A stretch of 64,000 nt of DNA from Polyangium sp. 15x6 (GTDB lineage Bacteria; Myxococcota_A; Polyangia; Polyangiales; Polyangiaceae), in contig NZ_JASBQE010000007.1 of the NCBI RefSeq assembly GCF_029960785.1, forward strand, positions 1-64,000, given 5' to 3'. Of the stretch, positions 1-64,000 are shown piece by piece (within the stretch, counting starts at the first letter, position 1; each line of letters opens with the position of its first letter). The notes below the pieces were generated by a model, which saw only the letters and a program-made list of their open reading frames with translations, did no database searches and was not told the DNA's origin. The translations under genes were made by a program, and so were the position numbers.

Positions 1-1837
1 GCGTCGGCGAAGGCCCGAGCCGCTCGCGCAGCGCGCTCGCCCGCTCGGCCGCCTCGTCCGGCCGGCCCGAGCGCGCCAGGACGAACGCCGTCAGGCACGC
101 CGCCGCCGCTTCCGTCTCCCGCTGCGCCGGGCTGCTCCCGCCCGGCGTGGACAGCGCCGCGTGGCTGAGCGCCGCGAGCGCGCGCGCGTCGTCGCCGCGC
201 TCGATCGAGATCACGCCGAGCACGAGCGCCGCGTCCGCCGCGAGCGCGCGCAGATCCACCGAGGACGTTTGACCTGCAAACTTCCACTCTCCGGCGAGCT
301 CCAGCGCGGCCGAGAGGCTGTCGGTCGCGAGGGCGAAGCGCTCGCGGGCCGCGTGGCGCTTGCCTCTGCGGTAGAGCGCGAGCAGCACGGCCTCGAAGAT
401 CTCGGGATCCTCGTGCCTGCGGTCGTGGAACCGCCGGACGACCTCGTCGTACTCGCCCGTCTCGGTCTGCGCCGAGAGGTCGCCGAGCGCGAGGAACGCC
501 TTCGCCGTCTCCTTGCTCCCTCGCTCGTCACGCACCGCCTCGCGCACGATCGCCGCGCAGATCTTGGCGGCCTCGGCGTTCCTCCCCTGCGCCCGGAGCG
601 CCATGGCCTCGGCCAGGCGCTCGGCGTGCTGGGCCGAGAGCTTGCGCGACGAGAGCGGATCGGGCCGCGACGGCCGATCCGTGGCGCTCGTCGGGCGGCT
701 GCCGGACGTGGTCCCGGGCGGCGACGACAGCCCCGGCGAGCTCGGCCTCTCCGTGGGCACGACGCGGATGCCTTCCGCGGGCGTCGCCTGGGGCGCCGCG
801 CGGCGCGCCTCGATCGCCGAGAGCAGCTCCGCCGACATGGGCCGCGCGCGCGCGCCGACCTTGATCGGGCTCGTCTTCGAGAGGCACTGCACGAAGCGGA
901 AGTAGGCGTGCGAGAGCCCCTGCGGATCCGACGTCGGCTCGACCTCGGCGGCGAGGCGCGGGGCGGGCTTCGTGGTGCTGCGCTGCGGGATCTGCGCGAG
1001 CTCGAGGTAGAGCGAGAGATCACACGCGGGCAGCGCGAGCGTCTGCCGGAGGAGCGCTTCGAGCCGCGGCCGCGCCTCCTCCACGAACGCGCGACCCGCG
1101 GACCCGTCGGCCACGTGCACGAGCAGCGGGAACAGGTGGATCGGCCGATCCGTCGAGGCGATCGCGCGCCTGCCGTGCGCCCAGGCGCCGAGCTCGATGG
1201 CTTCTTCGAGCGACGCGTCGTCGAGCACCACCACGAGCTTGTCGGCGAAGTGCGAGGCGAGGAGCGCCGTCGTCTCGGTCTCGCCCGTCGGCGCGTCGAG
1301 GAGCACCGCGTCGTAGCGCCCGCGTAGCGCTGCGGCGATCTCTTCGAGCACGCCGGGGAATGCTTCGAGCCCGTCGAGCGGGCGGTTTCGCTCGCGCGGC
1401 GTGTCCTCGCCGCCGACGGGCAGGAAGTGAAGCTCCACCGTCCGGTCCTCGGGCAGACCGGGGTAGCGCAGGGGCACGCGCCGGATCGTGGCCTCGTTCG
1501 CCTCGATGATGCGCTCGACGAACTCGCGCGCCGCGCCGCCGCCGCCGGGCCCGCGCGTCGCCGGGAAGCGCCGGGCTTCTTCGCGTACGGACGCGAGCAG
1601 ATCGACGACGCCGGGCGCGGGCCGCGGCCTCGGGGCGCTCGACGTGGCGGCGCGGCGCTTCGTGTCGTCCGGGAAGTACCGCGTGAGCGTGGGCGAGTCG
1701 ACGGCGAGGTCGACGACGAGGACCTTGTCGCCGCGATGGGCGAGCAGGGCCGCGACGTTTGCCAGGGCCATCGCGCGTCCCGCGTCGCTGCGGGCCGACG
1801 CGAACACGGCGAGGTAGCCATCCCGAACGGTAGGCAA
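1..1837 (-). CDS. ParA/MinD-like ATPase with degenerate P-loop and C-terminal helical-repeat region (3' end off the window)
   Basis: The frame is open from the left edge to a TTG start at 1837, preceded seven bases earlier by GGAGGG, so about 612 codons are visible and the C-terminus is missing. Residues 16-22 read RSDAGRA followed by MALANVAALLA. This aligns with the KGGxGRSMALAN Walker A of one ParA-like group, but the glycines are lost and Arg replaces the signature Lys. A VLVVDLAVDSP strand follows, and near residue 175 YDAVLLDAPTG resembles the Walker B region. A Pro/Ser-rich linker leads to a C-terminal stretch rich in Ala, Glu and Arg that looks like TPR helices. Nucleotide hydrolysis is doubtful given the P-loop. 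The family assignment is by motif; the role is unknown. Confidence 0.75.
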   Translation of the reverse strand, partial: MPTVRDGYLAVFASARSDAGRAMALANVAALLAHRGDKVLVVDLAVDSPTLTRYFPDDTKRRAATSSAPRPRPAPGVVDLLASVREEARRFPATRGPGGGGAAREFVERIIEANEATIRRVPLRYPGLPEDRTVELHFLPVGGEDTPRERNRPLDGLEAFPGVLEEIAAALRGRYDAVLLDAPTGETETTALLASHFADKLVVVLDDASLEEAIELGAWAHGRRAIASTDRPIHLFPLLVHVADGSAGRAFVEEARPRLEALLRQTLALPACDLSLYLELAQIPQRSTTKPAPRLAAEVEPTSDPQGLSHAYFRFVQCLSKTSPIKVGARARPMSAELLSAIEARRAAPQATPAEGIRVVPTERPSSPGLSSPPGTTSGSRPTSATDRPSRPDPLSSRKLSAQHAERLAEAMALRAQGRNAEAAKICAAIVREAVRDERGSKETAKAFLALGDLSAQTETGEYDEVVRRFHDRRHEDPEIFEAVLLALYRRGKRHAARERFALATDSLSAALELAGEWKFAGQTSSVDLRALAADAALVLGVISIERGDDARALAALSHAALSTPGGSSPAQRETEAAAACLTAFVLARSGRPDEAAERASALRERLGPSPT

Positions 1838-1966
1838 TCGAAAACCCTCCAGCGGCCTACTTTCGCATGTTGCGGCCGCGGTACAAGAGGGTCTCTAGCG
1901 GCAGCCGTGCTCCCTGGGGGTTTGGGGGCGCAGCTCGGCTTGCCGAGCGTAGCCCCCAAGCGCAAA

Positions 1967-3139
1967 TCAAAGTGCCCCGGATTCCATCGCCGCCTTCTCG
2001 GCTGCGCGCACGGCCGTCTTTGCTTTGGCCTTGCCGGCGATCACGCGCGCGAGTGCGTCCGCGTAGACCTCGGTCGTATCCATCGCGTCGAAGATCATGT
2101 TCCGCACGAGCAGCGCCGAGAGCGGCTCGTCGGTGTAATCGAGGGCGACCTTGAACCGGACGGAACCGTCGTCGAAGTCCATCTCGAAATTGCCATCGCC
2201 CATGCCGAAATTCGCGCGCGTGACGAACTCGGCGAGCTCTGTGCGGAGCTCCTTCTTCGCCTTCGGCTCGAACATCACGTACACGACGACCCGCTCGAGC
2301 TCCTCGGACAGACGGACCGCGAACGACTCCACGATCCCCTGGCCCACGGCGGCCAGGTAGTCGATGTACCCCGCCTCGTCCTCGGAAAGCGCGAACGAAA
2401 AACCGGAGGCCCCGAGCACCTCCTCGACGACCATCCGGGCCGTCGGCGGCGCTTCCTCGACCTTGGCGGCCTTGGCGGCCTTGGCGGCCTTGCGCCCCTT
2501 CGTTCCGTCCTTTTTGGCTTCCATCGTTCCGGTCCTCTGATTTTCCTCGGCCTTGCGAATCGTGTCGAGCAGGTGCTGCGTGTTCGGGCGATGGTGCCAG
2601 TCGGGCGGGGCCATCGCGAGGGCGCGCTCGCAATCCTCCACGGCGCCCGCGAAATCCGCGCGCAGGGCCCTGAGCGCGGCCCGCTCGCCATAGGCGCTCG
2701 GCTCGTCCGGCGCAAGGCGAATGGCCTCGTCGAGGTCGGCGATGGCCCCCGCGAGATCCCCGTGCCGCTGCTTCGTCAAACCACGGCGCTGCCAGGCGGG
2801 CGCGAATTCAGGCGCCATCTCGATCGCCTTCGTGTAATCGTGGAGCGCGCCGTGGACATCACCGGCGAGCGACCGGGCATTGCCGCGGTTGTACATCGGC
2901 GCGTGCTCCCCGGGCGCGAGCTTCATGGCTTCCGTGAAATCGGCGATCGCGCCGTCGAGATCGCCCTCCTCCTGCTTGCGATTGCCACGATTGTTGATCA
3001 CGGCCCAGGGAGGCATCCCGCCCTCGGGCGCCTCCTTCGTGACGATGGGCCGCGTCGGAGCGCGCTTCGTGGTTCGTTTCGCCGGAGTTTTCCGGGTGGT
3101 GCTTTTCGTCGCGGGGGTTTTTTTCGTCGAACGCGGCAT
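1967..3139 (-). CDS. TPR-repeat protein with C-terminal YbjN domain
   Basis: The 390-residue product has three parts. Residues 1-30 are a Lys/Thr/Ala/Pro-rich basic tail. About 40-190 carry four to five TPR units (patterns such as YNRGNARSLAGD and WQRRGLTKQRHGD). After a Lys/Ala linker containing repeated KAA units, about 230-385 resembles the YbjN (sensory transduction regulator-like) fold, with VVEEVLGASGFSF at its start. No signal peptide or membrane segment is visible, so it should be cytoplasmic. TPRs usually mediate protein contacts and YbjN domains are of poorly known function, so the partner is unknown. The ATG at 3139 is the first in frame; no clear ribosome-binding site precedes it. 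Confidence 0.8.
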   Translation of the reverse strand: MPRSTKKTPATKSTTRKTPAKRTTKRAPTRPIVTKEAPEGGMPPWAVINNRGNRKQEEGDLDGAIADFTEAMKLAPGEHAPMYNRGNARSLAGDVHGALHDYTKAIEMAPEFAPAWQRRGLTKQRHGDLAGAIADLDEAIRLAPDEPSAYGERAALRALRADFAGAVEDCERALAMAPPDWHHRPNTQHLLDTIRKAEENQRTGTMEAKKDGTKGRKAAKAAKAAKVEEAPPTARMVVEEVLGASGFSFALSEDEAGYIDYLAAVGQGIVESFAVRLSEELERVVVYVMFEPKAKKELRTELAEFVTRANFGMGDGNFEMDFDDGSVRFKVALDYTDEPLSALLVRNMIFDAMDTTEVYADALARVIAGKAKAKTAVRAAEKAAMESGAL

Positions 3140-3284
3140 GGATCGGCGGAAGCGTACCCCCTGGGAGGGGCCGAGGAAACATTTTTCCCGAGCTTCCTCG
3201 CGCGCCGCCCGTTCTTCCGGTCCCGCCCGGATGGCGGGACAAACGGGGCGCGGCGCCCGAGCGAGCGCCGCGCCCGGCGTGGTT

Positions 3285-5120
3285 TTACTGAATGAGCCGC
3301 TTGATCTCGCCGCCCGCGATGTACGAGCCGCCGCCCGAGGCCTCGACGACCTCGTCGCAGACGTAGAGCACCCCGAGCTCGCGGATGCTGCGCGGGAAGC
3401 GGATGTTGTAGTCCGGGTTGTAGCCGTCGCTCACCACGCGCGCGCGGAGCTTCTTGCCCTCGGGCACGCATTGCACGAGCACGCCGTCGCCGATCTCCGT
3501 GCACGTCGGCAGATCCGCCGCCGTCGCCGGCGTCTTCGCCGCCTTCGAGGACGACGACGCCCTTCGGCTCGACCCGCCCGAGCTCACGCTCACGGTCTCG
3601 CCCGGCCGGAGCAGCCGCTTGATCCAGCCTGCCGCGCGGTAGAAGCTCCCGTCGTTGCTCCCCACCACGTTCTCGACGAGGTACGTCACGCCCTCCTGCC
3701 GGATCGCGCGCGGGAACTGGACGTTCTTCGACGAATCGAAGCCGTCCGAGATCACCTTGATCCGGAGCTTGCCGCCCTCCTTCTCGCAGCGCACCACCAC
3801 GCCGCCGTCCGCGCTCGTGACCGTGGGCAAACCCGCCGCGCTGCCGCCGGCCGTGCCGCGCTGCGCGAGGTCGCTGCGGTTGCGCGTCCCGGCCTGGTAC
3901 GACTGATCGCGCAGCTCCTTGCGGAGCACGCCGTCGTACGACCGCTTCTCCAGCCGGTCGGCGAAATGCTCGAGCTGCTCGATCTCCTCGGCGAACGCGA
4001 ACTGGTTCGCGAGCGGGCTGTTCCGGAGATCCTCGGCCATCTTCCGCAGCTTCTGCGCCGCGTTCTTGAGGTCGCCCTTGTCCGCGAGATCGACCGCCTC
4101 GTCCTTGAGCTTCGCCGTCTCCAGGCGCCGCGCCTCGCCGATGACGTTGATGTCCTGCGCCGCCGCGGCCGCTTCCTCGGCCGTGCCCGCGTTCACGGTC
4201 ACGACAAACTCGCCCGACCCGTCCTTGATCGAGCCGTCCACCACCGTCTGGTACTGGAACTGGACGGACGCGACCTTGATCGTCCCGGCCTTCGTCGGCT
4301 TCACCTCGAGCTCGAGCGCGAGGACCTTGTCCTCCACGGCGTACACGTCGCCGAGCGTCACTTCGAGCTCGCTGCCCTTCTCCTGGATGCGGTACTTGTT
4401 CAGCACCCAACCGTGCTCCACGACGTCGTCGGGCCGCACGCTCACCACGAGGTTCTGCCCGATCACGGAGGACAAACCTTCGAGCTCGATCTTGAAGACC
4501 TGCTCGACGTCCTCGGGCGACTCGATGAAATAGAAGTTGCCCTCGGCCTCGCGGGCCATGCCGATGAGCAGGTCCTCGTTGAAGCCCGAGCCGAAGCCGA
4601 GCGTCGTGGTCACGACGCCCTCGCCGGCCTTCTCGCCGGACGTCTTCTTCAGCACGTCGGGATCGGTGATCCCCATGTTCGCCTGGCCGTCCGTGAGGAG
4701 CAGGACGCGGTTCACCTCGTCCTTCTTCGCGTGCTTCTTCACGTGCTTGACGCCCTCGAGCCAGCCGCCCGAGAGGTTCGTGCAGCCGCCGGCGCGCGCC
4801 TTGCCGATCTTGTCCTGGATGCCCTTCTTGTCCTTGGCGAGCACCGGATCGACGATCGTGTCGGCGCTGTCGTCGAAGATGACGACGCTCACGCGATCGT
4901 CTTCCTTCATCTCGCCGACGAGCGCCTGCGCGGCCTTGATGGCCTGCCGCAGCGGCGTGCCGCCCATCGAGCCGGAGCGATCGAGCACGAGGCTCAGGTT
5001 CAGCTTCCTCCTCGGCGCGTCTTCTTTTTTCCCCTCCGCCCCGAAGCGGACGACGAGCGATAGCTTGGTGGATTCACCGACGACGATCGTCGGCTTGCTC
5101 AATGCGTAGGTCGCTTTCAC
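3285..5120 (-). CDS. von Willebrand factor A domain protein with duplicated C-terminal domain
   Basis: This 611-residue protein starts at a GTG, with GAGGGG seven bases upstream. Residues about 40-215 form a VWA domain with a complete metal-ion-dependent adhesion site: DRSGSMGG at 47-54, the TNLSGG threonine near 112, and LLLTDGQAN near 138. A beta-rich region and a helical stretch (about 330-400) follow. The C-terminus holds two copies of a roughly 65-residue unit sharing the patterns KLR..V.SDG, FPR.IR..GV.Y and a closing IKRL. No signal peptide is seen, so it is probably intracellular, perhaps a scaffold or metal-dependent binding protein. I do not recognise the C-terminal unit. Confidence 0.85.
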   Translation of the reverse strand: MKATYALSKPTIVVGESTKLSLVVRFGAEGKKEDAPRRKLNLSLVLDRSGSMGGTPLRQAIKAAQALVGEMKEDDRVSVVIFDDSADTIVDPVLAKDKKGIQDKIGKARAGGCTNLSGGWLEGVKHVKKHAKKDEVNRVLLLTDGQANMGITDPDVLKKTSGEKAGEGVVTTTLGFGSGFNEDLLIGMAREAEGNFYFIESPEDVEQVFKIELEGLSSVIGQNLVVSVRPDDVVEHGWVLNKYRIQEKGSELEVTLGDVYAVEDKVLALELEVKPTKAGTIKVASVQFQYQTVVDGSIKDGSGEFVVTVNAGTAEEAAAAAQDINVIGEARRLETAKLKDEAVDLADKGDLKNAAQKLRKMAEDLRNSPLANQFAFAEEIEQLEHFADRLEKRSYDGVLRKELRDQSYQAGTRNRSDLAQRGTAGGSAAGLPTVTSADGGVVVRCEKEGGKLRIKVISDGFDSSKNVQFPRAIRQEGVTYLVENVVGSNDGSFYRAAGWIKRLLRPGETVSVSSGGSSRRASSSSKAAKTPATAADLPTCTEIGDGVLVQCVPEGKKLRARVVSDGYNPDYNIRFPRSIRELGVLYVCDEVVEASGGGSYIAGGEIKRLIQ

Positions 5121-5205
5121 GGAGTTTCCCCTCTGGACGCCCGAAGTGGCCGCCCGCGCGGCCTAGAGAGGTATCACAAGGTGGCCAGGGCGGAAAATCA
5201 GGATC

Positions 5206-6552
5206 TCAAAGAGGGAACAAGACGAGCATGGGGGAGAGCACGTCCGAGCCCGCCTTTTCGTTCCCCACCTGCCCCGAGATGTTGCTCCCCCAGCAGGAGA
5301 CCCGGCCCTTGCTCGTCCGCGCGCACGTGTGGCGCGATCCGGCCCCGATCTCCACGACGTCGGGCAGCTCCACGGGCAGCGGCAGGTACGTGGTATCCAT
5401 CGTCCCATTGCCGAGGCGCACCACCGTGCTCGACACGTAGGGCTTGCCTTCCGAGCCCGAGACGCTCGCCGTGTGCTGGAAACCCGCGGAGACGGAGATC
5501 GGCGAGGGCAGCGCGGAAGGATCCGTGGGCGACGTGCGCCAGGTGAACTCGCCGTCGATCCCGAGCTGCCCCTGATATCCGTTGCCCCAGCAATATTGCT
5601 GCCCGCCCTTCAAGGCGCAGGTGTGCTCGAAGCCGGCCGAGATCTGCTCCACGCCGGTCAAGCTCACGACCTTCGGCGCGGGCTGATCCGGCCCGTCCCC
5701 GATCCCGAGCCGACCATAAAGTCCGTTCACGCCCCAGCAATGGAGGGTCCCGTCCTTTTTCACCGCGCACGTGTGCTCGTTGCCCGCGGAGACGTGGGCG
5801 ACGTCCGTGAGCGCCACGAGCGACGGCATCTCGACCTTCTCGCTCGGCGCCCCGATCCCGCATTGCCCCATGTCGTTCGCGCCCCAGCAATAAAGCTCGC
5901 CCTGGTTCGTCACCGCGCACGTGTGCCGCCCGCCCACGCTCACCTCCTTCGCGCCGACGAGGCTCACGACCGTGGTGGGTTTGTCTTGCCAGTTCCCGCT
6001 CGCCGTCCCGAGCTGCCCGCTCGTGTTCCAGCCCCAGCACTGCACCGTCGTGTCCTCGAGGACCACGCACGTGTGCGCGACGAGCTGCTCCGTGCCGGCC
6101 GCGTTCATGAAGAGGCCGCCGCCCGCGTCGAGGTGGATGGCCTTTCCGTCGACGGCGACCTTCTGCGGCGAACCCTGGTTCAGCGTGCCCCCGATCCCGA
6201 GCTCGTACGACGAGTTGTTCCCCCAGCAATACACGTCCCCGAGGGCCGTCCTCGCGCACGAGTGGTGGTAGCCGAGGGCGATCTGGACCGGATCGTTGCA
6301 CGTCGAATCGACGCACTGGAGCTGGCAGCGCACGCTGCAGCCGCCGCAGTTTTCGGGATCGTCCGTGACGGGCGTCTCGCAGCCCGGCGTGCCGTCGCAA
6401 TCGGCCATCCCGGGGTCACACGCGGGAGCGCCGCCGCCACCCCCCGCGCCGCCCGCGCCGCCGCCGCCCGCACCGTAATTGCGGGTCTCAGGCGAACACG
6501 CGACCAGGGCGAGGCCGACGACGAGGGCGTTTACGGAGAAAGCATTTCGCAT
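5206..6552 (-). CDS. RCC1-repeat lipoprotein
   Basis: The start at 6552 is chosen over an upstream in-frame codon because GAGG lies seven bases before it and it exposes a lipoprotein signal peptide (NALVVGLALVAC, lipobox Cys about residue 19). A Gly-rich linker and a short Cys-rich stretch (CDGTPGCE, NCGGCSVRC) of the kind common in myxobacterial surface proteins follow. The rest consists of seven RCC1-type units with the recurring pattern HTCA...G..YCWG.N..GQLG. The sixth unit is degenerate and lacks the CWG core. RCC1 repeats fold as a beta-propeller. Here it is probably an exported binding protein anchored in the envelope; the ligand is unknown. Confidence 0.88.
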   Translation of the reverse strand: MRNAFSVNALVVGLALVACSPETRNYGAGGGGAGGAGGGGGAPACDPGMADCDGTPGCETPVTDDPENCGGCSVRCQLQCVDSTCNDPVQIALGYHHSCARTALGDVYCWGNNSSYELGIGGTLNQGSPQKVAVDGKAIHLDAGGGLFMNAAGTEQLVAHTCVVLEDTTVQCWGWNTSGQLGTASGNWQDKPTTVVSLVGAKEVSVGGRHTCAVTNQGELYCWGANDMGQCGIGAPSEKVEMPSLVALTDVAHVSAGNEHTCAVKKDGTLHCWGVNGLYGRLGIGDGPDQPAPKVVSLTGVEQISAGFEHTCALKGGQQYCWGNGYQGQLGIDGEFTWRTSPTDPSALPSPISVSAGFQHTASVSGSEGKPYVSSTVVRLGNGTMDTTYLPLPVELPDVVEIGAGSRHTCARTSKGRVSCWGSNISGQVGNEKAGSDVLSPMLVLFPL

Positions 6553-6707
6553 GATGGAACCTCGGAGCCAACAGAAAGCCGACCCCGGTATGCTCTCGTA
6601 CGGCAACCCGATTGTCAACGTCCGCCCTCGCTGCGAGCATGAAAGGCGCCGCGAAAAACCGTCGAGGGTGCGACGAAATCACGTAGGCTGAGCGCCGAGG
6701 TGAGGGC

Positions 6708-6998
6708 ATGAACGAGAAGGATCTTCGCCGGGTTGCCGCGGCGCGCGACCGCATCGCGCTCGTCCTGACCGCGGCCACGATGTTCGCCTATTTCGGCTTC
6801 ATCCTGCTCGTGGCCTGGGGCAAACCCCTGCTCGGGAGCCTGCTCGCGCCAGGCTTGAGCCTCGGGATGCTACTCGGCTCCCTCGTGATCTTCCTGTCCT
6901 GGGTGTTCACGGGCGTCTACGTTTACTGGGCGAACCGCCATTACGACGTCCACGTCGATCGCATCGCCGGCAAATCGAAGAGCGGGGGCGGCACATGA
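6708..6998 (+). CDS. DUF485 inner-membrane protein, ActP partner
   Basis: The 96-residue product has two hydrophobic helices (about 18-38 and 48-74) separated by a short polar loop and ends in a basic, Gly-rich tail. Size, topology and the ITxxMFAYFGFILLVAW-like first helix match the DUF485 (YjcH) family. Members of this family are normally encoded directly before the acetate symporter actP. Its stop overlaps the following actP start by four bases (ATGA), so the two are translationally coupled. DUF485 proteins are assumed to help assemble or regulate the symporter; that role is inferred from context. Confidence 0.88.
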   Translation: MNEKDLRRVAAARDRIALVLTAATMFAYFGFILLVAWGKPLLGSLLAPGLSLGMLLGSLVIFLSWVFTGVYVYWANRHYDVHVDRIAGKSKSGGGT

Positions 6999-8560
6999 AC
7001 GGCGTTCGAACATCGCTCGGCGAGACGAGCGGCACGGCGATCGCGTTTTTCCTGCTCTTCATCTCCGCGACGCTCGCGATCACGGGCTGGGCCGCGCGCA
7101 AGACGAAGACCACGAGCGAGTTCTTCGCGGCCGGCGGCAACGTGAGCGGCTTGCAGAATGGATTCGCGCTCGCCGGCGATTACATGAGCGCTGCGAGCTT
7201 CCTCGGCATCGCGGGCCTCGTGGCGACGAGCGGCTTCGACGGCCTCATCTATTCGGTCGGCTGGCTCGTCGGTTGGCCCGTGGTGACGTTCCTCATCGCC
7301 GAGCCGTTGCGCAACCTCGGCAAGTACACGTTCGCCGACGTCGTGGCCTATCGCCTCAAGAAGAAGCCTGTGCGTATCGCCTCGGCGATCGGCGGGCTCA
7401 CGGTGATCAGCTTTTATCTCATCGCGCAGATGGTCGGCGCGGGCAACCTCATCAAGATGATGTTCGGCCTGCAATACGAGACCGCGCTGCTCATCGTGGG
7501 CACGGTCATGCTGCTCTACGTGCTCTTCGGCGGCATGATCGCGACGACGTGGGTGCAGATCGTCAAAGCGGTGCTCCTGCTCGGCGGGGCGACGCTCCTC
7601 GCGGTCCTGTCGCTCGTTCCTTTCGGGATGAACCCGCTCGCGCTTTTCGCGAAGGCGGCCGAGACCTATGGCCCTGAGGTCCTCGCGCCCGGCAAGCTCG
7701 TGTCGAGCCCGCTCGAAGCCGTCTCGCTTGGCCTCGCGCTCATGTTCGGCACGGCCGGCCTGCCGCACATCCTGATGCGCTTCTACACGGTGCCCGACGC
7801 GAAGGCCGCGCGCGCGTCCGTGTTTTATGCGACGGGCTTCATCGGCTTCTTTTACCTCGTCACGTTCATCCTCGGCTTCGGCGCGAGCGTGCACGTGGGC
7901 CGGGCGGCCATTACCACGGTCGACAAGGGCGGCAACATGGCCGCGCTTTTGCTCGCCGAGGCCGTGGGCGGTCGTCCTTTTCTCGGGTTTGTCTCGGCCG
8001 TTGCTTTTGCGACCATCCTCGCGGTCGTCGCGGGCCTGACGCTCTCGGGCGCGGCGGCGCTGGCGCACGACCTCTGGGTCGGCGTCATTCGACACGGGAA
8101 GGCGGACGAAAAAGAGCAGCTCAAGGTGGCGCGTGTCGCGACGATCGTGCTCGCGGTGGTCGCGATGGGCCTCGGCCTGCTCTTCAAGGGTCAGAACGTG
8201 GCCTTCATGGTCGGCCTCGCGTTTGCGGTCGCGGCGAGCTCGAATTTCCCGGTCCTGCTCCTGTCGATCACGTGGAGGAAGTTCACGACCCGGGGCGCCG
8301 TGAGCGCGATTGTGGTGGGCGTCGTCAGCGCGCTCGTGCTCATCTGGATGTCGCCGACCATTCAGGTGGATCTGCTCGAGAACCCCACGGCAATCCTGTC
8401 CCTGAAAAACCCGGGCATCATCACGGTGCCGCTCTCGTTCGTCGTGGGAATCGTGGTCAGCCTGCTTTTCCCGGAGCCCGAGGCCGAGGCGAAATATGCC
8501 GAGGTCGAGCGCCGCATGCACCTCGGCGCGGAGGAGAGGGAGCCGGTCGCGGCGGAGTGA
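6995..8560 (+). CDS. actP: Cation/acetate symporter ActP (sodium:solute symporter family)
   Basis: This 521-residue membrane protein is close to the usual length of ActP. It has about 13 hydrophobic segments and family landmarks such as the N-terminal TTSEFFAAGGNVSG and GDYMSAASFLGIAG stretches, and GTAGLPHILMRFYTVPDAKA in the middle. It should take up acetate and related short carboxylates with a cation. The start overlaps the DUF485 gene stop (ATGA). The next gene is on the opposite strand only a few bases downstream, so the operon ends here. Specificity for acetate rather than another short acid is inferred from the DUF485 pairing. Confidence 0.92.
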   Translation: MNGVRTSLGETSGTAIAFFLLFISATLAITGWAARKTKTTSEFFAAGGNVSGLQNGFALAGDYMSAASFLGIAGLVATSGFDGLIYSVGWLVGWPVVTFLIAEPLRNLGKYTFADVVAYRLKKKPVRIASAIGGLTVISFYLIAQMVGAGNLIKMMFGLQYETALLIVGTVMLLYVLFGGMIATTWVQIVKAVLLLGGATLLAVLSLVPFGMNPLALFAKAAETYGPEVLAPGKLVSSPLEAVSLGLALMFGTAGLPHILMRFYTVPDAKAARASVFYATGFIGFFYLVTFILGFGASVHVGRAAITTVDKGGNMAALLLAEAVGGRPFLGFVSAVAFATILAVVAGLTLSGAAALAHDLWVGVIRHGKADEKEQLKVARVATIVLAVVAMGLGLLFKGQNVAFMVGLAFAVAASSNFPVLLLSITWRKFTTRGAVSAIVVGVVSALVLIWMSPTIQVDLLENPTAILSLKNPGIITVPLSFVVGIVVSLLFPEPEAEAKYAEVERRMHLGAEEREPVAAE

Positions 8561-8563
8561 GCG

Positions 8564-9139
8564 TTACGCGCTTTCTTTCAAGGGGTTGTGATACACCTCG
8601 TCCAGATCGAGCTTGCAGCCGATCGAGGTGAGCTCTGCGAGCCCTGTCTCCGCCGTGTCGTGGTAGCTCCACGAGCCGTCTTCATTGCGGCGGAATACCT
8701 CGATCAGCCTATCCTCGGACGACACGAGCACGTACTCCCTCAGGGACGGGATCTGCTTGTAATGATGGAATTTGCGGCCCCGATCGTACGATTCGGTGCT
8801 CGGGGAGAGGACCTCCACCAGCACGACGGGGTTTGTCATCGTGTTCTCGTGCTCCGGATCCCGCTCCAGCTTCCCGCATACGACGCTGAGGTCCGGGTAC
8901 GTTGCGAGGCCCGTGGCGAGCACCCGAACTCGGACGTCGGAACTGAACGTCTCGCAGGGGCGTCCTTCGAGTTGGATGCCCAGAAGGAGTCCCACCCTCA
9001 TCGTGAGACGGCCGTGCTCCAGCGTTCCCCCCGCCATCGCGACGATCTCGCCGTTCCGGTACTCGTGTTTCGTCTCGGCCTTCTCCTCGAACGCGATGTA
9101 CTCGGCGAACGTGACGAGCTTGCGAGCGGCCTCTCCCAT
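8564..9139 (-). CDS. Uma2 family (DUF820) PD-(D/E)XK nuclease-like protein
   Basis: The ATG at 9139 has a strong AAGGAGG eight bases upstream. An alternative ATG at 9160 would place that site inside the gene, so 191 residues is preferred. The order of motifs is that of Uma2/DUF820 proteins: an N-terminal TFAEYIAFEEK, a Tyr-Arg-Asn-Gly-Glu stretch (HEYRNGEIVAMAGG), TYPDLSVVCG, then VVLVEVLSPSTESYDRGRK and YKQIPSLREYVLV. The Asp of PDLSVV and the Glu of LVEVLS fit the PD-(D/E)XK active site. These proteins are abundant in multicopy families in cyanobacteria and myxobacteria, and their function is not settled. No transposase or other mobile-element gene is nearby. Confidence 0.88.
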   Translation of the reverse strand: MGEAARKLVTFAEYIAFEEKAETKHEYRNGEIVAMAGGTLEHGRLTMRVGLLLGIQLEGRPCETFSSDVRVRVLATGLATYPDLSVVCGKLERDPEHENTMTNPVVLVEVLSPSTESYDRGRKFHHYKQIPSLREYVLVSSEDRLIEVFRRNEDGSWSYHDTAETGLAELTSIGCKLDLDEVYHNPLKESA

Positions 9140-9228
9140 GTGCGGTGCCTCCTTGCTCATCGCCCTACCACGCTCCTCGCCCCGTTCAAGGTTTTTCCAA
9201 CTGGAACCCGTTTTACCTTCTCGAACCC

Positions 9229-10362
9229 CTACACCAGCAGTTTCACCGTTTCTTCATGAACATTTTCGCTCGTCGACACATCCCCCCGCTCGGCCTTCCG
9301 CATCAGCCGCCAGATGTGCCGCCCGAGCACGTCGATCTCCGTCGACGCGTATTGCTCGCCCCCGAACCGCTTGATGTTCTCCGTCTGCAACTTCAGGAGC
9401 GCCGCGTCCTGCGCGAACACCTTGAGCCCGAGCGGCATCAGGAACGGCTTCAGCAGCCAGCCCGGGAAAAGCCGCACCCGGAAGCTCACCACCGCGTAGA
9501 TGTGCGTCAGGAAGTCCGTCACCGGCGTCATCGCGGCCGACACCAGAAAATGGTTTTCCGTGCCAATCCTGTACTCGACCTCCGCGATCGAGGGCAGGAT
9601 GAACCGATCGAAATGCGTCACCTCCCCGCCCGACGGCGAGAGGATCCGCGCCACGAGGCCCGTCGGGCGCGGCTCGCCCACGTACTCGGCCACCACGCGG
9701 TCGTGCGTGCGCGTCACGCGCGCCTCGATCTGGATGCCCCGCGGCTTCGAACGGAACAAGCCCCGGTGCAGGTACTGCGTGTGCGGCACGTCGAGCGCGT
9801 TCTCCAGCGCCGCGTGCATCGTGCTCTCGGACTCGACCCGCCGCCGCACCGTCGTGTACCCCGCGCCGAGCTCGGGGAAACGGTACGGCTCGGTCTTCGG
9901 CGTCTCGTTCGGCGCCCCGTACACCCACACGAACCCATCCTGCTCCCGCGCCGCGTAGCTCGGCGCGTTGCGCGCCTTCGCCGTGGCGTCGCCCACGAGC
10001 GACGGGACGAACTTGCACGTGCCCCCGCGATCGAAGCGCCAGCCGTGGTACGAGCACTGGAGCTGCCCCTCCACCACCTCGCCGATCGAGAGCGGCACGT
10101 TCCGGTGCGGGCAGCGGTCGAGGAGCGCGCCTGGCTTGCCCTCGCCGTCGCGGAACAGCACGAGCGGCACGCCGAGCAAGGTCCGCGTGATCGGCCGGTC
10201 TCTGAGCTCGTTCGACGTCGCCACGACGAACCAGTGGCCTTGAAGGCGCGCCACCGAGGCCCGCACCTTCGCCCGCGGCGGCGCGAGCAGGGCCTCGGCC
10301 GGGACGAGGGGCGCGTTCTCGGAAGGCTCGGTAACGACGTCGTGATCGTCGGGTCCCATCAC
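9229..10362 (-). CDS. Rieske [2Fe-2S] aromatic ring-hydroxylating oxygenase, alpha-subunit type
   Basis: The 377-residue protein has a Rieske domain with Cys84, His86, Cys103 and His106 (CPHR...CSYHGW) and a C-terminal catalytic domain. The mononuclear iron site reads NALDVPHTQYLH, with Asp191, His194 and His199. This is the single-chain type related to vanillate demethylase, PaO and cholesterol 7-desaturase-like oxygenases, which need a separate reductase. No reductase or ferredoxin gene is adjacent. The GTG at 10362 has GGGGAGG eight bases upstream; the ATG at 10359 is equally possible. The substrate cannot be deduced. Confidence 0.88.
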   Translation of the reverse strand: MMGPDDHDVVTEPSENAPLVPAEALLAPPRAKVRASVARLQGHWFVVATSNELRDRPITRTLLGVPLVLFRDGEGKPGALLDRCPHRNVPLSIGEVVEGQLQCSYHGWRFDRGGTCKFVPSLVGDATAKARNAPSYAAREQDGFVWVYGAPNETPKTEPYRFPELGAGYTTVRRRVESESTMHAALENALDVPHTQYLHRGLFRSKPRGIQIEARVTRTHDRVVAEYVGEPRPTGLVARILSPSGGEVTHFDRFILPSIAEVEYRIGTENHFLVSAAMTPVTDFLTHIYAVVSFRVRLFPGWLLKPFLMPLGLKVFAQDAALLKLQTENIKRFGGEQYASTEIDVLGRHIWRLMRKAERGDVSTSENVHEETVKLLV

Positions 10363-10505
10363 GCTCGAAGCCTCCCCACTTTCGGCCCCGATGGCAAGCG
10401 CCCTGCGCCCCCCACCTCGCTCCGGCTCGGCCCGTGTGTGCGATTTGTCACGATGTTTTTACCCGCGTGCCTTTCCGGAGATCCCACGCTTCTGGGAGGT
10501 ATGTT

Positions 10506-11234
10506 ATGCGATCATCCATGAACCGGACCTTTTCGCTACTTCTCTTGGGCATGGGAATGGTCGGGCTTCCGTGCGTCCTCGGCGGATGCGGCAGCGACGT
10601 CTCGGATACGACGAGCGGCACGTTCACGGGCAGCACGGGGACGGCCGGATCCGGCGGGACCGGCGGAATGGGCGGCACGGGCGGGACCGGCGGCGACGGG
10701 GGCATGGGCGGCGCGGGCGGCGGAATGGGCGGGGCCGGGGGCTCGGGCGGCGCGGGCGGCGGCAGTCCGGCGTGTGTGCAGCCGGCGGACGGATGCGCCG
10801 CGTGCATGTTTCAGCAGTGCAACGTCGCCTACTGCGACTGCGCCGGCGAGGCGTCCTGCCTCGGAATCATCCCCTGCCTGGAGGCGTGTCCGGCGATGGA
10901 CGAGGCGTGCAAGCAATCCTGTTATCAGAAAAATTCGCTCGGCTTTGGGGAGTTCCTGATCACATCGAACTGCGCGAGCACGCTCTGCGCGCCCTCGTGC
11001 CCCGGCGCGGGGATGATCGGCGCCTGCGAGCTCTGCCTCGCCCAGCAATGCGAACAGCAGTTCGAGTCCTGTGTCGGCAACCCCGAATGCCCGGCGCTCA
11101 TCGACTGCCTCCAGGGGTGCCAGGACAACTTGGCCTGCCAGCAGACGTGCGCCGCGCAGCACGCGGGCGGCACAAACCAGGCGCAGCAGCTCAACCAGTG
11201 CGCCACGATGAGCTGCGGCAACGTATGTAACTGA
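10506..11234 (+). CDS. Cys-rich lipoprotein with Gly-rich linker
   Basis: GGAGGT ends five bases before the ATG at 10506, which gives a 242-residue product with a lipoprotein signal (LLLLGMGMVGLPCVLGGC). A long Gly/Thr/Met/Ala linker (GGTGGMGGTGG type) follows. The mature domain has about 20 cysteines in repeated patterns such as CAACMFQQCNVAYC, CLEACPAMDEAC and CELCLAQQCEQQFESC. These repeats suggest a disulphide-stapled helical domain, typical of secreted myxobacterial lipoproteins of unknown function. It is followed 65 bases later by the TSP3-OmpA gene on the same strand. Confidence 0.85.
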   Translation: MRSSMNRTFSLLLLGMGMVGLPCVLGGCGSDVSDTTSGTFTGSTGTAGSGGTGGMGGTGGTGGDGGMGGAGGGMGGAGGSGGAGGGSPACVQPADGCAACMFQQCNVAYCDCAGEASCLGIIPCLEACPAMDEACKQSCYQKNSLGFGEFLITSNCASTLCAPSCPGAGMIGACELCLAQQCEQQFESCVGNPECPALIDCLQGCQDNLACQQTCAAQHAGGTNQAQQLNQCATMSCGNVCN

Positions 11235-11299
11235 ACGTCACCTCGGCTCTTTACTTCCCAACGGCGCAAAGGACGGCTACGCTCCGCGGTCGCCGCCCC

Positions 11300-12355
11300 A
11301 TGTCTCTTCGAAGAACCTTCGCTCATCGACCCCTCCTCGCCCTCGTCCTCTCGCTCCTGCCCGTCGCCTGCGGCTCCGGTTATGCGCCGCGGCCGATGTA
11401 CGGCCAGGCGGATCGAGGCGCCGACACCGATCAAGACGGCGCCGCCGACATCGACGACGCCTGCCCCGCGGAGGCCGAGGATGGCCTGCCGCCGAAGGCG
11501 AACGACGGCTGTCCCGCGACCGATCCCGACAACGACGGCGTCCTGCTCGCCGACGACAAATGCCCCTACGCGAAGGAGGACGGCCTGCCGCCGAAGGCGG
11601 AGGACGGTTGCCCCTCGGACGACGAGGACCAGGACGGCGTCGCCAATGCGAAGGACAAGTGCCCCGTCCAGCCCGAGGACAACCTGCCGCCGAACGTGGG
11701 CGACGGTTGCCCCTCGCCCGACGGGGATCAGGACGGCGTCGCCGACGTGAACGACAAGTGCCCGAAGCAGCCCGAGACGATGAATGGGTACCGCGACGAC
11801 GACGGCTGCCCCGACCAGGCGGCCGGCGAGGTCGCGTATGACGAGAGCTCGCACGAGATCGTCATCCCCGAGACGAAGAAGGTCGATTTCGAGCTCGATT
11901 CGGCCGAGCTCACCCCGGCCGCGAAGTCGACCGTCGCCGAGATCGCCAAGGTGCTGAAGGAGGTCCCGCAGATCCAGCGCATGGAGATCGAGGGGCACGC
12001 GTCGAGCAAGGGCGACAAGAATTACAACCTGAACCTCACCGAGCGCCGCGCCCAGGCCATCGCGAACGCGCTCGTGGCCGGCGGCGTCGATCGGAACCGG
12101 CTCGTCCCGGTCGGTTATGGGGAGTATTGCCCCGCCGTCGATCGCGGCGACGAGGTCGACGACCCCGTCAACCGGCGCGTGCTGCTCAAGGCGGTGCAAG
12201 TGAACGGCGTTTGGCAAGACGTACCCCGCGGCTGCTGGCGCGCGAAGGCGGCCGGCATCGACCCCACGAAGCGCAAGCCCGGCGTGTGGCAAACCCCGTC
12301 GAGCCAGCCGTCTTCGCCGCAGACGCCTTACGTCCCGCCGGCCGGCGGCGCGTGA
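11300..12355 (+). CDS. OmpA-family outer-membrane protein with thrombospondin type 3 repeats
   Basis: The 351-residue protein has a signal peptide ending in LLPVAC, so it is a likely lipoprotein. Four to five calcium-binding thrombospondin-3 repeats follow (DTDQDGAADIDDACP, DPDNDGVLLADDKCP, DDEDQDGVANAKDKCP, DGDQDGVADVNDKCP). Residues about 195-310 form an OmpA C-terminal peptidoglycan-binding domain, with FELDSAELTPAAK, IEGHASSKGDKNYN and LTERRAQAIANAL. It should link the outer membrane to the cell wall. The next gene begins 38 bases downstream in the same direction, so they may be co-transcribed. Confidence 0.92.
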   Translation: MSLRRTFAHRPLLALVLSLLPVACGSGYAPRPMYGQADRGADTDQDGAADIDDACPAEAEDGLPPKANDGCPATDPDNDGVLLADDKCPYAKEDGLPPKAEDGCPSDDEDQDGVANAKDKCPVQPEDNLPPNVGDGCPSPDGDQDGVADVNDKCPKQPETMNGYRDDDGCPDQAAGEVAYDESSHEIVIPETKKVDFELDSAELTPAAKSTVAEIAKVLKEVPQIQRMEIEGHASSKGDKNYNLNLTERRAQAIANALVAGGVDRNRLVPVGYGEYCPAVDRGDEVDDPVNRRVLLKAVQVNGVWQDVPRGCWRAKAAGIDPTKRKPGVWQTPSSQPSSPQTPYVPPAGGA

Positions 12356-12393
12356 ACGAGCATCGTTTTCCTGGTCCATCGAGGAGCTTTCTC

Positions 12394-13521
12394 ATGTCTT
12401 TCCTGCGTCGTTTCGCCTCCCTCCCGTTCGTCGCCGCGCTCCCCCTGCTCGTGGGCTGCGGCCCCTCCCAAGCGCAGATCGACCCGAAGAACGTGGTGAA
12501 CGTCTCGGTCCGGCCGGCGTCGGGGCAATTGCTGTTTTGCCCGGGCGACGCCTTCCAGGTCGAGGTCGTCGCCAAGCTGAAGGACGGCTCGTCCTGCAGC
12601 AACGTGGACCCGAACAAGGGGTGCATGGGGCAAAAGGACACGGTCATCTCCTCGGAGATGGTGCGCATTCAGGGCAGCTCGGGGGTCGTCGGCGGCGGCA
12701 ATTTCATCTGGGTGCCGGAGAGGGACGTGCTCAAGACGGCCGACACGGGCATGGGCCTGCGCGGCTGGCTGGAATCGGCGACGAGCGGCAAATCAATGGA
12801 GGCCGAGGCCCAGCTCAAGCCTGTCTACGATTGCCAGATGGAGCAAAAGCTCCGCGGCTGGAAGGGCCGCGAGGGCGAGCCGGGCGCGCCGGGGCCGGAG
12901 CTCACGGTCGCGATCACCACGCTCTCGACGCCGTTTTACCCCGACGCCGCGCTCGTTCGTATCGATGTGCCGGGCAACCGTTTCTACATGATCAGCCCCT
13001 CCGCGGACAAACCCGTGCAGATCACGAGCATCGGCGGGGAAGGCGGTCAGGGCAGGGAGGGCGCGCCCGGCATTCCGGGCAAGGACGGCAAGGACGCGAC
13101 CGAGGAATGCGCCGAAGGCACGAACGGCACGGACGGCACGGACGGCGCCCCCGGTGGACGCGGCGGCGACGGCGGTCCCGGCGGCTTGATCAAGGTCATC
13201 CTCGACGACGCGAACCCGGACAAACTCAAGGGGCGTCTCTTGCTGCAGAGCGTCGGCGGGCCGGGCGGCGATCGTGGTCCCGGCGGCAAGGGCGGTTTCG
13301 GCGGCAAGGGCGGCAAGGGCGGCGCGCTCCGGGCAGGGGATGCCACCTGCAAGCCGAAGGACGGCAAAAATGGGCAGCTCGGGCGAAGGGGCCCGAGCGG
13401 CGATGCGGGCCGGCAGGGTCCGTCGGGGCCTGCGCCGGTGTTCGAGATGGGTCAGCGCAAGGTGATGTTCGCGAACGAGATCTCGATCATCCAGCGGATC
13501 GAGGCGGGGAAGGCGCAATAA
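12394..13521 (+). CDS. Lipoprotein with collagen-like Gly-rich region
   Basis: GAGGAG lies seven bases before the ATG at 12394. The 375-residue product has a lipoprotein signal (FVAALPLLVGC). About 110 residues of beta-type sequence with four cysteines come first. Two Gly-X-Y-like stretches follow: a short GREGEPGAPGPE near residue 155, and a long interrupted one from about 215 to 355 (GREGAPGIPGKDGKDA, GGRGGDGGPGG, GRRGPSGDAGRQGPSGP). Collagen-like tracts form triple helices when Pro/charged content is sufficient; whether this one does is unknown. It follows the OmpA gene closely and probably sits on the cell surface. Confidence 0.85.
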   Translation: MSFLRRFASLPFVAALPLLVGCGPSQAQIDPKNVVNVSVRPASGQLLFCPGDAFQVEVVAKLKDGSSCSNVDPNKGCMGQKDTVISSEMVRIQGSSGVVGGGNFIWVPERDVLKTADTGMGLRGWLESATSGKSMEAEAQLKPVYDCQMEQKLRGWKGREGEPGAPGPELTVAITTLSTPFYPDAALVRIDVPGNRFYMISPSADKPVQITSIGGEGGQGREGAPGIPGKDGKDATEECAEGTNGTDGTDGAPGGRGGDGGPGGLIKVILDDANPDKLKGRLLLQSVGGPGGDRGPGGKGGFGGKGGKGGALRAGDATCKPKDGKNGQLGRRGPSGDAGRQGPSGPAPVFEMGQRKVMFANEISIIQRIEAGKAQ

Positions 13522-13525
13522 CCCT

Positions 13526-14182
13526 TCAGAAGACGAGCTTGCCATCGCCGCTGGCGAAGGGCTCGCGCTGAAAGCGGCCGGAGATGTTCCGGCCGCTTTC
13601 GGCTTCCGGCAGCTCGATTCGAATCACGGCCGGCACGCCCGGCACGATTCGCGTGAGATCCGCGCCCGCGGTGAGCACGGTCTTCATGCGTGTTTTCCCG
13701 TCGAGCCAGAAGCTCAGGTCCTGCTCGGGATCGCAGGGCTCGACCCAATCGATGGGCGCGGGGCCTCGATTGTCGAGCGTGAGCTCGACCGTCCCTGCGG
13801 AGACGGGCCGCAACGTCGCCACGTAGGATTTCCGGTCGCCGAGGACACGATATTCGACGACGTTGCTCTCCGCGCCGCCCCAGCGGCATTGTGCGCGGTA
13901 AAGGCCGACGTCACGCATGCTCCCGCACGCGGAGGAGGAGACGACCATTTCATGGACGCCGCCCGGGGGAATCTCGATCTCCTCGGGCGGAAAGGGCCAC
14001 GGAGCACGAGGGAGGAAGGGGAGCCACTGGCCTCGCTCGTCCGTCGTGAGCAGGCTCATCCCGTCCGGCTTCTCGCCCCGGGCCGGCGTCGAGCCGTGGT
14101 TCTCGATCCGCAATCGGAGCTGGATCGAGGAGGGCTGGAGCGCGTAGGGCGTGTGCGCGTGGAGAGAGAGCTCGAGGGACAC
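13526..14182 (-). CDS. Unknown beta-rich protein
   Basis: I do not recognise this 218-residue protein. The GTG start has GGGAGG eight bases upstream. Two regions look like Ig-type beta domains: residues 1-110 (LRLRIENHGSTPARG, PPGGVHEMVVS) and 115-215 (ELTLDNRGPAPIDWVEPC). The pattern resembles proteins that carry BsuPI- or CARDB-like modules. There is no signal peptide. Its start lies 17 bases after the kinase stop on the same strand, so it is probably the last gene of the FGE-kinase operon. The stop lies four bases from the converging collagen-like gene. Confidence 0.75.
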   Translation of the reverse strand: MSLELSLHAHTPYALQPSSIQLRLRIENHGSTPARGEKPDGMSLLTTDERGQWLPFLPRAPWPFPPEEIEIPPGGVHEMVVSSSACGSMRDVGLYRAQCRWGGAESNVVEYRVLGDRKSYVATLRPVSAGTVELTLDNRGPAPIDWVEPCDPEQDLSFWLDGKTRMKTVLTAGADLTRIVPGVPAVIRIELPEAESGRNISGRFQREPFASGDGKLVF

Positions 14183-14199
14183 GGTTCGCGCCTCCCGGA

Positions 14200-15834
14200 T
14201 CAGGGCCGGCCGAGCACGCTTTCAATGGGCGTGAGCGGCGCGGTTGCGAGGTTCTTGCAGCCCGTGACGCGTTTGCCGGCGAGCGTGTAGCTCGCCGCCG
14301 GCGGCTGCGTCTGCACCATCGAGACGCGCAGCTTCCCGCCGTCGAGCCGCGCTTCGAGGGGTTTGCCCCCGATCTCGGTGTACGGGACGATGCAGGTCGA
14401 GCGGGCGAGCGCGACGTCGTATTCGTTCCCCGCCGGCGGGTTCGGCCGCAGCCGATCCTCCACGCCGAAGACGTCCGTTTTTCCTGGCAAAGCGCGGAGC
14501 ACGAAGCGGGCCTCGCCCTCCTCGTATCCTTGGAGCGCAAACGGTTTGGCGTCGCGGATCCGCATTTCGAGCCGGTCGCCGACGAGGACCGCGTCGTATT
14601 CGCGGCCGCTCTCGCTCCGCCAGCGTCCGGCGAGCGCAAGCAGGGGGTTTTTCGCCTCCACGCTCGGCGCTGCGCTGGCGTGCGCGCTCGCGCTCGCGCT
14701 GTGCTCCACCGCAGGCGGGCCCTTGGCGTCGGCGTGTCGCTCGTCCTTCGGCGCGCCGAACAAGCCGAGCGAATAGGAGATGCCGAGCCCGGCGAGGGCC
14801 GCGATCCCCACGGTGAGCGCCACGGCGAGCCCACGCTTCGAGGTCGGTTCGTTCCCGGGTGCCGTGACCACCGAAGCCTCCGCGGTCTGCGGGACACCCG
14901 GTGGCGCCGTGACGTTCGCGTAGAGCGGCGCCGCCGGCGCGGTGAGGTGGAGCGGCGCGGCGGGCGCGGTGCGGCCGGACAACCCCTGGCCCTGCGTGTC
15001 GAGCGCCGCGAGGATCTCCTCGCACGAGCCGAACCGATCCTCGCGACGTTTTTCGGCGCAGCGCTCGGCGACGGCCTCGAGCCACGCGGGCACGTCCGGC
15101 CGCCGCGCGCGGATCTTCGGCAGCGGCTCCCTCACATGCGACGTCATGATCATGTAATGGCTCTCGCCGTCGAACGGGACCTGCCCGACGAGCAGCTCGT
15201 ACAGCACGATGCCGAGCGAATAGACGTCGACCCGTTTGTCGAGGTCCTTCTTGCCGGTGCATTGCTCGGGCGACATGTAGAGCACCGAGCCGATGACGCC
15301 CTCGGTGTTCCCCTTGCCCTTCTGCGCGTCGCTCTCCTCCTTGGCGATGCCGAAATCCGTGACCTTGACGATGCCGTCCTTGCCGCGGATGAGCACGTTC
15401 GCGGGCTTCAGATCGCGGTGGATGATGCCCTCGGCGTGGGCCGCGGCGACGCCCTGCACGATGGGGCGGAAGAGCGCGAGCGCCTGGGCGACGGAGAGCG
15501 GCGCGGCCGGTTTCGCATGGCGCGCGATGCGATCTTCGAGTGTCTCGCCCTCGATGAACTGCATGACGAGGCAGAGCCCGTCCTCGTCGGAGACGACGGC
15601 ATTGAGGCGGACCACGTTCGGGTGGTCGATCCGGGCGAGCGCGCGGCCTTCGGCGAGGATGCGGTCCCGGAAATCCTTGCGATGCGCGTATTCGGCGCGA
15701 ATGGCCTTCACGACGACGGGCACCTCGGTGTGCACGTCGCGCGCGAGCCAGACGACGCCCATGCCGCCCTCCCCGAGAGGTTTTTCGAGGGCGTACTTCC
15801 TATCGATGATCGAGCCGGGGGCGAGTTCTTTCAT
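14200..15834 (-). CDS. Transmembrane eukaryote-like Ser/Thr protein kinase
   Basis: The 544-residue protein has a complete kinase domain: GEGGMG at 21-26, the ATP-binding Lys43 (VVVKAI), catalytic HRDLKPANVL at 139-148, DFGIAK at 160-165 and SPEQ near 188. A Pro/Ala-rich linker (about 280-333) leads to one membrane helix (about 335-358) and an extracytoplasmic C-terminal domain of about 185 residues, which I do not recognise. The ATG at 15834 overlaps the stop of the upstream FGE-fold lipoprotein by four bases (ATGA). This overlap suggests that the lipoprotein and kinase are made together and may act in one signalling pathway. Confidence 0.93.
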   Translation of the reverse strand: MKELAPGSIIDRKYALEKPLGEGGMGVVWLARDVHTEVPVVVKAIRAEYAHRKDFRDRILAEGRALARIDHPNVVRLNAVVSDEDGLCLVMQFIEGETLEDRIARHAKPAAPLSVAQALALFRPIVQGVAAAHAEGIIHRDLKPANVLIRGKDGIVKVTDFGIAKEESDAQKGKGNTEGVIGSVLYMSPEQCTGKKDLDKRVDVYSLGIVLYELLVGQVPFDGESHYMIMTSHVREPLPKIRARRPDVPAWLEAVAERCAEKRREDRFGSCEEILAALDTQGQGLSGRTAPAAPLHLTAPAAPLYANVTAPPGVPQTAEASVVTAPGNEPTSKRGLAVALTVGIAALAGLGISYSLGLFGAPKDERHADAKGPPAVEHSASASAHASAAPSVEAKNPLLALAGRWRSESGREYDAVLVGDRLEMRIRDAKPFALQGYEEGEARFVLRALPGKTDVFGVEDRLRPNPPAGNEYDVALARSTCIVPYTEIGGKPLEARLDGGKLRVSMVQTQPPAASYTLAGKRVTGCKNLATAPLTPIESVLGRP

Positions 15835-16721
15835 GGAACATCCACACAGCAACGGAATCCGGTGGTCGCGTTCGTCGTGCTGCGCGCCGAGCCACCGGCC
15901 GTCGGGCAATCGAGATCCGAGGCGATGCTTTCGTATCCGCCGCCGCGACGGCGACACGTGTCGTTTTCTCCGAACGACCCGTCGCAGGCGTCCTCCCACT
16001 CCCAGACGTTGCCGCTCATGTCGAAGAGCCCCGGCAAACCGCCCTCGCAGGTGGCCTGTGTCGCGACCTTCACGGCGTTGCCGACCATTCGATCCTGGCC
16101 ATTGCACGCGGCCGGGTCGTACGAGCCGCCGTACGGGTAGATGAACGTCTCGGAGCGGCTACAAGCGTTGTACCACTGGCTCACCGCGGCGCTGTTGATC
16201 TCGGAATACGGGACCGGTCCACCGCCGATCTTCCCGCAGAGCCGTTTTTCGTACCATTTGCAGAAGGCGTAGGCGTCGCACCAGTCGACGAAGGCGACGG
16301 GGCGGTCGTCCGCGGGCGGCATCATTCCAGACGCAGGCACGTAGCTCGCGTTGAAGGCGCATTCGGGCGTCTGGTTTGCTTCATTCGCCTCGGTCGACGA
16401 GAGCCAGGTCGCGTACTGGCTGTTCGTGACCTCGGTGCTGTCGATGCAATAATTTCCGGACGCGGACGCCACGGGCACCATCGTCGGCGTGTTCGGCACC
16501 TGGGGGCAGACGATCGTGCCGCCGCTCCCGCCCCCGCCGCCGATTCCGCCGGCGCCGCCGCTCCCGCCCGGGCCGCCGCTGCCGTCGCCGCCCTCGCCGC
16601 CCGCCCCGCCGGTCGTGGTGAGGTTCGGCGCGCACGCCACGACGAGGGCCCCGAGGCCAAGCCCGAGGGCTCGCGCGCCCCAAGCCCTCGCCGCTTCGAA
16701 ACAACGTTCGCCGGACCTCAC
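15831..16721 (-). CDS. Formylglycine-generating-enzyme-fold (SUMF1/FGE) lipoprotein, probably non-catalytic
   Basis: The frame extends further upstream, but the GTG at 16721 is favoured: it gives a lipoprotein signal (LGLGLGALVVAC) and avoids overlap with the P450 gene. No clear ribosome-binding site precedes it, so the start is uncertain. After a Gly-rich linker the protein shows the SUMF1 landmarks EVTNSQYATWL, FVDWCDAYAFCKWYEKRLC, MSGNVWEW and the closing GFRCC. True FGEs carry two catalytic cysteines just after an RGGSW motif. Here the region reads RRRGGGYESIASDLDC, so sulfatase activation is unlikely. It is more likely a secreted binding module paired with the overlapping kinase gene. 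Confidence 0.82.
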   Translation of the reverse strand: MRSGERCFEAARAWGARALGLGLGALVVACAPNLTTTGGAGGEGGDGSGGPGGSGGAGGIGGGGGSGGTIVCPQVPNTPTMVPVASASGNYCIDSTEVTNSQYATWLSSTEANEANQTPECAFNASYVPASGMMPPADDRPVAFVDWCDAYAFCKWYEKRLCGKIGGGPVPYSEINSAAVSQWYNACSRSETFIYPYGGSYDPAACNGQDRMVGNAVKVATQATCEGGLPGLFDMSGNVWEWEDACDGSFGENDTCRRRGGGYESIASDLDCPTAGGSARSTTNATTGFRCCVDVP

Positions 16722-16777
16722 GACGCGGCCGAGGGTAGCGCAGAACGAAGCCCGATCCCACCCGACGTGAGCCGCGC

Positions 16778-17959
16778 TCAGAGCGGCTCGAACCGGATGC
16801 GGCAGCTCGTGGCGCCCCGGACCACGATCGAGGAATTCCACGTGGGCTCCTGGGTCACGTGGATCGCCCCCACCCGAGGCAGGAGCTCTTCGAGCGCGAT
16901 GCGAGCCTCGGCGCGGGCGAGCGGGGCGCCGAGGCAGAAATGGACGCCGTGCCCGAACGACACGTTCGGCTTCCGATCCCGGTCGATGTCGAATCGCTCG
17001 GCGTCCTCGAATCGCGTCTCGTCGCGGTTGGCCGAGGCGATCAGCGCGCAGACCACGGACCCCGCGGGCAAGGCGACGCCCCCGACCTCGGCGTCCCGCA
17101 TGACGGCGCGCAGCGTCCCGTGCACCGACGGCTCGGTGCGCAGCGTCTCCTCCACGAAGGGGACGATCGACGAAGGATCGCGGCGCAAGCGGTCGAGCAG
17201 GTCGGGGCGCGCGGCCAGGAGCCGCAGCGCATTCGTGAGGAGGTGCGTCGTCGTCTCGAAGCCGGCGACGAACAGGACGAACATGAAGCTCATGAGCTCC
17301 GCGTCGTCGAGGCGGCGCCCGTCGAGCTGGGCGTCGAGCAGATCACTCGCGAGGTCGTCGCGCCGCGCGCGCTTGCGATCCTCGAAGACCGCCTCGATGT
17401 ACCGGGTGAGCTCCTCGATGGTCGCGACGATGCGCGGGCGCGACGCTTCGGGGGTCGCGGGGCTGATGGCCACGAGGTCCTCCGACCAGGTGCGAAACAC
17501 GTCGGCGCGCACGTCGTCCATGCCGAGCAGGTTGGCGATGACCTTCGCGGGCAAGGTCGTGGAGAGCTCCTCGCAGATGTCGACCTCGATGCCACGGCTC
17601 GCGCGCGCGGCGAACTCGGCGGCGGCCGCGCGCGCGAGCGGCTCGACGCGCGGCAGGACACGTGAGGAGAACGCGTGGCTGACGAGCGAGCGGATCGGTG
17701 TGTGTCGCGGCGGGTCGAGCAGGGCCATCGAGTCGGTGATCGGGTTGCGCTCGACCCAGGGCTGCACGGTCGCCGCGCGGAGGCCCTGCGACGAGAAGAC
17801 GGAGGGGTTCTTCAGGACGGACACGACGTCGTCGTACCGGCTGACCGCCCATACCTCGCCCGGGTCGACGACCGAGACCGGCGCCGCGCGGCGGAGCTCG
17901 GCGTAGTACGGATACGGGTTCGCGCGGACCTGGGGATCGAGGAGATTCAAGCGTGCCAT
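16778..17959 (-). CDS. Cytochrome P450
   Basis: The ATG at 17959 has GAGG six bases upstream and gives a 393-residue soluble P450 of normal bacterial length. The I-helix oxygen-binding motif AGFETT is at 232-237, the K-helix EETLR at 270-274, and the haem-binding loop FGHGVHFCLG at 335-344 with the ligand Cys342. No membrane anchor is present. Bacterial P450s of this type (CYP107-like in general appearance) oxidise secondary metabolites, steroids or fatty acids with separate ferredoxins. No biosynthetic cluster or redox partner is adjacent, so the substrate is unknown. Confidence 0.93.
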   Translation of the reverse strand: MARLNLLDPQVRANPYPYYAELRRAAPVSVVDPGEVWAVSRYDDVVSVLKNPSVFSSQGLRAATVQPWVERNPITDSMALLDPPRHTPIRSLVSHAFSSRVLPRVEPLARAAAAEFAARASRGIEVDICEELSTTLPAKVIANLLGMDDVRADVFRTWSEDLVAISPATPEASRPRIVATIEELTRYIEAVFEDRKRARRDDLASDLLDAQLDGRRLDDAELMSFMFVLFVAGFETTTHLLTNALRLLAARPDLLDRLRRDPSSIVPFVEETLRTEPSVHGTLRAVMRDAEVGGVALPAGSVVCALIASANRDETRFEDAERFDIDRDRKPNVSFGHGVHFCLGAPLARAEARIALEELLPRVGAIHVTQEPTWNSSIVVRGATSCRIRFEPL

Positions 17960-18131
17960 CGGCGACCTCGGGATGTGTGGTGCGCCTCCCTTGGAGGGGG
18001 CGTTATCGCAGTCAGAGACTGTATAATGCCGGCGTACCCCGGCGAAGCACGGGACCACGCGCTTGCAAGCCCTCCTCCTCGGGAGTATCTACGCCGTCGG
18101 AGACGTCTCTCGGACGCTCGGACTCCGCGTC

Positions 18132-18596
18132 ATGGCTTTCGTTCGGTCCTCGGTGCTCTCCCTCGCGCTTCTGGCCGCCCTCTCGTCGGGCTGCAAGAAG
18201 CGTTTCGACGTGGGGGACCAGGTCCTCGTCGAGTGGGAGAACAACAACTACCCGGCGGTCATCCTCGAGACCCAGGGGCCGACGAAGTTCAAGGTCCACT
18301 ACCAGGGCTACGACGCGATCTGGGACGAGGTCGTGCCGCGGGATCGCGTGAAGGGGCTCGTCGAGGGGACGGTCGTTCACCCCGAGCCACCGCAGAAGGT
18401 GCGCGCGAAGGCGCTCGCCGCGGCCCAGACGAACATCTACAAGATCGGCGATCGCGTGCGCGTCGAGTGGCACGGCACGATGTACCCCGCCGTGATCGTC
18501 GGCATCGTGGGGCAGGAGCGTTACCGCATCCACTTCGAGGGATACGGCGACGAGTGGGACGACACCGTGGGCCTCGCCCGCATCCAGCCTCGCTAG
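18132..18596 (+). CDS. Lipoprotein with two tandem Tudor-knot/chromo-barrel-like domains
   Basis: The ATG at 18132 gives a signal peptide with lipobox (ALLAALSSGC), then a 154-residue precursor made almost only of two similar units. Unit 1 (about 28-75) reads FDVGDQVLVEWENNNYPAVI...VHYQGYDAIWDEVV. Unit 2 (about 105-150) reads YKIGDRVRVEWHGTMYPAVI...IHFEGYGDEWDDTV. The order of a short basic strand, a W..YPA.I core and a Y..H..GY...WD element is the pattern of eukaryotic Tudor-knot, agenet and chromo-barrel domains. In eukaryotes these bind methylated peptides or RNA. In an exported lipoprotein the ligand must differ and is unknown. Confidence 0.8.
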   Translation: MAFVRSSVLSLALLAALSSGCKKRFDVGDQVLVEWENNNYPAVILETQGPTKFKVHYQGYDAIWDEVVPRDRVKGLVEGTVVHPEPPQKVRAKALAAAQTNIYKIGDRVRVEWHGTMYPAVIVGIVGQERYRIHFEGYGDEWDDTVGLARIQPR

Positions 18597-18611
18597 CGCG
18601 GGTTTGCCCGC

Positions 18612-19778
18612 ATGCCCCTTGCCCTCGAAAGGCCGGCGCCGAGCGCGGGCCCGTCCCTGCCGCAGCTCGACGCGCTGCGCGGCGTGGCGATCCTCGCCGT
18701 CTTCGTTCAGCACCTCGGCGATCGATTCCTCCCGCTCGTGCGCGGCGCGGTGGAGGCGCGCGCGCCGGCGCCGCTCGTGCCGTGGATCCTGACGGTGCTC
18801 CACCACGCGTGGTGGGGCGTCGATCTCTTCTTCGTCCTCTCGGGCTTCTCGCTCGGGCTCTCGTGGATCCGTTCCGGAGGACAAACCCCGCGCGACTTCT
18901 TGCTCCGGCGCGCGGCGCGCATCCTGCCCGCGTACTGGGTCGCGCTCGTGGTGACGCTCGCCTTCCATCGCGGCGTGATCGGCGCGCCCTCGTTCGCCGC
19001 CTCGCTCGCCGCGCATCTGTTGGTGCTCCAAGGATATGTGTCGCCGGGCGGGATCGTGATCATCGGGGCGACGTGGTCGCTCACCACGGAGGCGTGTTTT
19101 TATCTGGTCTTTCCGTGGCTCGCGCCCCTCGTCCTCGAGGAGGGCCGGCGCGCGCTCTGGATCGGCGCGGGGATCGTGATCGCGAGCTGGCTCGTGCGGA
19201 TGCTGCTCCACGCGATCGTGCTCGAACCGGGGATCCACACGGGGCTGCTCGAGGCGACGCAGCGGCGGTGGATCCCGAGTCGGCTCGATCAGTTCGTGCT
19301 CGGCGCGCTCGCGGCGCGGGCGTTCGTCACTCTTGCACGATCCGAGCGCGCGGCCGCGTGCGCGCCTTATGCACTCGCCGCGTGCGTGCCCGCGCTCGTG
19401 ATCGCGTTCCGGCTCGAGGGGCTTCATTACCTCGAACCGGGCGGCGGCGCGCCGTATGCGCTGCTCTCGCTCGTGACGGCGGCGCTCGTCCTTTCGGCGG
19501 TCCTCTGCCGCGGCCGCGCGCTCGCGATCGTCGCGCCGCGCCCGCTCGCGTTCGTCGGAATCGTGAGTTACGGGGTGTTTCTCTATCATCAGCTCGCGCT
19601 CGGGCTCTCGGACCTCGAGCCCGCGGCGCCGCCAACCTGGAAGAACCTCGCGCGGACCGCGTCGTTCGCGCTGGTCGCCTCGCTGATCGTGGGCTACGCC
19701 TCGTGGGTGCTCGTCGAGCGCCCTTCCATGCGGTGGGCGAGCCAGAAAAGAAGGGAATCTCGTCCCTCACCGGCGTGA
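18612..19778 (+). CDS. Acyltransferase 3 family (OafA/YrhL-like) membrane protein
   Basis: The 388-residue protein has about ten hydrophobic helices. The family signature opens it: LPQLDALRGVAILAVFVQHLGDRF, followed by WWGVDLFFVLSGFSLGLSW and RRAARILPAYWVAL. Proteins of this family move acetyl or other acyl groups onto O-antigen, exopolysaccharide or lipid sugars at the inner membrane. The conserved His of the first helix region (VQHLGD) is present. It starts 16 bases after the Tudor-like lipoprotein stop, so the two may share a transcript. The acceptor is unknown. Confidence 0.88.
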   Translation: MPLALERPAPSAGPSLPQLDALRGVAILAVFVQHLGDRFLPLVRGAVEARAPAPLVPWILTVLHHAWWGVDLFFVLSGFSLGLSWIRSGGQTPRDFLLRRAARILPAYWVALVVTLAFHRGVIGAPSFAASLAAHLLVLQGYVSPGGIVIIGATWSLTTEACFYLVFPWLAPLVLEEGRRALWIGAGIVIASWLVRMLLHAIVLEPGIHTGLLEATQRRWIPSRLDQFVLGALAARAFVTLARSERAAACAPYALAACVPALVIAFRLEGLHYLEPGGGAPYALLSLVTAALVLSAVLCRGRALAIVAPRPLAFVGIVSYGVFLYHQLALGLSDLEPAAPPTWKNLARTASFALVASLIVGYASWVLVERPSMRWASQKRRESRPSPA

Positions 19779-19796
19779 CGAGAACGTGTCAGCAGG

Positions 19797-19844
19797 CACG
19801 CCAGTCCACTTTCCTCTGGCGTGACCGCCGGCTAACGATTATAG
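19797..19844 (+). promoter_or_regulatory. Inverted repeat and possible -10 element upstream of the EF-G gene
   Basis: An eight-base inverted repeat (CACGCCAG at 19797-19804 and CTGGCGTG at 19816-19823) is followed by a TTATAG hexamer at 19839-19844, unusually AT-rich for this DNA, about 60 bases before the EF-G start. No convincing -35 box sits at the right distance. The inverted repeat could be an operator or the terminator of the acyltransferase gene. Confidence 0.3.
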
Positions 19845-19902
19845 CGCGCCGCGTTTTTTGCCGAGAGCCGCCCTCCCCCGGTAGGCGGCAGGAGTCCTCT
19901 TC

Positions 19903-21987
19903 GTGATCAGCGATCTGTCCAGGCTCAGGAACATAGGAATCAGCGCCCACATCGACTCGGGGAAGACCACGCTGACCGAGCGCATCCTCTTCTACACGAA
20001 GAGGATCCACGCCATTCACGACGTGAAGGGCAAGGACGGCGTCGGCGCGAAGATGGACTCGATGGACCTCGAGCGCGAGCGTGGCATCACCATCCAGTCC
20101 GCGGCGACGCACTGCACCTGGGGCAACACCCAGATCAACATCATCGACACGCCCGGCCACGTCGACTTCACCATCGAGGTCGAGCGTTCGCTCCGCGTGC
20201 TCGACGGCGCGATCCTCGTGCTCTGCTCGGTCGCGGGCGTGCAGTCGCAGTCGCTCACGGTCGATCGCCAGATGCGCCGCTACGGCGTTCCGCGCATCGC
20301 GTTCGTCAACAAGTGTGACCGCGCCGGCGCGAACCCGCTCCGCGCGCGCGACCAGCTCCGCGAGAAGCTCAACCTGAACCCGGTGCTCTTGCAGCTCCCG
20401 ATCGGCCTCGAGGACAAGTTCGAGGGCGTCGTCGACCTGATCAAGATGAAGGCGTTCCGGTTCGAGGGCGCGAACGGCGAGAAGATCCTCGAGTCCGACA
20501 TCCCGGCCGGCATGCAGGCCGAGGCGCAGAAGTGCCGCGAGGAGATGCTCGACGCGCTGAGCATGTTCTCCGACGAGCTCACCGAGGCGATGCTCGAGGA
20601 GAAGGTCACCGAGGACCTCATCAACAAGGCGATCCGCTCGGCCACGATCAAACTCCAGATCGTGCCCGTGATGATGGGCTCGGCCTACAAGAACAAGGCC
20701 GTGCAGCTCCTGCTCAACGGCGTGACGACGTTCCTGCCCTGCCCGACGGACGTGACGAACCACGCCGTCGACCTGGAGAAGGACGAGGCGAAGATCGAGC
20801 TCGCGAGCGACTCGGACAAACCGCTCGTCATGCTCGCGTTCAAGCTCGAGGACGGTCGCTTCGGCCAGCTCTCGTACTTGCGCGTCTACCAGGGCACGAT
20901 CTCGAAGGGCAAGGAGATCACGAACACGCGCACGGGCAAGCGCCACAAGGTCGGCCGCCTCGTCCGCATGCACGCCGACGAGATGGAGGACATCGAGAAC
21001 GCGGGTGCCGGCGACATCGTCGCGATGTTCGGCGTCGACTGCAACTCGGGTGACACGTTCACCGATGGCACGCTCAGCGTGGCCATGACGAGCATGCACG
21101 TGCCCGACTCGGTCATCTCGTTGACCGTGACGCCGAAGGACAACAAGGCGCAGGTCAACATGTCGAAGGCGCTGAAGCGCTTCACGAAGGAGGACCCGAC
21201 CTTCCGCGTGGGCAGCGATCCCGAGACGAACGAGACGGTCATCCACGGCATGGGCGAGCTGCACCTCGACGTGTACATCGAGCGCATGAAGCGCGAGTAC
21301 GGGGCCGAGGTGGTGACGAGCCCGCCGCGCGTCGCGTACCGCGAGACGATCACGCGCAGGACCGAGTTCAACTACACGCACAAGAAGCAGACCGGCGGCT
21401 CGGGTCAGTACGGCAAGGTCGCGGGCTTCATGGAGCCCTGCGACGAGGCGTACGAGTTCGTCGACGACATCACGGGCGGCTCGATCCCGAAGGAGTTCAT
21501 CCCCTCCTGCGACAAGGGCTTCCGCTCGATGCTCGTGAAGGGCCTCGTCATGCAGGCCCCCGTGACGGGCGTGCGCGTGACGATCAACGACGGCGCGGCC
21601 CACGCGGTCGACTCCTCGGACATCGCGTTCCAGGAGGCAGCGCGCGGCGCGTGGCGCGAGGCCTACCCGAAGGCGGGTCCGCAGATCCTCGAGCCGCTCA
21701 TGAAGGTGGCCGCCGAGAGCCCGAGCGAGTTCCAGGGCGGCGTCGTCGGCATCCTGATGCAGCGCCGCGGCATCATCATCGGGACGACGGAGTCGGACGG
21801 CTTCTGCCGCGTCGAGGCAGAGGTCCCCCTCGCCGAGATGTTCGGGTTCTCGACCGTTCTTCGCTCCGCGACGCAGGGCAAGGCAGAGTTTACCATGGAG
21901 TTCTCCCGGTACGCTCCGGTCCCCGGCGCGATCGCCGAGGAGCTCATCAAGAAGCACAAAGAAGAGCAGGCGAAGAAGGGGAAGTGA
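19903..21987 (+). CDS. fusA: Translation elongation factor G of the mitochondrial EFG1/spdEFG type
   Basis: The GTG start has AGGAG eight bases upstream and gives 694 residues, the normal EF-G length. GTPase motifs are intact: AHIDSGKT at 15-22, RGITI in switch I at 60-64, DTPGH at 82-86 and NKCD at 136-139. Domains II to V follow. Between G1 and switch I it reads [17 protein letters not shown], the signature of mitochondrial EFG1 and of the spdEFG group of spirochaetes, planctomycetes and deltaproteobacteria. The canonical bacterial EF-G has a shorter HDGAATMDWME-like stretch here. It catalyses ribosome translocation or a specialised part of it. It is not in a str operon; the next gene, an ATPase, starts eight bases after its stop. 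Confidence 0.95.
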
Positions 21988-21995
21988 GGGCACCG

Positions 21996-23312
21996 ATGTA
22001 CCGCAAAGAGGTCAACGAGCGGAGCCCCATGCGGGTCTTCGAGAAGTCGATGCACGGCGGCCTGGGCCGCGGGAACGTGGGCGTCGTGCTCTCGCGCGCG
22101 GGCGTCGGCAAGACGGCGCTGCTCGTGCAGATCGCGCTGGACGATCTGCTGCGTGACCGGCGCGTGCTGCACATCTCGACGGAGCACGCCGTCGATCACG
22201 TGCGCGCTTACTACGACGAGCTGTTCCACGACATCGCCACGTACACGAAGCTCGCCGAGCCCGAGTCCGTGCGTCTGGATCTGGAGCGTCACCGGCTGAT
22301 CTTCTCGCTCCTCGGTCACGCGAACACGACCGAGGGCGCGTCGTCGTCGATGAAGAAGCTCATCGACACGGTGGCGTTCGCCCGCGAGATCGCGCACTTC
22401 ACGCCGGACGTGATCATCGTCGACGGCTTCGACTGCGCGCACGCGACCGAGGCGATGATCGACACGCTGATCACGCTCGCGCGGGATCACTCGGCCGAGC
22501 TCTGGCTCTCGACGACGACGAAGGCCGGCGAGGCCAAGGCGGGCTCGGCGCCCGCGCCGGTCGATCGGTTCTTCGACAAACTCGGCGTCGTGGTCTTCCT
22601 CGACCCCGAGAAGGACGTCGTGCGCCTGCGCCTCTTGAAGGACCACGACAGCAAGGAGATCGCCGATCTCTCGCTCCGCCTCGAGCCGCACACGATGCGG
22701 ATCATCGACGCGGACATCCCGCCGGCCTCCGAGCGCCCGCGCGACGCCAAGCGCTTCCGCCTGTACTCGGGCGGCGCGAAGGGCGCGGAGGCGGCGTTCG
22801 GCGCGTGTGCGGAGCGCTGGGGCCTGACGGAGACGAACTACAGCTTCGAGGGTCACACGCTGCGCGAGCGCACGCGCGGCGTGCAGGTGCTGAGCGAGGC
22901 GGACCTGCGCCGCGGCGACTTCAGCCTTGTCTACGTGTCGAAGCGCCTCGGCCGCGTGCTCAGCGAGATCCCGCTGGTGCGCAACGTGCTGCAGACGATC
23001 TGGTACCAGATCAACGCGGCGCGCGAGGTCTTCGTCGTGGGCCAGATCCAGGACGACGGCACCGTGCGCGGCGGCACGGGCTGGGGCGCGGAGCTCGCGC
23101 GGCTCTGGAAGAAGCCGCTCTACGTCTTCGATCAGCAGAAGCGGACCTGGTTCCGCTGGAGCGGGTCGGCGTGGGAGATGGCGACGCTGCCGATGATCAA
23201 GAGCGAGGCCTTCGCCGGCATCGGTACGCAGAACCTGACCGACGACGGCAAGCAGGCGATCGAGGAGCTCTTCCAGCGGTCGTTCGGCGACCCGCCGTCG
23301 AAGCGCGACTGA
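21996..23312 (+). CDS. P-loop ATPase fused to a SLOG/LOG-like Rossmann nucleotide-binding domain
   Basis: GAGGG lies five bases before the ATG at 21996, and the gene starts eight bases after the EF-G stop, so they form an operon. Of 438 residues, about 15-240 are a RecA/KaiC-like ATPase with Walker A SRAGVGKT at 33-40 and Walker B DVIIVDGFD at 138-146. About 254-400 is a second domain opening with YSGGAKGAEAAFG at 257-269 and containing VVGQIQDDGTVRGGTGWGAELA at 347-368. That GGAxGAE plus GGTxxGxE layout is typical of SLOG superfamily nucleotide-binding domains (LOG, DprA, YspA relatives). A terminator follows the gene. The function is unknown; a nucleotide-sensing ATPase is an inference. Confidence 0.82.
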   Translation: MYRKEVNERSPMRVFEKSMHGGLGRGNVGVVLSRAGVGKTALLVQIALDDLLRDRRVLHISTEHAVDHVRAYYDELFHDIATYTKLAEPESVRLDLERHRLIFSLLGHANTTEGASSSMKKLIDTVAFAREIAHFTPDVIIVDGFDCAHATEAMIDTLITLARDHSAELWLSTTTKAGEAKAGSAPAPVDRFFDKLGVVVFLDPEKDVVRLRLLKDHDSKEIADLSLRLEPHTMRIIDADIPPASERPRDAKRFRLYSGGAKGAEAAFGACAERWGLTETNYSFEGHTLRERTRGVQVLSEADLRRGDFSLVYVSKRLGRVLSEIPLVRNVLQTIWYQINAAREVFVVGQIQDDGTVRGGTGWGAELARLWKKPLYVFDQQKRTWFRWSGSAWEMATLPMIKSEAFAGIGTQNLTDDGKQAIEELFQRSFGDPPSKRD

Positions 23313-23332
23313 CGTCGATTCGCGGTGAGTGG

Positions 23333-23373
23333 AAACCCCAGTACGGCCTGGCCGTGCTGGGGTTTTCGTTTTT
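23333..23373 (+). terminator. Rho-independent terminator after the EF-G/ATPase operon
   Basis: A stem of 14 base pairs with one G-T pair is formed by 23333-23346 (AAACCCCAG...) and 23352-23365 (...CTGGGGTTT), with a five-base CCTGG loop. It is followed by a T-rich run (TTCGTTTTT). It begins 20 bases after the ATPase stop and separates that gene from the cation transporter. Confidence 0.9.
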
Positions 23374-23403
23374 GGGGCGGCCGCTCGTGATACAAGGGCT
23401 CCC

Positions 23404-24333
23404 GTGTCGTCGTCGGAAGACCATTCGACCTCCCATATCGTCCAGTCGTTGCTCGCCAACCTCGCCATCGCGGCGGGCAAGGGCGTGGTCGCGTTCCTGA
23501 CGGGCTCGGGCGCGCTGCTCGCCGAGACGCTGCACTCGGCGGCGGACTGCGGCAACCAGCTGCTGCTCCTGCTCGGCGTGAACCGGGCGCGCAAGAAGCC
23601 GGACGCGTCGCATCCGCTCGGCTACGGGCGTTCGCTCTACTTCTGGTCGTTCCTCGTCGCGCTGCTCCTGTTCTCGGGCGGCGGCGTGTTCTCGATCTAC
23701 GAGGGGATCCACAAGCTCGGCCATCCCGAGCCCGTGGAGAAGGTGCACCTCGGCCTCGGGATCCTCGGGTTTTCCCTGCTGATCGAGGGCGGCGCGACGC
23801 TCTCGAACATCCGCGAGATGAACAAGCGCCGCGGGCAGAAGCCGTTCTTCCAGTACCTCAAGGACACGAAGGACTCGGACCTCGTCGTCGTCTTCGGCGA
23901 GAACGCGGCGGCCTCGCTTGGCTTGATCCTCGCGTCGCTCGCGCTGACGGCGGCGTGGCTCACGCACGATCCGAAGTGGGACGCGATCGGGAGCATCGCG
24001 ATCGGGGTCGTGCTCGTGGCCGTGGCGGTCTTCCTCGCGGTGGAGATCATGTCGCTCCTGATCGGCGAGTCGGCTGATCCGGAGGTCGAGGTGGCGGTGC
24101 GGCAGGTGGTCGCGGCGCACCCGAAGATCGACCGCGTGCTGCACGTGATCACGGTGCAGCAAGGTCCCGGCGAGGTGCTCGTCTGCGTGAAGGTGAGTTT
24201 TTACGATGGCGTGACCACGAACGAGGTCTGCGCGGCGATCAACGAGTTCGAGGCGTCGCTGCGCCACCGGCGGTCCGACGTGCGCTGGTGCTTCGTCGAG
24301 CCGGACATTCCCCGCACCGCCCAGGTCGCCTGA
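23404..24333 (+). CDS. Cation diffusion facilitator family transporter (ZnT9-like branch)
   Basis: The GTG at 23404 has AAGGG five bases upstream and gives 309 residues. About six membrane helices precede a soluble C-terminal ferredoxin-like domain. The metal site in helix 2 reads HSAADCGNQ, and HPLGYGR follows in the cytoplasmic loop. In helix 5 the usual Asp-based motif is replaced by GENAAASLG. The same Glu-for-Asp arrangement is known from the SLC30A9/ZnT9-like branch, so metal choice may differ from classic Zn/Fe exporters. It should export divalent cations in exchange for protons. Transcription should be separate from the upstream operon because of the strong terminator between them. 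Confidence 0.9.
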   Translation: MSSSEDHSTSHIVQSLLANLAIAAGKGVVAFLTGSGALLAETLHSAADCGNQLLLLLGVNRARKKPDASHPLGYGRSLYFWSFLVALLLFSGGGVFSIYEGIHKLGHPEPVEKVHLGLGILGFSLLIEGGATLSNIREMNKRRGQKPFFQYLKDTKDSDLVVVFGENAAASLGLILASLALTAAWLTHDPKWDAIGSIAIGVVLVAVAVFLAVEIMSLLIGESADPEVEVAVRQVVAAHPKIDRVLHVITVQQGPGEVLVCVKVSFYDGVTTNEVCAAINEFEASLRHRRSDVRWCFVEPDIPRTAQVA

Positions 24334-24342
24334 GCGGCCCTT

Positions 24343-24445
24343 TGCATCGACCGCACCGCGGTCGATGCACCAGCGGTCCAGGGCTACGCCCTGGTCCGGG
24401 TCCAGGGGCGGACAGCCCCTGGTCGGGCCCGGGGTGAAACCCCGG
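24343..24445. repeat. Array of four consecutive hairpins between convergent genes
   Basis: Four perfect inverted repeats follow one another. 24343-24354 pairs with 24358-24369 (TGCATCGACCGC, loop ACC). 24378-24384 pairs with 24388-24394 (CCAGGGC). 24402-24409 pairs with 24415-24422 (CCAGGGGC). 24429-24435 pairs with 24439-24445 (CCGGGGT, loop GAA). The array fills the gap between two converging genes. It lacks T-runs, so it is not a standard terminator, although it may block transcription from both sides. A similar array is at 52232-52391. Confidence 0.8.
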
Positions 24446-24477
24446 CGAGACGCTGCGGCGGCAGCACCCTCCTAAAA

Positions 24478-24906
24478 TCAGGCGTACTTTTCGATGACCT
24501 TCGAGAGGCGGGGGATGGCCTCCTCGACGTGCTTCTTGGCCGTGCCGCGCAGGGATTCGTAGGTCGAACGGACGAGCGCGTTTTTCGCGTTCTTCGATTT
24601 CGCGTCGGTCACGGAGAGCAGGGCGTCTGCGACGCGCCCTCGGTTGTCCTGGAAGAATTTGACGGGATTGCCCGCGGAGACTCCTTCGGCCCAGATCGGG
24701 TCCACCTTCGTGGCCATCTCGGGCAGGAGCGACTCGATGACGTGCGGAATGAAGCCGGGCTTGATGCCCTTGATCGCCTTGTAACCCGCCTTGAGCGGCA
24801 ACGCGGCGAGCCCCTTCGACGCGACCTCTTCGTCGATCAGCGTGGCGCAGTCGGAGATGATCCGGCCCTTCTTGTCCTTGTCCGCGAGCGCATCGGAAAG
24901 TCCCAT
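24478..24906 (-). CDS. DUF6918-like conserved protein
   Basis: The ATG at 24906 is chosen because GGAGGA lies six bases upstream; an ATG at 24921 overlaps that site. The 142-residue product opens with MGLSDALADKDKKGRIISDC and continues with LKAGYKAIKGIKPGFIPHVI, VADALLSVTDAKS and TAKKHVEEAIPRLSKVI. This matches my recollection of the DUF6918 family of soluble helical proteins found in actinobacteria and myxobacteria. No signal or membrane segment is seen. The function is unknown. Confidence 0.8.
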   Translation of the reverse strand: MGLSDALADKDKKGRIISDCATLIDEEVASKGLAALPLKAGYKAIKGIKPGFIPHVIESLLPEMATKVDPIWAEGVSAGNPVKFFQDNRGRVADALLSVTDAKSKNAKNALVRSTYESLRGTAKKHVEEAIPRLSKVIEKYA

Positions 24907-25128
24907 TCTTTTTCCTCCCATTCGGTCAAGCGCGGCCTTCCTAGCACATGCACCGCGTCATGCGCGAGTTTCACGCCCCGCGCGAAACGCGCGCGTCCGC
25001 CCCGAGCAAGCGCCTTTCGTCGTCGCCCGCGCTGAGCCCGCCGCGTCGAATGCACATGCGCGCTCGCCTTAAGTTGGTAATATGATGCACTAGCTAAGCA
25101 TACTGCTTGGATTCGGGGGGGGGATCCA

Positions 25129-25977
25129 ATGAGTTCGAGCTGCAGCGTCTGTGGGGGGACCCGGGAGGGCGAACGCCCGGGGACGGATGGGACGATCTGT
25201 CCCCGGTGCGTGTCGGAGGTGTTTGCCGTGCGTTTTCTGGGCCGAACGGACATCTCGGACGACGATCCGACATGCGTCTGGGCGCCCGGCGGCGGCCGCG
25301 AGGGGCCGCGGAGCGGGCGGGATCGGATTGATGACTTGCACGAGCTCGCGGACCGGTCGCGTTCGTCGAGGCTGCCACCACCGCCGCCCGACTTCGGCGA
25401 GGTGTCGATGAGCGTCCGCGCGGCGATCCGCGGCGTCGACCTCTTCCCGGCGCGCGCGGCGGCTCCACCGCCGGCCCCGGCGAGCAGCGACGCCCCGCGC
25501 GAGCGAGAGCCGACCTCGTCGCGTCCGCGGCCGATCACGTTCGACCGGGTGCTCCTGGCGGTGGCCGTGGGCGGGTCGCTCGTGATGGGGTACAAGGTCG
25601 GCGAAGAGCGGTCGGCGCGCTCGGGGCGTTCGTCGCCGTCGGCGCCGGAGCTCGCGGGCAAGGTGATGCCGGACGCGACGGAGCGCACGCATCGGATCGC
25701 CACGAATTTTCGGGTGGGAATGACACCGCCGCGCGCGGAGGAGCCAGTGAAGGCGCTCCCCGACCCGAAGCCCGCGGCGATGCCCGCGCCGAGCTGGCAG
25801 AGCCACGTGCCCCGGGCGAATCGGAATGCGGCGCCCGTCGCGAAGGCGGCCGCGCCTGCGCCCGCGGCGGAGCCTGCGCCCGCGGCGGAGGCCGAGAAAG
25901 AGCCGACGCCGTCGGTGCCTCCGCCTGCGATGTCGCTCGTGGAGGCGATGGCGCAGGCCGTCAAAGCGAAGCCTTGA
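25129..25977 (+). CDS. Zinc-ribbon membrane-anchored protein with Pro/Ala-rich tail
   Basis: The 282-residue product starts with a CxxC...CxxC zinc ribbon (CSVCGG at 5-10 and CPRC at 24-27). A low-complexity Arg/Pro/Ser region leads to one membrane helix near 143-162 (DRVLLAVAVGGSLVMGYKVG). A long Pro/Ala/Glu-rich tail ends in a short helix (MSLVEAMAQAVKAKP). The start follows a run of seven or more Gs that may act as the ribosome-binding site. This build, with a cytoplasmic zinc ribbon and a periplasmic unstructured tail, recurs in myxobacteria. The function is unknown. Confidence 0.75.
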   Translation: MSSSCSVCGGTREGERPGTDGTICPRCVSEVFAVRFLGRTDISDDDPTCVWAPGGGREGPRSGRDRIDDLHELADRSRSSRLPPPPPDFGEVSMSVRAAIRGVDLFPARAAAPPPAPASSDAPREREPTSSRPRPITFDRVLLAVAVGGSLVMGYKVGEERSARSGRSSPSAPELAGKVMPDATERTHRIATNFRVGMTPPRAEEPVKALPDPKPAAMPAPSWQSHVPRANRNAAPVAKAAAPAPAAEPAPAAEAEKEPTPSVPPPAMSLVEAMAQAVKAKP

Positions 25978-25983
25978 AGCTCG

Positions 25984-26024
25984 CGTGCCCTTTTCGCGAC
26001 GCGGCCGCGAGCGAAAAGGGCACG
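25984..26024. terminator. Perfect 14-bp inverted repeat after the zinc-ribbon gene
   Basis: CGTGCCCTTTTCGC at 25984-25997 pairs perfectly with 26011-26024 across a 13-base GC-rich loop. It starts seven bases after the zinc-ribbon gene stop. There is no T-run after it, but the stem itself contains a run of four T/A pairs. A terminator or RNA-stabilising hairpin is likely. Confidence 0.55.
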
Positions 26025-26081
26025 AGTAGCATCTCTTGATACGTACTTAGAGCTGTCACGTCTTACCTTCGAGAGAACGAC

Positions 26082-26351
26082 ATGCGCTTTCTTGCACCTC
26101 GCATTCGCCGCCGTCCATTCATTGCTCGCCACGATCGGAGGCCCGTCCCGGCCGATCCTTGGTCTTTCACGACGAACGAATACATGGAGAGCGTGACGTT
26201 CGTCGAGTTCGTCCTGGCCGATCTCGAGGACGACGAGGAGTGTCACGCGTCCGATTCCGCCGCGGACGCGCATGCAATGGGCGCGCGCGTGGCCCGGGCG
26301 CGGCGCATGGGGCGGCCGCGTGCGGGCCTCCGCCGGCGCGCGGCGGGGTGA
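26082..26351 (+). CDS. Small Arg-rich hypothetical protein
   Basis: This is an 89-residue frame with a possible GAGAGA ribosome-binding site five bases upstream. The second half has the third-position G/C preference of real genes here, while the first third does not. The sequence is basic at both ends (RIRRRPFIARHDRR, RMGRPRAGLRRRAAG) with an acidic centre (FVEFVLADLEDDEEC). I do not recognise it. It could be a small regulator or not a gene at all. Confidence 0.4.
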   Translation: MRFLAPRIRRRPFIARHDRRPVPADPWSFTTNEYMESVTFVEFVLADLEDDEECHASDSAADAHAMGARVARARRMGRPRAGLRRRAAG

Positions 26352-26355
26352 CGCG

Positions 26356-26970
26356 TCAGCGCGGGCAGTCCACGTCGGGATTCTTGCGGTCGGAGGGCGC
26401 GCCGGAGTCCTCGAGCCCGAGGACGCCCACGAGGAGGCCGAGGGTCCCGATGGACTCCTCCAGCGCCGGCAAACGATCGAGGTGCCCTTGCAGGCCGATG
26501 GTGACGTAGGTGAGCGAGCGGCACAAAACGAGGGCCTTCGGATCGTAGGTCTTGCGCACGGGGATCCCGGCCGCGAGCATTCCGTACAGGCCGACGTTTC
26601 CGTACGTGGTGCCTTCGAGGGTCTGCAATCCGAGGGAGAGGCCGGCGGTCCCGAGGATCGCCAGTTTCGCGTCCGTCGAGCCCACGAAAATCCCCGGCCG
26701 CATTCCGAGGCCGACCCCGAGCGGCGATCCACGCAGGTAGGCCCCCGTCGCGAGGCCCCACCGCCGCGCGGTCTCGGGGAGCGGCCTGCGGTTGGCGAAG
26801 TCGTCCGCGGGCTGCATGTCCACGTACATGTTCGCGTTTGCCTCGACGCCGCCCACGGGCGTGCCGTCGCGCGACGCCACCGTCGGCCCGAGTTGCGTGT
26901 GCCCGAGGACATTACAACCCGTGACGAGGAGCGCGAGCGCGAAGAGCGGGGCAGGGGAGGCGAAGCTCAT
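26356..26970 (-). CDS. Putative lipoprotein
   Basis: The 204-residue product has a signal peptide with lipobox (LFALALLVTGC), so it should be lipid-anchored. The mature part is rich in Gly, Leu and Tyr (ATGAYLRGSPLGVGLGMRPG, TTYGNVGLYGMLAAGIPV), which could form an outer-membrane-associated beta structure. Its ATG lies one base after the stop of the M50 protease gene on the same strand, so the two are translationally coupled. The function is unknown. Confidence 0.78.
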   Translation of the reverse strand: MSFASPAPLFALALLVTGCNVLGHTQLGPTVASRDGTPVGGVEANANMYVDMQPADDFANRRPLPETARRWGLATGAYLRGSPLGVGLGMRPGIFVGSTDAKLAILGTAGLSLGLQTLEGTTYGNVGLYGMLAAGIPVRKTYDPKALVLCRSLTYVTIGLQGHLDRLPALEESIGTLGLLVGVLGLEDSGAPSDRKNPDVDCPR

Positions 26971-26971
26971 T

Positions 26972-28015
26972 TCAATACTTCGCCCAGGGCGTCGGCATGA
27001 AGAGCAGGACGAAAACGACGAGCGAGAGGACCGCGATGCCCCGGCGCATGGGCGAGAGCTCGCCGGGCTCGGTCGGGGGATGATCCTTGCCGCCGAGCCG
27101 GCCGAGCAGGTGGACCAGGACGAACCACACGAGCCACGAGATCGAATTGCCGACCGCGTCGGAGGCGCCCTCGCCGGCCCGGAGCGCCGGGGGCAGGAAG
27201 CGGGCGAGGTTCAAGAGGAACATGCCGAGCATCGTCACGTGGACGATCCGGGCATATCGATTCTGCTTTTCGCCGAAGAGGGCGTACGCGATGTGCCCGC
27301 CGTCGAGCTGGCCGACGGGGACGAGGTTCAGCATGGTGACGAAGAGCCCGACCCAGCCGGCGAACGCGGGGCCATTGAGGAAGACGTCGTGCCCCGGGGG
27401 AATCGTGCCGAGGGCGATGCGCTTCAGGGCGAAATAGAGGAGGCATTGCCCCTCCTGGATGCCCTCCTCGGGAATGGGCAGGACGGGCGAGGTGCGCAGG
27501 CCATAGAGGATCACCGGAATGGCGACGACGAGCCCGGCGAGCGGACCGGCCGCGCCGATGTCGAGCAAGGCATTGCGGCTCTTGATGCGGCCGCTCATGC
27601 CGATGACCGCGCCCATCGTGCCGAACGGGCTCAGGAGGGGCAGGGGAATGAAAAAGGGCAGCGAGGCGGGGACTTTGTGGAGGCGCGCCGCGAAGTAATG
27701 GCCGAGCTCGTGCGTCAGCAGGATGGCCATGAGCGGAACGGTATAAGTCCACGCGCGAAGCACGCCGCGGAGCTGCTCGGCGAACGGCGCGCCTTCGGGG
27801 ACGAGGCCGTTCGAGAGGGCAAAGGTGACGAGCGTCGAGACGATGGTCAGGACGAGGAGGAGCAGGTTCTTCTGCCACCGGAGCGGGCCCGCGGCGGGCG
27901 CGGCGTCGGCATAGGGATCGGGCAGAGGCGCCTCGGCGGCCTTTGCGTCGGCCGCGGGGGGAAGGTCGGTCGTCTCGGCTTGGTCCCTTTGCATCGGGCG
28001 TAGCGTGGCCGGCAT
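26972..28015 (-). CDS. Site-2 protease family (M50) membrane metalloprotease
   Basis: The ATG at 28015 has GGAGG four bases upstream; an ATG at 27994 lacks such a site. The 347-residue protein has a Pro/Ala-rich N-terminus and about seven membrane helices. The zinc site HELGH is at 102-106, and the third-ligand motif NLVPVGQLDGGH near residue 240. This is the S2P/EcfE fold without a PDZ domain, like the cyanobacterial and plant EGY group. It would cleave membrane-embedded substrates such as anti-sigma factors or precursors. It follows mobA by 11 bases and is coupled to the lipoprotein gene downstream. Confidence 0.9.
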   Translation of the reverse strand: MPATLRPMQRDQAETTDLPPAADAKAAEAPLPDPYADAAPAAGPLRWQKNLLLLVLTIVSTLVTFALSNGLVPEGAPFAEQLRGVLRAWTYTVPLMAILLTHELGHYFAARLHKVPASLPFFIPLPLLSPFGTMGAVIGMSGRIKSRNALLDIGAAGPLAGLVVAIPVILYGLRTSPVLPIPEEGIQEGQCLLYFALKRIALGTIPPGHDVFLNGPAFAGWVGLFVTMLNLVPVGQLDGGHIAYALFGEKQNRYARIVHVTMLGMFLLNLARFLPPALRAGEGASDAVGNSISWLVWFVLVHLLGRLGGKDHPPTEPGELSPMRRGIAVLSLVVFVLLFMPTPWAKY

Positions 28016-28026
28016 CCGGCCTCCGC

Positions 28027-28686
28027 TCAAGCCGGATCGCTCGGCCGCGGCAGGCCCGCGACGTCGAGCGCCGCGCGCCAGTCCTCGGGCGTGTTGAGGT
28101 TTCGCAAAGCGAGGATTTCGTCGCCCGAAAGGGAGAGGTCGGGCGCCAGGCAGAGCCGGTCTTCGGGGACGACGAGGGTGCGCACGCGCTCGAACAGGAA
28201 AAACGGGCGGAGGCGATCTTCGGCGAGGAGGTGGTCGATCTCGGATTTCACCGAGACGCCGTACACCGACGCGAGCGGGTGGTAATGGCCGCCGGCGCGA
28301 GGGACGACGACGTCGTGCGTGGAGCCGCGGAGATCCCAGAGAAAACGTACGAGCGCGGGATCCACGAAAGGCGCGTCGGTGGAGGAGACGAACGCAGCGT
28401 CCGCTTTGTCGTCGAGCGCCGCGAGGCCGACGGCGATGCCCTGGAGAGGTCCGCGGCCCTCGACGGGGTCTTCGGCGATGGTGATGTCGGGCGGGAGAGG
28501 TGGGAGCGCTTGGCCGGGAGCGCGGACGACGACGAGGGGCGCGACGACCTCGGCGAGGCGACGCACGACGCGCTGGAGAAGGACCTCGTCGCCGAAGGGG
28601 AGCCATGCCTTGGGGCGGCCCATGCGGCTGCTGCGGCCGCCCGCGAGGACGACGGCGCCGAGGCCGGAGATCACGCCTCCGCTCAT
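28027..28686 (-). CDS. mobA: Molybdenum cofactor guanylyltransferase MobA
   Basis: The 219-residue protein opens with the nucleotidyltransferase signature VVLAGGRSSRMGRPKAWLPF (about 11-30). TDAPFVDPALV, with its metal-binding Asp, follows near residue 105. It transfers GMP from GTP to molybdopterin to make the guanine dinucleotide form of Moco. The ATG overlaps the stop of the upstream moeA fusion gene by four bases (ATGA). The whole 28.0-33.8 kb run (NuoE-NuoF, moeA, moeA fusion, mobA) reads as one minus-strand operon devoted to a molybdenum enzyme. Confidence 0.9.
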   Translation of the reverse strand: MSGGVISGLGAVVLAGGRSSRMGRPKAWLPFGDEVLLQRVVRRLAEVVAPLVVVRAPGQALPPLPPDITIAEDPVEGRGPLQGIAVGLAALDDKADAAFVSSTDAPFVDPALVRFLWDLRGSTHDVVVPRAGGHYHPLASVYGVSVKSEIDHLLAEDRLRPFFLFERVRTLVVPEDRLCLAPDLSLSGDEILALRNLNTPEDWRAALDVAGLPRPSDPA

Positions 28687-30602
28687 GCGAGGAGCCCTCG
28701 GTCGCGGAGCGCGGCGCGCGCCGGTTCGGACGCGAGCTCGGCGAGGAAGGCGCGCACGGCGGGACGGGCGAGGCGGTTTTGGGGGACGACGAAGTCGAAG
28801 CGCTCCTCGCCGAGCGGGAGGAAGCCGAGGCCACGATCCCGCGCGACGATGTCGATCGCGATGCCGAAATCGGCGCGGCCTTGCGCGACGGCCGCGGCGA
28901 CGGCGCGGTGGGACGAGGCCTCGACGGAGTGGCCGGCGGGGCGCGCGTCGCCGAGGAGGCGATCGTAGAGCGCGCGGGTGCCGCTGCCGCGGTTTCGGTT
29001 GATCATCACGATGCCCTCGGCGCGCGCGGCTTCGTGGACGGCGTCCTCGGCGCGCTTGCCCTCGAAGCGCGGATCGCCGGGGCGGAAGACGACACCTTGC
29101 ATGCGGCCGTAGCCGCGGACGAGCTCGATGCCGGGGCCGAGCAAGGGCTCGTTGTAGGTGCCGGTGTTCGGGTCGTAGAGGTGCACGCCGGCGAGGTCGC
29201 ATTCGCCGCGGCGCACGGCCGCGAGGCCGGCTTCGCTGCCGACGGCGATGAGCTTGCTCGTCGTGCCACGCGCGGCGAGGCGGCCGAGCAAGACGTCGAG
29301 GCCGACGCAGTGGCTGCCGATGACGACGAGATCGACCTGCCGCGGACGGGATCCGGCGATGGGGTGGATCACGACGGTGTCGCCGGCGTCGAGCATCTCG
29401 ACGTGCTCGTCGACGATGAAGAAGCCGTCCGCTTGCGAGAACGTGGTGACGGAGCCCGAGCCCTTGCCGATGGGATACGCGACGCGCTCGCCGTGCTCGT
29501 CCGGGACGAGGCGCACGAGCACGTACTCCGTGCGGCCGTGCTCGCTCGTGACGCGGAACGGGAGGCGCGCCGTGACCGTGTCGTCCGCGCGTTCGGAGAG
29601 GCCCGCGAAGGCGCGCAGGACGGGCGCGACGAACTCGTGGAACGTGAAGATCGCCGAGGTCGGAAAGCCAGGGAGCACGACGACGGGTTTGCCGCGGGAG
29701 ACCGCGAGGCAGAGGGGTTTTCCGGGCTTGAGCGCGACGCCGTGCACGACGATGCCGGGCGGTTCGAGGGCCTCGGCGAGGACACGCGCGTTGAGGTCGC
29801 CAGGGCCTTTCGAGGTGCCGCCCGAGAGGAGCACGACGTGCGCTTCGGCGAGGCAGCGCTTCAGGGCCTCGCGGACGGAGGTCTCGTCGTCGGGCACGAT
29901 GCCCGCGAGGATCGGCTCGCCGCCGGCCTCGCGGACGGCGTCGGCGAGGATGCGGGCGTTCGAGTCGTAGACGGAGCCCGGCGGCAGAGGTCGACCCGGC
30001 GGGACGATCTCGTCGCCCGTCGAGAGGATCGCCACGCGCGGGCGCGCGAGCACGGCGACACGGTCGAGGCCGATCGCCGCGAGGACGCCCGTCTCCCGCG
30101 AGGTGAGCTCCTCCTTGGCGCGGAGCACGACCTCGCCCTGCGCGACGTCGGTGCCCGCGTAGGTGATCGAGCGGCCGGGGATCGTGGCCTTCGTGATCAG
30201 CACGTCGTCGCCGTCGAGGAGCGTGTGCTCGACCATGACGATCGCATCGGCGCCGCGCGGCACGGCGCCGCCCGTGGGGATCGCGAGGGCCGTGCCCGGC
30301 TCGACGGTGCCCTCGGGGATGCGGCCCATCGCGACGACCGAGGGCAAGCGCCGGAGCCGCCGCGGCTCGTGTTCGCTCGCGCCGAAGGTGTCGGCCGCGC
30401 GCACCGCGTATCCATCGACGTTCGAGCGATCGAAGCCGGGCACGTCGACCGGGCTCGCGACGTCCTCGGCGAGCAAGCGCCCGAGCGCCGCGTCGAGCGG
30501 GACGACCTCGACGCCGATCGCGCCGATCTCACCGATCGCCGCGCGGAAGCGCCGCTCGGCTTCGTCCCGGTCCACGACGTTGAGGAACTGCGCTTGCTTC
30601 AC
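28683..30602 (-). CDS. MoeA molybdopterin molybdenumtransferase fused to a substrate-binding-protein-like domain
   Basis: The start is a GTG at 30602 after a G-rich run. Of 639 residues, 1-400 are MoeA: FDRSNVDGYAVRAADTFG, PTGGAVPRGADAIVMVEHT, ILSTGDEIVPPG, VVLLSGGTSKGPGD and the VLPGFPTSAIFTFHEF loop. After about residue 430 comes a PBP-like domain of the MoeA/ModE-associated type (VVIGSHCVGLDVLLGRLA, GSEAGLAAVRRGECDLAGVHL, NRNRGSGTRALYDRLL). Such fusions are known in archaea and some bacteria. The extra domain may bind molybdate, tungstate or a cofactor intermediate. A second, plain moeA lies directly upstream. Confidence 0.9.
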   Translation of the reverse strand: MKQAQFLNVVDRDEAERRFRAAIGEIGAIGVEVVPLDAALGRLLAEDVASPVDVPGFDRSNVDGYAVRAADTFGASEHEPRRLRRLPSVVAMGRIPEGTVEPGTALAIPTGGAVPRGADAIVMVEHTLLDGDDVLITKATIPGRSITYAGTDVAQGEVVLRAKEELTSRETGVLAAIGLDRVAVLARPRVAILSTGDEIVPPGRPLPPGSVYDSNARILADAVREAGGEPILAGIVPDDETSVREALKRCLAEAHVVLLSGGTSKGPGDLNARVLAEALEPPGIVVHGVALKPGKPLCLAVSRGKPVVVLPGFPTSAIFTFHEFVAPVLRAFAGLSERADDTVTARLPFRVTSEHGRTEYVLVRLVPDEHGERVAYPIGKGSGSVTTFSQADGFFIVDEHVEMLDAGDTVVIHPIAGSRPRQVDLVVIGSHCVGLDVLLGRLAARGTTSKLIAVGSEAGLAAVRRGECDLAGVHLYDPNTGTYNEPLLGPGIELVRGYGRMQGVVFRPGDPRFEGKRAEDAVHEAARAEGIVMINRNRGSGTRALYDRLLGDARPAGHSVEASSHRAVAAAVAQGRADFGIAIDIVARDRGLGFLPLGEERFDFVVPQNRLARPAVRAFLAELASEPARAALRDRGLLA

Positions 30603-30618
30603 GACGCCCCCCCCGAGG

Positions 30619-31872
30619 TCAATCGTACAGGAAGACCTCGACCTCCTCGCCCTCGTCATGGCCCTCGCTGCCGGCCGGGACGAGCACGACGCCGTCCGCG
30701 CGGGTCGTGGAGGAGAGGATCGACGCGCCGCTCGTCATGATCGGCGTCACGAGCGCGCCGTCGTACTTCACGCGGACATAATCCACGCGGCCGAGCTCGG
30801 AGACGATCTTCGCGACGAGCCGGCCCTTTCCACGCGGGTGAGGCCACGCGCGAGGCAGGCCGCCGAGCGCGCGGATCGTTGGACCTGCAAAGAACTCGTA
30901 CGCGCACAAACAAGAGACCGGGTTGCCCGGCAGCAGGAAAACGGGGCGCGGGCGACCCTGGCCGGGGACGAAGCCGAAGCCGGCCGGACTCGACGGGCGC
31001 ATCGCCACGCCGTGCACCGTGACCTCGCCGATCTCGGCGAGCGCGAGCGGCGCGTGATCCTCGGGGCCCACGGACGAGCCGCCGGAGACGAGCACGACGT
31101 CCTCGTCGCCTCCGGCGATCGCCTCGCGCACGAGCTCGTACCGATCGACCGCGCGCACGGTGGGCGAGAGCGCGCCGCCGTCCCGCGCGACGAGCGCCGC
31201 GAGCACCACGCTGTTCGAGTCCACGATGCACGATCCCTCGGGCATGCTGCCCGGCGCGAGCAGCTCGTCCCCCGTGATCACGACCCGCACGCGCGGCCTG
31301 CGCACGACCGGCACGAGGCCCGCGCCGACGCTCGCCAGGAGCCCCACGTCCTGCGGCCGGAGCTTGCGGCCTCGCCGCGCCACGATCGTCCCGGCCGGCA
31401 CGTCCTCGCCGATCAGGCCGACGTGCTTGCCGGGCGACACGGGCTCCGCGACGGAGACGATCGTCTGATCCTCCCGCGTGATCTCCTCGGCGCGCTCGGC
31501 CATGAGGACCGCGTCCGCGCCCTCGGGCACCGGCGCGCCCGTCGTGATGCGCACGGCCTCGCCGCGACGGAGCGCGCCTGCGAACGGCCTTCCCGGCCTC
31601 GCCTCGCCGATCAGCACGAGCGACGCGGGCGCGTACGTGCTCGCCCCGAACGTCGACTCCCCGACGACGGCCCATCCATCCATCGCGGCGCGGCGGAAGT
31701 GCGGCACGCTCGCGGCGGCGGCCACGTCTTCCGCGAGCACACGCCCGGCTGCCTCCGTGACGCGCACGCGCTCGGCTTCGAGCTCGCCCGTGCGCGACAC
31801 GAGCGTCGCGATCGCCTCGTCGACGCTCGCGCGCTTCCGGAAGCCGCGCATGCGCACGTCTCGCACGCCCAT
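30619..31872 (-). CDS. moeA: MoeA molybdopterin molybdenumtransferase
   Basis: This 417-residue MoeA of normal length shows FRRAAMDGWAVVGESTFG, TTGAPVPEGADAVLMAE, VVITGDELLAPGSMPEG, VVLVSGGSSVGPEDH and FLLPGNPVSCLCAYEFFAG, covering all MoeA domains. It inserts molybdate into adenylylated molybdopterin. The ATG at 31872 has GGAGG, but 12 bases upstream; the ATG at 31851 is an alternative. It starts seven bases after the NuoE-NuoF stop. Having two moeA genes in one operon suggests separate roles, for example Mo against W, or binding against catalysis. Confidence 0.92.
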   Translation of the reverse strand: MGVRDVRMRGFRKRASVDEAIATLVSRTGELEAERVRVTEAAGRVLAEDVAAAASVPHFRRAAMDGWAVVGESTFGASTYAPASLVLIGEARPGRPFAGALRRGEAVRITTGAPVPEGADAVLMAERAEEITREDQTIVSVAEPVSPGKHVGLIGEDVPAGTIVARRGRKLRPQDVGLLASVGAGLVPVVRRPRVRVVITGDELLAPGSMPEGSCIVDSNSVVLAALVARDGGALSPTVRAVDRYELVREAIAGGDEDVVLVSGGSSVGPEDHAPLALAEIGEVTVHGVAMRPSSPAGFGFVPGQGRPRPVFLLPGNPVSCLCAYEFFAGPTIRALGGLPRAWPHPRGKGRLVAKIVSELGRVDYVRVKYDGALVTPIMTSGASILSSTTRADGVVLVPAGSEGHDEGEEVEVFLYD

Positions 31873-31879
31873 GATTCGA

Positions 31880-33508
31880 TCAATCCTCCGGGAAGCGCGC
31901 GCGCACGTCGTCCTCGAAGGCGCGCAGGACGGAGAGGAACGGCGCGATCGCGACCTGGCCGAGGCCGCAGATCGAGGTATCGGCGAGCGTCTCGGCGAGC
32001 TCGGACAGCACTGCGAGGTGGCGCTTCTTCCCGCGCCCGAGCACGGCTTCTTCGAGGATCGCGACGGCCTTCTCCGTGCCCACGCGGCACGGCACGCACT
32101 TGCCGCAGGACTCGTTGCGGAAGAAGGCCACGACGTTCGTGACGAGATCCACGATGTCCGCGCCTTCGCACACCACGAGCACCGCGCCCGAGCCGAGCAT
32201 CGAGCCCCGCTTCTGGAGCGCGTCGAAGTCGAGCGGCGCATCGACGGCATCCGCGCGCAAAAAATTCGACGAAGCGCCGCCAGGCGCGATCGCGAGGATG
32301 GGCCTTCCGTCCTTCGTGCCGCCGGCCCTCGCGATGAGCTCGCCGATCGTCGTGCCCATGGGCACCTGATAGACGCCTGGCTCTGCCACGTCGCCCGAGA
32401 GCGCGATGAACTTGAGCCCACCCGAGCCCCGCACGCCGCGCGCCTTCCACGCCTCGGCGCCCTCTTTCACGATGAGCGGGACGTACGAGAGCGTCTCGAC
32501 GTTGTTGATCAGCGTGGGCCGACCGAAGAGCCCCTTCTGACCGGGGAACGGCGGCTTGTTCCGCGGCTCGCCGCGGTTGTCTTCGAGGCACTCGAGCAGC
32601 GCCGTCTCCTCGCCGAGGATGTATCCGCCCGGCGAGACGGCGATCCGCACGTCGAAGGGCAAGCCCGGTCCGAGCGCGTCGGGGCCGAGCGCGCCGCGCT
32701 GCCGCGCTTTCTCGATCGCGCGAGCGAGGTTCTTTCGCTCGGGACCGTACTCGTGGCGGATGAACACGATCCCTTCGGAGGCCCCGACGACGAGCGCCGC
32801 GATGGCCATGCCCTCGATCACGAGGTGCGGCAGCTCGTCGAGGATCACGCGGTCCTTGAACGTGCCGGGCTCGCTCTCGTCCGCGTTGCACACGACGTAC
32901 TTCGGGCGCGCCGTCTCCTTGCGGACGAGCTTCCACTTGAGCCCCGTGGGGAACCCCGCGCCGCCCATGCCGCGCAGCCCGCTCGTCTCGAGCGTCGCCT
33001 GGACGCGGTCGCCCGCGAGCGCATCTCCGCGGAGAGAAGCGAGCACGCCGTAGCGGGATGCTTCGTCCTCGTACGGATCACTCGCCCAGCGGCGCGGCGG
33101 GGAGGGCGCTCGTTCAGGCCGCGGCTCGTCGGCCCAGCGGACGGCGATGGCGAAGTCGTCGAGGTCTCCCGCGTATACCGGTCGCTCGTTGAGCGCGGCG
33201 GCCGGCGCTCGATCACATCGGCCGAGGCAGCTCACCTCGCGCACCTCCACCGAGGGATCGCCGCTGACCGCCTGCCTCGCCCGCGCGAGAAAATCCCGTC
33301 CACCTGCGAGCCTGCACGTCACGTCGCGGCAGAGCGCGACCTCCACGCGCGGCGGGGGTTTTCGGCGGAAGTGCGGGTAAAACGAGACGAGCCCTTCGAT
33401 CCGGTAAAGCGGAACGCCGAGCTTCTGCGCGAGCGCGGCGAGGCGCGCGTCGTCGAGCCAGCCGTGCTCGTGCTGTAGGTCGGTTAGCGCGTCGATGATG
33501 GCGCCCAC
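31880..33508 (-). CDS. NuoE-NuoF fusion: NADH-binding [Fe-S] flavoprotein subunit, formate-dehydrogenase beta type
   Basis: The start is a GTG with a G-rich stretch upstream; the product has 542 residues. Residues 1-130 are NuoE-like, with a thioredoxin-fold 2Fe-2S site (CRDVTC about 59-64 and CLGRC near 94-98). The rest is NuoF: GLRGMGGAGFPTGLKW and a CNADESEPGTFKDR FMN/NAD site, then ESCGKCVPCRVGT and a distal SICGLG for a 4Fe-4S cluster. Such fused diaphorase subunits occur in NAD-dependent formate dehydrogenases and [FeFe]-hydrogenases. The adjacent moeA and mobA genes favour a molybdenum formate dehydrogenase. No catalytic subunit is encoded in the window. Confidence 0.9.
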   Translation of the reverse strand: MGAIIDALTDLQHEHGWLDDARLAALAQKLGVPLYRIEGLVSFYPHFRRKPPPRVEVALCRDVTCRLAGGRDFLARARQAVSGDPSVEVREVSCLGRCDRAPAAALNERPVYAGDLDDFAIAVRWADEPRPERAPSPPRRWASDPYEDEASRYGVLASLRGDALAGDRVQATLETSGLRGMGGAGFPTGLKWKLVRKETARPKYVVCNADESEPGTFKDRVILDELPHLVIEGMAIAALVVGASEGIVFIRHEYGPERKNLARAIEKARQRGALGPDALGPGLPFDVRIAVSPGGYILGEETALLECLEDNRGEPRNKPPFPGQKGLFGRPTLINNVETLSYVPLIVKEGAEAWKARGVRGSGGLKFIALSGDVAEPGVYQVPMGTTIGELIARAGGTKDGRPILAIAPGGASSNFLRADAVDAPLDFDALQKRGSMLGSGAVLVVCEGADIVDLVTNVVAFFRNESCGKCVPCRVGTEKAVAILEEAVLGRGKKRHLAVLSELAETLADTSICGLGQVAIAPFLSVLRAFEDDVRARFPED

Positions 33509-33529
33509 GTGCGCCCCCCTGCTCCGCGA

Positions 33530-33754
33530 TCAGCGGCAGAGCCTGCCGATGTCCGTGATGCGCTCCTTGAGCTCCTGCGGTGGCAGGAACACGCCCAGCG
33601 CGGCCTGGAGCGTGGGGAGCGCGCGCTCGAGATCGTCGCGCTTCATCTTCGCGGCATCGACGCCGATTCGCGCGAACGCCCTCTGGATCGTGCCCTTCGC
33701 GAACACCGGCGAAAGGCCGCTGCGCTGGACTACTTGATCGAACAGGGAGTCCAC
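33530..33754 (-). CDS. Small helical hypothetical protein
   Basis: The 74-residue frame starts with GTG (weak GAAGGA about ten bases upstream) and ends 21 bases before the NuoE-NuoF gene, so it is likely the first gene of that operon. It reads as three amphipathic helices (GTIQRAFARIGVDAAKMKRD, DLERALPTLQAALGVFLPP). No cysteines, signal or membrane segment are seen. I do not recognise it. By position it could be an accessory protein of the dehydrogenase, but that is a guess. Confidence 0.6.
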   Translation of the reverse strand: MDSLFDQVVQRSGLSPVFAKGTIQRAFARIGVDAAKMKRDDLERALPTLQAALGVFLPPQELKERITDIGRLCR

Positions 33755-34074
33755 GCGCGCGCCATCCTTCGTTGAGCGGGTTCATGCATCCCGAGCCGAT
33801 CGATCTTACCGGATCTCGGGGCTCGTGTGGCGCCTGGGCGATCTCCGCCCATGCCGCGGTGACGCTGTACCCCCTCGCGAGTCTGGCGCCCGGCGCAGTG
33901 CATGATTCTCGTATCCTACCATGCCGGCCCAGACGGCAACACGGCCCATGGGGCGATCGTCCGACGTTTTCCTGCCAAGCAGACGGGACCTCGACGCATG
34001 CCCGCTCGCCCCGGACAGCCCCGGAAGCGGGCATGCAGAACGGCGCGCAAAGGCCGACGCACCAAGGCTCCCTC
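33755..34074. other. Intergenic region with one strong inverted repeat
   Basis: No supportable gene lies here. An 11-base perfect inverted repeat (GCATGCCCGCT at 33996-34006 and AGCGGGCATGC at 34026-34036), with smaller CCCCGG pairing inside, lies about 40 bases beyond the DUF2330 gene stop. It may end that minus-strand transcript. The rest should contain the promoter of the molybdenum operon; I could not identify its boxes. Confidence 0.45.
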
Positions 34075-36126
34075 TCAGGTCGACGAGCGCTCGCGCCGGG
34101 GTTTGTCCTTGCCGCCGCCGCCGCGCCGTGAGCGATCGGGCCGCGCCAGGCGACGAAGCGGCGCGAGGATGGCGAGCAAGCCCAGGGTGATGACGGACGC
34201 TTTCGGCCCGCGCTTGCGCATCTTTTTCGCTGGCGCGCGGTGCGCGGCCGACGACGCGTCGTCGTGGTGGGACGCGTCGATCGTCGCGACGCGTCGATCC
34301 GCGCGGCTCGCCTGGCGCGCCTCTTCCCAGTCGCCCCAGTCGTCGCTGTCGTCGTCGGTGTCGCCGCTGCAGTCCGAGTCGCTGCTGTCGCTGCTGTCGC
34401 TGCCGTCGTCGGTGTCGCCGCTGCAGTCCTCGCTCGACGAATCGTCGTAGGAGTCGTCGTAGGAGTCGTCTTCGGACGTGTCGCCGCTGCAGTCCTCGCT
34501 CGACGAGTCGTCGTAGGAATCGTCGTAGGAGTCGTCTTCGGACGTGTCGCCGCTGCAGTCCTCGCTCGACGAGTCGTCGTAGTAGTCGTCCTCGGTGGTG
34601 TCGCCGCTGCAGTCCTCGCTCGACGAGTCGTCGTAATAGTAGTCATCGCCGCCGCTGCCCGTGTCGTCGGGGACCACCGGATCCGCGGTGCCCACGCAGG
34701 TGCAGGCGACGTCGCTGTCGTAGTCGTCGTCGTAGGAAGAGCCGGCCGATCCGCCGACACCCACGCCCACGCCGTTCGATCCACCTTGCCCGCCCGAGCT
34801 GCTGCTCCCTCCCGAGCTGCTGCTGCTGCTGCCCGTCGTGCTGCTGCTGCTGTTGTTGCAGGAGGCGAGATCGAGGCTCGTCGCGGTGAGCAAGGGATCC
34901 ACGTCCGAAGCCGCCGGCTCGAACGTCACGGGCCACGTGCTGCCGGCCGCGTTTTTCGCGATGAACATCGTCGCGCGCGTGAGCACGGCGTCCTTCGGCA
35001 CCATGCCGGAGAGCGCGACGGCGAGGTCGTCCGTGATGCCGCCGCAGCGCAGCTTCGCGGGAGCGATCTCCGCGCCCGCGGGCGACTCCACGCACGGAGG
35101 CCCACCGTCCACGATGCCGAGCCCTGCGCGCGGACACGTCTCGGCCACCGGAGAAGCTTCGTCGAGCGCGAGTGCGGCCGTCGTGATGCAAGCCGACGTG
35201 CTCGGGTTGCCATCGCCGTACATCGCGGCGCGCTGGAAGAAGCTCGTCACCACGCCCGTGACCGAGCCCGTGCCGTTCGCGATCGGCAAGTTGCGCACGA
35301 GCGCGTCGTGGCTCGCCGCCTCGATCAACACCGCGCTCTTGCCCCAGGCGAGGAGCTCCTGCTCGCGCAGCTCCACGTAGTTCGACGCGTCGCTCCCCGC
35401 CTCCCAGGAAAGAGCGTCCGTCGTGAGCGAGATCGGCTTGCTGCCCGTGAGAGCGGCCCTTCCCTTGCCGAGAAGCCACGCCGTCACGCGAAGATCCGCG
35501 GCGCCGGCGCGCGTGAGCGCGAGCGGGAGCACGGGGGCCGCGGCCTCGGACACGACGCGCAAGGTGGTGGTGACGAACGGCGCGCTCGGCGCGTCGAAGC
35601 GCTCGGCGAAGAAGCGTTTCCCCGCCATGTCGTCGAGCGCGGCGGCGACGTCGGGCGAGATGCCGAAGCCATGCAGGTTCGCCCATGCAAGGACCGCGGC
35701 CGCGTCCGGCAGGAGGACGGATTCGACGGGCGCGAGGCTCTCGGTCGCGCCGAGATCGTCGGTCACGTGGAACGGATCCGATCCGCCCGAAGGGTCATCG
35801 CCGGGGCACGTCGGGGTCACGCCGGTCGGCGGGAAGATACGCGGCGCGGTGGCGGCGTTCAGGGACTCGAGCCACGCGTCGGAGCTGTGATCGAGCGCGG
35901 CGCCCGGTGCGACGGGGACGATGATCCCGAACGGGCCGGCTTCGGCCGACGCGCGCAGGCTCGTCCAGAGCGCCGAGCGCGTGGGGCCGACGGCGACGGC
36001 CACGCGTTGCTCGATCGGCGTGACTTCCCCACTCGGGAGCCAGGCGCCGGCCGCGTCGGCGTGCTGGGTCATGGCGAGGGTCGTGATCGCGGCGAGGCCC
36101 GTGAGAGGGAGCAAGCGCAAGTGCAT
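34075..36126 (-). CDS. DUF2330 surface protein with acidic Asp/Ser/Cys tandem repeats
   Basis: The 683-residue protein has a signal peptide (LLPLTGLAAITTLAMTQHADA). A DUF2330-like domain of about 380 residues (GEVTPIEQRVAVAVGPTRS, FGIIVPVAPGAALDHSSDAW) follows. Then comes a Ser/Gly run and a strongly acidic region of about 100 residues with five units of the type DDSSSEDCSGDT, each with one Cys. It ends in a hydrophobic helix and Arg-rich tail (VITLGLLAILAPLRRLARP), the layout of a C-terminal sorting or anchoring signal like MYXO-CTERM, though the usual Cys before the helix is absent. It is probably cell-surface anchored. The acidic repeats may bind calcium. Confidence 0.87.
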   Translation of the reverse strand: MHLRLLPLTGLAAITTLAMTQHADAAGAWLPSGEVTPIEQRVAVAVGPTRSALWTSLRASAEAGPFGIIVPVAPGAALDHSSDAWLESLNAATAPRIFPPTGVTPTCPGDDPSGGSDPFHVTDDLGATESLAPVESVLLPDAAAVLAWANLHGFGISPDVAAALDDMAGKRFFAERFDAPSAPFVTTTLRVVSEAAAPVLPLALTRAGAADLRVTAWLLGKGRAALTGSKPISLTTDALSWEAGSDASNYVELREQELLAWGKSAVLIEAASHDALVRNLPIANGTGSVTGVVTSFFQRAAMYGDGNPSTSACITTAALALDEASPVAETCPRAGLGIVDGGPPCVESPAGAEIAPAKLRCGGITDDLAVALSGMVPKDAVLTRATMFIAKNAAGSTWPVTFEPAASDVDPLLTATSLDLASCNNSSSSTTGSSSSSSGGSSSSGGQGGSNGVGVGVGGSAGSSYDDDYDSDVACTCVGTADPVVPDDTGSGGDDYYYDDSSSEDCSGDTTEDDYYDDSSSEDCSGDTSEDDSYDDSYDDSSSEDCSGDTSEDDSYDDSYDDSSSEDCSGDTDDGSDSSDSSDSDCSGDTDDDSDDWGDWEEARQASRADRRVATIDASHHDDASSAAHRAPAKKMRKRGPKASVITLGLLAILAPLRRLARPDRSRRGGGGKDKPRRERSST
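34355..34650. repeat. In-frame tandem repeats inside the DUF2330 gene
   Basis: A CTGCAGTCCT core recurs at 34421, 34487, 34553 and 34607, with a variant at 34367, giving spacings of 54, 66, 66 and 54 bases. These are all multiples of three, so units of 18 or 22 residues. Units at 34421-34600 are nearly identical at DNA level, suggesting recent expansion by slippage or recombination. Confidence 0.85.
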
Positions 36127-36306
36127 GCCGAGCCCATCAGCAAGCGACGTGCCTCCGCCGAATTCAAGCGACGATGCGGAGTTTCGTGCTTCGCCGCGCG
36201 GGGTGAGAACCGTCGTTCATAGCGGGCTCGCGCGAACGCGGAGGGAAACGACAACGCCGCATGTGCGGACCTGAACACGCGAGGGCACGCGGCGAGCCCC
36301 CTTGCC

Positions 36307-36318
36307 GGTTACGTAACC
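36307..36318. promoter_or_regulatory. Perfect 12-bp palindrome upstream of the MerR gene
   Basis: GGTTACGTAACC is self-complementary and lies 19 bases before the GTG of the MerR-family gene, in the divergent gap between it and the DUF2330 gene. MerR-family proteins bind short dyads in their promoters, so this is a good candidate for an autoregulatory operator. No clear -35/-10 pair was found around it. Confidence 0.5.
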
Positions 36319-36337
36319 TCATGTACCCTCGGAACCC

Positions 36338-36964
36338 GTGGATCCTCATGCCCCAGCTCCGCGCACCGATTCGCCCGCCGTGGCGGATGCCCCTGCGGAG
36401 GCGGACCGCCCGCGCGAAACGCAGCTCTTGACCACCGGTGAGATGGCGCGGCTGTCGAACAGCACGCTCCGCACGGTGCGTTTCTACGAGGAAGAAGGCA
36501 TCTTGCGGCCCGCCCGGCGCACCGACGGCGGGCATCGGCTCTTCGAGCGCTCCGAGCTCGATCGGCTGATGCTCGTGACGGACATGCGCATGGCCGGCCT
36601 GTCGCTCGACGACATCAAGGCCATCCTGGACGTGAAGAAGACGGCGTCGTCGGGGTCGGCGGCCGCGCAGCAGGCCACGAAGGTCCTCGCCGCGCGCATC
36701 GACGAGCTGAAGGAGAAGCTCGCGGTCCTGAACCGCCTGCGCGACGACCTCGAGGAGACCACGAAGATCGTCGAGCCTTGCATGAAGTGCGAGGACGAGA
36801 AGGCGTTCCCGACGGCCTGCGAGACGTGCACCGTCATGACGTCGCACCCGGTCCTGCCGCGGAGCGTGCGCGTGCTCTGGTCCATCAACCCGTGCAACCA
36901 CGATCAGGCGCGCAAGGTCCTGGCGCAGCCGGGCGGGGCCGAGGGCGAGAAAGAGTCCCCTTGA
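36338..36964 (+). CDS. MerR family transcriptional regulator with Cys-rich C-terminus
   Basis: The 208-residue protein has a Pro/Ala-rich N-terminal extension of about 30 residues. The MerR winged helix (TTGEMARLSNSTLRTVRFYE, ARRTDGGHRLFERSELDRL) and a long dimerisation helix follow. The C-terminal part carries CMKCEDEKAF, CETCTV and a single Cys in NPCNHD, enough to hold a metal or sense redox state. It starts with GTG; the ribosome-binding site is weak. Its stop overlaps the start of the DUF2203 gene, so it heads a possible operon with DUF2203 and folE. The inducer is unknown. Confidence 0.88.
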   Translation: MDPHAPAPRTDSPAVADAPAEADRPRETQLLTTGEMARLSNSTLRTVRFYEEEGILRPARRTDGGHRLFERSELDRLMLVTDMRMAGLSLDDIKAILDVKKTASSGSAAAQQATKVLAARIDELKEKLAVLNRLRDDLEETTKIVEPCMKCEDEKAFPTACETCTVMTSHPVLPRSVRVLWSINPCNHDQARKVLAQPGGAEGEKESP

Positions 36965-37389
36965 GCGTCCGGCGGATCTGGACGCCCGCGGAAGCGAACG
37001 CGCTCGTGCCGCGGCTGTCACTCCTCGTCGGCGAGCAGATGCGCCGCGCGTTCGACATCGACCAGCGCCTGCGCGCGATGCGGGCGCGAGGCCAGGGCGG
37101 CCGCTTGCTCGTGATGATCGAGGGCGAAGAGGCGCTCGACCCCGAGGAGCGCGCCCTCCGCGCGGAGCTCTTGGTCTACGAAGACGGCTGGCGCGCCATC
37201 CAAGAGCTCGGCGTGGCGGTGAAGGATCCGCGCATCGGCCTCTGCGATTTCCTCGGGCGGATCGAGGGCCGCGACGTCTGGCTCTGCTGGCGGTACGGCG
37301 AGCGCGTCGTCGAGCACTGGCACGAGCTCGACGAGGGGTTTTCCGGGCGCAAGCCCATCGGGATCCCTTCGAAGCCGCTGTATAACTGA
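36961..37389 (+). CDS. DUF2203 family protein
   Basis: The likely start is the TTG at 36961, overlapping the MerR stop, with GAGAAAGAG upstream; this gives 142 residues. It reads RRIWTPAEANALVPRLSLLV at the start and ends with GRDVWLCWRYGERVVEHWHE and GFSGRKPI. That is the typical DUF2203 order: an N-terminal helix, then a C-terminal D-W-C-W-x-x-GE segment and FxGRxPI. The family is soluble and widespread, and its function is unknown. folE follows after five bases. Confidence 0.85.
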   Translation: MSVRRIWTPAEANALVPRLSLLVGEQMRRAFDIDQRLRAMRARGQGGRLLVMIEGEEALDPEERALRAELLVYEDGWRAIQELGVAVKDPRIGLCDFLGRIEGRDVWLCWRYGERVVEHWHELDEGFSGRKPIGIPSKPLYN

Positions 37390-37394
37390 CCATC

Positions 37395-37958
37395 ATGATC
37401 GATCGCAGAGCAGCCGCGCGGGCCGTGGAGGACTTCCTGCGCGCCCTCGGGCACGAGCCAGTGGGCGAGCTCGAGGGAACGGGCGAGCGCGTCGCCGATG
37501 CATGGGCCGACGACCTGCTCGAAGGCGAGTCGATCGACGCCGCCGCCGTCCTGCGCGAAGGCTCGCTCGGCGTGACCGACACGGGCACGGGCATCGTCGT
37601 CGTGCGTGATCTCGCGGTCACGACGATCTGCCCGCATCACCTCTTGCCCGCGTTCGGCTCGGCGATCGTCGCGTATCAGCCGGGCGCGCGTGTCGCTGGC
37701 ATCGGCACGCTCGCGCGTGTCGTCGACGTCGTGGCGCGCAGGCTGACGCTGCAGGAGCAGATCGGCGCCACGGTCGTCGACCTCATCGGCCGCGAGCTCG
37801 AAGCGAAGGGCGCGCTCTGCAAGCTCTCGCTCACGCACACCTGCCTCGTCTCGCGGGGCGAGCGGAAAACCGGGGCGATCGTGGAGACCTTGTCGTTCAG
37901 CGGATCGTTCGCCACGAGCGAGGGACGCGCGCTCGCGCTCGCTGCGCTCGGCCGCTGA
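37395..37958 (+). CDS. folE: GTP cyclohydrolase I (FolE)
   Basis: The 187-residue protein has the zinc-binding CPHH (Cys79, His81-His82), with the second Cys in THTC (Cys150). QEQIGATVVDL is the substrate-binding loop. It opens GTP to dihydroneopterin triphosphate for folate or pterin synthesis. The usual MMRGV stretch after the second Cys is replaced by LVSRGERK, so it belongs to a divergent branch, but the zinc ligands are intact. It follows DUF2203 by five bases and is probably co-transcribed with the MerR gene. Confidence 0.9.
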   Translation: MIDRRAAARAVEDFLRALGHEPVGELEGTGERVADAWADDLLEGESIDAAAVLREGSLGVTDTGTGIVVVRDLAVTTICPHHLLPAFGSAIVAYQPGARVAGIGTLARVVDVVARRLTLQEQIGATVVDLIGRELEAKGALCKLSLTHTCLVSRGERKTGAIVETLSFSGSFATSEGRALALAALGR

Positions 37959-38019
37959 CGCGCTTCCGTTCGAGGGCATCGGCGTACGCCCCGCCTGTGG
38001 TGCGTGCTACGTTCGTTCG

Positions 38020-38673
38020 ATGAACACCCTTTCGGATCTGCTGGAGGCGCTCCCGGCGTTGCCCCTCTTCCCGCTGCCGAACACGGTGCTCTTTCCCGGC
38101 GCGCTCCTGCCGCTGCACATCTTCGAGCCGCGTTACCGCGCGATGGTGGCCGATGTGCTGAAGACACACCGCTCGATGGCGATCGTCATGATCACGAACG
38201 AGCGACCCGTGGACGCGCACGGGCATCCCGAGATTGCCGAGGTCGCTGGGCTCGGGACGATCCTCGACCACACCGAGCTTCCGGGCGGTCGGTACAACAT
38301 CCTCCTCCGGGGCCGCGTGCGCGTGCGTCTGTCGGAACTTCCGTTCGAGCCGCCGTATCGGCGTGCGGCTGCGGAGGTGCTCGTCCCGCCGGACGAGGAA
38401 ATCACGCAGAGCGAACTATCGGCGTTGGTATCGACCGCGACGGCGTTCGCGCAGTTCGTACGCGAGCGGGATCGTGGCTTCGAGTTTCGCTTGCCGCGCG
38501 ACGCGAAGCCGGCTTTGCTCGCCGATCTCTGCGCCCACCATCTCGTACTCGACGCGCGTGAGCGTCAAGCGATCCTCGAGACAATCTCGCCGCGTGCGCG
38601 TGTTCGCCGCGTGGCCGAGGTCCTCGCGATGCAGAGGCACACGCTCGCGCCGGGCGGGCGCGAGCTGAATTGA
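38020..38673 (+). CDS. LON substrate-binding-domain protein
   Basis: The 217-residue protein is a stand-alone LON N-terminal domain: LPLFPLPNTVLFPGALLPLH, IFEPRYRAMV, AGLGTILDH, LPGGRYNILLRGRVRVRL, then a helical C-terminal half. No ATPase or protease domain follows. Such proteins occur widely in proteobacteria and are thought to bind unfolded or damaged polypeptides. The ATG at 38020 lacks a strong ribosome-binding site. Confidence 0.9.
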   Translation: MNTLSDLLEALPALPLFPLPNTVLFPGALLPLHIFEPRYRAMVADVLKTHRSMAIVMITNERPVDAHGHPEIAEVAGLGTILDHTELPGGRYNILLRGRVRVRLSELPFEPPYRRAAAEVLVPPDEEITQSELSALVSTATAFAQFVRERDRGFEFRLPRDAKPALLADLCAHHLVLDARERQAILETISPRARVRRVAEVLAMQRHTLAPGGRELN

Positions 38674-38722
38674 GCGCGGACGGCGCGTGCGCCGCGCTCC
38701 CCATGGGCTACTCTGGCCGCCC

Positions 38723-39703
38723 ATGACCGTGAACGTCCCCCCTGCCTCCGCCGTCGCGCCGATGATCGTCAAGCACCCGGGCTGTCCCGAGTGGGGCCTC
38801 GGATATCTCTCGGAAGAACGCGACGACAAGCGCTTTTACGATTTCGAGGACGGCATGAGCCACTCGATCGCCAAGGCCTTCTGGTCGAAGCTCGAGCCGG
38901 TCACGCTCGGCGCTGCGGAGGCGCGGGCCCTCGAGAAGAAGGTCCGCGGGCTCAAGGATCAGAGGTCGCCGTCGGGCAAGCCCAAGCAGAAGGCCGTCGC
39001 GCCCGTCCTGCCGAACTTCGACGCGCAGTTCTCGCTCTTCCTCGAGATCTTCCCGGGCGGCTTCTCGAGCGCGCGCTTTGCCAAGGAGGAGCGCGGCGTC
39101 GAGGACCCGAACCCGACCGCGAAGAAGGCGAAGGCCACGCGCGCGATCGCGATGGCCACGGCGCGTGATCTCCTCTCGCGCGAGGTGCTCGACAAGCAGA
39201 TCCAGGCCGGCGCGTTCGCGGAGATCGTCGCCAACGTGCGCACGATCCACAAGGCCGCGACGGGCCTCTTGCACCCGCTCGGCGACATCATCCCGTTCAG
39301 CAAGATGGCGGCCGAGCACGACCGCGCCGTCGCCGAGGCGGTGCGTGATCTGCTGCATGGAACCGACGCGTACGACGCGCGCTTCGATCGGCTCGTCGCC
39401 GTCCTCGGGAAGGCGAAGCTCGCGACGTGGCCGCTCGCGACCGTGCTCTCGGCGCTCATGAACCCGGAGGAGCACGTCTTCGTAAAACCGTCGTTCTACG
39501 AGAAGCAGGCGGCGATGATGAGCTTCCCGCTCAAGTACGAGCGCGCGCCGAGCGCGGCCGCCTACGAGCGCATGCGCGCGCTCGTCGACGAGGTCGCGCA
39601 GCAGCTCACGGCGAAGGGGCAGACGCCGCGCGACAAGATGGACGTCTACTCGTTCATGGCGCGGACGATGTCGCCGCAGCAGCCGCCGAAAAAAGGCGCC
39701 TGA
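38723..39703 (+). CDS. Hypothetical protein with N-terminal DUF3553-like domain
   Basis: The ATG at 38723 gives 326 residues. Residues about 14-62 (MIVKHPGCPEWGLGYLSE...RFYDFEDGMSHSI) have the HPxxPEWGxG pattern of small DUF3553/CarD-like barrels. The rest is a helical region (FDAQFSLFLEIFPGGFSSARF, EIVANVRTIHKAA, MNPEEHVFVKPSFYEKQAAM) that I do not recognise, although HVFVKPSF recalls proteins handling DNA-repair or restriction partners. It is cytoplasmic. Confidence 0.75.
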   Translation: MTVNVPPASAVAPMIVKHPGCPEWGLGYLSEERDDKRFYDFEDGMSHSIAKAFWSKLEPVTLGAAEARALEKKVRGLKDQRSPSGKPKQKAVAPVLPNFDAQFSLFLEIFPGGFSSARFAKEERGVEDPNPTAKKAKATRAIAMATARDLLSREVLDKQIQAGAFAEIVANVRTIHKAATGLLHPLGDIIPFSKMAAEHDRAVAEAVRDLLHGTDAYDARFDRLVAVLGKAKLATWPLATVLSALMNPEEHVFVKPSFYEKQAAMMSFPLKYERAPSAAAYERMRALVDEVAQQLTAKGQTPRDKMDVYSFMARTMSPQQPPKKGA

Positions 39704-39718
39704 GTCGTCTTTGATCGA

Positions 39719-39742
39719 CCCTCTCCCCTCGGAGGGAGAGGG
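39719..39742. terminator. Hairpin between convergent genes
   Basis: CCCTCTCCC at 39719-39727 pairs with GGGAGAGGG at 39734-39742 across a six-base loop, 16 bases after the DUF3553-like gene stop. A G/T-rich stretch follows. This short palindrome is a common intergenic repeat in GC-rich genomes and probably ends transcripts from both sides. Confidence 0.6.
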
Positions 39743-39758
39743 GTTGGGGGTGACGGAG

Positions 39759-40283
39759 TCATCCCCTTTCGTCCTCGTCACCCAGAGACAGCGAAGCATC
39801 GAGCAGCTCGCCGAACGTCGCGGAGCGGTGGGCGCGTGCGGGAGATCCGAGCGCGACGAGCTCGTCCTCCGGCAGCACGCGCCGCACGACGTTCGGCCCC
39901 GCGGCCGCGTTCTGCTCGATGAGCACGCGCGTGCCCTCGACGGGCGTCTTCCGCTCCACGCCGAGCCAGCCGGCTTTGCGCGTGGGCGGAGGCTCGGCCG
40001 TGAGGCCGTCGATCTCCCAGGTCGAGTAGTCGTCGACGCGCTCGTCGACGCGCTCGGGCACGCGCACGCTCGCGACCTTGCGCGAGGCTGGGGGGCGCTC
40101 CTCGGACTCGGCCAGCGGCTCGGCTTCGGGATCGAGGATGCCGGGCAAGGCGTCGTCGAGCGGCAGCTCGTCCTTGAGCGAGCGCGGTTGTCGTGACGAA
40201 GCGGGCGGCACGAGGTCCGGCGTGGACTTCGAAACCTTCGTATCCGGCGAGCCGGGCCAGTCCTGGTCGTCGTCGTCGCTCAA
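39759..40283 (-). CDS. Acidic, probably disordered hypothetical protein
   Basis: The 174-residue product is rich in Asp, Glu, Pro and Ser (SDDDDQDWPGSPDTK, DPEAEPLAESEERPP), with little hydrophobic core until the last third (KAGWLGVERKTPVEGTRVLI, VVRRVLPEDELVALG). I do not recognise it. Its ATG overlaps the stop of the upstream 191-residue gene by four bases (ATGA), so the two are translated together and may be partners. Confidence 0.7.
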   Translation of the reverse strand: MSDDDDQDWPGSPDTKVSKSTPDLVPPASSRQPRSLKDELPLDDALPGILDPEAEPLAESEERPPASRKVASVRVPERVDERVDDYSTWEIDGLTAEPPPTRKAGWLGVERKTPVEGTRVLIEQNAAAGPNVVRRVLPEDELVALGSPARAHRSATFGELLDASLSLGDEDERG

Positions 40284-40855
40284 GCGTCACCTCGGGAGGA
40301 GGCCCCGTCGAGCTCGGCGAGCACCTCGGCCCATACCGTGCCTCGCGCGAGCTCCGCGCGCATCCTCGCCGTCGCGCCGGCGTTGCTCACGAAAAACCGC
40401 GCGCGCGCCTCGACGCGCTCGAGCCGCACCACCCGCGCGCTCTTGCCGCTCGCCACGGACAGCGCGCCTTCGAGCGCGATCTCGCAGAGCTCGTCGCCAT
40501 CCCCGCCGAGCGGCGATCCCCCCACGACGAACACGAGCGCGCGGCCCCACCGCTCGAGGTCGAGCGCGCCGAGCCCTGCGAGCGCCCATGCGGCGGCGAG
40601 CTCGGAGAGCGCGGCTTCGGGGCTCGCGTCGAGCATCGCGCTCGTCGGGTCCGCGCCTTCGGAGGCGAGGCGTTTGGCGGCGGCGCGACCGATCGACTCG
40701 CCGAGGGCGCGACCGAAGACGCGACGCGCGGCGGGGCTCGCGCCGCCCCAGAGCGCCATGAGCGCGGAGGCGGGCACGACGAGGCGCGCCTCTCCGCCGA
40801 GCCGCACGAGCCCTTCGGCGAGGTCGAACGACAAAGTCCCCGCGTTCGTGTACAT
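40280..40855 (-). CDS. Hypothetical Ala/Leu-rich soluble protein
   Basis: The 191-residue protein opens with a short beta segment (GTLSFDLAEGLVRLGGEARLVV). Helices (ASPAARRVFGRALGESIGRAA, EAALSELAAAWALAGLGALDL) and a mixed region (ALVFVVGGSPLGGDGDELCEI) follow. The layout recalls V4R-like small-molecule-binding domains, but no diagnostic motif is visible and I do not assign it. It is the first gene of a two-gene operon with the acidic protein. Confidence 0.7.
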   Translation of the reverse strand: MYTNAGTLSFDLAEGLVRLGGEARLVVPASALMALWGGASPAARRVFGRALGESIGRAAAKRLASEGADPTSAMLDASPEAALSELAAAWALAGLGALDLERWGRALVFVVGGSPLGGDGDELCEIALEGALSVASGKSARVVRLERVEARARFFVSNAGATARMRAELARGTVWAEVLAELDGASSRGDA

Positions 40856-40936
40856 ACGCTACCCGTGTCGAGCGGCCTTCGGAGCCCGACGAGCTCGGAC
40901 TTCATGGTTGTAGGGCGTCGCGCCGAGGGGTGTCAA

Positions 40937-42322
40937 ATGGCGGCGTCGCGCCCGTTGCGCGGGCGCTCGCTCCTCGGGTGGGCAGCGCTCCTGGTCGCTG
41001 CCGTTGCCGCAACCGCGCCCGCCGCCGCCTCCGCGCCCGCCGCCGCGTCCGCCTCTGCCGCCGCGCCCGCTCCCGCCCGTCCCGCCGGTCCCTCCGTCCT
41101 CCCCGCCCGCGAGCGCCCGCGCGCCGCTGACGTCCCCAGGGCCGCCTGTTCCTTCCTCGCGCCCGTCTGCGTGCACGCGGGCGTTTCCGTGGCCGAGGGC
41201 TCGATCCTTCGCGCGCTCGCCTCCGCGGAGCGCTCTCTCCGCGCCATGGCCGCGCTCGGCTTGCCGCTCCCTTTGCCCGACGACGATCGCGGCGGCGATG
41301 CGCGCTACGACCTCTACCTCGTCGAAGACGCTCTCCCGCCCTTCACCGTGCCCGACGGCATCGCCACCGGCGGCGCCTGGGACCGCGCCGCCGCGTTTAC
41401 CGTCCTCCCTCCGCCCGATCCTGCGGCCGGCTGCGAATTCGACGCGTCCATCACGCGCGCGCTCGCCCATGCCTCCGTCCTCCGCCTCGACGCTGGCGCC
41501 GAGCCTTCCGCCATTGGCATGGTCGGCTCGGAGCTCGCCTCTACCCTCGTCGATTGTGGCCTCCTCGACGCCGCCGCCGTCGACGACTTTCAGCGCGCTC
41601 CCGAGCGCTCGATCACCGCATTCGGGACACCCGACGGACCCACGGGCGCCTTCCTCTTCACGCGTTTCCTCGACGAAAACTACGGCACGGGCACTCCTTC
41701 CGGTGTCCTCTTCGGCCTCCTCGCCGTCGCCGGCCAGCGCACCGAGCCTTCTGCCCTTCATTTCGCCAACGAGCCCGACGTCTTCGACGCCTTGCGCAGC
41801 AATGCCCGCGGCCGCGAAAAACCTTTCGAGGACCTCCTCCTCGAATTCGCCATCGATCGCGCCTTCGTCGGCTCGCGGAGCGACGGCGGGCACCTCGCGG
41901 ACGTCGATCGATTCGGCGATTTCGGCCGCGTGCGCTTCGAATGGTCCGTCGCCTACGACAGCCTGCCACGAAGGCTCGCGCCGCTCCGCCCGATCGAGCC
42001 GACCGGCGCGACCTACCTCTGGCTCGATTTGCAAGGCGCGCCCGAGGACGCCGAGATCACCTTCGCCGCGGACTGGGAGCTCGGCGTGTTCTTCCACTGG
42101 GCCCTCGTGAAGATCGATCGCACCGGCGCCGAGGCCGGCCGCGTGGCCCTCGCCGGCATCAATGGCGCGACGCACGCTGACCGCACGATTCGCGACCTCC
42201 GCGGCCTCGCCGGCCTCATGGTCGTCGGCGTGCATGCCGGCAGCATCGACCGGAGCCACCCGTTCGACCCCGACGAGGGCCCCGAATTGCCCCGCGCGTA
42301 TACCGTCACGCTTTACAAATGA
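40937..42322 (+). CDS. Secreted hypothetical protein (461 aa)
   Basis: GAGGGG lies six bases before the ATG at 40937. The signal peptide (GRSLLGWAALLVAAVAATAPAAA) is followed by an Ala/Pro-rich linker. The mature part contains DDRGGDARYDLYLVEDALPP, GGAWDRAAAFTVL, GAFLFTRFLDENYGTGTPSGV and a C-terminal beta region (GATYLWLDLQGAPEDAEITF). The overall order recalls the MXAN_6640-type putative metalloproteases of myxobacteria. However, the place where HExxH is expected reads ITRALAHASVLRL, so activity is doubtful. I do not assign a function. Confidence 0.72.
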   Translation: MAASRPLRGRSLLGWAALLVAAVAATAPAAASAPAAASASAAAPAPARPAGPSVLPARERPRAADVPRAACSFLAPVCVHAGVSVAEGSILRALASAERSLRAMAALGLPLPLPDDDRGGDARYDLYLVEDALPPFTVPDGIATGGAWDRAAAFTVLPPPDPAAGCEFDASITRALAHASVLRLDAGAEPSAIGMVGSELASTLVDCGLLDAAAVDDFQRAPERSITAFGTPDGPTGAFLFTRFLDENYGTGTPSGVLFGLLAVAGQRTEPSALHFANEPDVFDALRSNARGREKPFEDLLLEFAIDRAFVGSRSDGGHLADVDRFGDFGRVRFEWSVAYDSLPRRLAPLRPIEPTGATYLWLDLQGAPEDAEITFAADWELGVFFHWALVKIDRTGAEAGRVALAGINGATHADRTIRDLRGLAGLMVVGVHAGSIDRSHPFDPDEGPELPRAYTVTLYK

Positions 42323-42336
42323 TTCTGCGGACGACG

Positions 42337-42972
42337 TCACTCGCCATCGAGCTGTCGCAATAACACCCGCGTCAGCCATGCGCGGAAGCGCGGGCCTGCG
42401 TCGTCGCCTTCGAGCCCGGCGTTCGTGAGCATCGTCCTCCCGAGGACCGACGAGCCGAGCAGCGCGAGCGCCGCGAGCACCACCACGTGCGCCGTGTCCT
42501 CGCGCGTCTTCGGCTCGAGGCCCTTCTCGTGTCGCTTCACCTTGCGCATGGCGTGCGTCGCGTCGACGACGTCCGCGAGACGCACGTCGACCGCATCGAA
42601 CGGCTCGCCCTCGAGCGCGAGCCACATGAGCACGCGCCCGTGCCCGCTCGTCGACAGCGCGTCGAACACGGCCTCGAGCATCGCCGAGAGCTGCGCCTCG
42701 TCGCCGCTCGACGCCCGGATCGCCTCGATCAGCTCCCTGTGAATCGATGCGAGCGCGCGGCTACAGACCGCCTTCACGAGCGCCTCGCGGCTGCCGAAGT
42801 GGTGGAGCACCGTCGGGTGCGACACGCCGACGTCGGCGGCGACCTCCTGCAGACGGATGCCCGAGGGGCCGCTCGACACGAGGCGCTTCTCCGCCGCCTC
42901 GAGGATGAGCGCGCGCGCGCTTTCGGCGTCCCGACGAACGCGGGGTTTCGGTTTGCGACGCGAGGTGGACAC
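42337..42972 (-). CDS. TetR family transcriptional regulator
   Basis: The start is uncertain: the GTG at 42972 (211 residues, G-rich stretch upstream) keeps the intergenic region free, while an ATG at 43032 adds 20 residues. The N-terminal helix-turn-helix reads ILEAAEKRLVSSGPSGIRL, EVAADVGVSHPTVLHHFGSR and EALVKAVCSRAL. The C-terminal ligand-binding region is all helical. It is divergent from the Coq4-like gene and probably controls it and itself. The ligand is unknown. Confidence 0.88.
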   Translation of the reverse strand: MSTSRRKPKPRVRRDAESARALILEAAEKRLVSSGPSGIRLQEVAADVGVSHPTVLHHFGSREALVKAVCSRALASIHRELIEAIRASSGDEAQLSAMLEAVFDALSTSGHGRVLMWLALEGEPFDAVDVRLADVVDATHAMRKVKRHEKGLEPKTREDTAHVVVLAALALLGSSVLGRTMLTNAGLEGDDAGPRFRAWLTRVLLRQLDGE

Positions 42973-43020
42973 GCCCCCAACCTCGCATGTCCCGGTGTTG
43001 CCGACAATCTTGTTGGTAGT

Positions 43021-43031
43021 TGTTGACAACA
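43021..43031. promoter_or_regulatory. Palindrome in the TetR/Coq4-like divergent region, possible TetR operator
   Basis: TGTTGACAACA is an 11-base palindrome with a central A. It lies inside a strikingly AT-rich 60-base stretch between the two divergent starts, with other GTTG/CAAC half-sites nearby. It contains TTGACA (43023-43028), a good -35 match for the plus-strand gene, but the matching -10 (TACATC at 15 bases) is weak. Confidence 0.4.
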
Positions 43032-43081
43032 TTGTTCATAGTGTACATCCTCCAGATCATCCCTGCTTCGGAGGTCTTCCC

Positions 43082-43801
43082 ATGGCCAAGTCGCACACCC
43101 GCATCGAGCTTGATCGCGCCCTGCGCGCCGCCCGTATCCTCGCCGCCGATCCCGACGACCTCCCGCAGGTCTTCACGATCATCGAGGCCCTCTCGGGCGG
43201 CACGCTCCAGCGAATCGCCGACCGCATGGCGAAGAGCGAGACCGGGCGGAAGCTTCTCGCCGAGCGCAAGGACATCGTCGACGTGCTCGCCGACCGCGAG
43301 GCGCTCGCGCGTCTGCCCGAGGGCTCGCTCGGTCGCGCCTACCTCGCCTTCGTCGAGCGCGAGAACATCTCGGCCGACGGCATCCGCGAGGCCGCCGTGC
43401 GCGGCACGACGGGCCGAACGCCGTTCCCCGAGCCGATCGAATGGGTGCACGGCCGCATGCGCGACACGCACGACCTGTGGCACGCCGCCGTCGGTTATCA
43501 GGGCGACGTCCTCGGCGAGACCGCCTTGCTCGCCTTCACCCTCGCGCAGACGTATAACCCCGCGATCGCGCTCATCGTCGCGATCGGCCTCGTGAAGACG
43601 CTCGGCAAACCCGAGGCGCGGAGCGTGATCCTCGATGGTTTCCGCCGCGGCAGGAAGGCGGCGTGGCTCCCCGAGCAAGACTGGGCGTCGATGCTCGCGC
43701 TCCCGGTCGACGAGGTGCGCCGCCGCCTCTCGCTCGAAGCGCCGCCGCATTACAAGCGGGTCAATAGCACCGAGCTCAGGGCCGCCGCCGCCGCCGCGTG
43801 A
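43082..43801 (+). CDS. Coq4-like protein
   Basis: GGAGG lies seven bases before the ATG at 43082. The 239-residue protein carries the Coq4 metal motif HDLWH followed 11 residues later by Glu (HDLWHAAVGYQGDVLGE), preceded by EWVHGRMRDT. In eukaryotes COQ4 organises the ubiquinone-synthesis complex and takes part in ring decarboxylation/hydroxylation. Bacterial homologues are scattered and less well known. It has its own divergent TetR regulator, so expression is conditional. No other quinone genes are close. Confidence 0.87.
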   Translation: MAKSHTRIELDRALRAARILAADPDDLPQVFTIIEALSGGTLQRIADRMAKSETGRKLLAERKDIVDVLADREALARLPEGSLGRAYLAFVERENISADGIREAAVRGTTGRTPFPEPIEWVHGRMRDTHDLWHAAVGYQGDVLGETALLAFTLAQTYNPAIALIVAIGLVKTLGKPEARSVILDGFRRGRKAAWLPEQDWASMLALPVDEVRRRLSLEAPPHYKRVNSTELRAAAAAA

Positions 43802-43805
43802 CGAT

Positions 43806-44453
43806 TCAGGTGACGATCGGCACGCACAAGCTCTGCGTGCCGTTGATCGTCCCGGCCGCGTACCCGAGCACGCCTTGCAGGAAATACCCGGGCGGGCAGG
43901 TATCCGTGAACGGCACGCCGCCGGAGCCGCCGAACGAGGGCTCGATACTGCCCGGCGACCCCATTTGCACCCAGGGCCGCACGCGGGCGCAGCGCACCCC
44001 GATGCGATCGAGCGTCGTCGCGGCGCGGCCCCTGAGCGCGATCACGGCCTCGCTTTGCGGGCATTCCGAAAAGAACTCGTCCCCCGTCGCTGCCCCGATC
44101 ATCGGCCTCTCGTCCCGATTCGCGAACGTGCCATTCTCCAGCATTCGCGCACAAATCAGCCCGAGCGCGGTCACCGTCGTATCGCTTCGCCCGCGAAGCC
44201 CGACCACGAGCTCGTCCTGCGCGCACGTCAATGCGTAAGCATCGCCGGTCGCGGCGCCGCGCAGATCGAGGAGGAGCGGCGTGGTGGCGTCGATCGAGTA
44301 CTTGGCCTGCGCCTCGGTGGTCGGGGGCGGCGTGGGCGCATTGGGATCGAGGGTGAAAAGAGCGGACGGCTCGGGAGCGGGTTCGCACGCGGTGAGGGCG
44401 AAACACGCGGCGAGCGTGAGCAAGGGCTTCGCAGGGGAGGGGGGCGCAGGCAT
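43806..44453 (-). CDS. Lipoprotein with repeated Cys-containing lectin-like motif
   Basis: The 215-residue product has a lipoprotein signal (LLTLAACFALTAC) and a Pro/Thr-rich linker. Three repeats follow of the pattern 'Cys...(V/I)xxLRGR...(L)xxIGxxCAR': ALTCAQDELVVGLRGRSD...LGLICAR, SECPQSEAVIALRGRAA...IGVRCAR and TDTCPPGYFLQGVLGYAAG...LCVP. This resembles small beta-prism or jacalin/VMO-I-like units found in secreted myxobacterial proteins. It probably binds carbohydrate or another surface ligand; this is inferred. Confidence 0.78.
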   Translation of the reverse strand: MPAPPSPAKPLLTLAACFALTACEPAPEPSALFTLDPNAPTPPPTTEAQAKYSIDATTPLLLDLRGAATGDAYALTCAQDELVVGLRGRSDTTVTALGLICARMLENGTFANRDERPMIGAATGDEFFSECPQSEAVIALRGRAATTLDRIGVRCARVRPWVQMGSPGSIEPSFGGSGGVPFTDTCPPGYFLQGVLGYAAGTINGTQSLCVPIVT

Positions 44454-44656
44454 GGTGAGGGAGCGAGCGGGCAGCGGGTGTGCCAGGGGGGCGGGCGCGG
44501 GGGTTGGGGGGGCGATGCAAGCCCATGGCGCTTGACACGAGGGGGGGCTCGCATACTAGGTAAACGATCAAGCCTGGGGGGCCCTCAGTGGCCATCGGGA
44601 CTTCGTCCCGCCCCGGGCTTCCATTTTTTTGTTATTTGTTTTCGGCACAGGTGGCG

Positions 44657-45590
44657 ATGTACCTACTTTATGTGGACTCGTCTGGCACCCCCGAGATGCA
44701 GGACCACTCCACGGAGTACGTCCTGGTCGGGGTGGCCGTGCAGGAGGGGCCCATGGGTCGCCCTCGACCGGGATTTGGCTGCCCTCAAGAGGGGATATGG
44801 GCTTGATTTGACCGGCGGGGAGCTACACGCGAAGGATTTTTGCGTGTCGATTGCGGAGCAGGATGAGATCCCCGGCTTTGAAGCGCTCTCCCATCAGCAG
44901 CGACGGGATGAAGTGAATCGCCTCCGCCGTGAGAAGTTGAAGAAGTATACCGACGCGAACAAGCGCAGGTCCAAAGAGGCTCATTTTCGTCGTACGGATC
45001 CTTTTGTGCACCTGAGTCGGCGAGAGCGCAGCCAGCTTCTGGAGGATGCGCTCGACATGGTGGGAAAGGCGCGCGTCAAGCTGTTCAGTGAAGCCATCCG
45101 TAAAGCGGATGCTCCCGGGGACGTGGTCACGCAGGCTTTTCAGCAGGTCGTTTCACGATTCGAGTATTACCTGGAGTGGCGCAACTCCGAACCTGACGGG
45201 CACATCAACAAGGGCCTGCTCATCATGGACCAGGAGGGCGCTCGTGAAGCTTCCTATCGGTCGATGCTGGATGAGTTCCGCAAGAGCGGGCACCCGTGGG
45301 GAGCGCTGCGGAACGTCATCGAGGCGCCGTTTTTCGTCGACAGCTCGTTGTCGGGCTTCACGCAGCTCGCGGACGTGTGTGCATACGCCGTCCGGCGCTA
45401 CCTCGAAAAAGGCCTTGAACCAGGGTCGCACGAGGAGAGGAATTTCCTACGGATCTTTCCGAAGTTCGACAGGAGCGGCACGCGGTTGCATGGCTTGAGG
45501 CATTCTTGCACGAAAGGCACGTGCCCCTGCCTCGTCAGTCGGCAACGTGGGCATGCGGGGGACATGGCCGGAACGGCGAACGATATCTGA
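44657..45590 (+). pseudogene. DUF3800 domain protein, interrupted by a one-base frameshift
   Basis: The reading frame from the ATG at 44657 starts MYLLYVDSSGTPEMQDHSTE and EYVLVGVAVQEGP, the DUF3800 N-terminus with its conserved Asp. It then derails near 44750-44760. The rest of the family sequence continues in the next frame (WVALDRDLAALKRGY, ELHAKDFC, HINKGLLIMDQEG, QLADVCAYAVRRYLEKGL). Removing one C in GGGGCCCATGGG would restore a continuous protein of about 310 residues. DUF3800 has an RNase H-like fold and is often found in mobile or defence regions. The region before it is unusually T-rich (a run of seven Ts at 44624-44630). A sequencing error in a GC run is also possible. Confidence 0.75.
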
Positions 45591-46031
45591 CGACGCGCGG
45601 CGTTCTGGTGCCCCCTGAGCCGGCTGCCGCCTTGTGGTCGTATCCCGGGGCAAGCAGGCAGCGGCGGAGCGGAGCGAAGGGACGTCGGGAGGAAGGCTGG
45701 TTGCGCCGAGGCGGAGCGCCGGGACGTCCGGAAGGACGCGCGCTCCGAGACGGGGCAGGACGTGGACGGCTGGAAGGACGACGGTTGCGACGTCGTGAAA
45801 GACGGGTTGTTTCGGCAGAAGATGGGCGCGGGTCGGTGTGGAGGATGCGTCCCTTGGGAAGGATGACGCCTCCGCACGGGCGGAGGGCGCGTCCTTCCGG
45901 AGGGACGCGGGCTGCGCCGCGCCGGAGCTGACGTTCTTCGAGGTGGGGCGACGGCTGCGAGATGTAGAAACGCGAAATCTGGCGAGGGACGCACGTTGCG
46001 AGAGCCCGCGCGTCTCAGCGACCGGTCTTGC
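45591..46031. other. Intergenic region with degenerate GGACGTC-type repeats, possible gene remnants
   Basis: No intact gene is supportable in these 441 bases. GGACGTC/GGAAGGACG-like words recur between 45680 and 45790. One plus-strand frame there has good codon bias and reads ERRDVRKDARSETGQDVDGW and KDDGCDVVKDGLF before a stop. It may be the remains of a repeat-containing gene. No transposase or tRNA is seen. Confidence 0.35.
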
Positions 46032-46691
46032 TCAGCCCGTCGGCTCTTTCGCTGCGCGTCGCCGGCCTTCCTTCAGGAAGAACGTCTCGGCGAGCGCGGG
46101 CCTCGCCTTGTAGAAATCCCGCAGCCGACCGTAGGCGCTCTCGAGCTGTTCCCGGATGGCCCTCCGCGCGTCGAGCTCCGCCTGGAATGCGGCTTCGACC
46201 GCGTCCTCCGCGGCTTCCTCCGCCTCGATGGCCTTCTTGAACGCCTCGTGCGCCGCGTCGAACTTCGCGAGCATCGCGGCGACGAGCGGGTGACCGCTGA
46301 ATTTCGCGATTCGATCCCGCAATGCATCCAGGGTCTTGAGCTGCGATGCTCCTTCGGGGTCGATCTCTTTGCCATACCCCTCGGGGAACACGGTGGTCCG
46401 CGCATTCAGCGTCTGGTCCTCGCGATCGACCTTGGCGAGGTCCCCGTCGATATCACGGATCACGTTCTCCAGGGCGATTTCCGCCGCGTCACTCGTCGCC
46501 GACGCGGCGACCGCGTCATCCTCCGCGTCTTCATGAGCGCGCGCCTTCGCCTTGAGGTCGGCGAGCTTGAGGGACATCTCCTCGTGGAGCTCGGCGTGGA
46601 GCTTCGTATTGCCCGTCTTGACCTTCGTGCAGTGATAGCCGGCGGCGCGCTTGTGAGCGGAGGTGCCGTCGGTGGGGCGGAGGCGACGCAT
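46032..46691 (-). CDS. Hypothetical coiled-coil protein
   Basis: The 219-residue protein is almost entirely helical and charged, with Ala/Glu/Lys/Asp heptads (ELHEEMSLKLADLKAKARAH, EAFKKAIEAEEAAEDAVEAA). The N-terminus is basic and contains one Cys in GYHCTKVKTGNTKLH. AAAGGA six bases before the ATG supports this start. The frame stays open upstream as far as 46979 but contains no earlier start codon. There is no signal or membrane segment. I do not recognise it. It lies in the accessory-looking 44.6-48.3 kb region downstream of the effector-like lipoprotein. Confidence 0.7.
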   Translation of the reverse strand: MRRLRPTDGTSAHKRAAGYHCTKVKTGNTKLHAELHEEMSLKLADLKAKARAHEDAEDDAVAASATSDAAEIALENVIRDIDGDLAKVDREDQTLNARTTVFPEGYGKEIDPEGASQLKTLDALRDRIAKFSGHPLVAAMLAKFDAAHEAFKKAIEAEEAAEDAVEAAFQAELDARRAIREQLESAYGRLRDFYKARPALAETFFLKEGRRRAAKEPTG

Positions 46692-46799
46692 GAGGGGTCC
46701 TTTCTGGGGTCGAGGGTGGGGGAGCGTACGGAGGTGAGCGGGTGGGGGGCAAGGGAAATGTGGGGGAAGAGGGAGAGCTTCGCGGCAGCAACAGCGGGG

Positions 46800-46979
46800 C
46801 GCATCGCCGACGCGACTCCGTAGCCAGAGGTCCTGTGAGGCTTCGCCCTCGCCGGCGCGCGCCGTGAAGTCCGCCTCGACCCGCTTGTCATCGGCGGCGA
46901 CGTCGGCGAAGCTCGGCTCCCGCGTCCTCGCATAGGTCTTGAAGACGGCGAGGCACGCTTTGAGAGCTCGTCGCGGAGC
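46800..46979 (-). pseudogene. Remnant similar to the adjacent 194-residue gene
   Basis: A start-less minus-strand frame with strong coding bias reads LKACLAVFKTYARTREP, then SFADVAADDKRVEADFTARA, before degenerating near 46800 into low-complexity DNA. The second stretch lines up with SFAEAVDDFRRLEAEFVVRG in the neighbouring gene (residues about 35-54), sharing S-F-A-acid, D, R, hydrophobic-E-A-acid-F and R. This suggests a decayed tandem duplicate. An in-frame TGA at 46980-46982 closes it upstream. The frame runs on into the 219-residue gene, so a fusion cannot be fully excluded. Confidence 0.5.
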
Positions 46980-46988
46980 TCACGGGGT

Positions 46989-47573
46989 TCAGTCTTCTTC
47001 CGGGGTGCTGCGGCGCGCCTCGTCGATCCGCCGCGTCCTCTTCCCCGGGATTTGTTCGCCCCTTCGTTGGGCCAGGAGCTCGTCACGGAGCTTCAGCAGG
47101 TCTTCGAGGTGGTATTCGAAATAATCCGTGTCGCTCTGCGTCGCCCTCGCTTCTTCGAGCCCTCGCTCGAGCTCGGCGACGAGCGGCTCTAGCACGGCGA
47201 GCCCCTCCTCGGGGTTCTCGTCGTACCGACAGCAATCCGCATAGAACCAGGTCATCGTGTATTGTCGTTCCCTGTTCGAGAAACCGAGGCGAACCATGTC
47301 CTTCCAGACTTCGCGGCAGACTTCGAAGGGGGGGTGCTTCGCTTGCGCGAGCGTGAGGATCGTTTCGGCGATGCGTCGCCTCGTCTCGAGCACGTCGAAT
47401 TCATCGTCGCATCCGCGCACCACGAACTCCGCCTCGAGCCGGCGGAAGTCATCCACGGCCTCGGCGAAGCTTCGCTCCTTATCCAGAGACTTGACCAAGA
47501 GGCGGTCGCTGGCGTTGCAGAAAGCCAGCTCCTCCCCCTCCATCTCTCCTCCAGATTCACGCTTGTCCCTCAT
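46989..47573 (-). CDS. Hypothetical soluble protein, candidate immunity partner of the upstream lipoprotein
   Basis: The 194-residue protein is helical and acidic (CNASDRLLVKSLDKERSF, DFRRLEAEFVVRG, RRRIAETILTLAQAKHPP, EYHLEDLLKLRDELLAQR) and looks like TPR-type helices. The ATG at 47573 overlaps the stop of the lipoprotein gene (ATGA), with GGGAGA seven bases upstream. A second ATG at 47543 also has a GGAGG. It has no signal peptide, so it is cytoplasmic, and no known family is recognised. Strict coupling to an effector-like lipoprotein and a decayed copy next door suggest an immunity role; this is inferred. Confidence 0.7.
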   Translation of the reverse strand: MRDKRESGGEMEGEELAFCNASDRLLVKSLDKERSFAEAVDDFRRLEAEFVVRGCDDEFDVLETRRRIAETILTLAQAKHPPFEVCREVWKDMVRLGFSNRERQYTMTWFYADCCRYDENPEEGLAVLEPLVAELERGLEEARATQSDTDYFEYHLEDLLKLRDELLAQRRGEQIPGKRTRRIDEARRSTPEED

Positions 47574-48286
47574 TTACACGTCTCCCATTTGGACATCATG
47601 ATTTTGTCGGGCCATTTGCCCTCCCCACGACACTTTTCAAAGCACGTCCTACATCTCGAATGGTTCCATACACTCCCCTTCTTGCTTTGTAGAGGCGAGT
47701 CGAGGCAGTCGTTCAGGAGCTCTTGACACGGGTCATCGTCCCTCTTTCGAACCGTCTCCACAATATCCGCCTTGCTGAGCTCCAGCGAAGCGGCGCACAC
47801 GATGATGACGGCGGGGCCTACTTCGATGACGAGGTCGGCGAGGGCGATCGCCACGGCCACGAGCGCAGGGTGCCCGACGAGCCCACGCTCGTCCGCCGCC
47901 TGCCCGTTCGCAGGCGCGGGCGACGCGGACAGGCGCAGCTTGCGCAGCCCGAGCAGCTCCTCGGGGACGGTCATGCCTCGCAGCGCGATCCGCATGCATG
48001 CCGCGAGCTCCATATGGGGCATGCCTTTGCTCTCCACATCCGCGACGTGGCCGTCTTCGTCGACCTTCACCGTGACGTCGAACGTGTAGTATCCGCCCCT
48101 GAGCTCGCCGCCGAGCTCGTCGACGCACGCGCGTAGGCGCTCCGCGGTGGCGTCGGGGACGCGTGGGCGGTCGTCCTGCTGCGCGGGGTAGACGATCTTG
48201 GCCGAGCAGCCGAGCGGCACGAGCGCCGCCGTCGCGCAACCGAGGATCCCGAGCGCGAGGAGGGGTCGCACACGCGGAAACTTCAT
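47570..48286 (-). CDS. Lipoprotein with polymorphic-effector-like architecture and Cys-rich C-terminal domain
   Basis: The ATG at 48286 gives 238 residues with a lipoprotein signal (LGILGCATAALVPLGC). A domain of about 75 residues with an AgmX/TonB-like pattern follows (YTFDVTVKVDEDGHVADVES, LAACMRIALRGMTVPEE). Then come a Pro/Ala/Gly linker, a hydrophobic segment (ALVAVAIALADLVIEVGPAV and onward) and a C-terminal domain of about 60 residues with seven cysteines (DPCQELLNDCLDS, SRCRTCFEKCRGEGKWPD, WETCK). I recall many myxobacterial lipoproteins with this N-terminal half and a variable, toxin-like C-terminus. The C-terminal domain itself is not identified. The downstream gene overlaps it. Confidence 0.72.
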   Translation of the reverse strand: MKFPRVRPLLALGILGCATAALVPLGCSAKIVYPAQQDDRPRVPDATAERLRACVDELGGELRGGYYTFDVTVKVDEDGHVADVESKGMPHMELAACMRIALRGMTVPEELLGLRKLRLSASPAPANGQAADERGLVGHPALVAVAIALADLVIEVGPAVIIVCAASLELSKADIVETVRKRDDDPCQELLNDCLDSPLQSKKGSVWNHSRCRTCFEKCRGEGKWPDKIMMSKWETCK

Positions 48287-48403
48287 TTCCGGAATGCGAT
48301 CAAGAATGTTCGTCCCTGTCAATGTGTGTGTCCGCCCTCACGGAGCGTCCGCCCGGTCCGTGCCCTCCTCCCCCTTTGCCCCGGCTCGAAGGCTTGCTAG
48401 TGC

Positions 48404-51175
48404 ATGGCCTCCCCGAGCCCGCGAGCCATGAGCGAGATCAAGCAAGATCCGACCGACGAAGCCGACCAGGAAGCCGACCGGCGGGACGCAGAGCCGGCCG
48501 CGGAGACGGAGACGGAAGCGGGCCCGGACGCGGAAGCGGAAGCGGGTTCGGAAGCGGACGCGGACGCGGACGCCGACTCGGAAGCCGAAGCGGACGCAGA
48601 CGACGCGGACGCCGACGAATCCGACGAACCCCCCGCCCTCGAACCCCTCCTCCGCCCCGGCAACCCTCTCCAGCTCGTCCGCGGCACCTCCACGCTCGCC
48701 ACCGGCGCGCTCGTCGCCTTCCTCCTCATGGCGCTGCGCCCGCAGTACCGCGTCGGCGTCCCGCTCGGCATCGTCGCCATCCTCGTCGCCACCTTCGGCC
48801 TCCTCGACCTCTGCGGCACCTTCGACGACCCCGACGACCGCGTCGCCAAGCGGCTCGCGCTCGCCGACCTCGCGGGGCCCCTCGGCCTCTTCGGCGGCTC
48901 CGTCCTCGGCCTCTTCGGCGCCGTCTCCCTCGCCGTCGCTGGATACATCGGCCCCATCGGCGCCGGCCTCGCCGTTCCCGTCTGTTTTCTCGGCGCCGTC
49001 ATCGGCGTCTACCGCGTCGGCGACAAACTCGGCGCCTGGGAAAAAGATCCCGCGGGCAAATCCATCCCGCTCCTACGCCGCCACGGCTTCTGGCTCGTCA
49101 CGCTCGTCACGCTCCTCTACCTCCCGGCGCTCGGCAGCCATTCGCTCAGCGATCCGTGGGAGACCCATTATGGCGAGGTCGCGCGGGAGATCCTCGCGCG
49201 GAACGACTGGGTCTCGCTCTGGTGGGCGCAGGACGGCTGGTTCTGGTCGAAGCCCATCCTCGATTTCTGGATGCAGGCGATCGCGATGGCGAGCTTCGGC
49301 GTCCGGTATCAGCCCGGCGCCATGCTCTCCGCCGTCGCCGAGGGCCGCGAGCCCTGGCCCGAGTGGGCCGTGCGTTTGCCGATCTTCCTGCTCACGCTCG
49401 TCGCGACGTATCTGCTCTACAAAGCCGTCGCGCGTGTGTTCGGTCGTCGCGCCGGCTTCCTCGGCGGCCTCGTGCTCACCACGATGCCGCAATGGTTTCT
49501 GGTCTCGCACCAGACCGTGACCGACATGCCCTTCGTCGCCACGATGTCCGCGGCGATGGCCCTCTTCCTGCTCGGCATTCACGAGGACGAAGGGCGCGAG
49601 GTGCGGGTCTACGAGGTCTCCGCGTTCGGCGCGAAATATCGTCTGTCCGCGTATCACCTCGTGCTCGGCGCGATCATCGCCTGCGCATTGCCGCAGATCC
49701 TCTACCTCGTCTCGCGCAACCTCGAGATCATCCCGAATCCGTTCTCCCTTCGTCTCCACGCGGACGCCTTCCGCTCCGGCTCGCCCATGAATTGCGGCCT
49801 GCCGGGCAACCAGCCCTGCGGCGACGCGTTCCCCGTGCTGAAGGGCCTCCAGCCCGCGCTCCAGGCGCTGCTCTGGATCCAGGCGCTCGGCCTCTTGCTT
49901 TACATGTGCTGGGGCGAGCGGCGCGCGCAGCGGCTTTATTTCCTCGCGGCCTGGTTCTTCGCCGCCCTCTCCACGATGGCCAAGGGGCCCGCAGGTTTTG
50001 GTTTGCCCGTGCTCTGCGCCCTCGCGTACATCGTCGTCTCGCGTCGTTATCGCGACCTCCTGCGCCTCGAAATCGTCGCGGGCCTCTTGATTCTGCTCGC
50101 CGTGGCCCTGCCGTGGTTCGTCGCGATGTATGCGCGGCACGGGCAGCCGTTCACCGATCGGCTGCTCTTCCACGACATGTTCAAGCGCGCCTTCACGCAC
50201 GTGCACGACACGAACGAGGGCGACGACGTGGGCTTCCGCTTCTACGTCTGGCAGCTCGGCTACGCCATGTTCCCCTGGACCGGCCTCGTGCCGGCGGCGC
50301 TCGTCGCGTGGCTCAGGCGCCGCGAGGAGGGCGATCGAAAGAGCGACGCCTCGATCTTCCTGGCGATGTGGTTCCTCTTCGCATTCGCGCTCTTCACGCT
50401 GATGCTGACGAAGTTCCACCATTACATCATGCCGGCCCTGCCGCCGGCCGCGATGCTCACGGGCATTCTGCTCGACGAGATGGTGCGGCGTTCGGGCGCG
50501 CAAAAGGTGACCGACGCGTTCGCCGAGCAATACGAGCGGGTCCTCTGGGGCGCTTCGGGGATCGCGGGCGGCCTGCTCGTCTTTTTCGTGGGGCGTGATC
50601 TCATGGGCGCGCGCGAGGGCATGCTCGGCCCGGTGCGGCTGCTCCACCTCTTCACCTACAACTACAAGCGGGCGTTCCCCGCGACGCTCGATTTCCGGCC
50701 CGCGCTCCTCTTCTTCACCTGCGCCGCCGCCCTCTTCACGCTCGCCCTCGTCTGGGCCCGCGCCCGCCGCCACGTCGTCACGGGCCTCTGCGCCGTGTCG
50801 GTGCTCTTCGCCGCGTGGGGCATCGACGTGTACTTCGTGAAGACCTCGCCGCACTGGGGGCAGCGCGAGACCGTGCTCGCGTATTACCGCGCCAAACAGG
50901 AGATCCCCGGGCCCGTCATCGCGTTCCAGATGAACTGGAAGGGCGAGAACTTCTACACGGGCAATACCCTCCCGGCCTTCGTCTCGAGCGGCAAGAAGTT
51001 CCAGGACTACGTGCTCGAGCAGAAGAAGAAGGGCGTGAAGACGTTTTACTTCATGACGGAGCACGGCCGCATGGGCTCGCTCGCGAACGAGCTCGGAGGC
51101 CCGCGCATCTTCGACAAGCTCACGACACCGGAGCTCAACAACAAGTTCGGGCTGGTGCGCGCGACGTTCGAGTGA
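48404..51175 (+). CDS. ArnT/PMT-family (GT83-like) membrane glycosyltransferase with acidic N-terminal tail
   Basis: The 923-residue protein starts with about 80 residues of Glu/Ala/Asp repeats (EADADADADSEAEADAD type). Membrane helices follow, including the catalytic-loop landmark SDPWETHYGEVAREIL, with acidic residues after the first helix of the GT-C domain, and FWSKPILDFWMQA. LTKFHHYIMPALPPAAML sits in the C-terminal half. It should transfer a sugar from a polyprenyl-phosphate donor to lipid A, protein or glycan in the periplasm. About 140 residues of extra helices precede the GT-C core. The ATG at 48428 is an alternative start. Confidence 0.87.
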   Translation: MASPSPRAMSEIKQDPTDEADQEADRRDAEPAAETETEAGPDAEAEAGSEADADADADSEAEADADDADADESDEPPALEPLLRPGNPLQLVRGTSTLATGALVAFLLMALRPQYRVGVPLGIVAILVATFGLLDLCGTFDDPDDRVAKRLALADLAGPLGLFGGSVLGLFGAVSLAVAGYIGPIGAGLAVPVCFLGAVIGVYRVGDKLGAWEKDPAGKSIPLLRRHGFWLVTLVTLLYLPALGSHSLSDPWETHYGEVAREILARNDWVSLWWAQDGWFWSKPILDFWMQAIAMASFGVRYQPGAMLSAVAEGREPWPEWAVRLPIFLLTLVATYLLYKAVARVFGRRAGFLGGLVLTTMPQWFLVSHQTVTDMPFVATMSAAMALFLLGIHEDEGREVRVYEVSAFGAKYRLSAYHLVLGAIIACALPQILYLVSRNLEIIPNPFSLRLHADAFRSGSPMNCGLPGNQPCGDAFPVLKGLQPALQALLWIQALGLLLYMCWGERRAQRLYFLAAWFFAALSTMAKGPAGFGLPVLCALAYIVVSRRYRDLLRLEIVAGLLILLAVALPWFVAMYARHGQPFTDRLLFHDMFKRAFTHVHDTNEGDDVGFRFYVWQLGYAMFPWTGLVPAALVAWLRRREEGDRKSDASIFLAMWFLFAFALFTLMLTKFHHYIMPALPPAAMLTGILLDEMVRRSGAQKVTDAFAEQYERVLWGASGIAGGLLVFFVGRDLMGAREGMLGPVRLLHLFTYNYKRAFPATLDFRPALLFFTCAAALFTLALVWARARRHVVTGLCAVSVLFAAWGIDVYFVKTSPHWGQRETVLAYYRAKQEIPGPVIAFQMNWKGENFYTGNTLPAFVSSGKKFQDYVLEQKKKGVKTFYFMTEHGRMGSLANELGGPRIFDKLTTPELNNKFGLVRATFE

Positions 51176-51781
51176 TCAGGGGCAGGCGTCGAGCGCGCTG
51201 ATCGTCCGGGGCTTCGTCTGCGCCGTGGGCGACGCGCTCCATTGCCTGTAATACCGGCAAGCCGCGGCGTGGTCTCCCTGGGCGAGCGCGGTCGTCGCGA
51301 GGTGGAAGAAAACCACATCGCCCGGCAAAATGCGGTACGCCTCCTCGAATCGACGCCGCGCCTCGGCGAAGTCCCCCCGATTGGAGGCGAGGATCGCCTC
51401 CTTGAAGGCGCGTGCCGCGAGGATCTTCGGGGTCTCCGGACAGCCGTCCTCGTCCTCGAAGCCATCCCGGTTCTCCGGCTCGTCCGGGCACTTGTCGCTG
51501 GCGTCCGCCACCCCGTCGCCGTCGTTGTCGATGTCGGGACAGCCGTCAGCATCCGCAAAACTGTCACGATCCTCGGGTTCGCTCGGGCAGCGGTCCGTGT
51601 CGTCGGGGATCCCGTCGCGGTCGGTGTCGTCGAGCCGGTCCGTGTCCTCCGACGCACCGTTCGCGCGCGTCGGATCCGCGGTGGGCGCGGCGACCTCGAC
51701 GACGGGCGTGGCAGAGCGTTCGGGCTGAGCCGCACAGCCGACGCAGGCGAGCGCGAAGAGAAGGGACGAACCGAGCCGCAT
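51176..51781 (-). CDS. Lipoprotein with thrombospondin type 3 repeats and TPR-like tail
   Basis: The ATG at 51781 gives 201 residues and a lipobox (LLFALACVGC). After a short linker come three calcium-binding TSP3 units (DDTDRDGIPDDTDRCP, FADADGCPDIDNDGDGVADA, SDKCPDEPENRDGFEDEDGC). The last 75 residues form helices with a TPR pattern (AFKEAILASNRGDFAEARRR, RILPGDVVFFHLATTALAQ). No OmpA domain follows, unlike the TSP3 gene at 11.3 kb. It is an outer-membrane or periplasmic anchored protein. The stop is adjacent to the converging glycosyltransferase stop. Confidence 0.83.
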   Translation of the reverse strand: MRLGSSLLFALACVGCAAQPERSATPVVEVAAPTADPTRANGASEDTDRLDDTDRDGIPDDTDRCPSEPEDRDSFADADGCPDIDNDGDGVADASDKCPDEPENRDGFEDEDGCPETPKILAARAFKEAILASNRGDFAEARRRFEEAYRILPGDVVFFHLATTALAQGDHAAACRYYRQWSASPTAQTKPRTISALDACP

Positions 51782-51881
51782 GGCAGGGAGTGTCGGCGCG
51801 AGGTGTGACCAAAGCAACGGGCTTCCGTGGGCACCGTGCCGGGGGCTGTCCCGTCCCGCGGCCTCGGGCTACGCTTCCTCC

Positions 51882-52235
51882 ATGCGCTCGCGCGCCACGC
51901 TCCAGGATGCCCGCTTCGAGCAGACCGATCCGCGGCGCCTGGTCGAGTACCACGACCCCGAAGAGTTCGATCGCATCGACTTCGCGATGCGCGCGCTCGA
52001 CCTCCTCCGGCCGAAGCGGTTGCGCATCGCCGTCTACAAGACCGTGAACGCCGTCCAGATCGAGACGGTGGAAGACCTCTCGCGCGAGGGCTACCGCATC
52101 GCGAGCGTGGGCATTCCGCCGCATGCGAGCCGGGAGCACATCGCTTATGCGCTCGCCGAGCTCGCGGGGGTCGCGTCGGTGCCGTACGTGGTGCGGACGC
52201 TGCTCGCGATGGAGCGTTCGGCCCCGTATCGCTAG
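51882..52235 (+). CDS. Small hypothetical protein
   Basis: The 117-residue frame from the ATG at 51882 reads TDPRRLVEYHDPEEFDRIDF, LDLLRPKRLRIAVYKTVN and EDLSREGYRIASVGIPPH. It has good codon bias but no recognised family. It appears to be a soluble alpha/beta protein. Its TAG stop lies inside the first hairpin of the 52232-52391 array, and it converges on coaD. Confidence 0.65.
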   Translation: MRSRATLQDARFEQTDPRRLVEYHDPEEFDRIDFAMRALDLLRPKRLRIAVYKTVNAVQIETVEDLSREGYRIASVGIPPHASREHIAYALAELAGVASVPYVVRTLLAMERSAPYR

Positions 52236-52391
52236 AACATCGATCGGTTTGCAACCGCTCGATGTTCTAGCTTTCTTGTCCCGAGGGGGACGCCTCGCGT
52301 CCCCCTCTCGTCCGGGCAAAGCCCGGCCGATTCACCCCCCGAGGGAAGATCGCTCCGCGATCTTCCGAGCATCGAACCGGTCGATGCTCTA
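52232..52391. repeat. Array of five consecutive hairpins between convergent genes
   Basis: Five inverted repeats fill the gap. 52232-52243 pairs with 52259-52270 (CTAGAACATCGA), with an inner CGGTT/AACCG. 52283-52292 pairs with 52298-52307 (GAGGGGGACG). 52312-52317 pairs with 52321-52326 (CCGGGC). 52344-52352 pairs with 52358-52366 (GGAAGATCG). 52367-52375 pairs with 52381-52389 (GAGCATCGA). The first and last stems share an ATCGA core and include the TAG stops of the two flanking convergent genes. There are no T-runs. Confidence 0.82.
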
Positions 52392-52874
52392 GCGGCCGAA
52401 CTTCTTGCGCAGCGCCTCGCTCACGGCGGGCGGGGCGTAATGGCTCACGTCGCCGCCGTGGCTCGCGATTTCACGCACGAGCGAGGCCGAGACGAATCCG
52501 TAATTCGTGCGCGTCGGCAGGAAGACCGTGTCGATGTGCGGCGCCATGTCCGCGTTCGCGTGCGCGATCTGGAGCTCGTACTCGAAGTCCGTCGCGGCGC
52601 GCAGGCCCCTCACGATCACGCGCGCCCCGACACGCTCGCAATACTGGAAGAGCAGGCCCTCGAACGAGTCGACCGTGAGGTTCGGGATGCCCTTCGTCAC
52701 CTCGGTGAGCAAGGCGAGGCGCTCGTCGAAGTTGAAGAGCGGGTTGCGCGTCGGGTGGCGGCCGATCGCGATGATCACGCGGTCGAAGAGCTTCGCCGCG
52801 CGCTCCATCAGGTCGAGGTGCCCGAGCGTCGGCGGATCGAAGCTGCCGGCGTAGACGGCGATCGGGTGCTGCAT
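52389..52874 (-). CDS. coaD: Phosphopantetheine adenylyltransferase (CoaD)
   Basis: The 161-residue enzyme has the nucleotidyltransferase motif AGSFDPPTLGHLDL at 9-22, then GRHPTRNPLFNFDERLALL, VIVRGLRAATDFEYELQIAH and NYGFVSASLVREIA. It makes dephospho-CoA from phosphopantetheine and ATP. The last motif, usually ISSTxVRE, is here VSASLVRE, a mild variant. It starts three bases after the stop of the retropepsin-like lipoprotein gene, so they form an operon. Confidence 0.96.
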   Translation of the reverse strand: MQHPIAVYAGSFDPPTLGHLDLMERAAKLFDRVIIAIGRHPTRNPLFNFDERLALLTEVTKGIPNLTVDSFEGLLFQYCERVGARVIVRGLRAATDFEYELQIAHANADMAPHIDTVFLPTRTNYGFVSASLVREIASHGGDVSHYAPPAVSEALRKKFGR

Positions 52875-52877
52875 GGC

Positions 52878-54338
52878 TCAGCGCTCCGGGGCCTTCTTCG
52901 GGGGCTTCGCTCCACCAGGGGGGGCGTTGCCTCCGGGCGCGAGGCCTCCGCCCGGCGGCGGGAGCAGACCGCCCGGCTCGCCGAGCCCCGGCTGCGGGCC
53001 GAAGGGCGAGAGCGGATCGGGCATCCCCGGCATCGCGTCCTCGGGGAGCGGCTGATCGCTCCCGCTCTGGGCCAGCATGCGCTGGATGAGCAGCCCCGTG
53101 TCCTCGAGCCACATGAGGCGGCCCTGATCGCCGAACGTCACGCGGAACGGCGCGAGCAAGCCCGTGCCGAGCACGCCGTCGATGTCGAGCGAGATCTGTC
53201 GCTCGATCTGCTCGACGGGCGTGCCGAACACGCCGGGCACCTTGGGCACGTCGAACGCGCCGAGGCGCACCATCGGGACCACGCCCTCGCGCAGCTTCTG
53301 CTCCGGATCCTCGGCCACGACCTTGAGGTCCTTCGCCACGGAGCCCGCCTTCTTCCAGCCGCCCTCGTCGAGCGCGAGCGGGAAGGTCATCGACGTGTCG
53401 AGGAGCAAGCTCACGGGCTCGCCGCGCTCGCCGCCGAACTTGCCGCGCAGGATCATGCCGCCGCCGCGGATGTACGAGAGATCGACGCGCGTCGCGTCGG
53501 GCGGCGGGGGCGGCGAGAAGCTGCGCGCCACGAACTGGTGGCCGTCGTAGTCGATCGTCGCGTGCAGGTGCCGGAGCAGGTTCACGCCGAGCAGTGCCTT
53601 GATCGGCGCGCCCATCTGCTTCGAGACGCCCGAGAGGTCCTGCGTCAGCGCAGGCACGTCGTGCACCTCGAGCTTCTTGCCGAAGCGGAGCGAGATCCAG
53701 CTCGGCTCGGGGCGCGTCGCGCTGTCGAGCACGACCTCGGCATTGCCCGTGGAGATCATCGCGAGCGCGCTCTCGCCGTCGATCTCGACCGGCACCACGA
53801 AGAACGGCGCGAGAGGGCTCACGTGCGGCAGCTCCACCGCGGCGAGCAGCGCGCCCGAGAGCGCGAACGGCGTGCGGCCCGAGCCACGCCGCGCGAGCTT
53901 CGTGATCCCCTTGGCCCAGTCGTCGACGACGTCGGGATCGTTGAGCATCGCGTCGAGCTGATCGGCGGCGGCTTCGAGGTCGCCCTTGTACCAGAGCGCG
54001 CGGCCGCGCAGGCCCGAGGCCTCCGAGCCCTTGATGCCCTTCAAGAGGCGGAGCGTCTCGGCGTAGTCGAGACGCGCGAGCGCGATGCGGGCTCCGAGCT
54101 TGCGGACCTCGGGGTCGTCGGGGACGATCGCGAGCGCCCGCTTCACGGCGTCGTGCGCGTCGTCGATGTCGGCGACCTTGAAGTCCTGCATCGCGCGCTG
54201 GAACCATTTGTCGGCCGTGGCAGGCCGCGCATTCTGGAGCGTGCCCGCCGTGGGACACCCGGAGAGGAGCAACGCGAGCGCGGCCGCGCCGAGGAGGGAG
54301 AAGCGGCCCAGCGGCCGATCGGAATCTCGTCGAGACAT
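52878..54338 (-). CDS. Lipoprotein with TPR-like region and two retropepsin-like aspartic protease domains
   Basis: The ATG at 54338 has GGGAAG upstream and gives 486 residues. A lipoprotein signal (LLGAAALALLLSGC) and a TPR-type region follow (WFQRAMQDFKVADIDDAHDA). Two similar beta domains come next. The first has VEIDGESALAMISTGNAEVV and the second GEPVSLLLDTSMTFPL. The LLDTS of the second matches the DTG/DTS active-site loop of retropepsin-like proteases, while the first has STG with Ser in place of Asp. It ends in a Pro/Gly-rich tail (GLLPPPGGGLAPGGNAPP). It may be a periplasmic protease or a peptide-binding protein. coaD follows. Confidence 0.8.
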   Translation of the reverse strand: MSRRDSDRPLGRFSLLGAAALALLLSGCPTAGTLQNARPATADKWFQRAMQDFKVADIDDAHDAVKRALAIVPDDPEVRKLGARIALARLDYAETLRLLKGIKGSEASGLRGRALWYKGDLEAAADQLDAMLNDPDVVDDWAKGITKLARRGSGRTPFALSGALLAAVELPHVSPLAPFFVVPVEIDGESALAMISTGNAEVVLDSATRPEPSWISLRFGKKLEVHDVPALTQDLSGVSKQMGAPIKALLGVNLLRHLHATIDYDGHQFVARSFSPPPPPDATRVDLSYIRGGGMILRGKFGGERGEPVSLLLDTSMTFPLALDEGGWKKAGSVAKDLKVVAEDPEQKLREGVVPMVRLGAFDVPKVPGVFGTPVEQIERQISLDIDGVLGTGLLAPFRVTFGDQGRLMWLEDTGLLIQRMLAQSGSDQPLPEDAMPGMPDPLSPFGPQPGLGEPGGLLPPPGGGLAPGGNAPPGGAKPPKKAPER

Positions 54339-54364
54339 ACTGCTTCCCACGGACGTTTCGCTTT

Positions 54365-55207
54365 CTACTTTCCCGCTTCGCCGGGAGCTTCGATCAGCAG
54401 GATCCGATCGGCTCGTAGCTCCCTGCGGCTGCGCGAGGGAAGCAGATAGCCGAGAACCCGCGGAGGGTCGAGGTCCGTTCGCACGCTCGTCACGCAGAAC
54501 TCGAGGTCCTCGGGGCCGCGATGGGCGGGCCGGTAGCGCAGACGCACGGGTCTCCCGATCTCGGCCGCCGCGACGGCCGCCGCCACGATGGCCGGACGCG
54601 CGTAGCGTTGTCCGATACGAACGTGCCAGAGATCCCGCGGCGTCGCGGGCGCGAGCACCTCCCGTATCTTCTTCCAGACCTCGCGCAGCGCGTGCACGTC
54701 GTCCTCGGCCCGGTGCGCGCGGGCCTGCGTCACGCCGAGCGAGGCGCAGAGCGATCCGAGCGCGTGCGTCGGCAGTGCGAAGGCGCGGCGCGAGAGGACG
54801 AGGGTATCGAGGAAAAACGGAAAGCGTTCGGGCCGGTTCGCCCGCGCGAGCTCCGCCTCCAGGAATGTCACGTCCCACGAGGCCGCGTGCGCGACGAGGA
54901 TCCCGCCTTCGCACACGGCGAGCAGCTTGTCGGCGATCTCCACGAACGTCGGCGCGTGCGTGAGGTCCTCGCGCTGGATGCCGTGCACGTGGGCATTGCC
55001 GAACGTGCTGTCGTCGGGACGCACGAGCGTCGTGAGCGACGCCTCGACATGGCCTCCGCGCGTGCGCTCGGCGCAGAGCTCGATCACGCGGTCCGACGCG
55101 GGCCTTAGCCCCGTCATTTCCAGGTCCAAGAAGACGAGCGGCGCCTCGTCGATGGGGTCGTCCCACGGCGAACCCCGTGGCGGACTGGCTGCCTCCGCCG
55201 TCGCCAT
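54365..55207 (-). CDS. DEDDh 3'-5' exonuclease (DnaQ-like) with WYL-like C-terminal domain
   Basis: The 280-residue protein has the exonuclease motifs VFLDLEMTGL (Asp28, Glu30), GILVAHAASWDVTFLEAEL and the closing HRAEDDVHAL, so all DEDDh ligands are present. The last 80 residues (RPVRLRYRPAHRGPEDLEF, RVLGYLLPSRSRRELRADRI) follow the WYL pattern, with an Arg-rich end and ADRI. WYL domains sense nucleotides or DNA ends. The ATG at 55207 overlaps the dienoyl-CoA reductase stop (TGATG). The fusion suggests a regulated nuclease in repair or RNA turnover. Confidence 0.83.
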   Translation of the reverse strand: MATAEAASPPRGSPWDDPIDEAPLVFLDLEMTGLRPASDRVIELCAERTRGGHVEASLTTLVRPDDSTFGNAHVHGIQREDLTHAPTFVEIADKLLAVCEGGILVAHAASWDVTFLEAELARANRPERFPFFLDTLVLSRRAFALPTHALGSLCASLGVTQARAHRAEDDVHALREVWKKIREVLAPATPRDLWHVRIGQRYARPAIVAAAVAAAEIGRPVRLRYRPAHRGPEDLEFCVTSVRTDLDPPRVLGYLLPSRSRRELRADRILLIEAPGEAGK

Positions 55208-56067
55208 CAGTCGCTCGACTTGGGCTTGTGGCCTCGCATCATCGCGATGACGGGCTTGATCGTGTCGGGCTCCATCATGGCGATCTGGTTGAACGTGCCG
55301 CCTTCGGTAAGCCACGCGCCGCCGTCGATCGTGATCACGTCCCCCGTGATGTACGCCGAATAGTCGCTCACCAGGAAAGCCGCGAGGTTCGCGAGCTCCT
55401 CGTGCTCGCCGTAGCGGCCGAGCGGGATCTTGCTCTTGGCGACGCTGTCCATGCCTTCCGGCACGAGCGCCTTCCACGCGCCCTCCGTGGGGAAGGGGCC
55501 GGGCGCGATGCCGTTCACGCGGATCTTGTATTTCGCCCACTCGACGGCGAGCGAGCGCGTCATCGCCATCACGCCCGCCTTCGCCGACGCGCTCGGAATC
55601 ACGAAGCCGGAGCCCGTCCACGCGTACGTGGCGAGCATGTTCAGGATCACGCCGCCCTTGCCCGCCGCGATCATCCGCCGCCCTGCGGCGAGCGTCGCGT
55701 GGAAGGTGCCGTTCAGCACGATGGAGACGACGGCGTTGAAGCCGTTGGGGCTCAAATCTTCCGTGGGGCAGAGGAAGTTTCCAGCCGCGTTGTTGATCAA
55801 GATGTCGATCGATCCGAACGTGCGCTCGGCCTCGGCGACCATGGCCTCGACCTCGGGGAAGTGCCTGACGTCGCAGCGCACCGCGAGGGCTTTTCCGCCG
55901 CGCTCGCGCACTTTTTCGCATGCAGGCTCGATGTGCCCGGGGTCGCGGCTCGTGAGCACGAGGTTCGCGCCGAGGTCGGCGAGCCCGAGCGCCATGGAGA
56001 GCCCGAGGCCCGTGCCGCCGCCGGTCACGATCGCGGTCCTGCCTTGCAAGCATCGATCTTTGAACAT
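55207..56067 (-). CDS. 2,4-dienoyl-CoA reductase of the SDR family (DECR-like)
   Basis: The ATG at 56067 gives 286 residues. The NADPH motif is TGGGTGLG, followed by NNAAGNFLCPTEDLS. The active-site region reads ATYAWTGSGFVIPSASAKAG, almost the same as mitochondrial DECR1 with its Tyr, Ser and Lys spaced in the DECR way rather than the usual YxxxK. VNGIAPGPFPTEGAW completes the match. It reduces dienoyl-CoA esters so that polyunsaturated fatty acids can enter beta-oxidation. It is co-transcribed with the exonuclease gene but shares no obvious function with it. Confidence 0.93.
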   Translation of the reverse strand: MFKDRCLQGRTAIVTGGGTGLGLSMALGLADLGANLVLTSRDPGHIEPACEKVRERGGKALAVRCDVRHFPEVEAMVAEAERTFGSIDILINNAAGNFLCPTEDLSPNGFNAVVSIVLNGTFHATLAAGRRMIAAGKGGVILNMLATYAWTGSGFVIPSASAKAGVMAMTRSLAVEWAKYKIRVNGIAPGPFPTEGAWKALVPEGMDSVAKSKIPLGRYGEHEELANLAAFLVSDYSAYITGDVITIDGGAWLTEGGTFNQIAMMEPDTIKPVIAMMRGHKPKSSD

Positions 56068-56179
56068 GCGGAGCCTGTAAGCGATGGAGAGCGCGGGGCA
56101 AAGACCCGCGGCCGGGGGCGCTCTTTTTTTTTCGCGCGGGGGGCCGCCAGGCCGGGCCATTTGTTGCTACATTCTGGCT

Positions 56180-56926
56180 GTGCCAAGGCCTGAGCTCTCC
56201 GAGCGATTGGGGGCCTCGCTCCTTTCGACGAGCCCCTCGGATGTTGGTGACGCCGACGTGGTGGGCGGGCACGACGAGCTCGACGGCTCGTTCGACATCG
56301 ACGACGACCTCGCGTTCGCGAACCCGACGATCCTCCATCCCGAGAGGCGGAGCCGCGATCCGCTGACGTTGCCGGTCCTCGCGCTCAACCGGCATTTTCA
56401 TCCTGTCCAGGTGACGACCGCGCGCCGCGCATTCCTGCTTCTCTTCGGCGGCGCCGCGCACGCCATCGACGAGGCCGGCGAGGTGCACGATTTCCCCTCC
56501 TGGCGCCGCTTGCCCGTTCGCGACTCCGACGACGGCCTGCCCATCATCGGCGGCTCGCTGCGTGTGCCACGCGTGCTCCACCTGCGCCGCTACGAGCGCG
56601 TCCGTCGCCCGACGGTGCGTCTGTCGCGCCGCAACGTGATGCTGCGCGACGCACACCAGTGCCAGTACTGCTCGAAGCGACCGCCCGTGCGCGACCTCAA
56701 CATCGATCACGTCGTGCCGCGATCCCGCGGCGGCGTCGACTCGTGGGAGAACCTCGTCACCGCGTGCCGCCCCTGCAATCTGCGCAAAGGTCGGCGCACG
56801 CCGGAGGAGGCGAGCATGCGCCTGCTCCGCGCGCCCACGGCGCCGCGGTGGTCGGCCTCCATGCTCCTTTTGCTCGGGAGGCCCGAGCCGTTCAAGGAGT
56901 GGGAGCCTTTTCTGAAATCGGCCTAA
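56180..56926 (+). CDS. HNH endonuclease family protein
   Basis: A GTG at 56180 gives 248 residues; the ribosome-binding site is poor and the frame is open further upstream, so the start is uncertain. The C-terminal HNH module is complete: CQYCSKRPPVRDLNIDHVVP, then RSRGGVDSWENLVTACRPCN with two CxxC zinc pairs. The middle (LTLPVLALNRHFHPVQVTT, ARRAFLLLFGGAAHAI) is the usual N-terminal domain of the large chromosomal HNH family seen in actinobacteria and myxobacteria. It is unlikely to be a homing enzyme. Confidence 0.9.
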   Translation: MPRPELSERLGASLLSTSPSDVGDADVVGGHDELDGSFDIDDDLAFANPTILHPERRSRDPLTLPVLALNRHFHPVQVTTARRAFLLLFGGAAHAIDEAGEVHDFPSWRRLPVRDSDDGLPIIGGSLRVPRVLHLRRYERVRRPTVRLSRRNVMLRDAHQCQYCSKRPPVRDLNIDHVVPRSRGGVDSWENLVTACRPCNLRKGRRTPEEASMRLLRAPTAPRWSASMLLLLGRPEPFKEWEPFLKSA

Positions 56927-57402
56927 AGCTCGTGCCGCTTGCGCACTTCGAGCGTGACCGCGAGCTCGAAGCGCTCGCGAGACTGCGTCGTCGGGAACCG
57001 CAGCGCCGCCACGATTCGCTCGACGCACGCGCGCGCGTCGTCCGTGCCGTAGGTCGTCGCTTGTTGCGAGGTCACGTCGAGCGTCGCGCCGTCCTCCTCG
57101 ATCCCGAGCTTCAGCGCGATCACGCCCGTCGAATCATCGGGATCGAGGCACGCGAGAAACGCGGGCTCCGCGTCGCGCAGCACCGCGCGCACCGCGTCCG
57201 CGTCGATCGTCGCGTCGGAGCGCACCGAGACGACGTCCACGACCATGCCCGAAACAGGCGCGCGCGCGCCTTTCGCCGCGGTCTCGGCCGTGGGTTCCAC
57301 GACCTCGACCGGGCCGCGTTCGTCCGGACAGCCCACGAGCGCCATCGCCATCGCGAGGAGCACTGCGGCTTCCGGGACTCGATGCAGACCTCGTTGCCTC
57401 AC
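56923..57402 (-). CDS. Lipoprotein with AgmX/PglI-like C-terminal domain
   Basis: The 159-residue product starts with GTG, overlapping the stop of the upstream Cys-rich gene (GTGA). The signal peptide ends in LLAMAMALVGC. The mature part (DAEPAFLACLDPDDSTGVIA, LGIEEDGATLDVTS, ARACVERIVAALRFP) has the Cys-containing helix and TonB-C-like strands of AgmX/PglI family C-terminal domains. These recur in myxobacterial envelope and gliding proteins. Its stop overlaps the converging HNH gene stop by four bases. Confidence 0.8.
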   Translation of the reverse strand: MRQRGLHRVPEAAVLLAMAMALVGCPDERGPVEVVEPTAETAAKGARAPVSGMVVDVVSVRSDATIDADAVRAVLRDAEPAFLACLDPDDSTGVIALKLGIEEDGATLDVTSQQATTYGTDDARACVERIVAALRFPTTQSRERFELAVTLEVRKRHEL

Positions 57403-57860
57403 TGGGTCAGTTCAAGCGTCCCTTCTTCATTGCAGTATGCCACGAGGTTCCAGCCTTCTCCGGTGCAAAGAAAAAAATCCAAGCAATCGGTCAGGCAAAC
57501 GGTCTCGAAGCACTGCTCGGCCGCGACGGCAGGACAGTCCGGGTTCTGCAGATCCGGCATGCACCCCGTGGTCTCGCCCGTGTGGTCAATCACAGGTTTG
57601 GCGCAACCATCGGGCAAGGTGCCGGCGTCCGGGTCCTCACCGCCGCCGGGGCAGGTCTCGGCGAGGCGCCAGGCGCCGTCCACGCAATCGTAGAGGGCCG
57701 CGCAAGTCTGGTCGTCGCACGCACCGCCGCGGCCGACGGGGCAGCCTTTTTCGGGGATCTGACCGCAGGGACGAACCTCGTAAGGGTCGCCGCACGCGGC
57801 CGGGAGGGCAAATGCGAGGGGGATCACGAGGAACGCGAGCCTGGCGGGGAGCCTACGCAT
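57399..57860 (-). CDS. Cys-rich lipoprotein
   Basis: The ATG at 57860 gives 153 residues with a lipoprotein signal (AFLVIPLAFALPAAC). The mature part has about 16 cysteines in EGF-like or knottin-like spacing (RPCGQIPEKGCPVGRGGACD, TCAALYDCVDGAWRLAETC, QCFETVCLTDCLDFFLC), probably all in disulphides outside the cell. I do not recognise a family. It is translationally coupled to the AgmX/PglI-type lipoprotein gene downstream. Confidence 0.78.
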   Translation of the reverse strand: MRRLPARLAFLVIPLAFALPAACGDPYEVRPCGQIPEKGCPVGRGGACDDQTCAALYDCVDGAWRLAETCPGGGEDPDAGTLPDGCAKPVIDHTGETTGCMPDLQNPDCPAVAAEQCFETVCLTDCLDFFLCTGEGWNLVAYCNEEGTLELTQ

Positions 57861-57929
57861 GGCCGAAAGATGGCCCGGCGCGCGCGTTCGGGCGAGGTGA
57901 CGCACGGGAAGGAGGCAGGATCGGGTAGG

Positions 57930-58580
57930 ATGGCCGCCATGCGAGCCTGCGCGACAGCCTCCTTCTTCGCGACGTTGAGCCTCACTTTCGCAGCGCTGTT
58001 CTCGGCGTGCGCGAGCGGATCGCCTCCCGAGGCGAGCTCACCCGAAGCCTCGCCGGACAAGGCCGCGAGCGGCGAGACGGCGACGCCGAAGGAAGAGGCG
58101 AAGCCCGGGCAAGGCGCGGCGACGGCCGATCAAGCTGCGGCCCCGACGCCTCCGCCCGTGCAGCGCAAGGCGCCGGAGAAGGCGTCCGACTGCAAGGACA
58201 TGCTCGCCGAGATCACGAACGAGCCGCCGGCGAGCGGCGTCGTGATGAACAACGCGCAGACCGCGGGCGACGCGGGCGCGAGTGATCGCTTCCAGCCGAT
58301 GAGCGACCTCATCAAGTCGAAGCGCGACGCGTTCCGCTGCTGCTTCGATCTCTGGGCGAAGAACAACCCGGGGCAGAAGGGCAAGGTCGCCTTCACGTTC
58401 GAGCTCGCGCCGGATGGTCGACTCAAGGAGGCGAAGATCAAGCGCGAGGACAGCGACATCACCGCGCCCGAGATCGAGAGCTGCATGCAGGACGTCGCGA
58501 AGGGGCTCACGTACCCGAAGTCGCCGAGCGGCAAGGACACGATCTTCACCTATCCCTTCGAGTTCAAGGCGCGCCGCTAG
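57930..58580 (+). CDS. Lipoprotein with AgmX/PglI C-terminal domain
   Basis: The ATG at 57930 (57939 is an alternative) gives 216 residues. A lipoprotein signal (FATLSLTFAALFSAC) is followed by an Ala/Glu/Pro-rich linker. The C-terminal domain (DAFRCCFDLWAKNNPGQKGK, FTFELAPDGRLKEAKI, CMQDVAKGLTYPKSPSGKD, YPFEFKAR) is a clear AgmX/PglI-type module with the paired cysteines. It is divergent from the Cys-rich lipoprotein gene only 70 bases away. Its TAG stop abuts the long palindrome at 58580. Confidence 0.85.
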   Translation: MAAMRACATASFFATLSLTFAALFSACASGSPPEASSPEASPDKAASGETATPKEEAKPGQGAATADQAAAPTPPPVQRKAPEKASDCKDMLAEITNEPPASGVVMNNAQTAGDAGASDRFQPMSDLIKSKRDAFRCCFDLWAKNNPGQKGKVAFTFELAPDGRLKEAKIKREDSDITAPEIESCMQDVAKGLTYPKSPSGKDTIFTYPFEFKARR

Positions 58581-58704
58581 GTAGGCTGTCGATGAACTTG
58601 CTGCGCGCCCTGGATCGTCGGTCGTCGTCCTCGGAAGAGGACGCGTCTTTCTGCGTCCTCCTCCCTAGCTCCAGGGCGCTCGCTGCGTTCCTCAACAGCC
58701 TACC
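58580..58704. repeat. Nested imperfect palindrome of about 125 bp
   Basis: Three nested stems are exact: GGTAGGCTGT 58580-58589 with 58695-58704, GCGCCCTGGA 58605-58614 with 58670-58679, and GAGGACGC 58637-58644 with 58653-58660. Unpaired spacers lie between them. It fills the gap between two same-strand genes and contains no gene. It could be a small mobile repeat (MITE- or REP-like), an attenuator or a structured RNA. Confidence 0.75.
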
Positions 58705-58722
58705 AGGGCGCCGGACGAGCCC

Positions 58723-60327
58723 TTGACGAGCGATTCGAACCCTCCCACACGCGGCCAGGGCCTCGGCGGCGCGAACAACGCGTACGTCGAGCTTCTGCGC
58801 GACTCGCGCGGCCTGCGTCGCGAGCAACGCGAGGCGCGCGAGGCCTGGTTCTCGAAGCTCGCCGAGAAGCAGAAGGACGAGATCCTCTTCGAGCTCGAGA
58901 TTCTCCTGAAGGGCCTCGCCTGCTTCGCGAACCCGCGCAACCACCCGGGCTCGGGCCGCAGACAAACCATCGTCAGCCACGACTTCCGCGAGCAGCTCGC
59001 GCACGCGAAGGACGGCATGGCGCGCGTCGTGCAGCTCGCGCGCATGATGCTCGGCGAGCGTGATCGCGCGTTCGTGTTCCAGCGCTACCTCGAGACCGTG
59101 CTGCCCGAGGACAACTCGCGCACGCGGCTCGTCTACGCGACGATGGCGCAGGAGTCGCCCGAGGCGGCGCTGTTCCTCTTGCGGCAGGCGTTCACGAATC
59201 TGATCGAGACGGGCACGGCGATGCTGCGCCTGCCGCGCGTGAGCTACCGCGTCTTCTACGCGCACCTCTCGATCACGATGCGCGAGATCACGCAGAGCGC
59301 GTTCTTCAACCCGCTCTCGGCGCTCGAGTTCCGGCCCGAGTTCGATCGCATCGGCTCGTCGGCGGTGCTCGAGCTCATGCAAAACGTGGCGGGCGAGCAC
59401 CCGCATCGGCTCGTGGCGCTCACGTTCCTGTCGCTCTACCGCATGCTCCGGTACCTGCGGCTGCTCGATGCGATCGCGCTCGATCACACCGATCGTCGCG
59501 TGGCGGGGCGCGCGTACCTCGTGCTCGCGGTGCTGCGCAGCGACGGGCGCGCGCTCTCGAACTACCTGCGCAGGCGATCGGGCGAGCTGCTCGCCGAGGG
59601 GTTCAGTCGGGAGATCGGGCGCGTGGGCGCGGCGGACATCGCGGCGCGGCACGGCGCGCTCGTGGCCGAGGGGCAGAGGCTCTCGGCGATCAAGGATGCG
59701 CTGCTCACGGTGTCGGCGAGCCTGCGCATCGAGCTGCGAAGAATCTTTGAGCACGAACTACCTCCCGCGGACGCGAAGCTGACGGAGCAGGATCTGCGCG
59801 CGCGGATTCAGGGCGCGACGGCGCTCCTGCGGCCGGCGATCGAGGTCTGCGTGCTCTTCCTGGGGCGCGCGCTCGGGGCGACGCTCGAGGAGGGGCGCGT
59901 CTTCGAGGACGTCGGTGTGCGGCGCGGGACGCTCGCGCGCGTGCGGCAGAACGTGTGGATGTTCGCGCAGATCACGCGCGCGTTCACGAGCAAGCTCCGG
60001 CACGCCGATCCCTCGAGCGACCGATGGGCGGTGCCCGAGAGCTTCGGCTTCGTGCGCGACTTCCTCGGCTACTTCCGCGCGATGGGTTATCCGCTCGTGG
60101 TGCTCGGCGACTACCCGCGCACCAAGGAGCTCGTCGCTTCGCTCTCGGCGCTGCGCGACGCCGATCTGCTCGACCCGACGCGCCTCGACGCGGCCGCGCG
60201 CGAGTGCGAGGCCTTCTACGATTTTTCGATCCAGCTCTTCGAACGCATGTCGCAGCGCGAGCTCGCGGGCGTGCCGTTCGATCGTCCCGCAGCGGCGCGA
60301 TCGCTCCGGCTCTACCTCGGCGACTAG
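58723..60327 (+). CDS. Large helical hypothetical protein
   Basis: This 534-residue protein starts at a TTG directly after the palindrome, with no strong ribosome-binding site. It is all-helical and soluble, with segments such as WFSKLAEKQKDEILFELEIL, MAQESPEAALFLLRQAF, RLVALTFLSLYRMLRYLRLL and ARECEAFYDFSIQLFERMSQ. No repeat, signal, membrane span or metal motif stands out, and I do not recognise it. Clean codon bias over its whole length supports it as a real gene. Its stop overlaps that of the converging MFS gene by four bases. Confidence 0.78.
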   Translation: MTSDSNPPTRGQGLGGANNAYVELLRDSRGLRREQREAREAWFSKLAEKQKDEILFELEILLKGLACFANPRNHPGSGRRQTIVSHDFREQLAHAKDGMARVVQLARMMLGERDRAFVFQRYLETVLPEDNSRTRLVYATMAQESPEAALFLLRQAFTNLIETGTAMLRLPRVSYRVFYAHLSITMREITQSAFFNPLSALEFRPEFDRIGSSAVLELMQNVAGEHPHRLVALTFLSLYRMLRYLRLLDAIALDHTDRRVAGRAYLVLAVLRSDGRALSNYLRRRSGELLAEGFSREIGRVGAADIAARHGALVAEGQRLSAIKDALLTVSASLRIELRRIFEHELPPADAKLTEQDLRARIQGATALLRPAIEVCVLFLGRALGATLEEGRVFEDVGVRRGTLARVRQNVWMFAQITRAFTSKLRHADPSSDRWAVPESFGFVRDFLGYFRAMGYPLVVLGDYPRTKELVASLSALRDADLLDPTRLDAAARECEAFYDFSIQLFERMSQRELAGVPFDRPAAARSLRLYLGD

Positions 60328-61580
60328 CTCGACGAGGGAACCGGGTTTGTCCGGCGCGCGCCGGCAAACCAGAACGCGGCCGAGAGCGCGAGCGCGACGG
60401 GCAGCGTGAGCATGCCCCAGAAGAGGCCCGTGCCCGACGTGCACTGCGCCTTCGAGTCGCCGAAGGCGTCGCTCACCGCGCCGACGATCGGAGGCGAGAT
60501 CAGATCGCCGAGCAGGTGGATCAGGAAGATCGAAAGCGCCATCGCGCTCGCGCGTCGATCCTCGGGCACCGACTTCAAGATGGCGAGGTTCGTCGGGGCC
60601 ACGCTCGCGAACACCGCGAGCTCGCAGACCCCGAGCAGCGCGAGGAAGCTCGTGGACGAGTGCGCGAAGAGCGCGAGGACGGCGACCGGCGTGGCCACGG
60701 CCGAGGAGATCGCGCAGACCCAGAGCGCCGCGCGCACGCGATCTTCGCCGGGCACGCGCTCCGCGACGAGGCTGCCGATCGCGGTGCCGACGAGGCCCGT
60801 GAGCACCGTGAGCTTGCCGAACGCGCCGTCGGCGACGTGCAGATCGAGGCAGAGCCTTCGATAGAGGAACGGCACGGCCCACTGCACGAAGCCGCCGAGC
60901 GCGAACGTCTGCGCGACGTAGCCCGCGACCGTGAGCACGTACGATCGGTTCCGTGCGAGCGCGCGCGTGTCGTCGAGGAAGCTCGCGACGACGCCGCGAT
61001 CGTCCTTCTTCTGCGCGAGCGTGCGTGGTGGCTCGTGGACGAGCAGCGCGACGAGCGCGAGCAGCACGCCGGGCCCGCCTGCGATGTAGAAGGCGTTGCG
61101 CCATCCGTAGCGGTGCTCGAGCAAGCCGCCGAGGATGAAGCCGAGCGCGGAGCCCGCGGGGATCGCGACGTAGAAGATGCCGAGCCAGCGGTTCTTTTTC
61201 TCGGCGGGAGCGATGTCGTCGATGAGCGTGGGGCTCAGGGTCGCGTAGCTCGCCTCGCCGACGCCCACGACGACACGCGCGGCGAGCAGCGACGCGAGCG
61301 CGCCTGCGAGGCCCGAGGCTGCGGTCGCGGCGGACCAGACGAGGACGCCGGCGGCGATGAGGGCTTTGCGCGGGAACCTGTCACCGAGCCACCCGAAGAC
61401 GGGGCTCGTGGCGAAGTAGCCGAGCATGAAGGCGCTCGTGACGAGGCCGAGCTCCTTGTCGGAGAGCCCGAGGTGTTCTTGGATGCGCGGTCCTACGGCC
61501 GTGACGACGAAGCGGTCGACGTAGTTCAGGAGGTTCAGGGCCGTGAGCAGCGCGAGGATCGCGCGCGGGCTCTTGATCAC
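60324..61580 (-). CDS. MFS transporter, Spinster-like
   Basis: The 418-residue protein has 12 hydrophobic helices. The N-terminal signature NLLNYVDRFVVTAVGPRIQE and FGWLGDRFPRKALIAAG, then VGVGEASYATLSPTLI and HRYGWRNAFYIAGG, are typical of the Spinster (SPNS) branch of the MFS. Relatives move lysolipids, sphingolipids or small organic acids. The start is a GTG at 61580. The substrate is unknown and no enzyme gene is adjacent on the same strand. Confidence 0.88.
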   Translation of the reverse strand: MIKSPRAILALLTALNLLNYVDRFVVTAVGPRIQEHLGLSDKELGLVTSAFMLGYFATSPVFGWLGDRFPRKALIAAGVLVWSAATAASGLAGALASLLAARVVVGVGEASYATLSPTLIDDIAPAEKKNRWLGIFYVAIPAGSALGFILGGLLEHRYGWRNAFYIAGGPGVLLALVALLVHEPPRTLAQKKDDRGVVASFLDDTRALARNRSYVLTVAGYVAQTFALGGFVQWAVPFLYRRLCLDLHVADGAFGKLTVLTGLVGTAIGSLVAERVPGEDRVRAALWVCAISSAVATPVAVLALFAHSSTSFLALLGVCELAVFASVAPTNLAILKSVPEDRRASAMALSIFLIHLLGDLISPPIVGAVSDAFGDSKAQCTSGTGLFWGMLTLPVALALSAAFWFAGARRTNPVPSSS

Positions 61581-61730
61581 GGGACGAGACTACGGAAAGA
61601 GGCGCACAAAAACACGAATGGACGTGCGGCGCGTTCCGACGTCCATTCGGTCTAGGCTCTTCGATGTCTCCACCGCGACGGGTCGAGCTTCTTCGGGGCA
61701 CATCATCCCTCGATCATGTCGAGGCCCCGA

Positions 61731-61766
61731 CTCCCGTGAGGCGGACTCGAAATCCGCCTCCGGGAG
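61731..61766. other. Strong hairpin downstream of the histone H1-like gene
   Basis: CTCCCG+GAGGCGGA pairs with TCCGCCTC+CGGGAG, giving 14 base pairs with one bulged T and a seven-base loop CTCGAAA. It lies 35 bases past the stop of the H1-like gene and may end that minus-strand transcript, although no T-run follows. The loop and stem look like a tRNA anticodon arm, but no other tRNA parts are present. Confidence 0.5.
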
Positions 61767-61800
61767 GGCTGCGAAGAGCGTTGCGAGCTAGCTACCGGGC

Positions 61801-62139
61801 CTATTCCTCTTCGTGCGAAGCGGCGGGCGCGGGAGCGGGCGCGGACTTCGGAGCAGCAGGCTTGGCGGCGGCGCGACCCCGTGGAGCGGCCGACTTCTTG
61901 GCCGGCGCGCGCTTCGTGGCCTTCTTCGCCGTGCGCTTCGTCGTGGCGGCGGCGCGCTTCTTCGCGGGGGCGCGCTTGGCGGCCGTCTTCTTCGCGGGGG
62001 CGCGCTTGGCGGCCGTCTTCTTCGCGGCTGCCTTCTTCGCGGGCTTCTTGGCGGCCTTCGTGGCCTTCTGGGCGGCCGGCTTGGTGGCCTTCTTGGTCGC
62101 CTTCTTCGCGGGCTTCTTCGCAGTCTTCTTCGCAGCCAT
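61801..62139 (-). CDS. Histone H1-like Lys/Ala/Pro-rich DNA-binding protein
   Basis: AGGAGGG lies six bases before the ATG at 62139. The 112-residue product consists almost only of Lys, Ala, Pro, Arg and Thr in repeated AKKPAKKA and TAAKRAPAKK units, with an acidic end (HEEE). This is the composition of eukaryotic H1 tails and of bacterial H1-like proteins such as Hc2, BpH1 and AlgP. It should bind DNA without sequence preference and compact the nucleoid. The nearest recognisable promoter is about 90 bases upstream. Confidence 0.9.
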   Translation of the reverse strand: MAAKKTAKKPAKKATKKATKPAAQKATKAAKKPAKKAAAKKTAAKRAPAKKTAAKRAPAKKRAAATTKRTAKKATKRAPAKKSAAPRGRAAAKPAAPKSAPAPAPAASHEEE

Positions 62140-62228
62140 CTGAGACCCTCCTGATTGGCCGCCTCGCTCTCGCTCTCGCTATGCGCTTTGCCTGAGTCGC
62201 GAGCCCCGAGACAACAGATGTTGCACGA

Positions 62229-62257
62229 CGTATATTGCCACGCATGGTGACGGTCAA
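62229..62257 (-). promoter_or_regulatory. Sigma-70-type promoter for the histone H1-like gene
   Basis: On the minus strand TTGACC (62257-62252) and TATACG (62234-62229) are 17 bases apart, the ideal spacing, in an AT-rich patch. Transcription should start near 62222, leaving a leader of about 80 bases before the ATG at 62139. The rest of the gap to 62526 holds a TTGACA at 62415 on the plus strand without a clear -10, and no gene. Confidence 0.65.
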
Positions 62258-62526
62258 GGAAATTCTTGCAAGGCCTGCTCTGATGTACCCCTTCGGTTGA
62301 AGGGAGATCGCTCTGCAAGCATTGCGAGGGCGGAACGCAGGAACAGATGGGGTGTAGTGTCCCTCGCGATTCCAGGCGCCTACAACCTCCTCTTTCGTCG
62401 CCAAACGTCGCCTATTGACATTGTGGTCGATCTGTGCGTCGTGGCTCGCGGAGCATGTCTCCCCTTGTGCGACACATCGGACCTCGGCTACCGTCCGGAC
62501 GTCCGTCAAGCGTCCAGGAGGACAGG

Positions 62527-63351
62527 ATGTCGATGCGTCGCACGACCTCGTGGCTCCTGCTCGGATCCGCCCTCTTCGCCTTCACGGGCGCTCTCGGGTG
62601 CGGCTACTCCGAGGAGGAGATGCAAGCCAAAGTCCGTGAAATCGAGGCCCTGAAGGGCCAGCTCGCCGATCAGGAAAGGCAAAACAAGAAGGCCCGCGGC
62701 GAGCTCGACGACGCGAAGGCGCAGATCGAGCAGCTCAAGCAGCAGCTCAAGAACGCCGGCGTCGATATCTCGAAGCTCAACGCGAGCCTCGAGGAGCAGT
62801 CGAAGGCCCTCGAGGAGTACCGCCGCCGCGCCGAGCAGCTCGAGGCGATCAAGAAGCGCTTCGAGACGCTGCGAGAGAAGCTCCAGGCCCTCACGAAGCT
62901 CGGCCTCAACGTGACCGTGCGCAACAACCGCATGGTCATCCAGCTCCCGGGCGACGTGCTCTTCGACCCCGGCAAGGAAACGCTGAAGAAGGACGGGCAG
63001 GACATCCTGCTCAAGGTCGCCGAGGTCGTGCGCACCGACTCGGCCCTGTCGCAGCGCTCGTTCCAGGTCGCCGGTCACACGGACAGCGACAAGCTCACGG
63101 GCGGTCGCTTCAAGGACAACTGGGGCCTCAGCGTGATGCGCGCCCGTGAGGTGCTCTCGTTCCTCATCGAGACGACCGAGAAGGGCGGCGGCGGCCTGAG
63201 CCCCTCCCGCTGGAGCGCCGCGGGCTACGGCGACACCGACCCGGTGAAGCCGAACGACACGCCCGAGAACAAGCTCGCCAACCGTCGCTGCGAGCTCGTG
63301 GTGCTGCCGAACGTCGAGGAGATGCTCGACCTCAAGACGCTCGCGAACTGA
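62527..63351 (+). CDS. OmpA/MotB-domain lipoprotein with coiled coil
   Basis: AGGAGG lies five bases before the ATG at 62527, giving 274 residues. The lipoprotein signal ends in FAFTGALGC. Residues about 28-125 are a long coiled coil (REIEALKGQLADQERQNKKA, LKQQLKNAGVDISKLNAS). About 140-265 are an OmpA peptidoglycan-binding domain (QLPGDVLFDPGKETLKKDG, AGHTDSDKLTGGRFKDNWGL, LANRRCELVVLP). This layout, with lipid anchor, coiled coil and OmpA domain, matches cell-wall anchors related to MotB and Pal. It probably spans the periplasm. Confidence 0.92.
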   Translation: MSMRRTTSWLLLGSALFAFTGALGCGYSEEEMQAKVREIEALKGQLADQERQNKKARGELDDAKAQIEQLKQQLKNAGVDISKLNASLEEQSKALEEYRRRAEQLEAIKKRFETLREKLQALTKLGLNVTVRNNRMVIQLPGDVLFDPGKETLKKDGQDILLKVAEVVRTDSALSQRSFQVAGHTDSDKLTGGRFKDNWGLSVMRAREVLSFLIETTEKGGGGLSPSRWSAAGYGDTDPVKPNDTPENKLANRRCELVVLPNVEEMLDLKTLAN

Positions 63352-63395
63352 TCGAGCGTCCGTCCGATCCTTTGTCCTCCAACCATCGGAGCTCC

Positions 63396-64000
63396 ATGCG
63401 ATTCGCCGCCATCGACATCGGCACGAACTCCGTTCTTTTGCTGGTCGTCGAGCAGAGGGGCGACGAGCTCGTGCCGATCCTCGAGCGAGCCACGATCACG
63501 CGCCTCGGGCAGGGCGTCGACGCGACGCGCAAGCTCGCGCCCGAGGCCGTGGATCGCACGCTCGACTGCCTCGCGCAGTACGGCAAGGAGCTCCGCGCGT
63601 GCGGCGTCGCGAAGGTCGCCGCCGTGGGCACGAGCGCGATGCGTGACGCGAGCGGCGGCGACGCCTTTCGCGCTGAGGCGAAGGCGCGGATCGGCGTCGA
63701 GCCGCGCGTCGTCTCGGGTCGCGAGGAGGCGGAGCTCACGTTCGAAGGCGCGCTGTCGGGGCTCGGACTCTCGGGCCCCGTCACGGTCTTCGACGTCGGC
63801 GGCGGCAGCACGGAGATCGTGACGGGCGACACGGCGAAGGGGCTCGCGCATGCGACGAGCCTCGACATCGGCAGCGTGCGGCTCACCGAGCGGCACGTGA
63901 AGAGCGACCCACCGACGGCAGCGGAGCTCGAGGCGGTGCGGGCGGACGTGCGCGCCTCGCTCGAGCGCACGGGCTTCTCGCCGAGCGGCGCGCTCGTCGG
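63396..64000 (+). CDS. Ppx/GppA family phosphatase (3' end off the window)
   Basis: CGGAG lies four bases before the ATG at 63396. The visible 201 residues start with the ASKHA phosphate-1 motif AAIDIGTNSVLLLV and contain VGTSAMRDASGGDAF, VVSGREEAELTFEGAL and the phosphate-2 motif FDVGGGSTEIVTGD. It is the N-terminal half of an exopolyphosphatase or pentaphosphate (pppGpp) phosphatase. The two activities cannot be told apart without the C-terminus. It begins 44 bases after the OmpA lipoprotein and may be co-transcribed. Confidence 0.93.
   Translation, partial: MRFAAIDIGTNSVLLLVVEQRGDELVPILERATITRLGQGVDATRKLAPEAVDRTLDCLAQYGKELRACGVAKVAAVGTSAMRDASGGDAFRAEAKARIGVEPRVVSGREEAELTFEGALSGLGLSGPVTVFDVGGGSTEIVTGDTAKGLAHATSLDIGSVRLTERHVKSDPPTAAELEAVRADVRASLERTGFSPSGALV

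Follow-up and report, generated by a model that had tools for sequence, protein, structure and literature searches.

EF-G is among the best studied of proteins and, where two such factors form a pair, EF-G1 is the translocase. In the accessible portions of PMC3150367 and PMC4342817, spdEFG1 and mtEFG1 are members of pairs that divide translocation and recycling between them, and a KDG insert in switch I defines spdEFG1 (PMC3150367); those portions name no partner gene for spdEFG1. Described counterparts of the protein considered here come from two other areas. ArlH, according to the excerpts available of PMC8978795, is KaiC-like, binds ATP without hydrolysis, autophosphorylates and acts as the regulator of a motor ATPase, ArlI. 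Enzymes of the LOG type break the glycosidic bond of nucleotides and carry the motif PGGxGTxxE, and PpnN is a LOG-related nucleosidase stimulated by (p)ppGpp (both from extracts of PMC6717881). In extracts of PMC9503650, the sensing of ADP-ribose-type signals is described or predicted for other SLOG domains.

The window, a stretch of 64,000 nucleotides from Polyangium sp. 15x6 (contig NZ_JASBQE010000007.1, positions 1 to 64,000), carries an EF-G gene followed by a gene for a predicted ATPase fused to a predicted SLOG domain. The features, with the evidence for each, are as follows.

19903..21987, forward strand: EF-G, classed as spdEFG1 (mitochondrial EF-G1-like), first gene of the pair; TIGR00484, score ranking and KDG insert.
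21986..21989, forward strand: GAGG, Shine-Dalgarno-like, overlapping the EF-G stop codon; from the sequence.
21996..23312, forward strand: ATPase-SLOG fusion gene, 438 amino acids and stop; relatives share the start.
21996..22706, forward strand: predicted RecA-fold ATPase domain of the KaiC/DnaB/RadA class, residues 1-237; profiles, model and VIA-align.
22092..22115, forward strand: Walker A, SRAGVGKT (residues 33-40); conservation among 103 ATPase sequences.
22407..22424, forward strand: Walker B, DVIIVD (residues 138-143); conservation among 103 ATPase sequences.
22749..23291, forward strand: predicted SLOG domain, residues 252-432; phrog_768 match, model and VIA-align.
22770..22790, forward strand: GGAKGAE motif (residues 259-265); conservation among SLOG sequences.
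23070..23093, forward strand: GGTGWGAE motif (residues 359-366), resembling PGGxGTxxE of LOG; conservation among SLOG sequences.
23330..23373, forward strand: intrinsic terminator; hairpin folding and terminator scan.

The initial annotation had reported Walker A and B motifs in the N-terminal half of the product, GGAKGAE and GGTGWGAE in the C-terminal half, an eight-base gap behind EF-G and a strong terminator after the gene, and each of these is borne out. Eight nucleotides separate the EF-G stop codon (21985-21987) from the ATG at 21996. Among relatives the distance from the EF-G stop to the match is 31 nucleotides or less at 22 of 23 full-length loci, the remaining one (L020) having 126. 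A mechanical ORF caller placed the start at GTG 21651, inside EF-G; the relatives lend this no support and ATG 21996 is preferred. The terminator hairpin (approximately 23330-23370) has a folding energy of -33.8 kcal/mol, with z -3.5 against 200 shuffles, one of which was equally stable, and downstream of it is the T-run TTTTCGTTTTT. A simple scan also finds the terminator; it reports 2 terminator-like sites in all, against 1.8 from shuffles. Beyond the terminator lies a cation efflux (CDF) gene (window 23329-24333). The GTG listed as its start overlaps the terminator, and translation probably begins further downstream. The ATPase-SLOG protein of the window is 97% identical to a protein of P. 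fumosum (L049).

Which EF-G is this? The initial annotation spoke of EF-G in general, and that holds to the extent that the protein scores 957 bits with TIGR00484 (cut-off 659); the designation has to be narrowed, however, to the mitochondrial type, spdEFG1. Against solved chains it gives 778 bits with mitochondrial EF-G and at most 633 with other EF-Gs, whereas the order is reversed for the str-operon EF-G of the host (921 bits with bacterial EF-G, 547 with mitochondrial); the grouping is by score ranking, not by a tree with reference rows. The KDG insert is present in switch I of the window EF-G (GKDGVG) and absent from the str-operon protein. Judged by sequence, then, the window EF-G is spdEFG1 and not the str-operon EF-G. 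Besides that of the window, the host carries two EF-G-type genes, L175 (contig C95) and L176 (contig C82), which makes three in all. One of the two is of str type, placed between S7- and EF-Tu-like genes that were recognised by eye rather than by a family search. The other is divergent, scoring 354 bits against the profile of the window EF-G, and we take it to be EFG II-like.

Conservation in the ATPase half was assessed with 103 sequences of less than 95% identity. In Walker A, Gly36 and Gly38 are invariant, Lys39 is kept in 102 and position 40 is threonine or serine in 96; residue 143, in Walker B, is acidic in all 103 (aspartate in 76, glutamate in 27). His59, Tyr73, Pro137 and Trp170 are likewise invariant and constitute a signature of the family's own. 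We match the region of position 63 to the catalytic glutamate of RecA and KaiC. Glu63 is present in the window protein; among the 103 relatives the position is glutamate in 25 and aspartate in 25, an acid occurs at 62 or 63 in 50, and a conserved catalytic glutamate was not found. On the basis of this position and the P-loop conservation, ATP binding seems general across the family and hydrolysis is doubtful in many of its members.

Profile searches place this half near several related ATPases. With NCBIfam it matches KaiC_arch_4 (E 1.8e-5). In Pfam it falls under the cut-offs of AAA_25 and KaiC (PF06745; 20.2 bits where 26.6 are needed) and it is not filed with ArlH in NCBIfam (NF052589), where it scores 18.5 against a cut-off of 215 bits (E 0.0013). 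A search of phage protein families gives a DnaB-like family at E 2.1e-7, and the profile of the N-terminal half matches DnaB-like helicase at E 2.7e-9 and RadA at 2.3e-6. The AlphaFold2 model of both domains, built on an alignment of 47 rows, has a mean pLDDT of 89.3 and a pTM of 0.58. Foldseek with the whole two-domain model puts KaiC at the top (E 6.9e-13), yet with a TM of 0.39 and an rmsd of 13.8. VIA-align of residues 10-240 gives Z 21.0 with DnaB (2r6d, rmsd 2.9, 202 aligned), 20.3 with KaiC (2gbl, rmsd 2.9, 198 aligned) and 20.2 with RadA (8rxc, rmsd 2.4, 186 aligned), and DnaB, RAD51-type, KaiC and RadA structures are tied on this predicted model at Z 19.7-21.0. The model places the N-terminal half among the RecA-fold ATPases, in the KaiC/DnaB/RadA class, with no firmer assignment, and because the Z values are tied ArlH and KaiC serve here as an analogy.

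The C-terminal half matches phrog_768 (DprA-like) at E 1.4e-6 and, modelled alone, has a pLDDT of 91.9. One structure stands apart in VIA-align, 3imk (Z 13.4, rmsd 3.3, 143 aligned). Next is DprA (4ljk) with rmsd 4.5 over 128 aligned residues and Z 6.4, a value that on its own could reflect a common arrangement; the remainder reach at most 5.5. Foldseek with the domain alone also lists 3imk first, at E 4.5e-3, with nothing below 0.001. The title of 3imk is that of a putative molybdenum carrier; we assume that it belongs to the cpYpsA family (PF12694). The SLOG alignment profile matched no solved structure at E up to 10. For the window protein Pfam lists no SLOG family, and neither DUF4478 nor DUF3412 of the PpnN type; among 36 SLOG members there are weak matches to YAcAr (6 members, best E 0.0087), cpYpsA (2, 0.015) and DprA (1, 0.069). 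A Pfam match to phage Nu1 was set aside, being single and weak (E 0.0068, 1 of the 36). The SLOG assignment is supported by the modelled fold, the motifs and the weak Pfam matches, in agreement with the SLOG-like domain proposed initially, and the structure comparison did not turn up a fold of the kind that does not bind nucleotides.

All 133 SLOG sequences compared share Glu279, Arg320, Gly349, Gly359, Gly360, Thr361, Gly362, Trp385 and Trp388, and Glu366 is kept in 132; the pocket seems to be under strong constraint whether the domain is fused or free. Phage records contain SLOG relatives too: 20 of 50,697 match, with identities of 24.8-33.1% among the 10 matches listed.

It had been proposed that homologues would be found beside EF-G. 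This is correct for the ATPase half, almost without exception, and incorrect for the SLOG half on its own, the relatives of which do not lie beside EF-G. The surveys share genomes, so that their counts, which were obtained from profile or tblastn matches, cannot be added. Among 97 relatives, 24 genomes match, including that of the host. They hold 25 loci, at which 23 full-length genes and one remnant lie directly after EF-G and a lone SLOG gene (L025) does not; all 23 full-length ATPase genes are thus directly 3′ of EF-G. The lone gene (L025, 1483-2031) is a second SLOG paralogue, its genome (G045) having the fused gene as well. At the remnant locus (L024, genome G055, 1500-1950, minus strand) EF-G is followed by a SLOG remnant lacking the ATPase half, which looks like a decayed copy; the genus-mate G010 has the full gene (L020). 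A scan of GTDB, taking the best 80 of 539 confirmed loci, gave 26 that bear the ATPase, every one preceded by EF-G. ATPase-only genes lie directly behind EF-G at 20 of 20 fetched loci, and a search of 26 genomes gave ten clear ATPase genes, all ten after EF-G, five of which repeat earlier loci.

The largest sample comprised 377 genomes of the host phylum, 140 of which have the ATPase (E ≤1e-15), with one match each. In 134 of the 140 it is directly 3′ of EF-G. For 106 of the 111 genomes with an EF-G among the matches listed, adjacency follows from the coordinates, gaps being taken between match edges; for the other 34, fetched DNA shows it in G114 (one of five unmatched) and in 27 of 29 unlisted genomes. 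In G223 the contig ends 99 bases from the ATPase match. In five genomes of a single genus, g158 (G169, G177, G208, G294 and G335), no EF-G precedes the fused gene; in G294 the upstream sequence is 161 bases long, and the EF-G of that genome sits on another contig that continues beyond it. The loci of this genus at which the fused gene is away from EF-G are L191, L192, L193, L208 and L211.

The arrangement extends to other phyla. In Desulfobacterota, the phylum of a Desulfobacteraceae MAG, 61 of 218 genomes have the ATPase and 29 of 30 fetched loci follow EF-G, the remaining one having 118 bases upstream. In Acidobacteriota, the phylum of an Acidobacteria MAG, the ATPase is present in 11 of 139 genomes and follows EF-G at nine of 11 loci (eight of ten new ones, and L179), with 141-142 bases upstream at the other two. 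The pair is kept together in at least three phyla. A quick EF-G tree nests the Acidobacteriota EF-Gs that have the fused gene among those of Myxococcota, although contamination of MAGs is possible; given this nesting, the pair may have moved to Acidobacteriota as a unit.

The linkage is not reciprocal, since many spdEFG1 genes are without the ATPase. A close EF-G is found in 195 of the 377 host-phylum genomes as against 140 with the ATPase, and at 36 fetched spdEFG1 loci, from genomes preselected as ATPase-negative, no ATPase was found downstream (five of these loci have little sequence). On the quick tree the label for absence of the ATPase requires seven changes, at least four of them on well supported branches.

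Co-regulation of two genes whose products never touch would account equally for the tight spacing and the single terminator, and one genus does keep the genes apart. Against such shared expression, the pair holds over three phyla and the ATPase follows EF-G in the apparent transfer to Acidobacteriota. Moreover, among 64 EF-G loci the commonest neighbour cluster besides EF-G and the ATPase occurs at 17, in a clustering built on crude gene calls, some of them antisense frames, that recovered the ATPase cluster at 47 of the 64. We regard shared expression by itself as quite unlikely, and the ATPase-SLOG protein as very probably a dedicated partner of EF-G1.

The presence of a SLOG domain also brings to mind defence or conflict modules, which would shut down translation on phage signals; the SLOG domains of Thoeris sense cADPR isomers (abstract of PMC11204291; also PMC9503650). 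Against this, PADLOC returns a weak match only (mads_8, E 0.028), the 140 genomes have one match apiece, tied to a translation gene, and the neighbours, surveyed by clustering of crude gene calls rather than by TIR or SIR2 family, include no further conserved gene. A defence role is scarcely credible to us.

The SLOG domain has a wider distribution of its own, being found in 123 of the 377 host-phylum genomes. Of its 125 places, 75 either are fused with the ATPase or lie immediately downstream of it; a further 39 are at other positions in genomes that have the ATPase, and 11 are in genomes without it. Once genomes with the fused gene are set aside, 65 genomes with the ATPase remain, and 37 of them carry a separate SLOG; of the 237 remaining without the ATPase, 11 do (odds ratio 27, Fisher p 3e-20, kinship ignored). 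At one locus (L080) EF-G, ATPase and SLOG are three consecutive genes. No SLOG was found at E 1e-30 in 28 of the 140 ATPase genomes, which suggests that it is not always needed or was missed in drafts. In 21 genomes chosen for a lone SLOG the ATPase has no match in 15, a weak one in one and a clear one in five. A SLOG gene 54% identical to that of the window occurs in a MAG record titled Bifidobacterium breve (L059), a title that may be wrong.

No fixed neighbour of SLOG was found across 73 loci, L080 included, with a crude caller that recognised SLOG at 56 of them. From the best 80 of 539 loci in the GTDB scan, 51 of 54 lone SLOG genes have no EF-G match and three have a distant translational GTPase. 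In a separate EF-G search no EF-G-like GTPase was found near the lone SLOG at 68 of 72 loci in the DNA examined; at the other four SLOG lies directly before another translational GTPase. At L091 (207-2595) the SLOG stop overlaps the start of TypA/BipA by 8 nucleotides, and L101 (5861-6614) is a near-copy with the same SLOG-TypA order and 92.8% DNA identity. The SLOG proteins of L094 (6001-8285) and L097 (5297-7582) share 88% identity, and at both loci RF3 lies after SLOG on the same strand, approximately 0.15 kb away as measured by profile edges. These amount to two lineages, and the tie to translational GTPases is suggestive. The L094 genome also carries an ATPase behind EF-G.

We now consider what the pair might do. 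Our preferred reading, which we put forward tentatively, is of a nucleotide-gated switch on EF-G1. The ATPase half would bind EF-G1 in its ATP state, probably as an oligomer, and in that state would determine if EF-G1 is able to work on ribosomes, by analogy with ArlH and ArlI. The SLOG half would read or cleave a soluble nucleotide (candidates are alarmones, GMP/AMP and signals of the ADP-ribose type), and this input would determine which state the switch is in; a SLOG domain encoded by a gene of its own would act in trans. Nucleotide sensing, which the initial annotation also proposed, is something that we infer, and our confidence in the mechanism is lowered because KaiC, DnaB and RadA are equally close by structure. 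A broader proposal is that proteins of this SLOG family signal to translational GTPases generally, to EF-G1 through a RecA-fold adaptor and to RF3 and TypA directly, and that ATPase-SLOG is, among the switches known for bacterial elongation factors, the first that is dedicated and turned on or off by nucleotides. This we consider doubtful.

That DnaB is among the tied closest folds is compatible with a helper of translation rather than a sensor: the ATPase, possibly as a DnaB-like ring, would aid EF-G1 on stalled, hibernating or assembling ribosomes while SLOG acted as an RNA or nucleotide tether. The division of translocation from recycling in spdEFG1/mtEFG1 pairs makes an extra partner plausible (extracts of PMC3150367 and PMC4342817), and SLOG adjoins RF3 and TypA as well. 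Such a helper is nevertheless unlikely, as the SLOG pocket, invariant in 133 sequences, fits ligand binding or catalysis more than tethering and the glutamate position for hydrolysis is not conserved.

Residue 223 of EF-G bears on a further possibility. An earlier, smaller comparison of the EF-G interface had passed three positions. Of the positions tested, 223 ranks first by Fisher p: 48 of the 50 EF-Gs accompanied by the ATPase carry serine there; in 26 without it the residue is aspartate in 11, asparagine in four and serine in 11. Tree-aware pairs give 3.5 for and 0.5 against with Ser223 (median p 0.375) and 3.5 for and 0 against with Asp223 (median p 0.125), neither being significant. Having failed these tests, residue 223 is kept as no more than a lead. 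It would bear on a reading in which the ATPase half phosphorylates EF-G1, with tuning by the SLOG half; KaiC is one of the tied closest folds and ArlH is an autokinase (extracts of PMC8978795). The lack of significance in the tree-aware pairs and the retention of Ser223 in 11 of 26 EF-Gs without the ATPase count against covalent modification, and we judge it very unlikely.

If EF-G1 is indeed under a nucleotide-gated switch, this could explain why spdEFG1 is kept beside a canonical EF-G, as in the host, and would provide a function for an unnamed SLOG family. Cells would turn a mitochondrial-type translocase on and off with their nucleotide state, and a direct test of the regulation of translocation would be opened. 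That a second, mitochondria-like EF-G has an operon partner in at least three phyla hints, in any case, at a control on protein synthesis.

To our knowledge there is no described partner gene for spdEFG1 and no bacterial partner dedicated to EF-G by operon. We also know of no kind of system that pairs a translational GTPase with a dedicated RecA-fold/SLOG partner. The folds are known ones and the function is predicted. The window protein reaches no curated cut-off in Pfam or NCBIfam, where SLOG relatives give weak matches only. Literature searches among open-licence papers found no description of EF-G paired with ATPase-SLOG, and the pair is not described in the accessible extracts of PMC9503650, PMC7824862, PMC8978795 and PMC6717881.

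Comparison with known systems brings out both the similarities and the differences. ArlH, in the extracts of PMC8978795, is similar in having a single RecA-fold, KaiC-like domain and a partner NTPase in the same gene cluster; here, however, the partner is a translational GTPase, a C-terminal SLOG domain is added and the score is 18.5 rather than 215 bits. KaiC, DnaB, RadA and RAD51 share the fold and the P-loop, but the window protein lies under the curated cut-offs and has its own signature of His59, Tyr73, Pro137 and Trp170. The predicted SLOG half resembles cpYpsA and DprA in fold (3imk, Z 13.4; 4ljk, Z 6.4), differing in that the Pfam matches are weak and that SLOG in the window is fused to an ATPase; the DprA-like phage proteins of phrog_768 have a related SLOG domain. 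With PpnN and LOG the likeness is in GGTGWGAE, which keeps the GGxGxxxE core of PGGxGTxxE, but the proline is missing and tryptophan replaces threonine, so that the motif is not that of LOG. PpnN also shows such a domain tied to the stringent response (extracts of PMC6717881). As for the first gene of the pair, the window EF-G belongs with spdEFG1 and mtEFG1.
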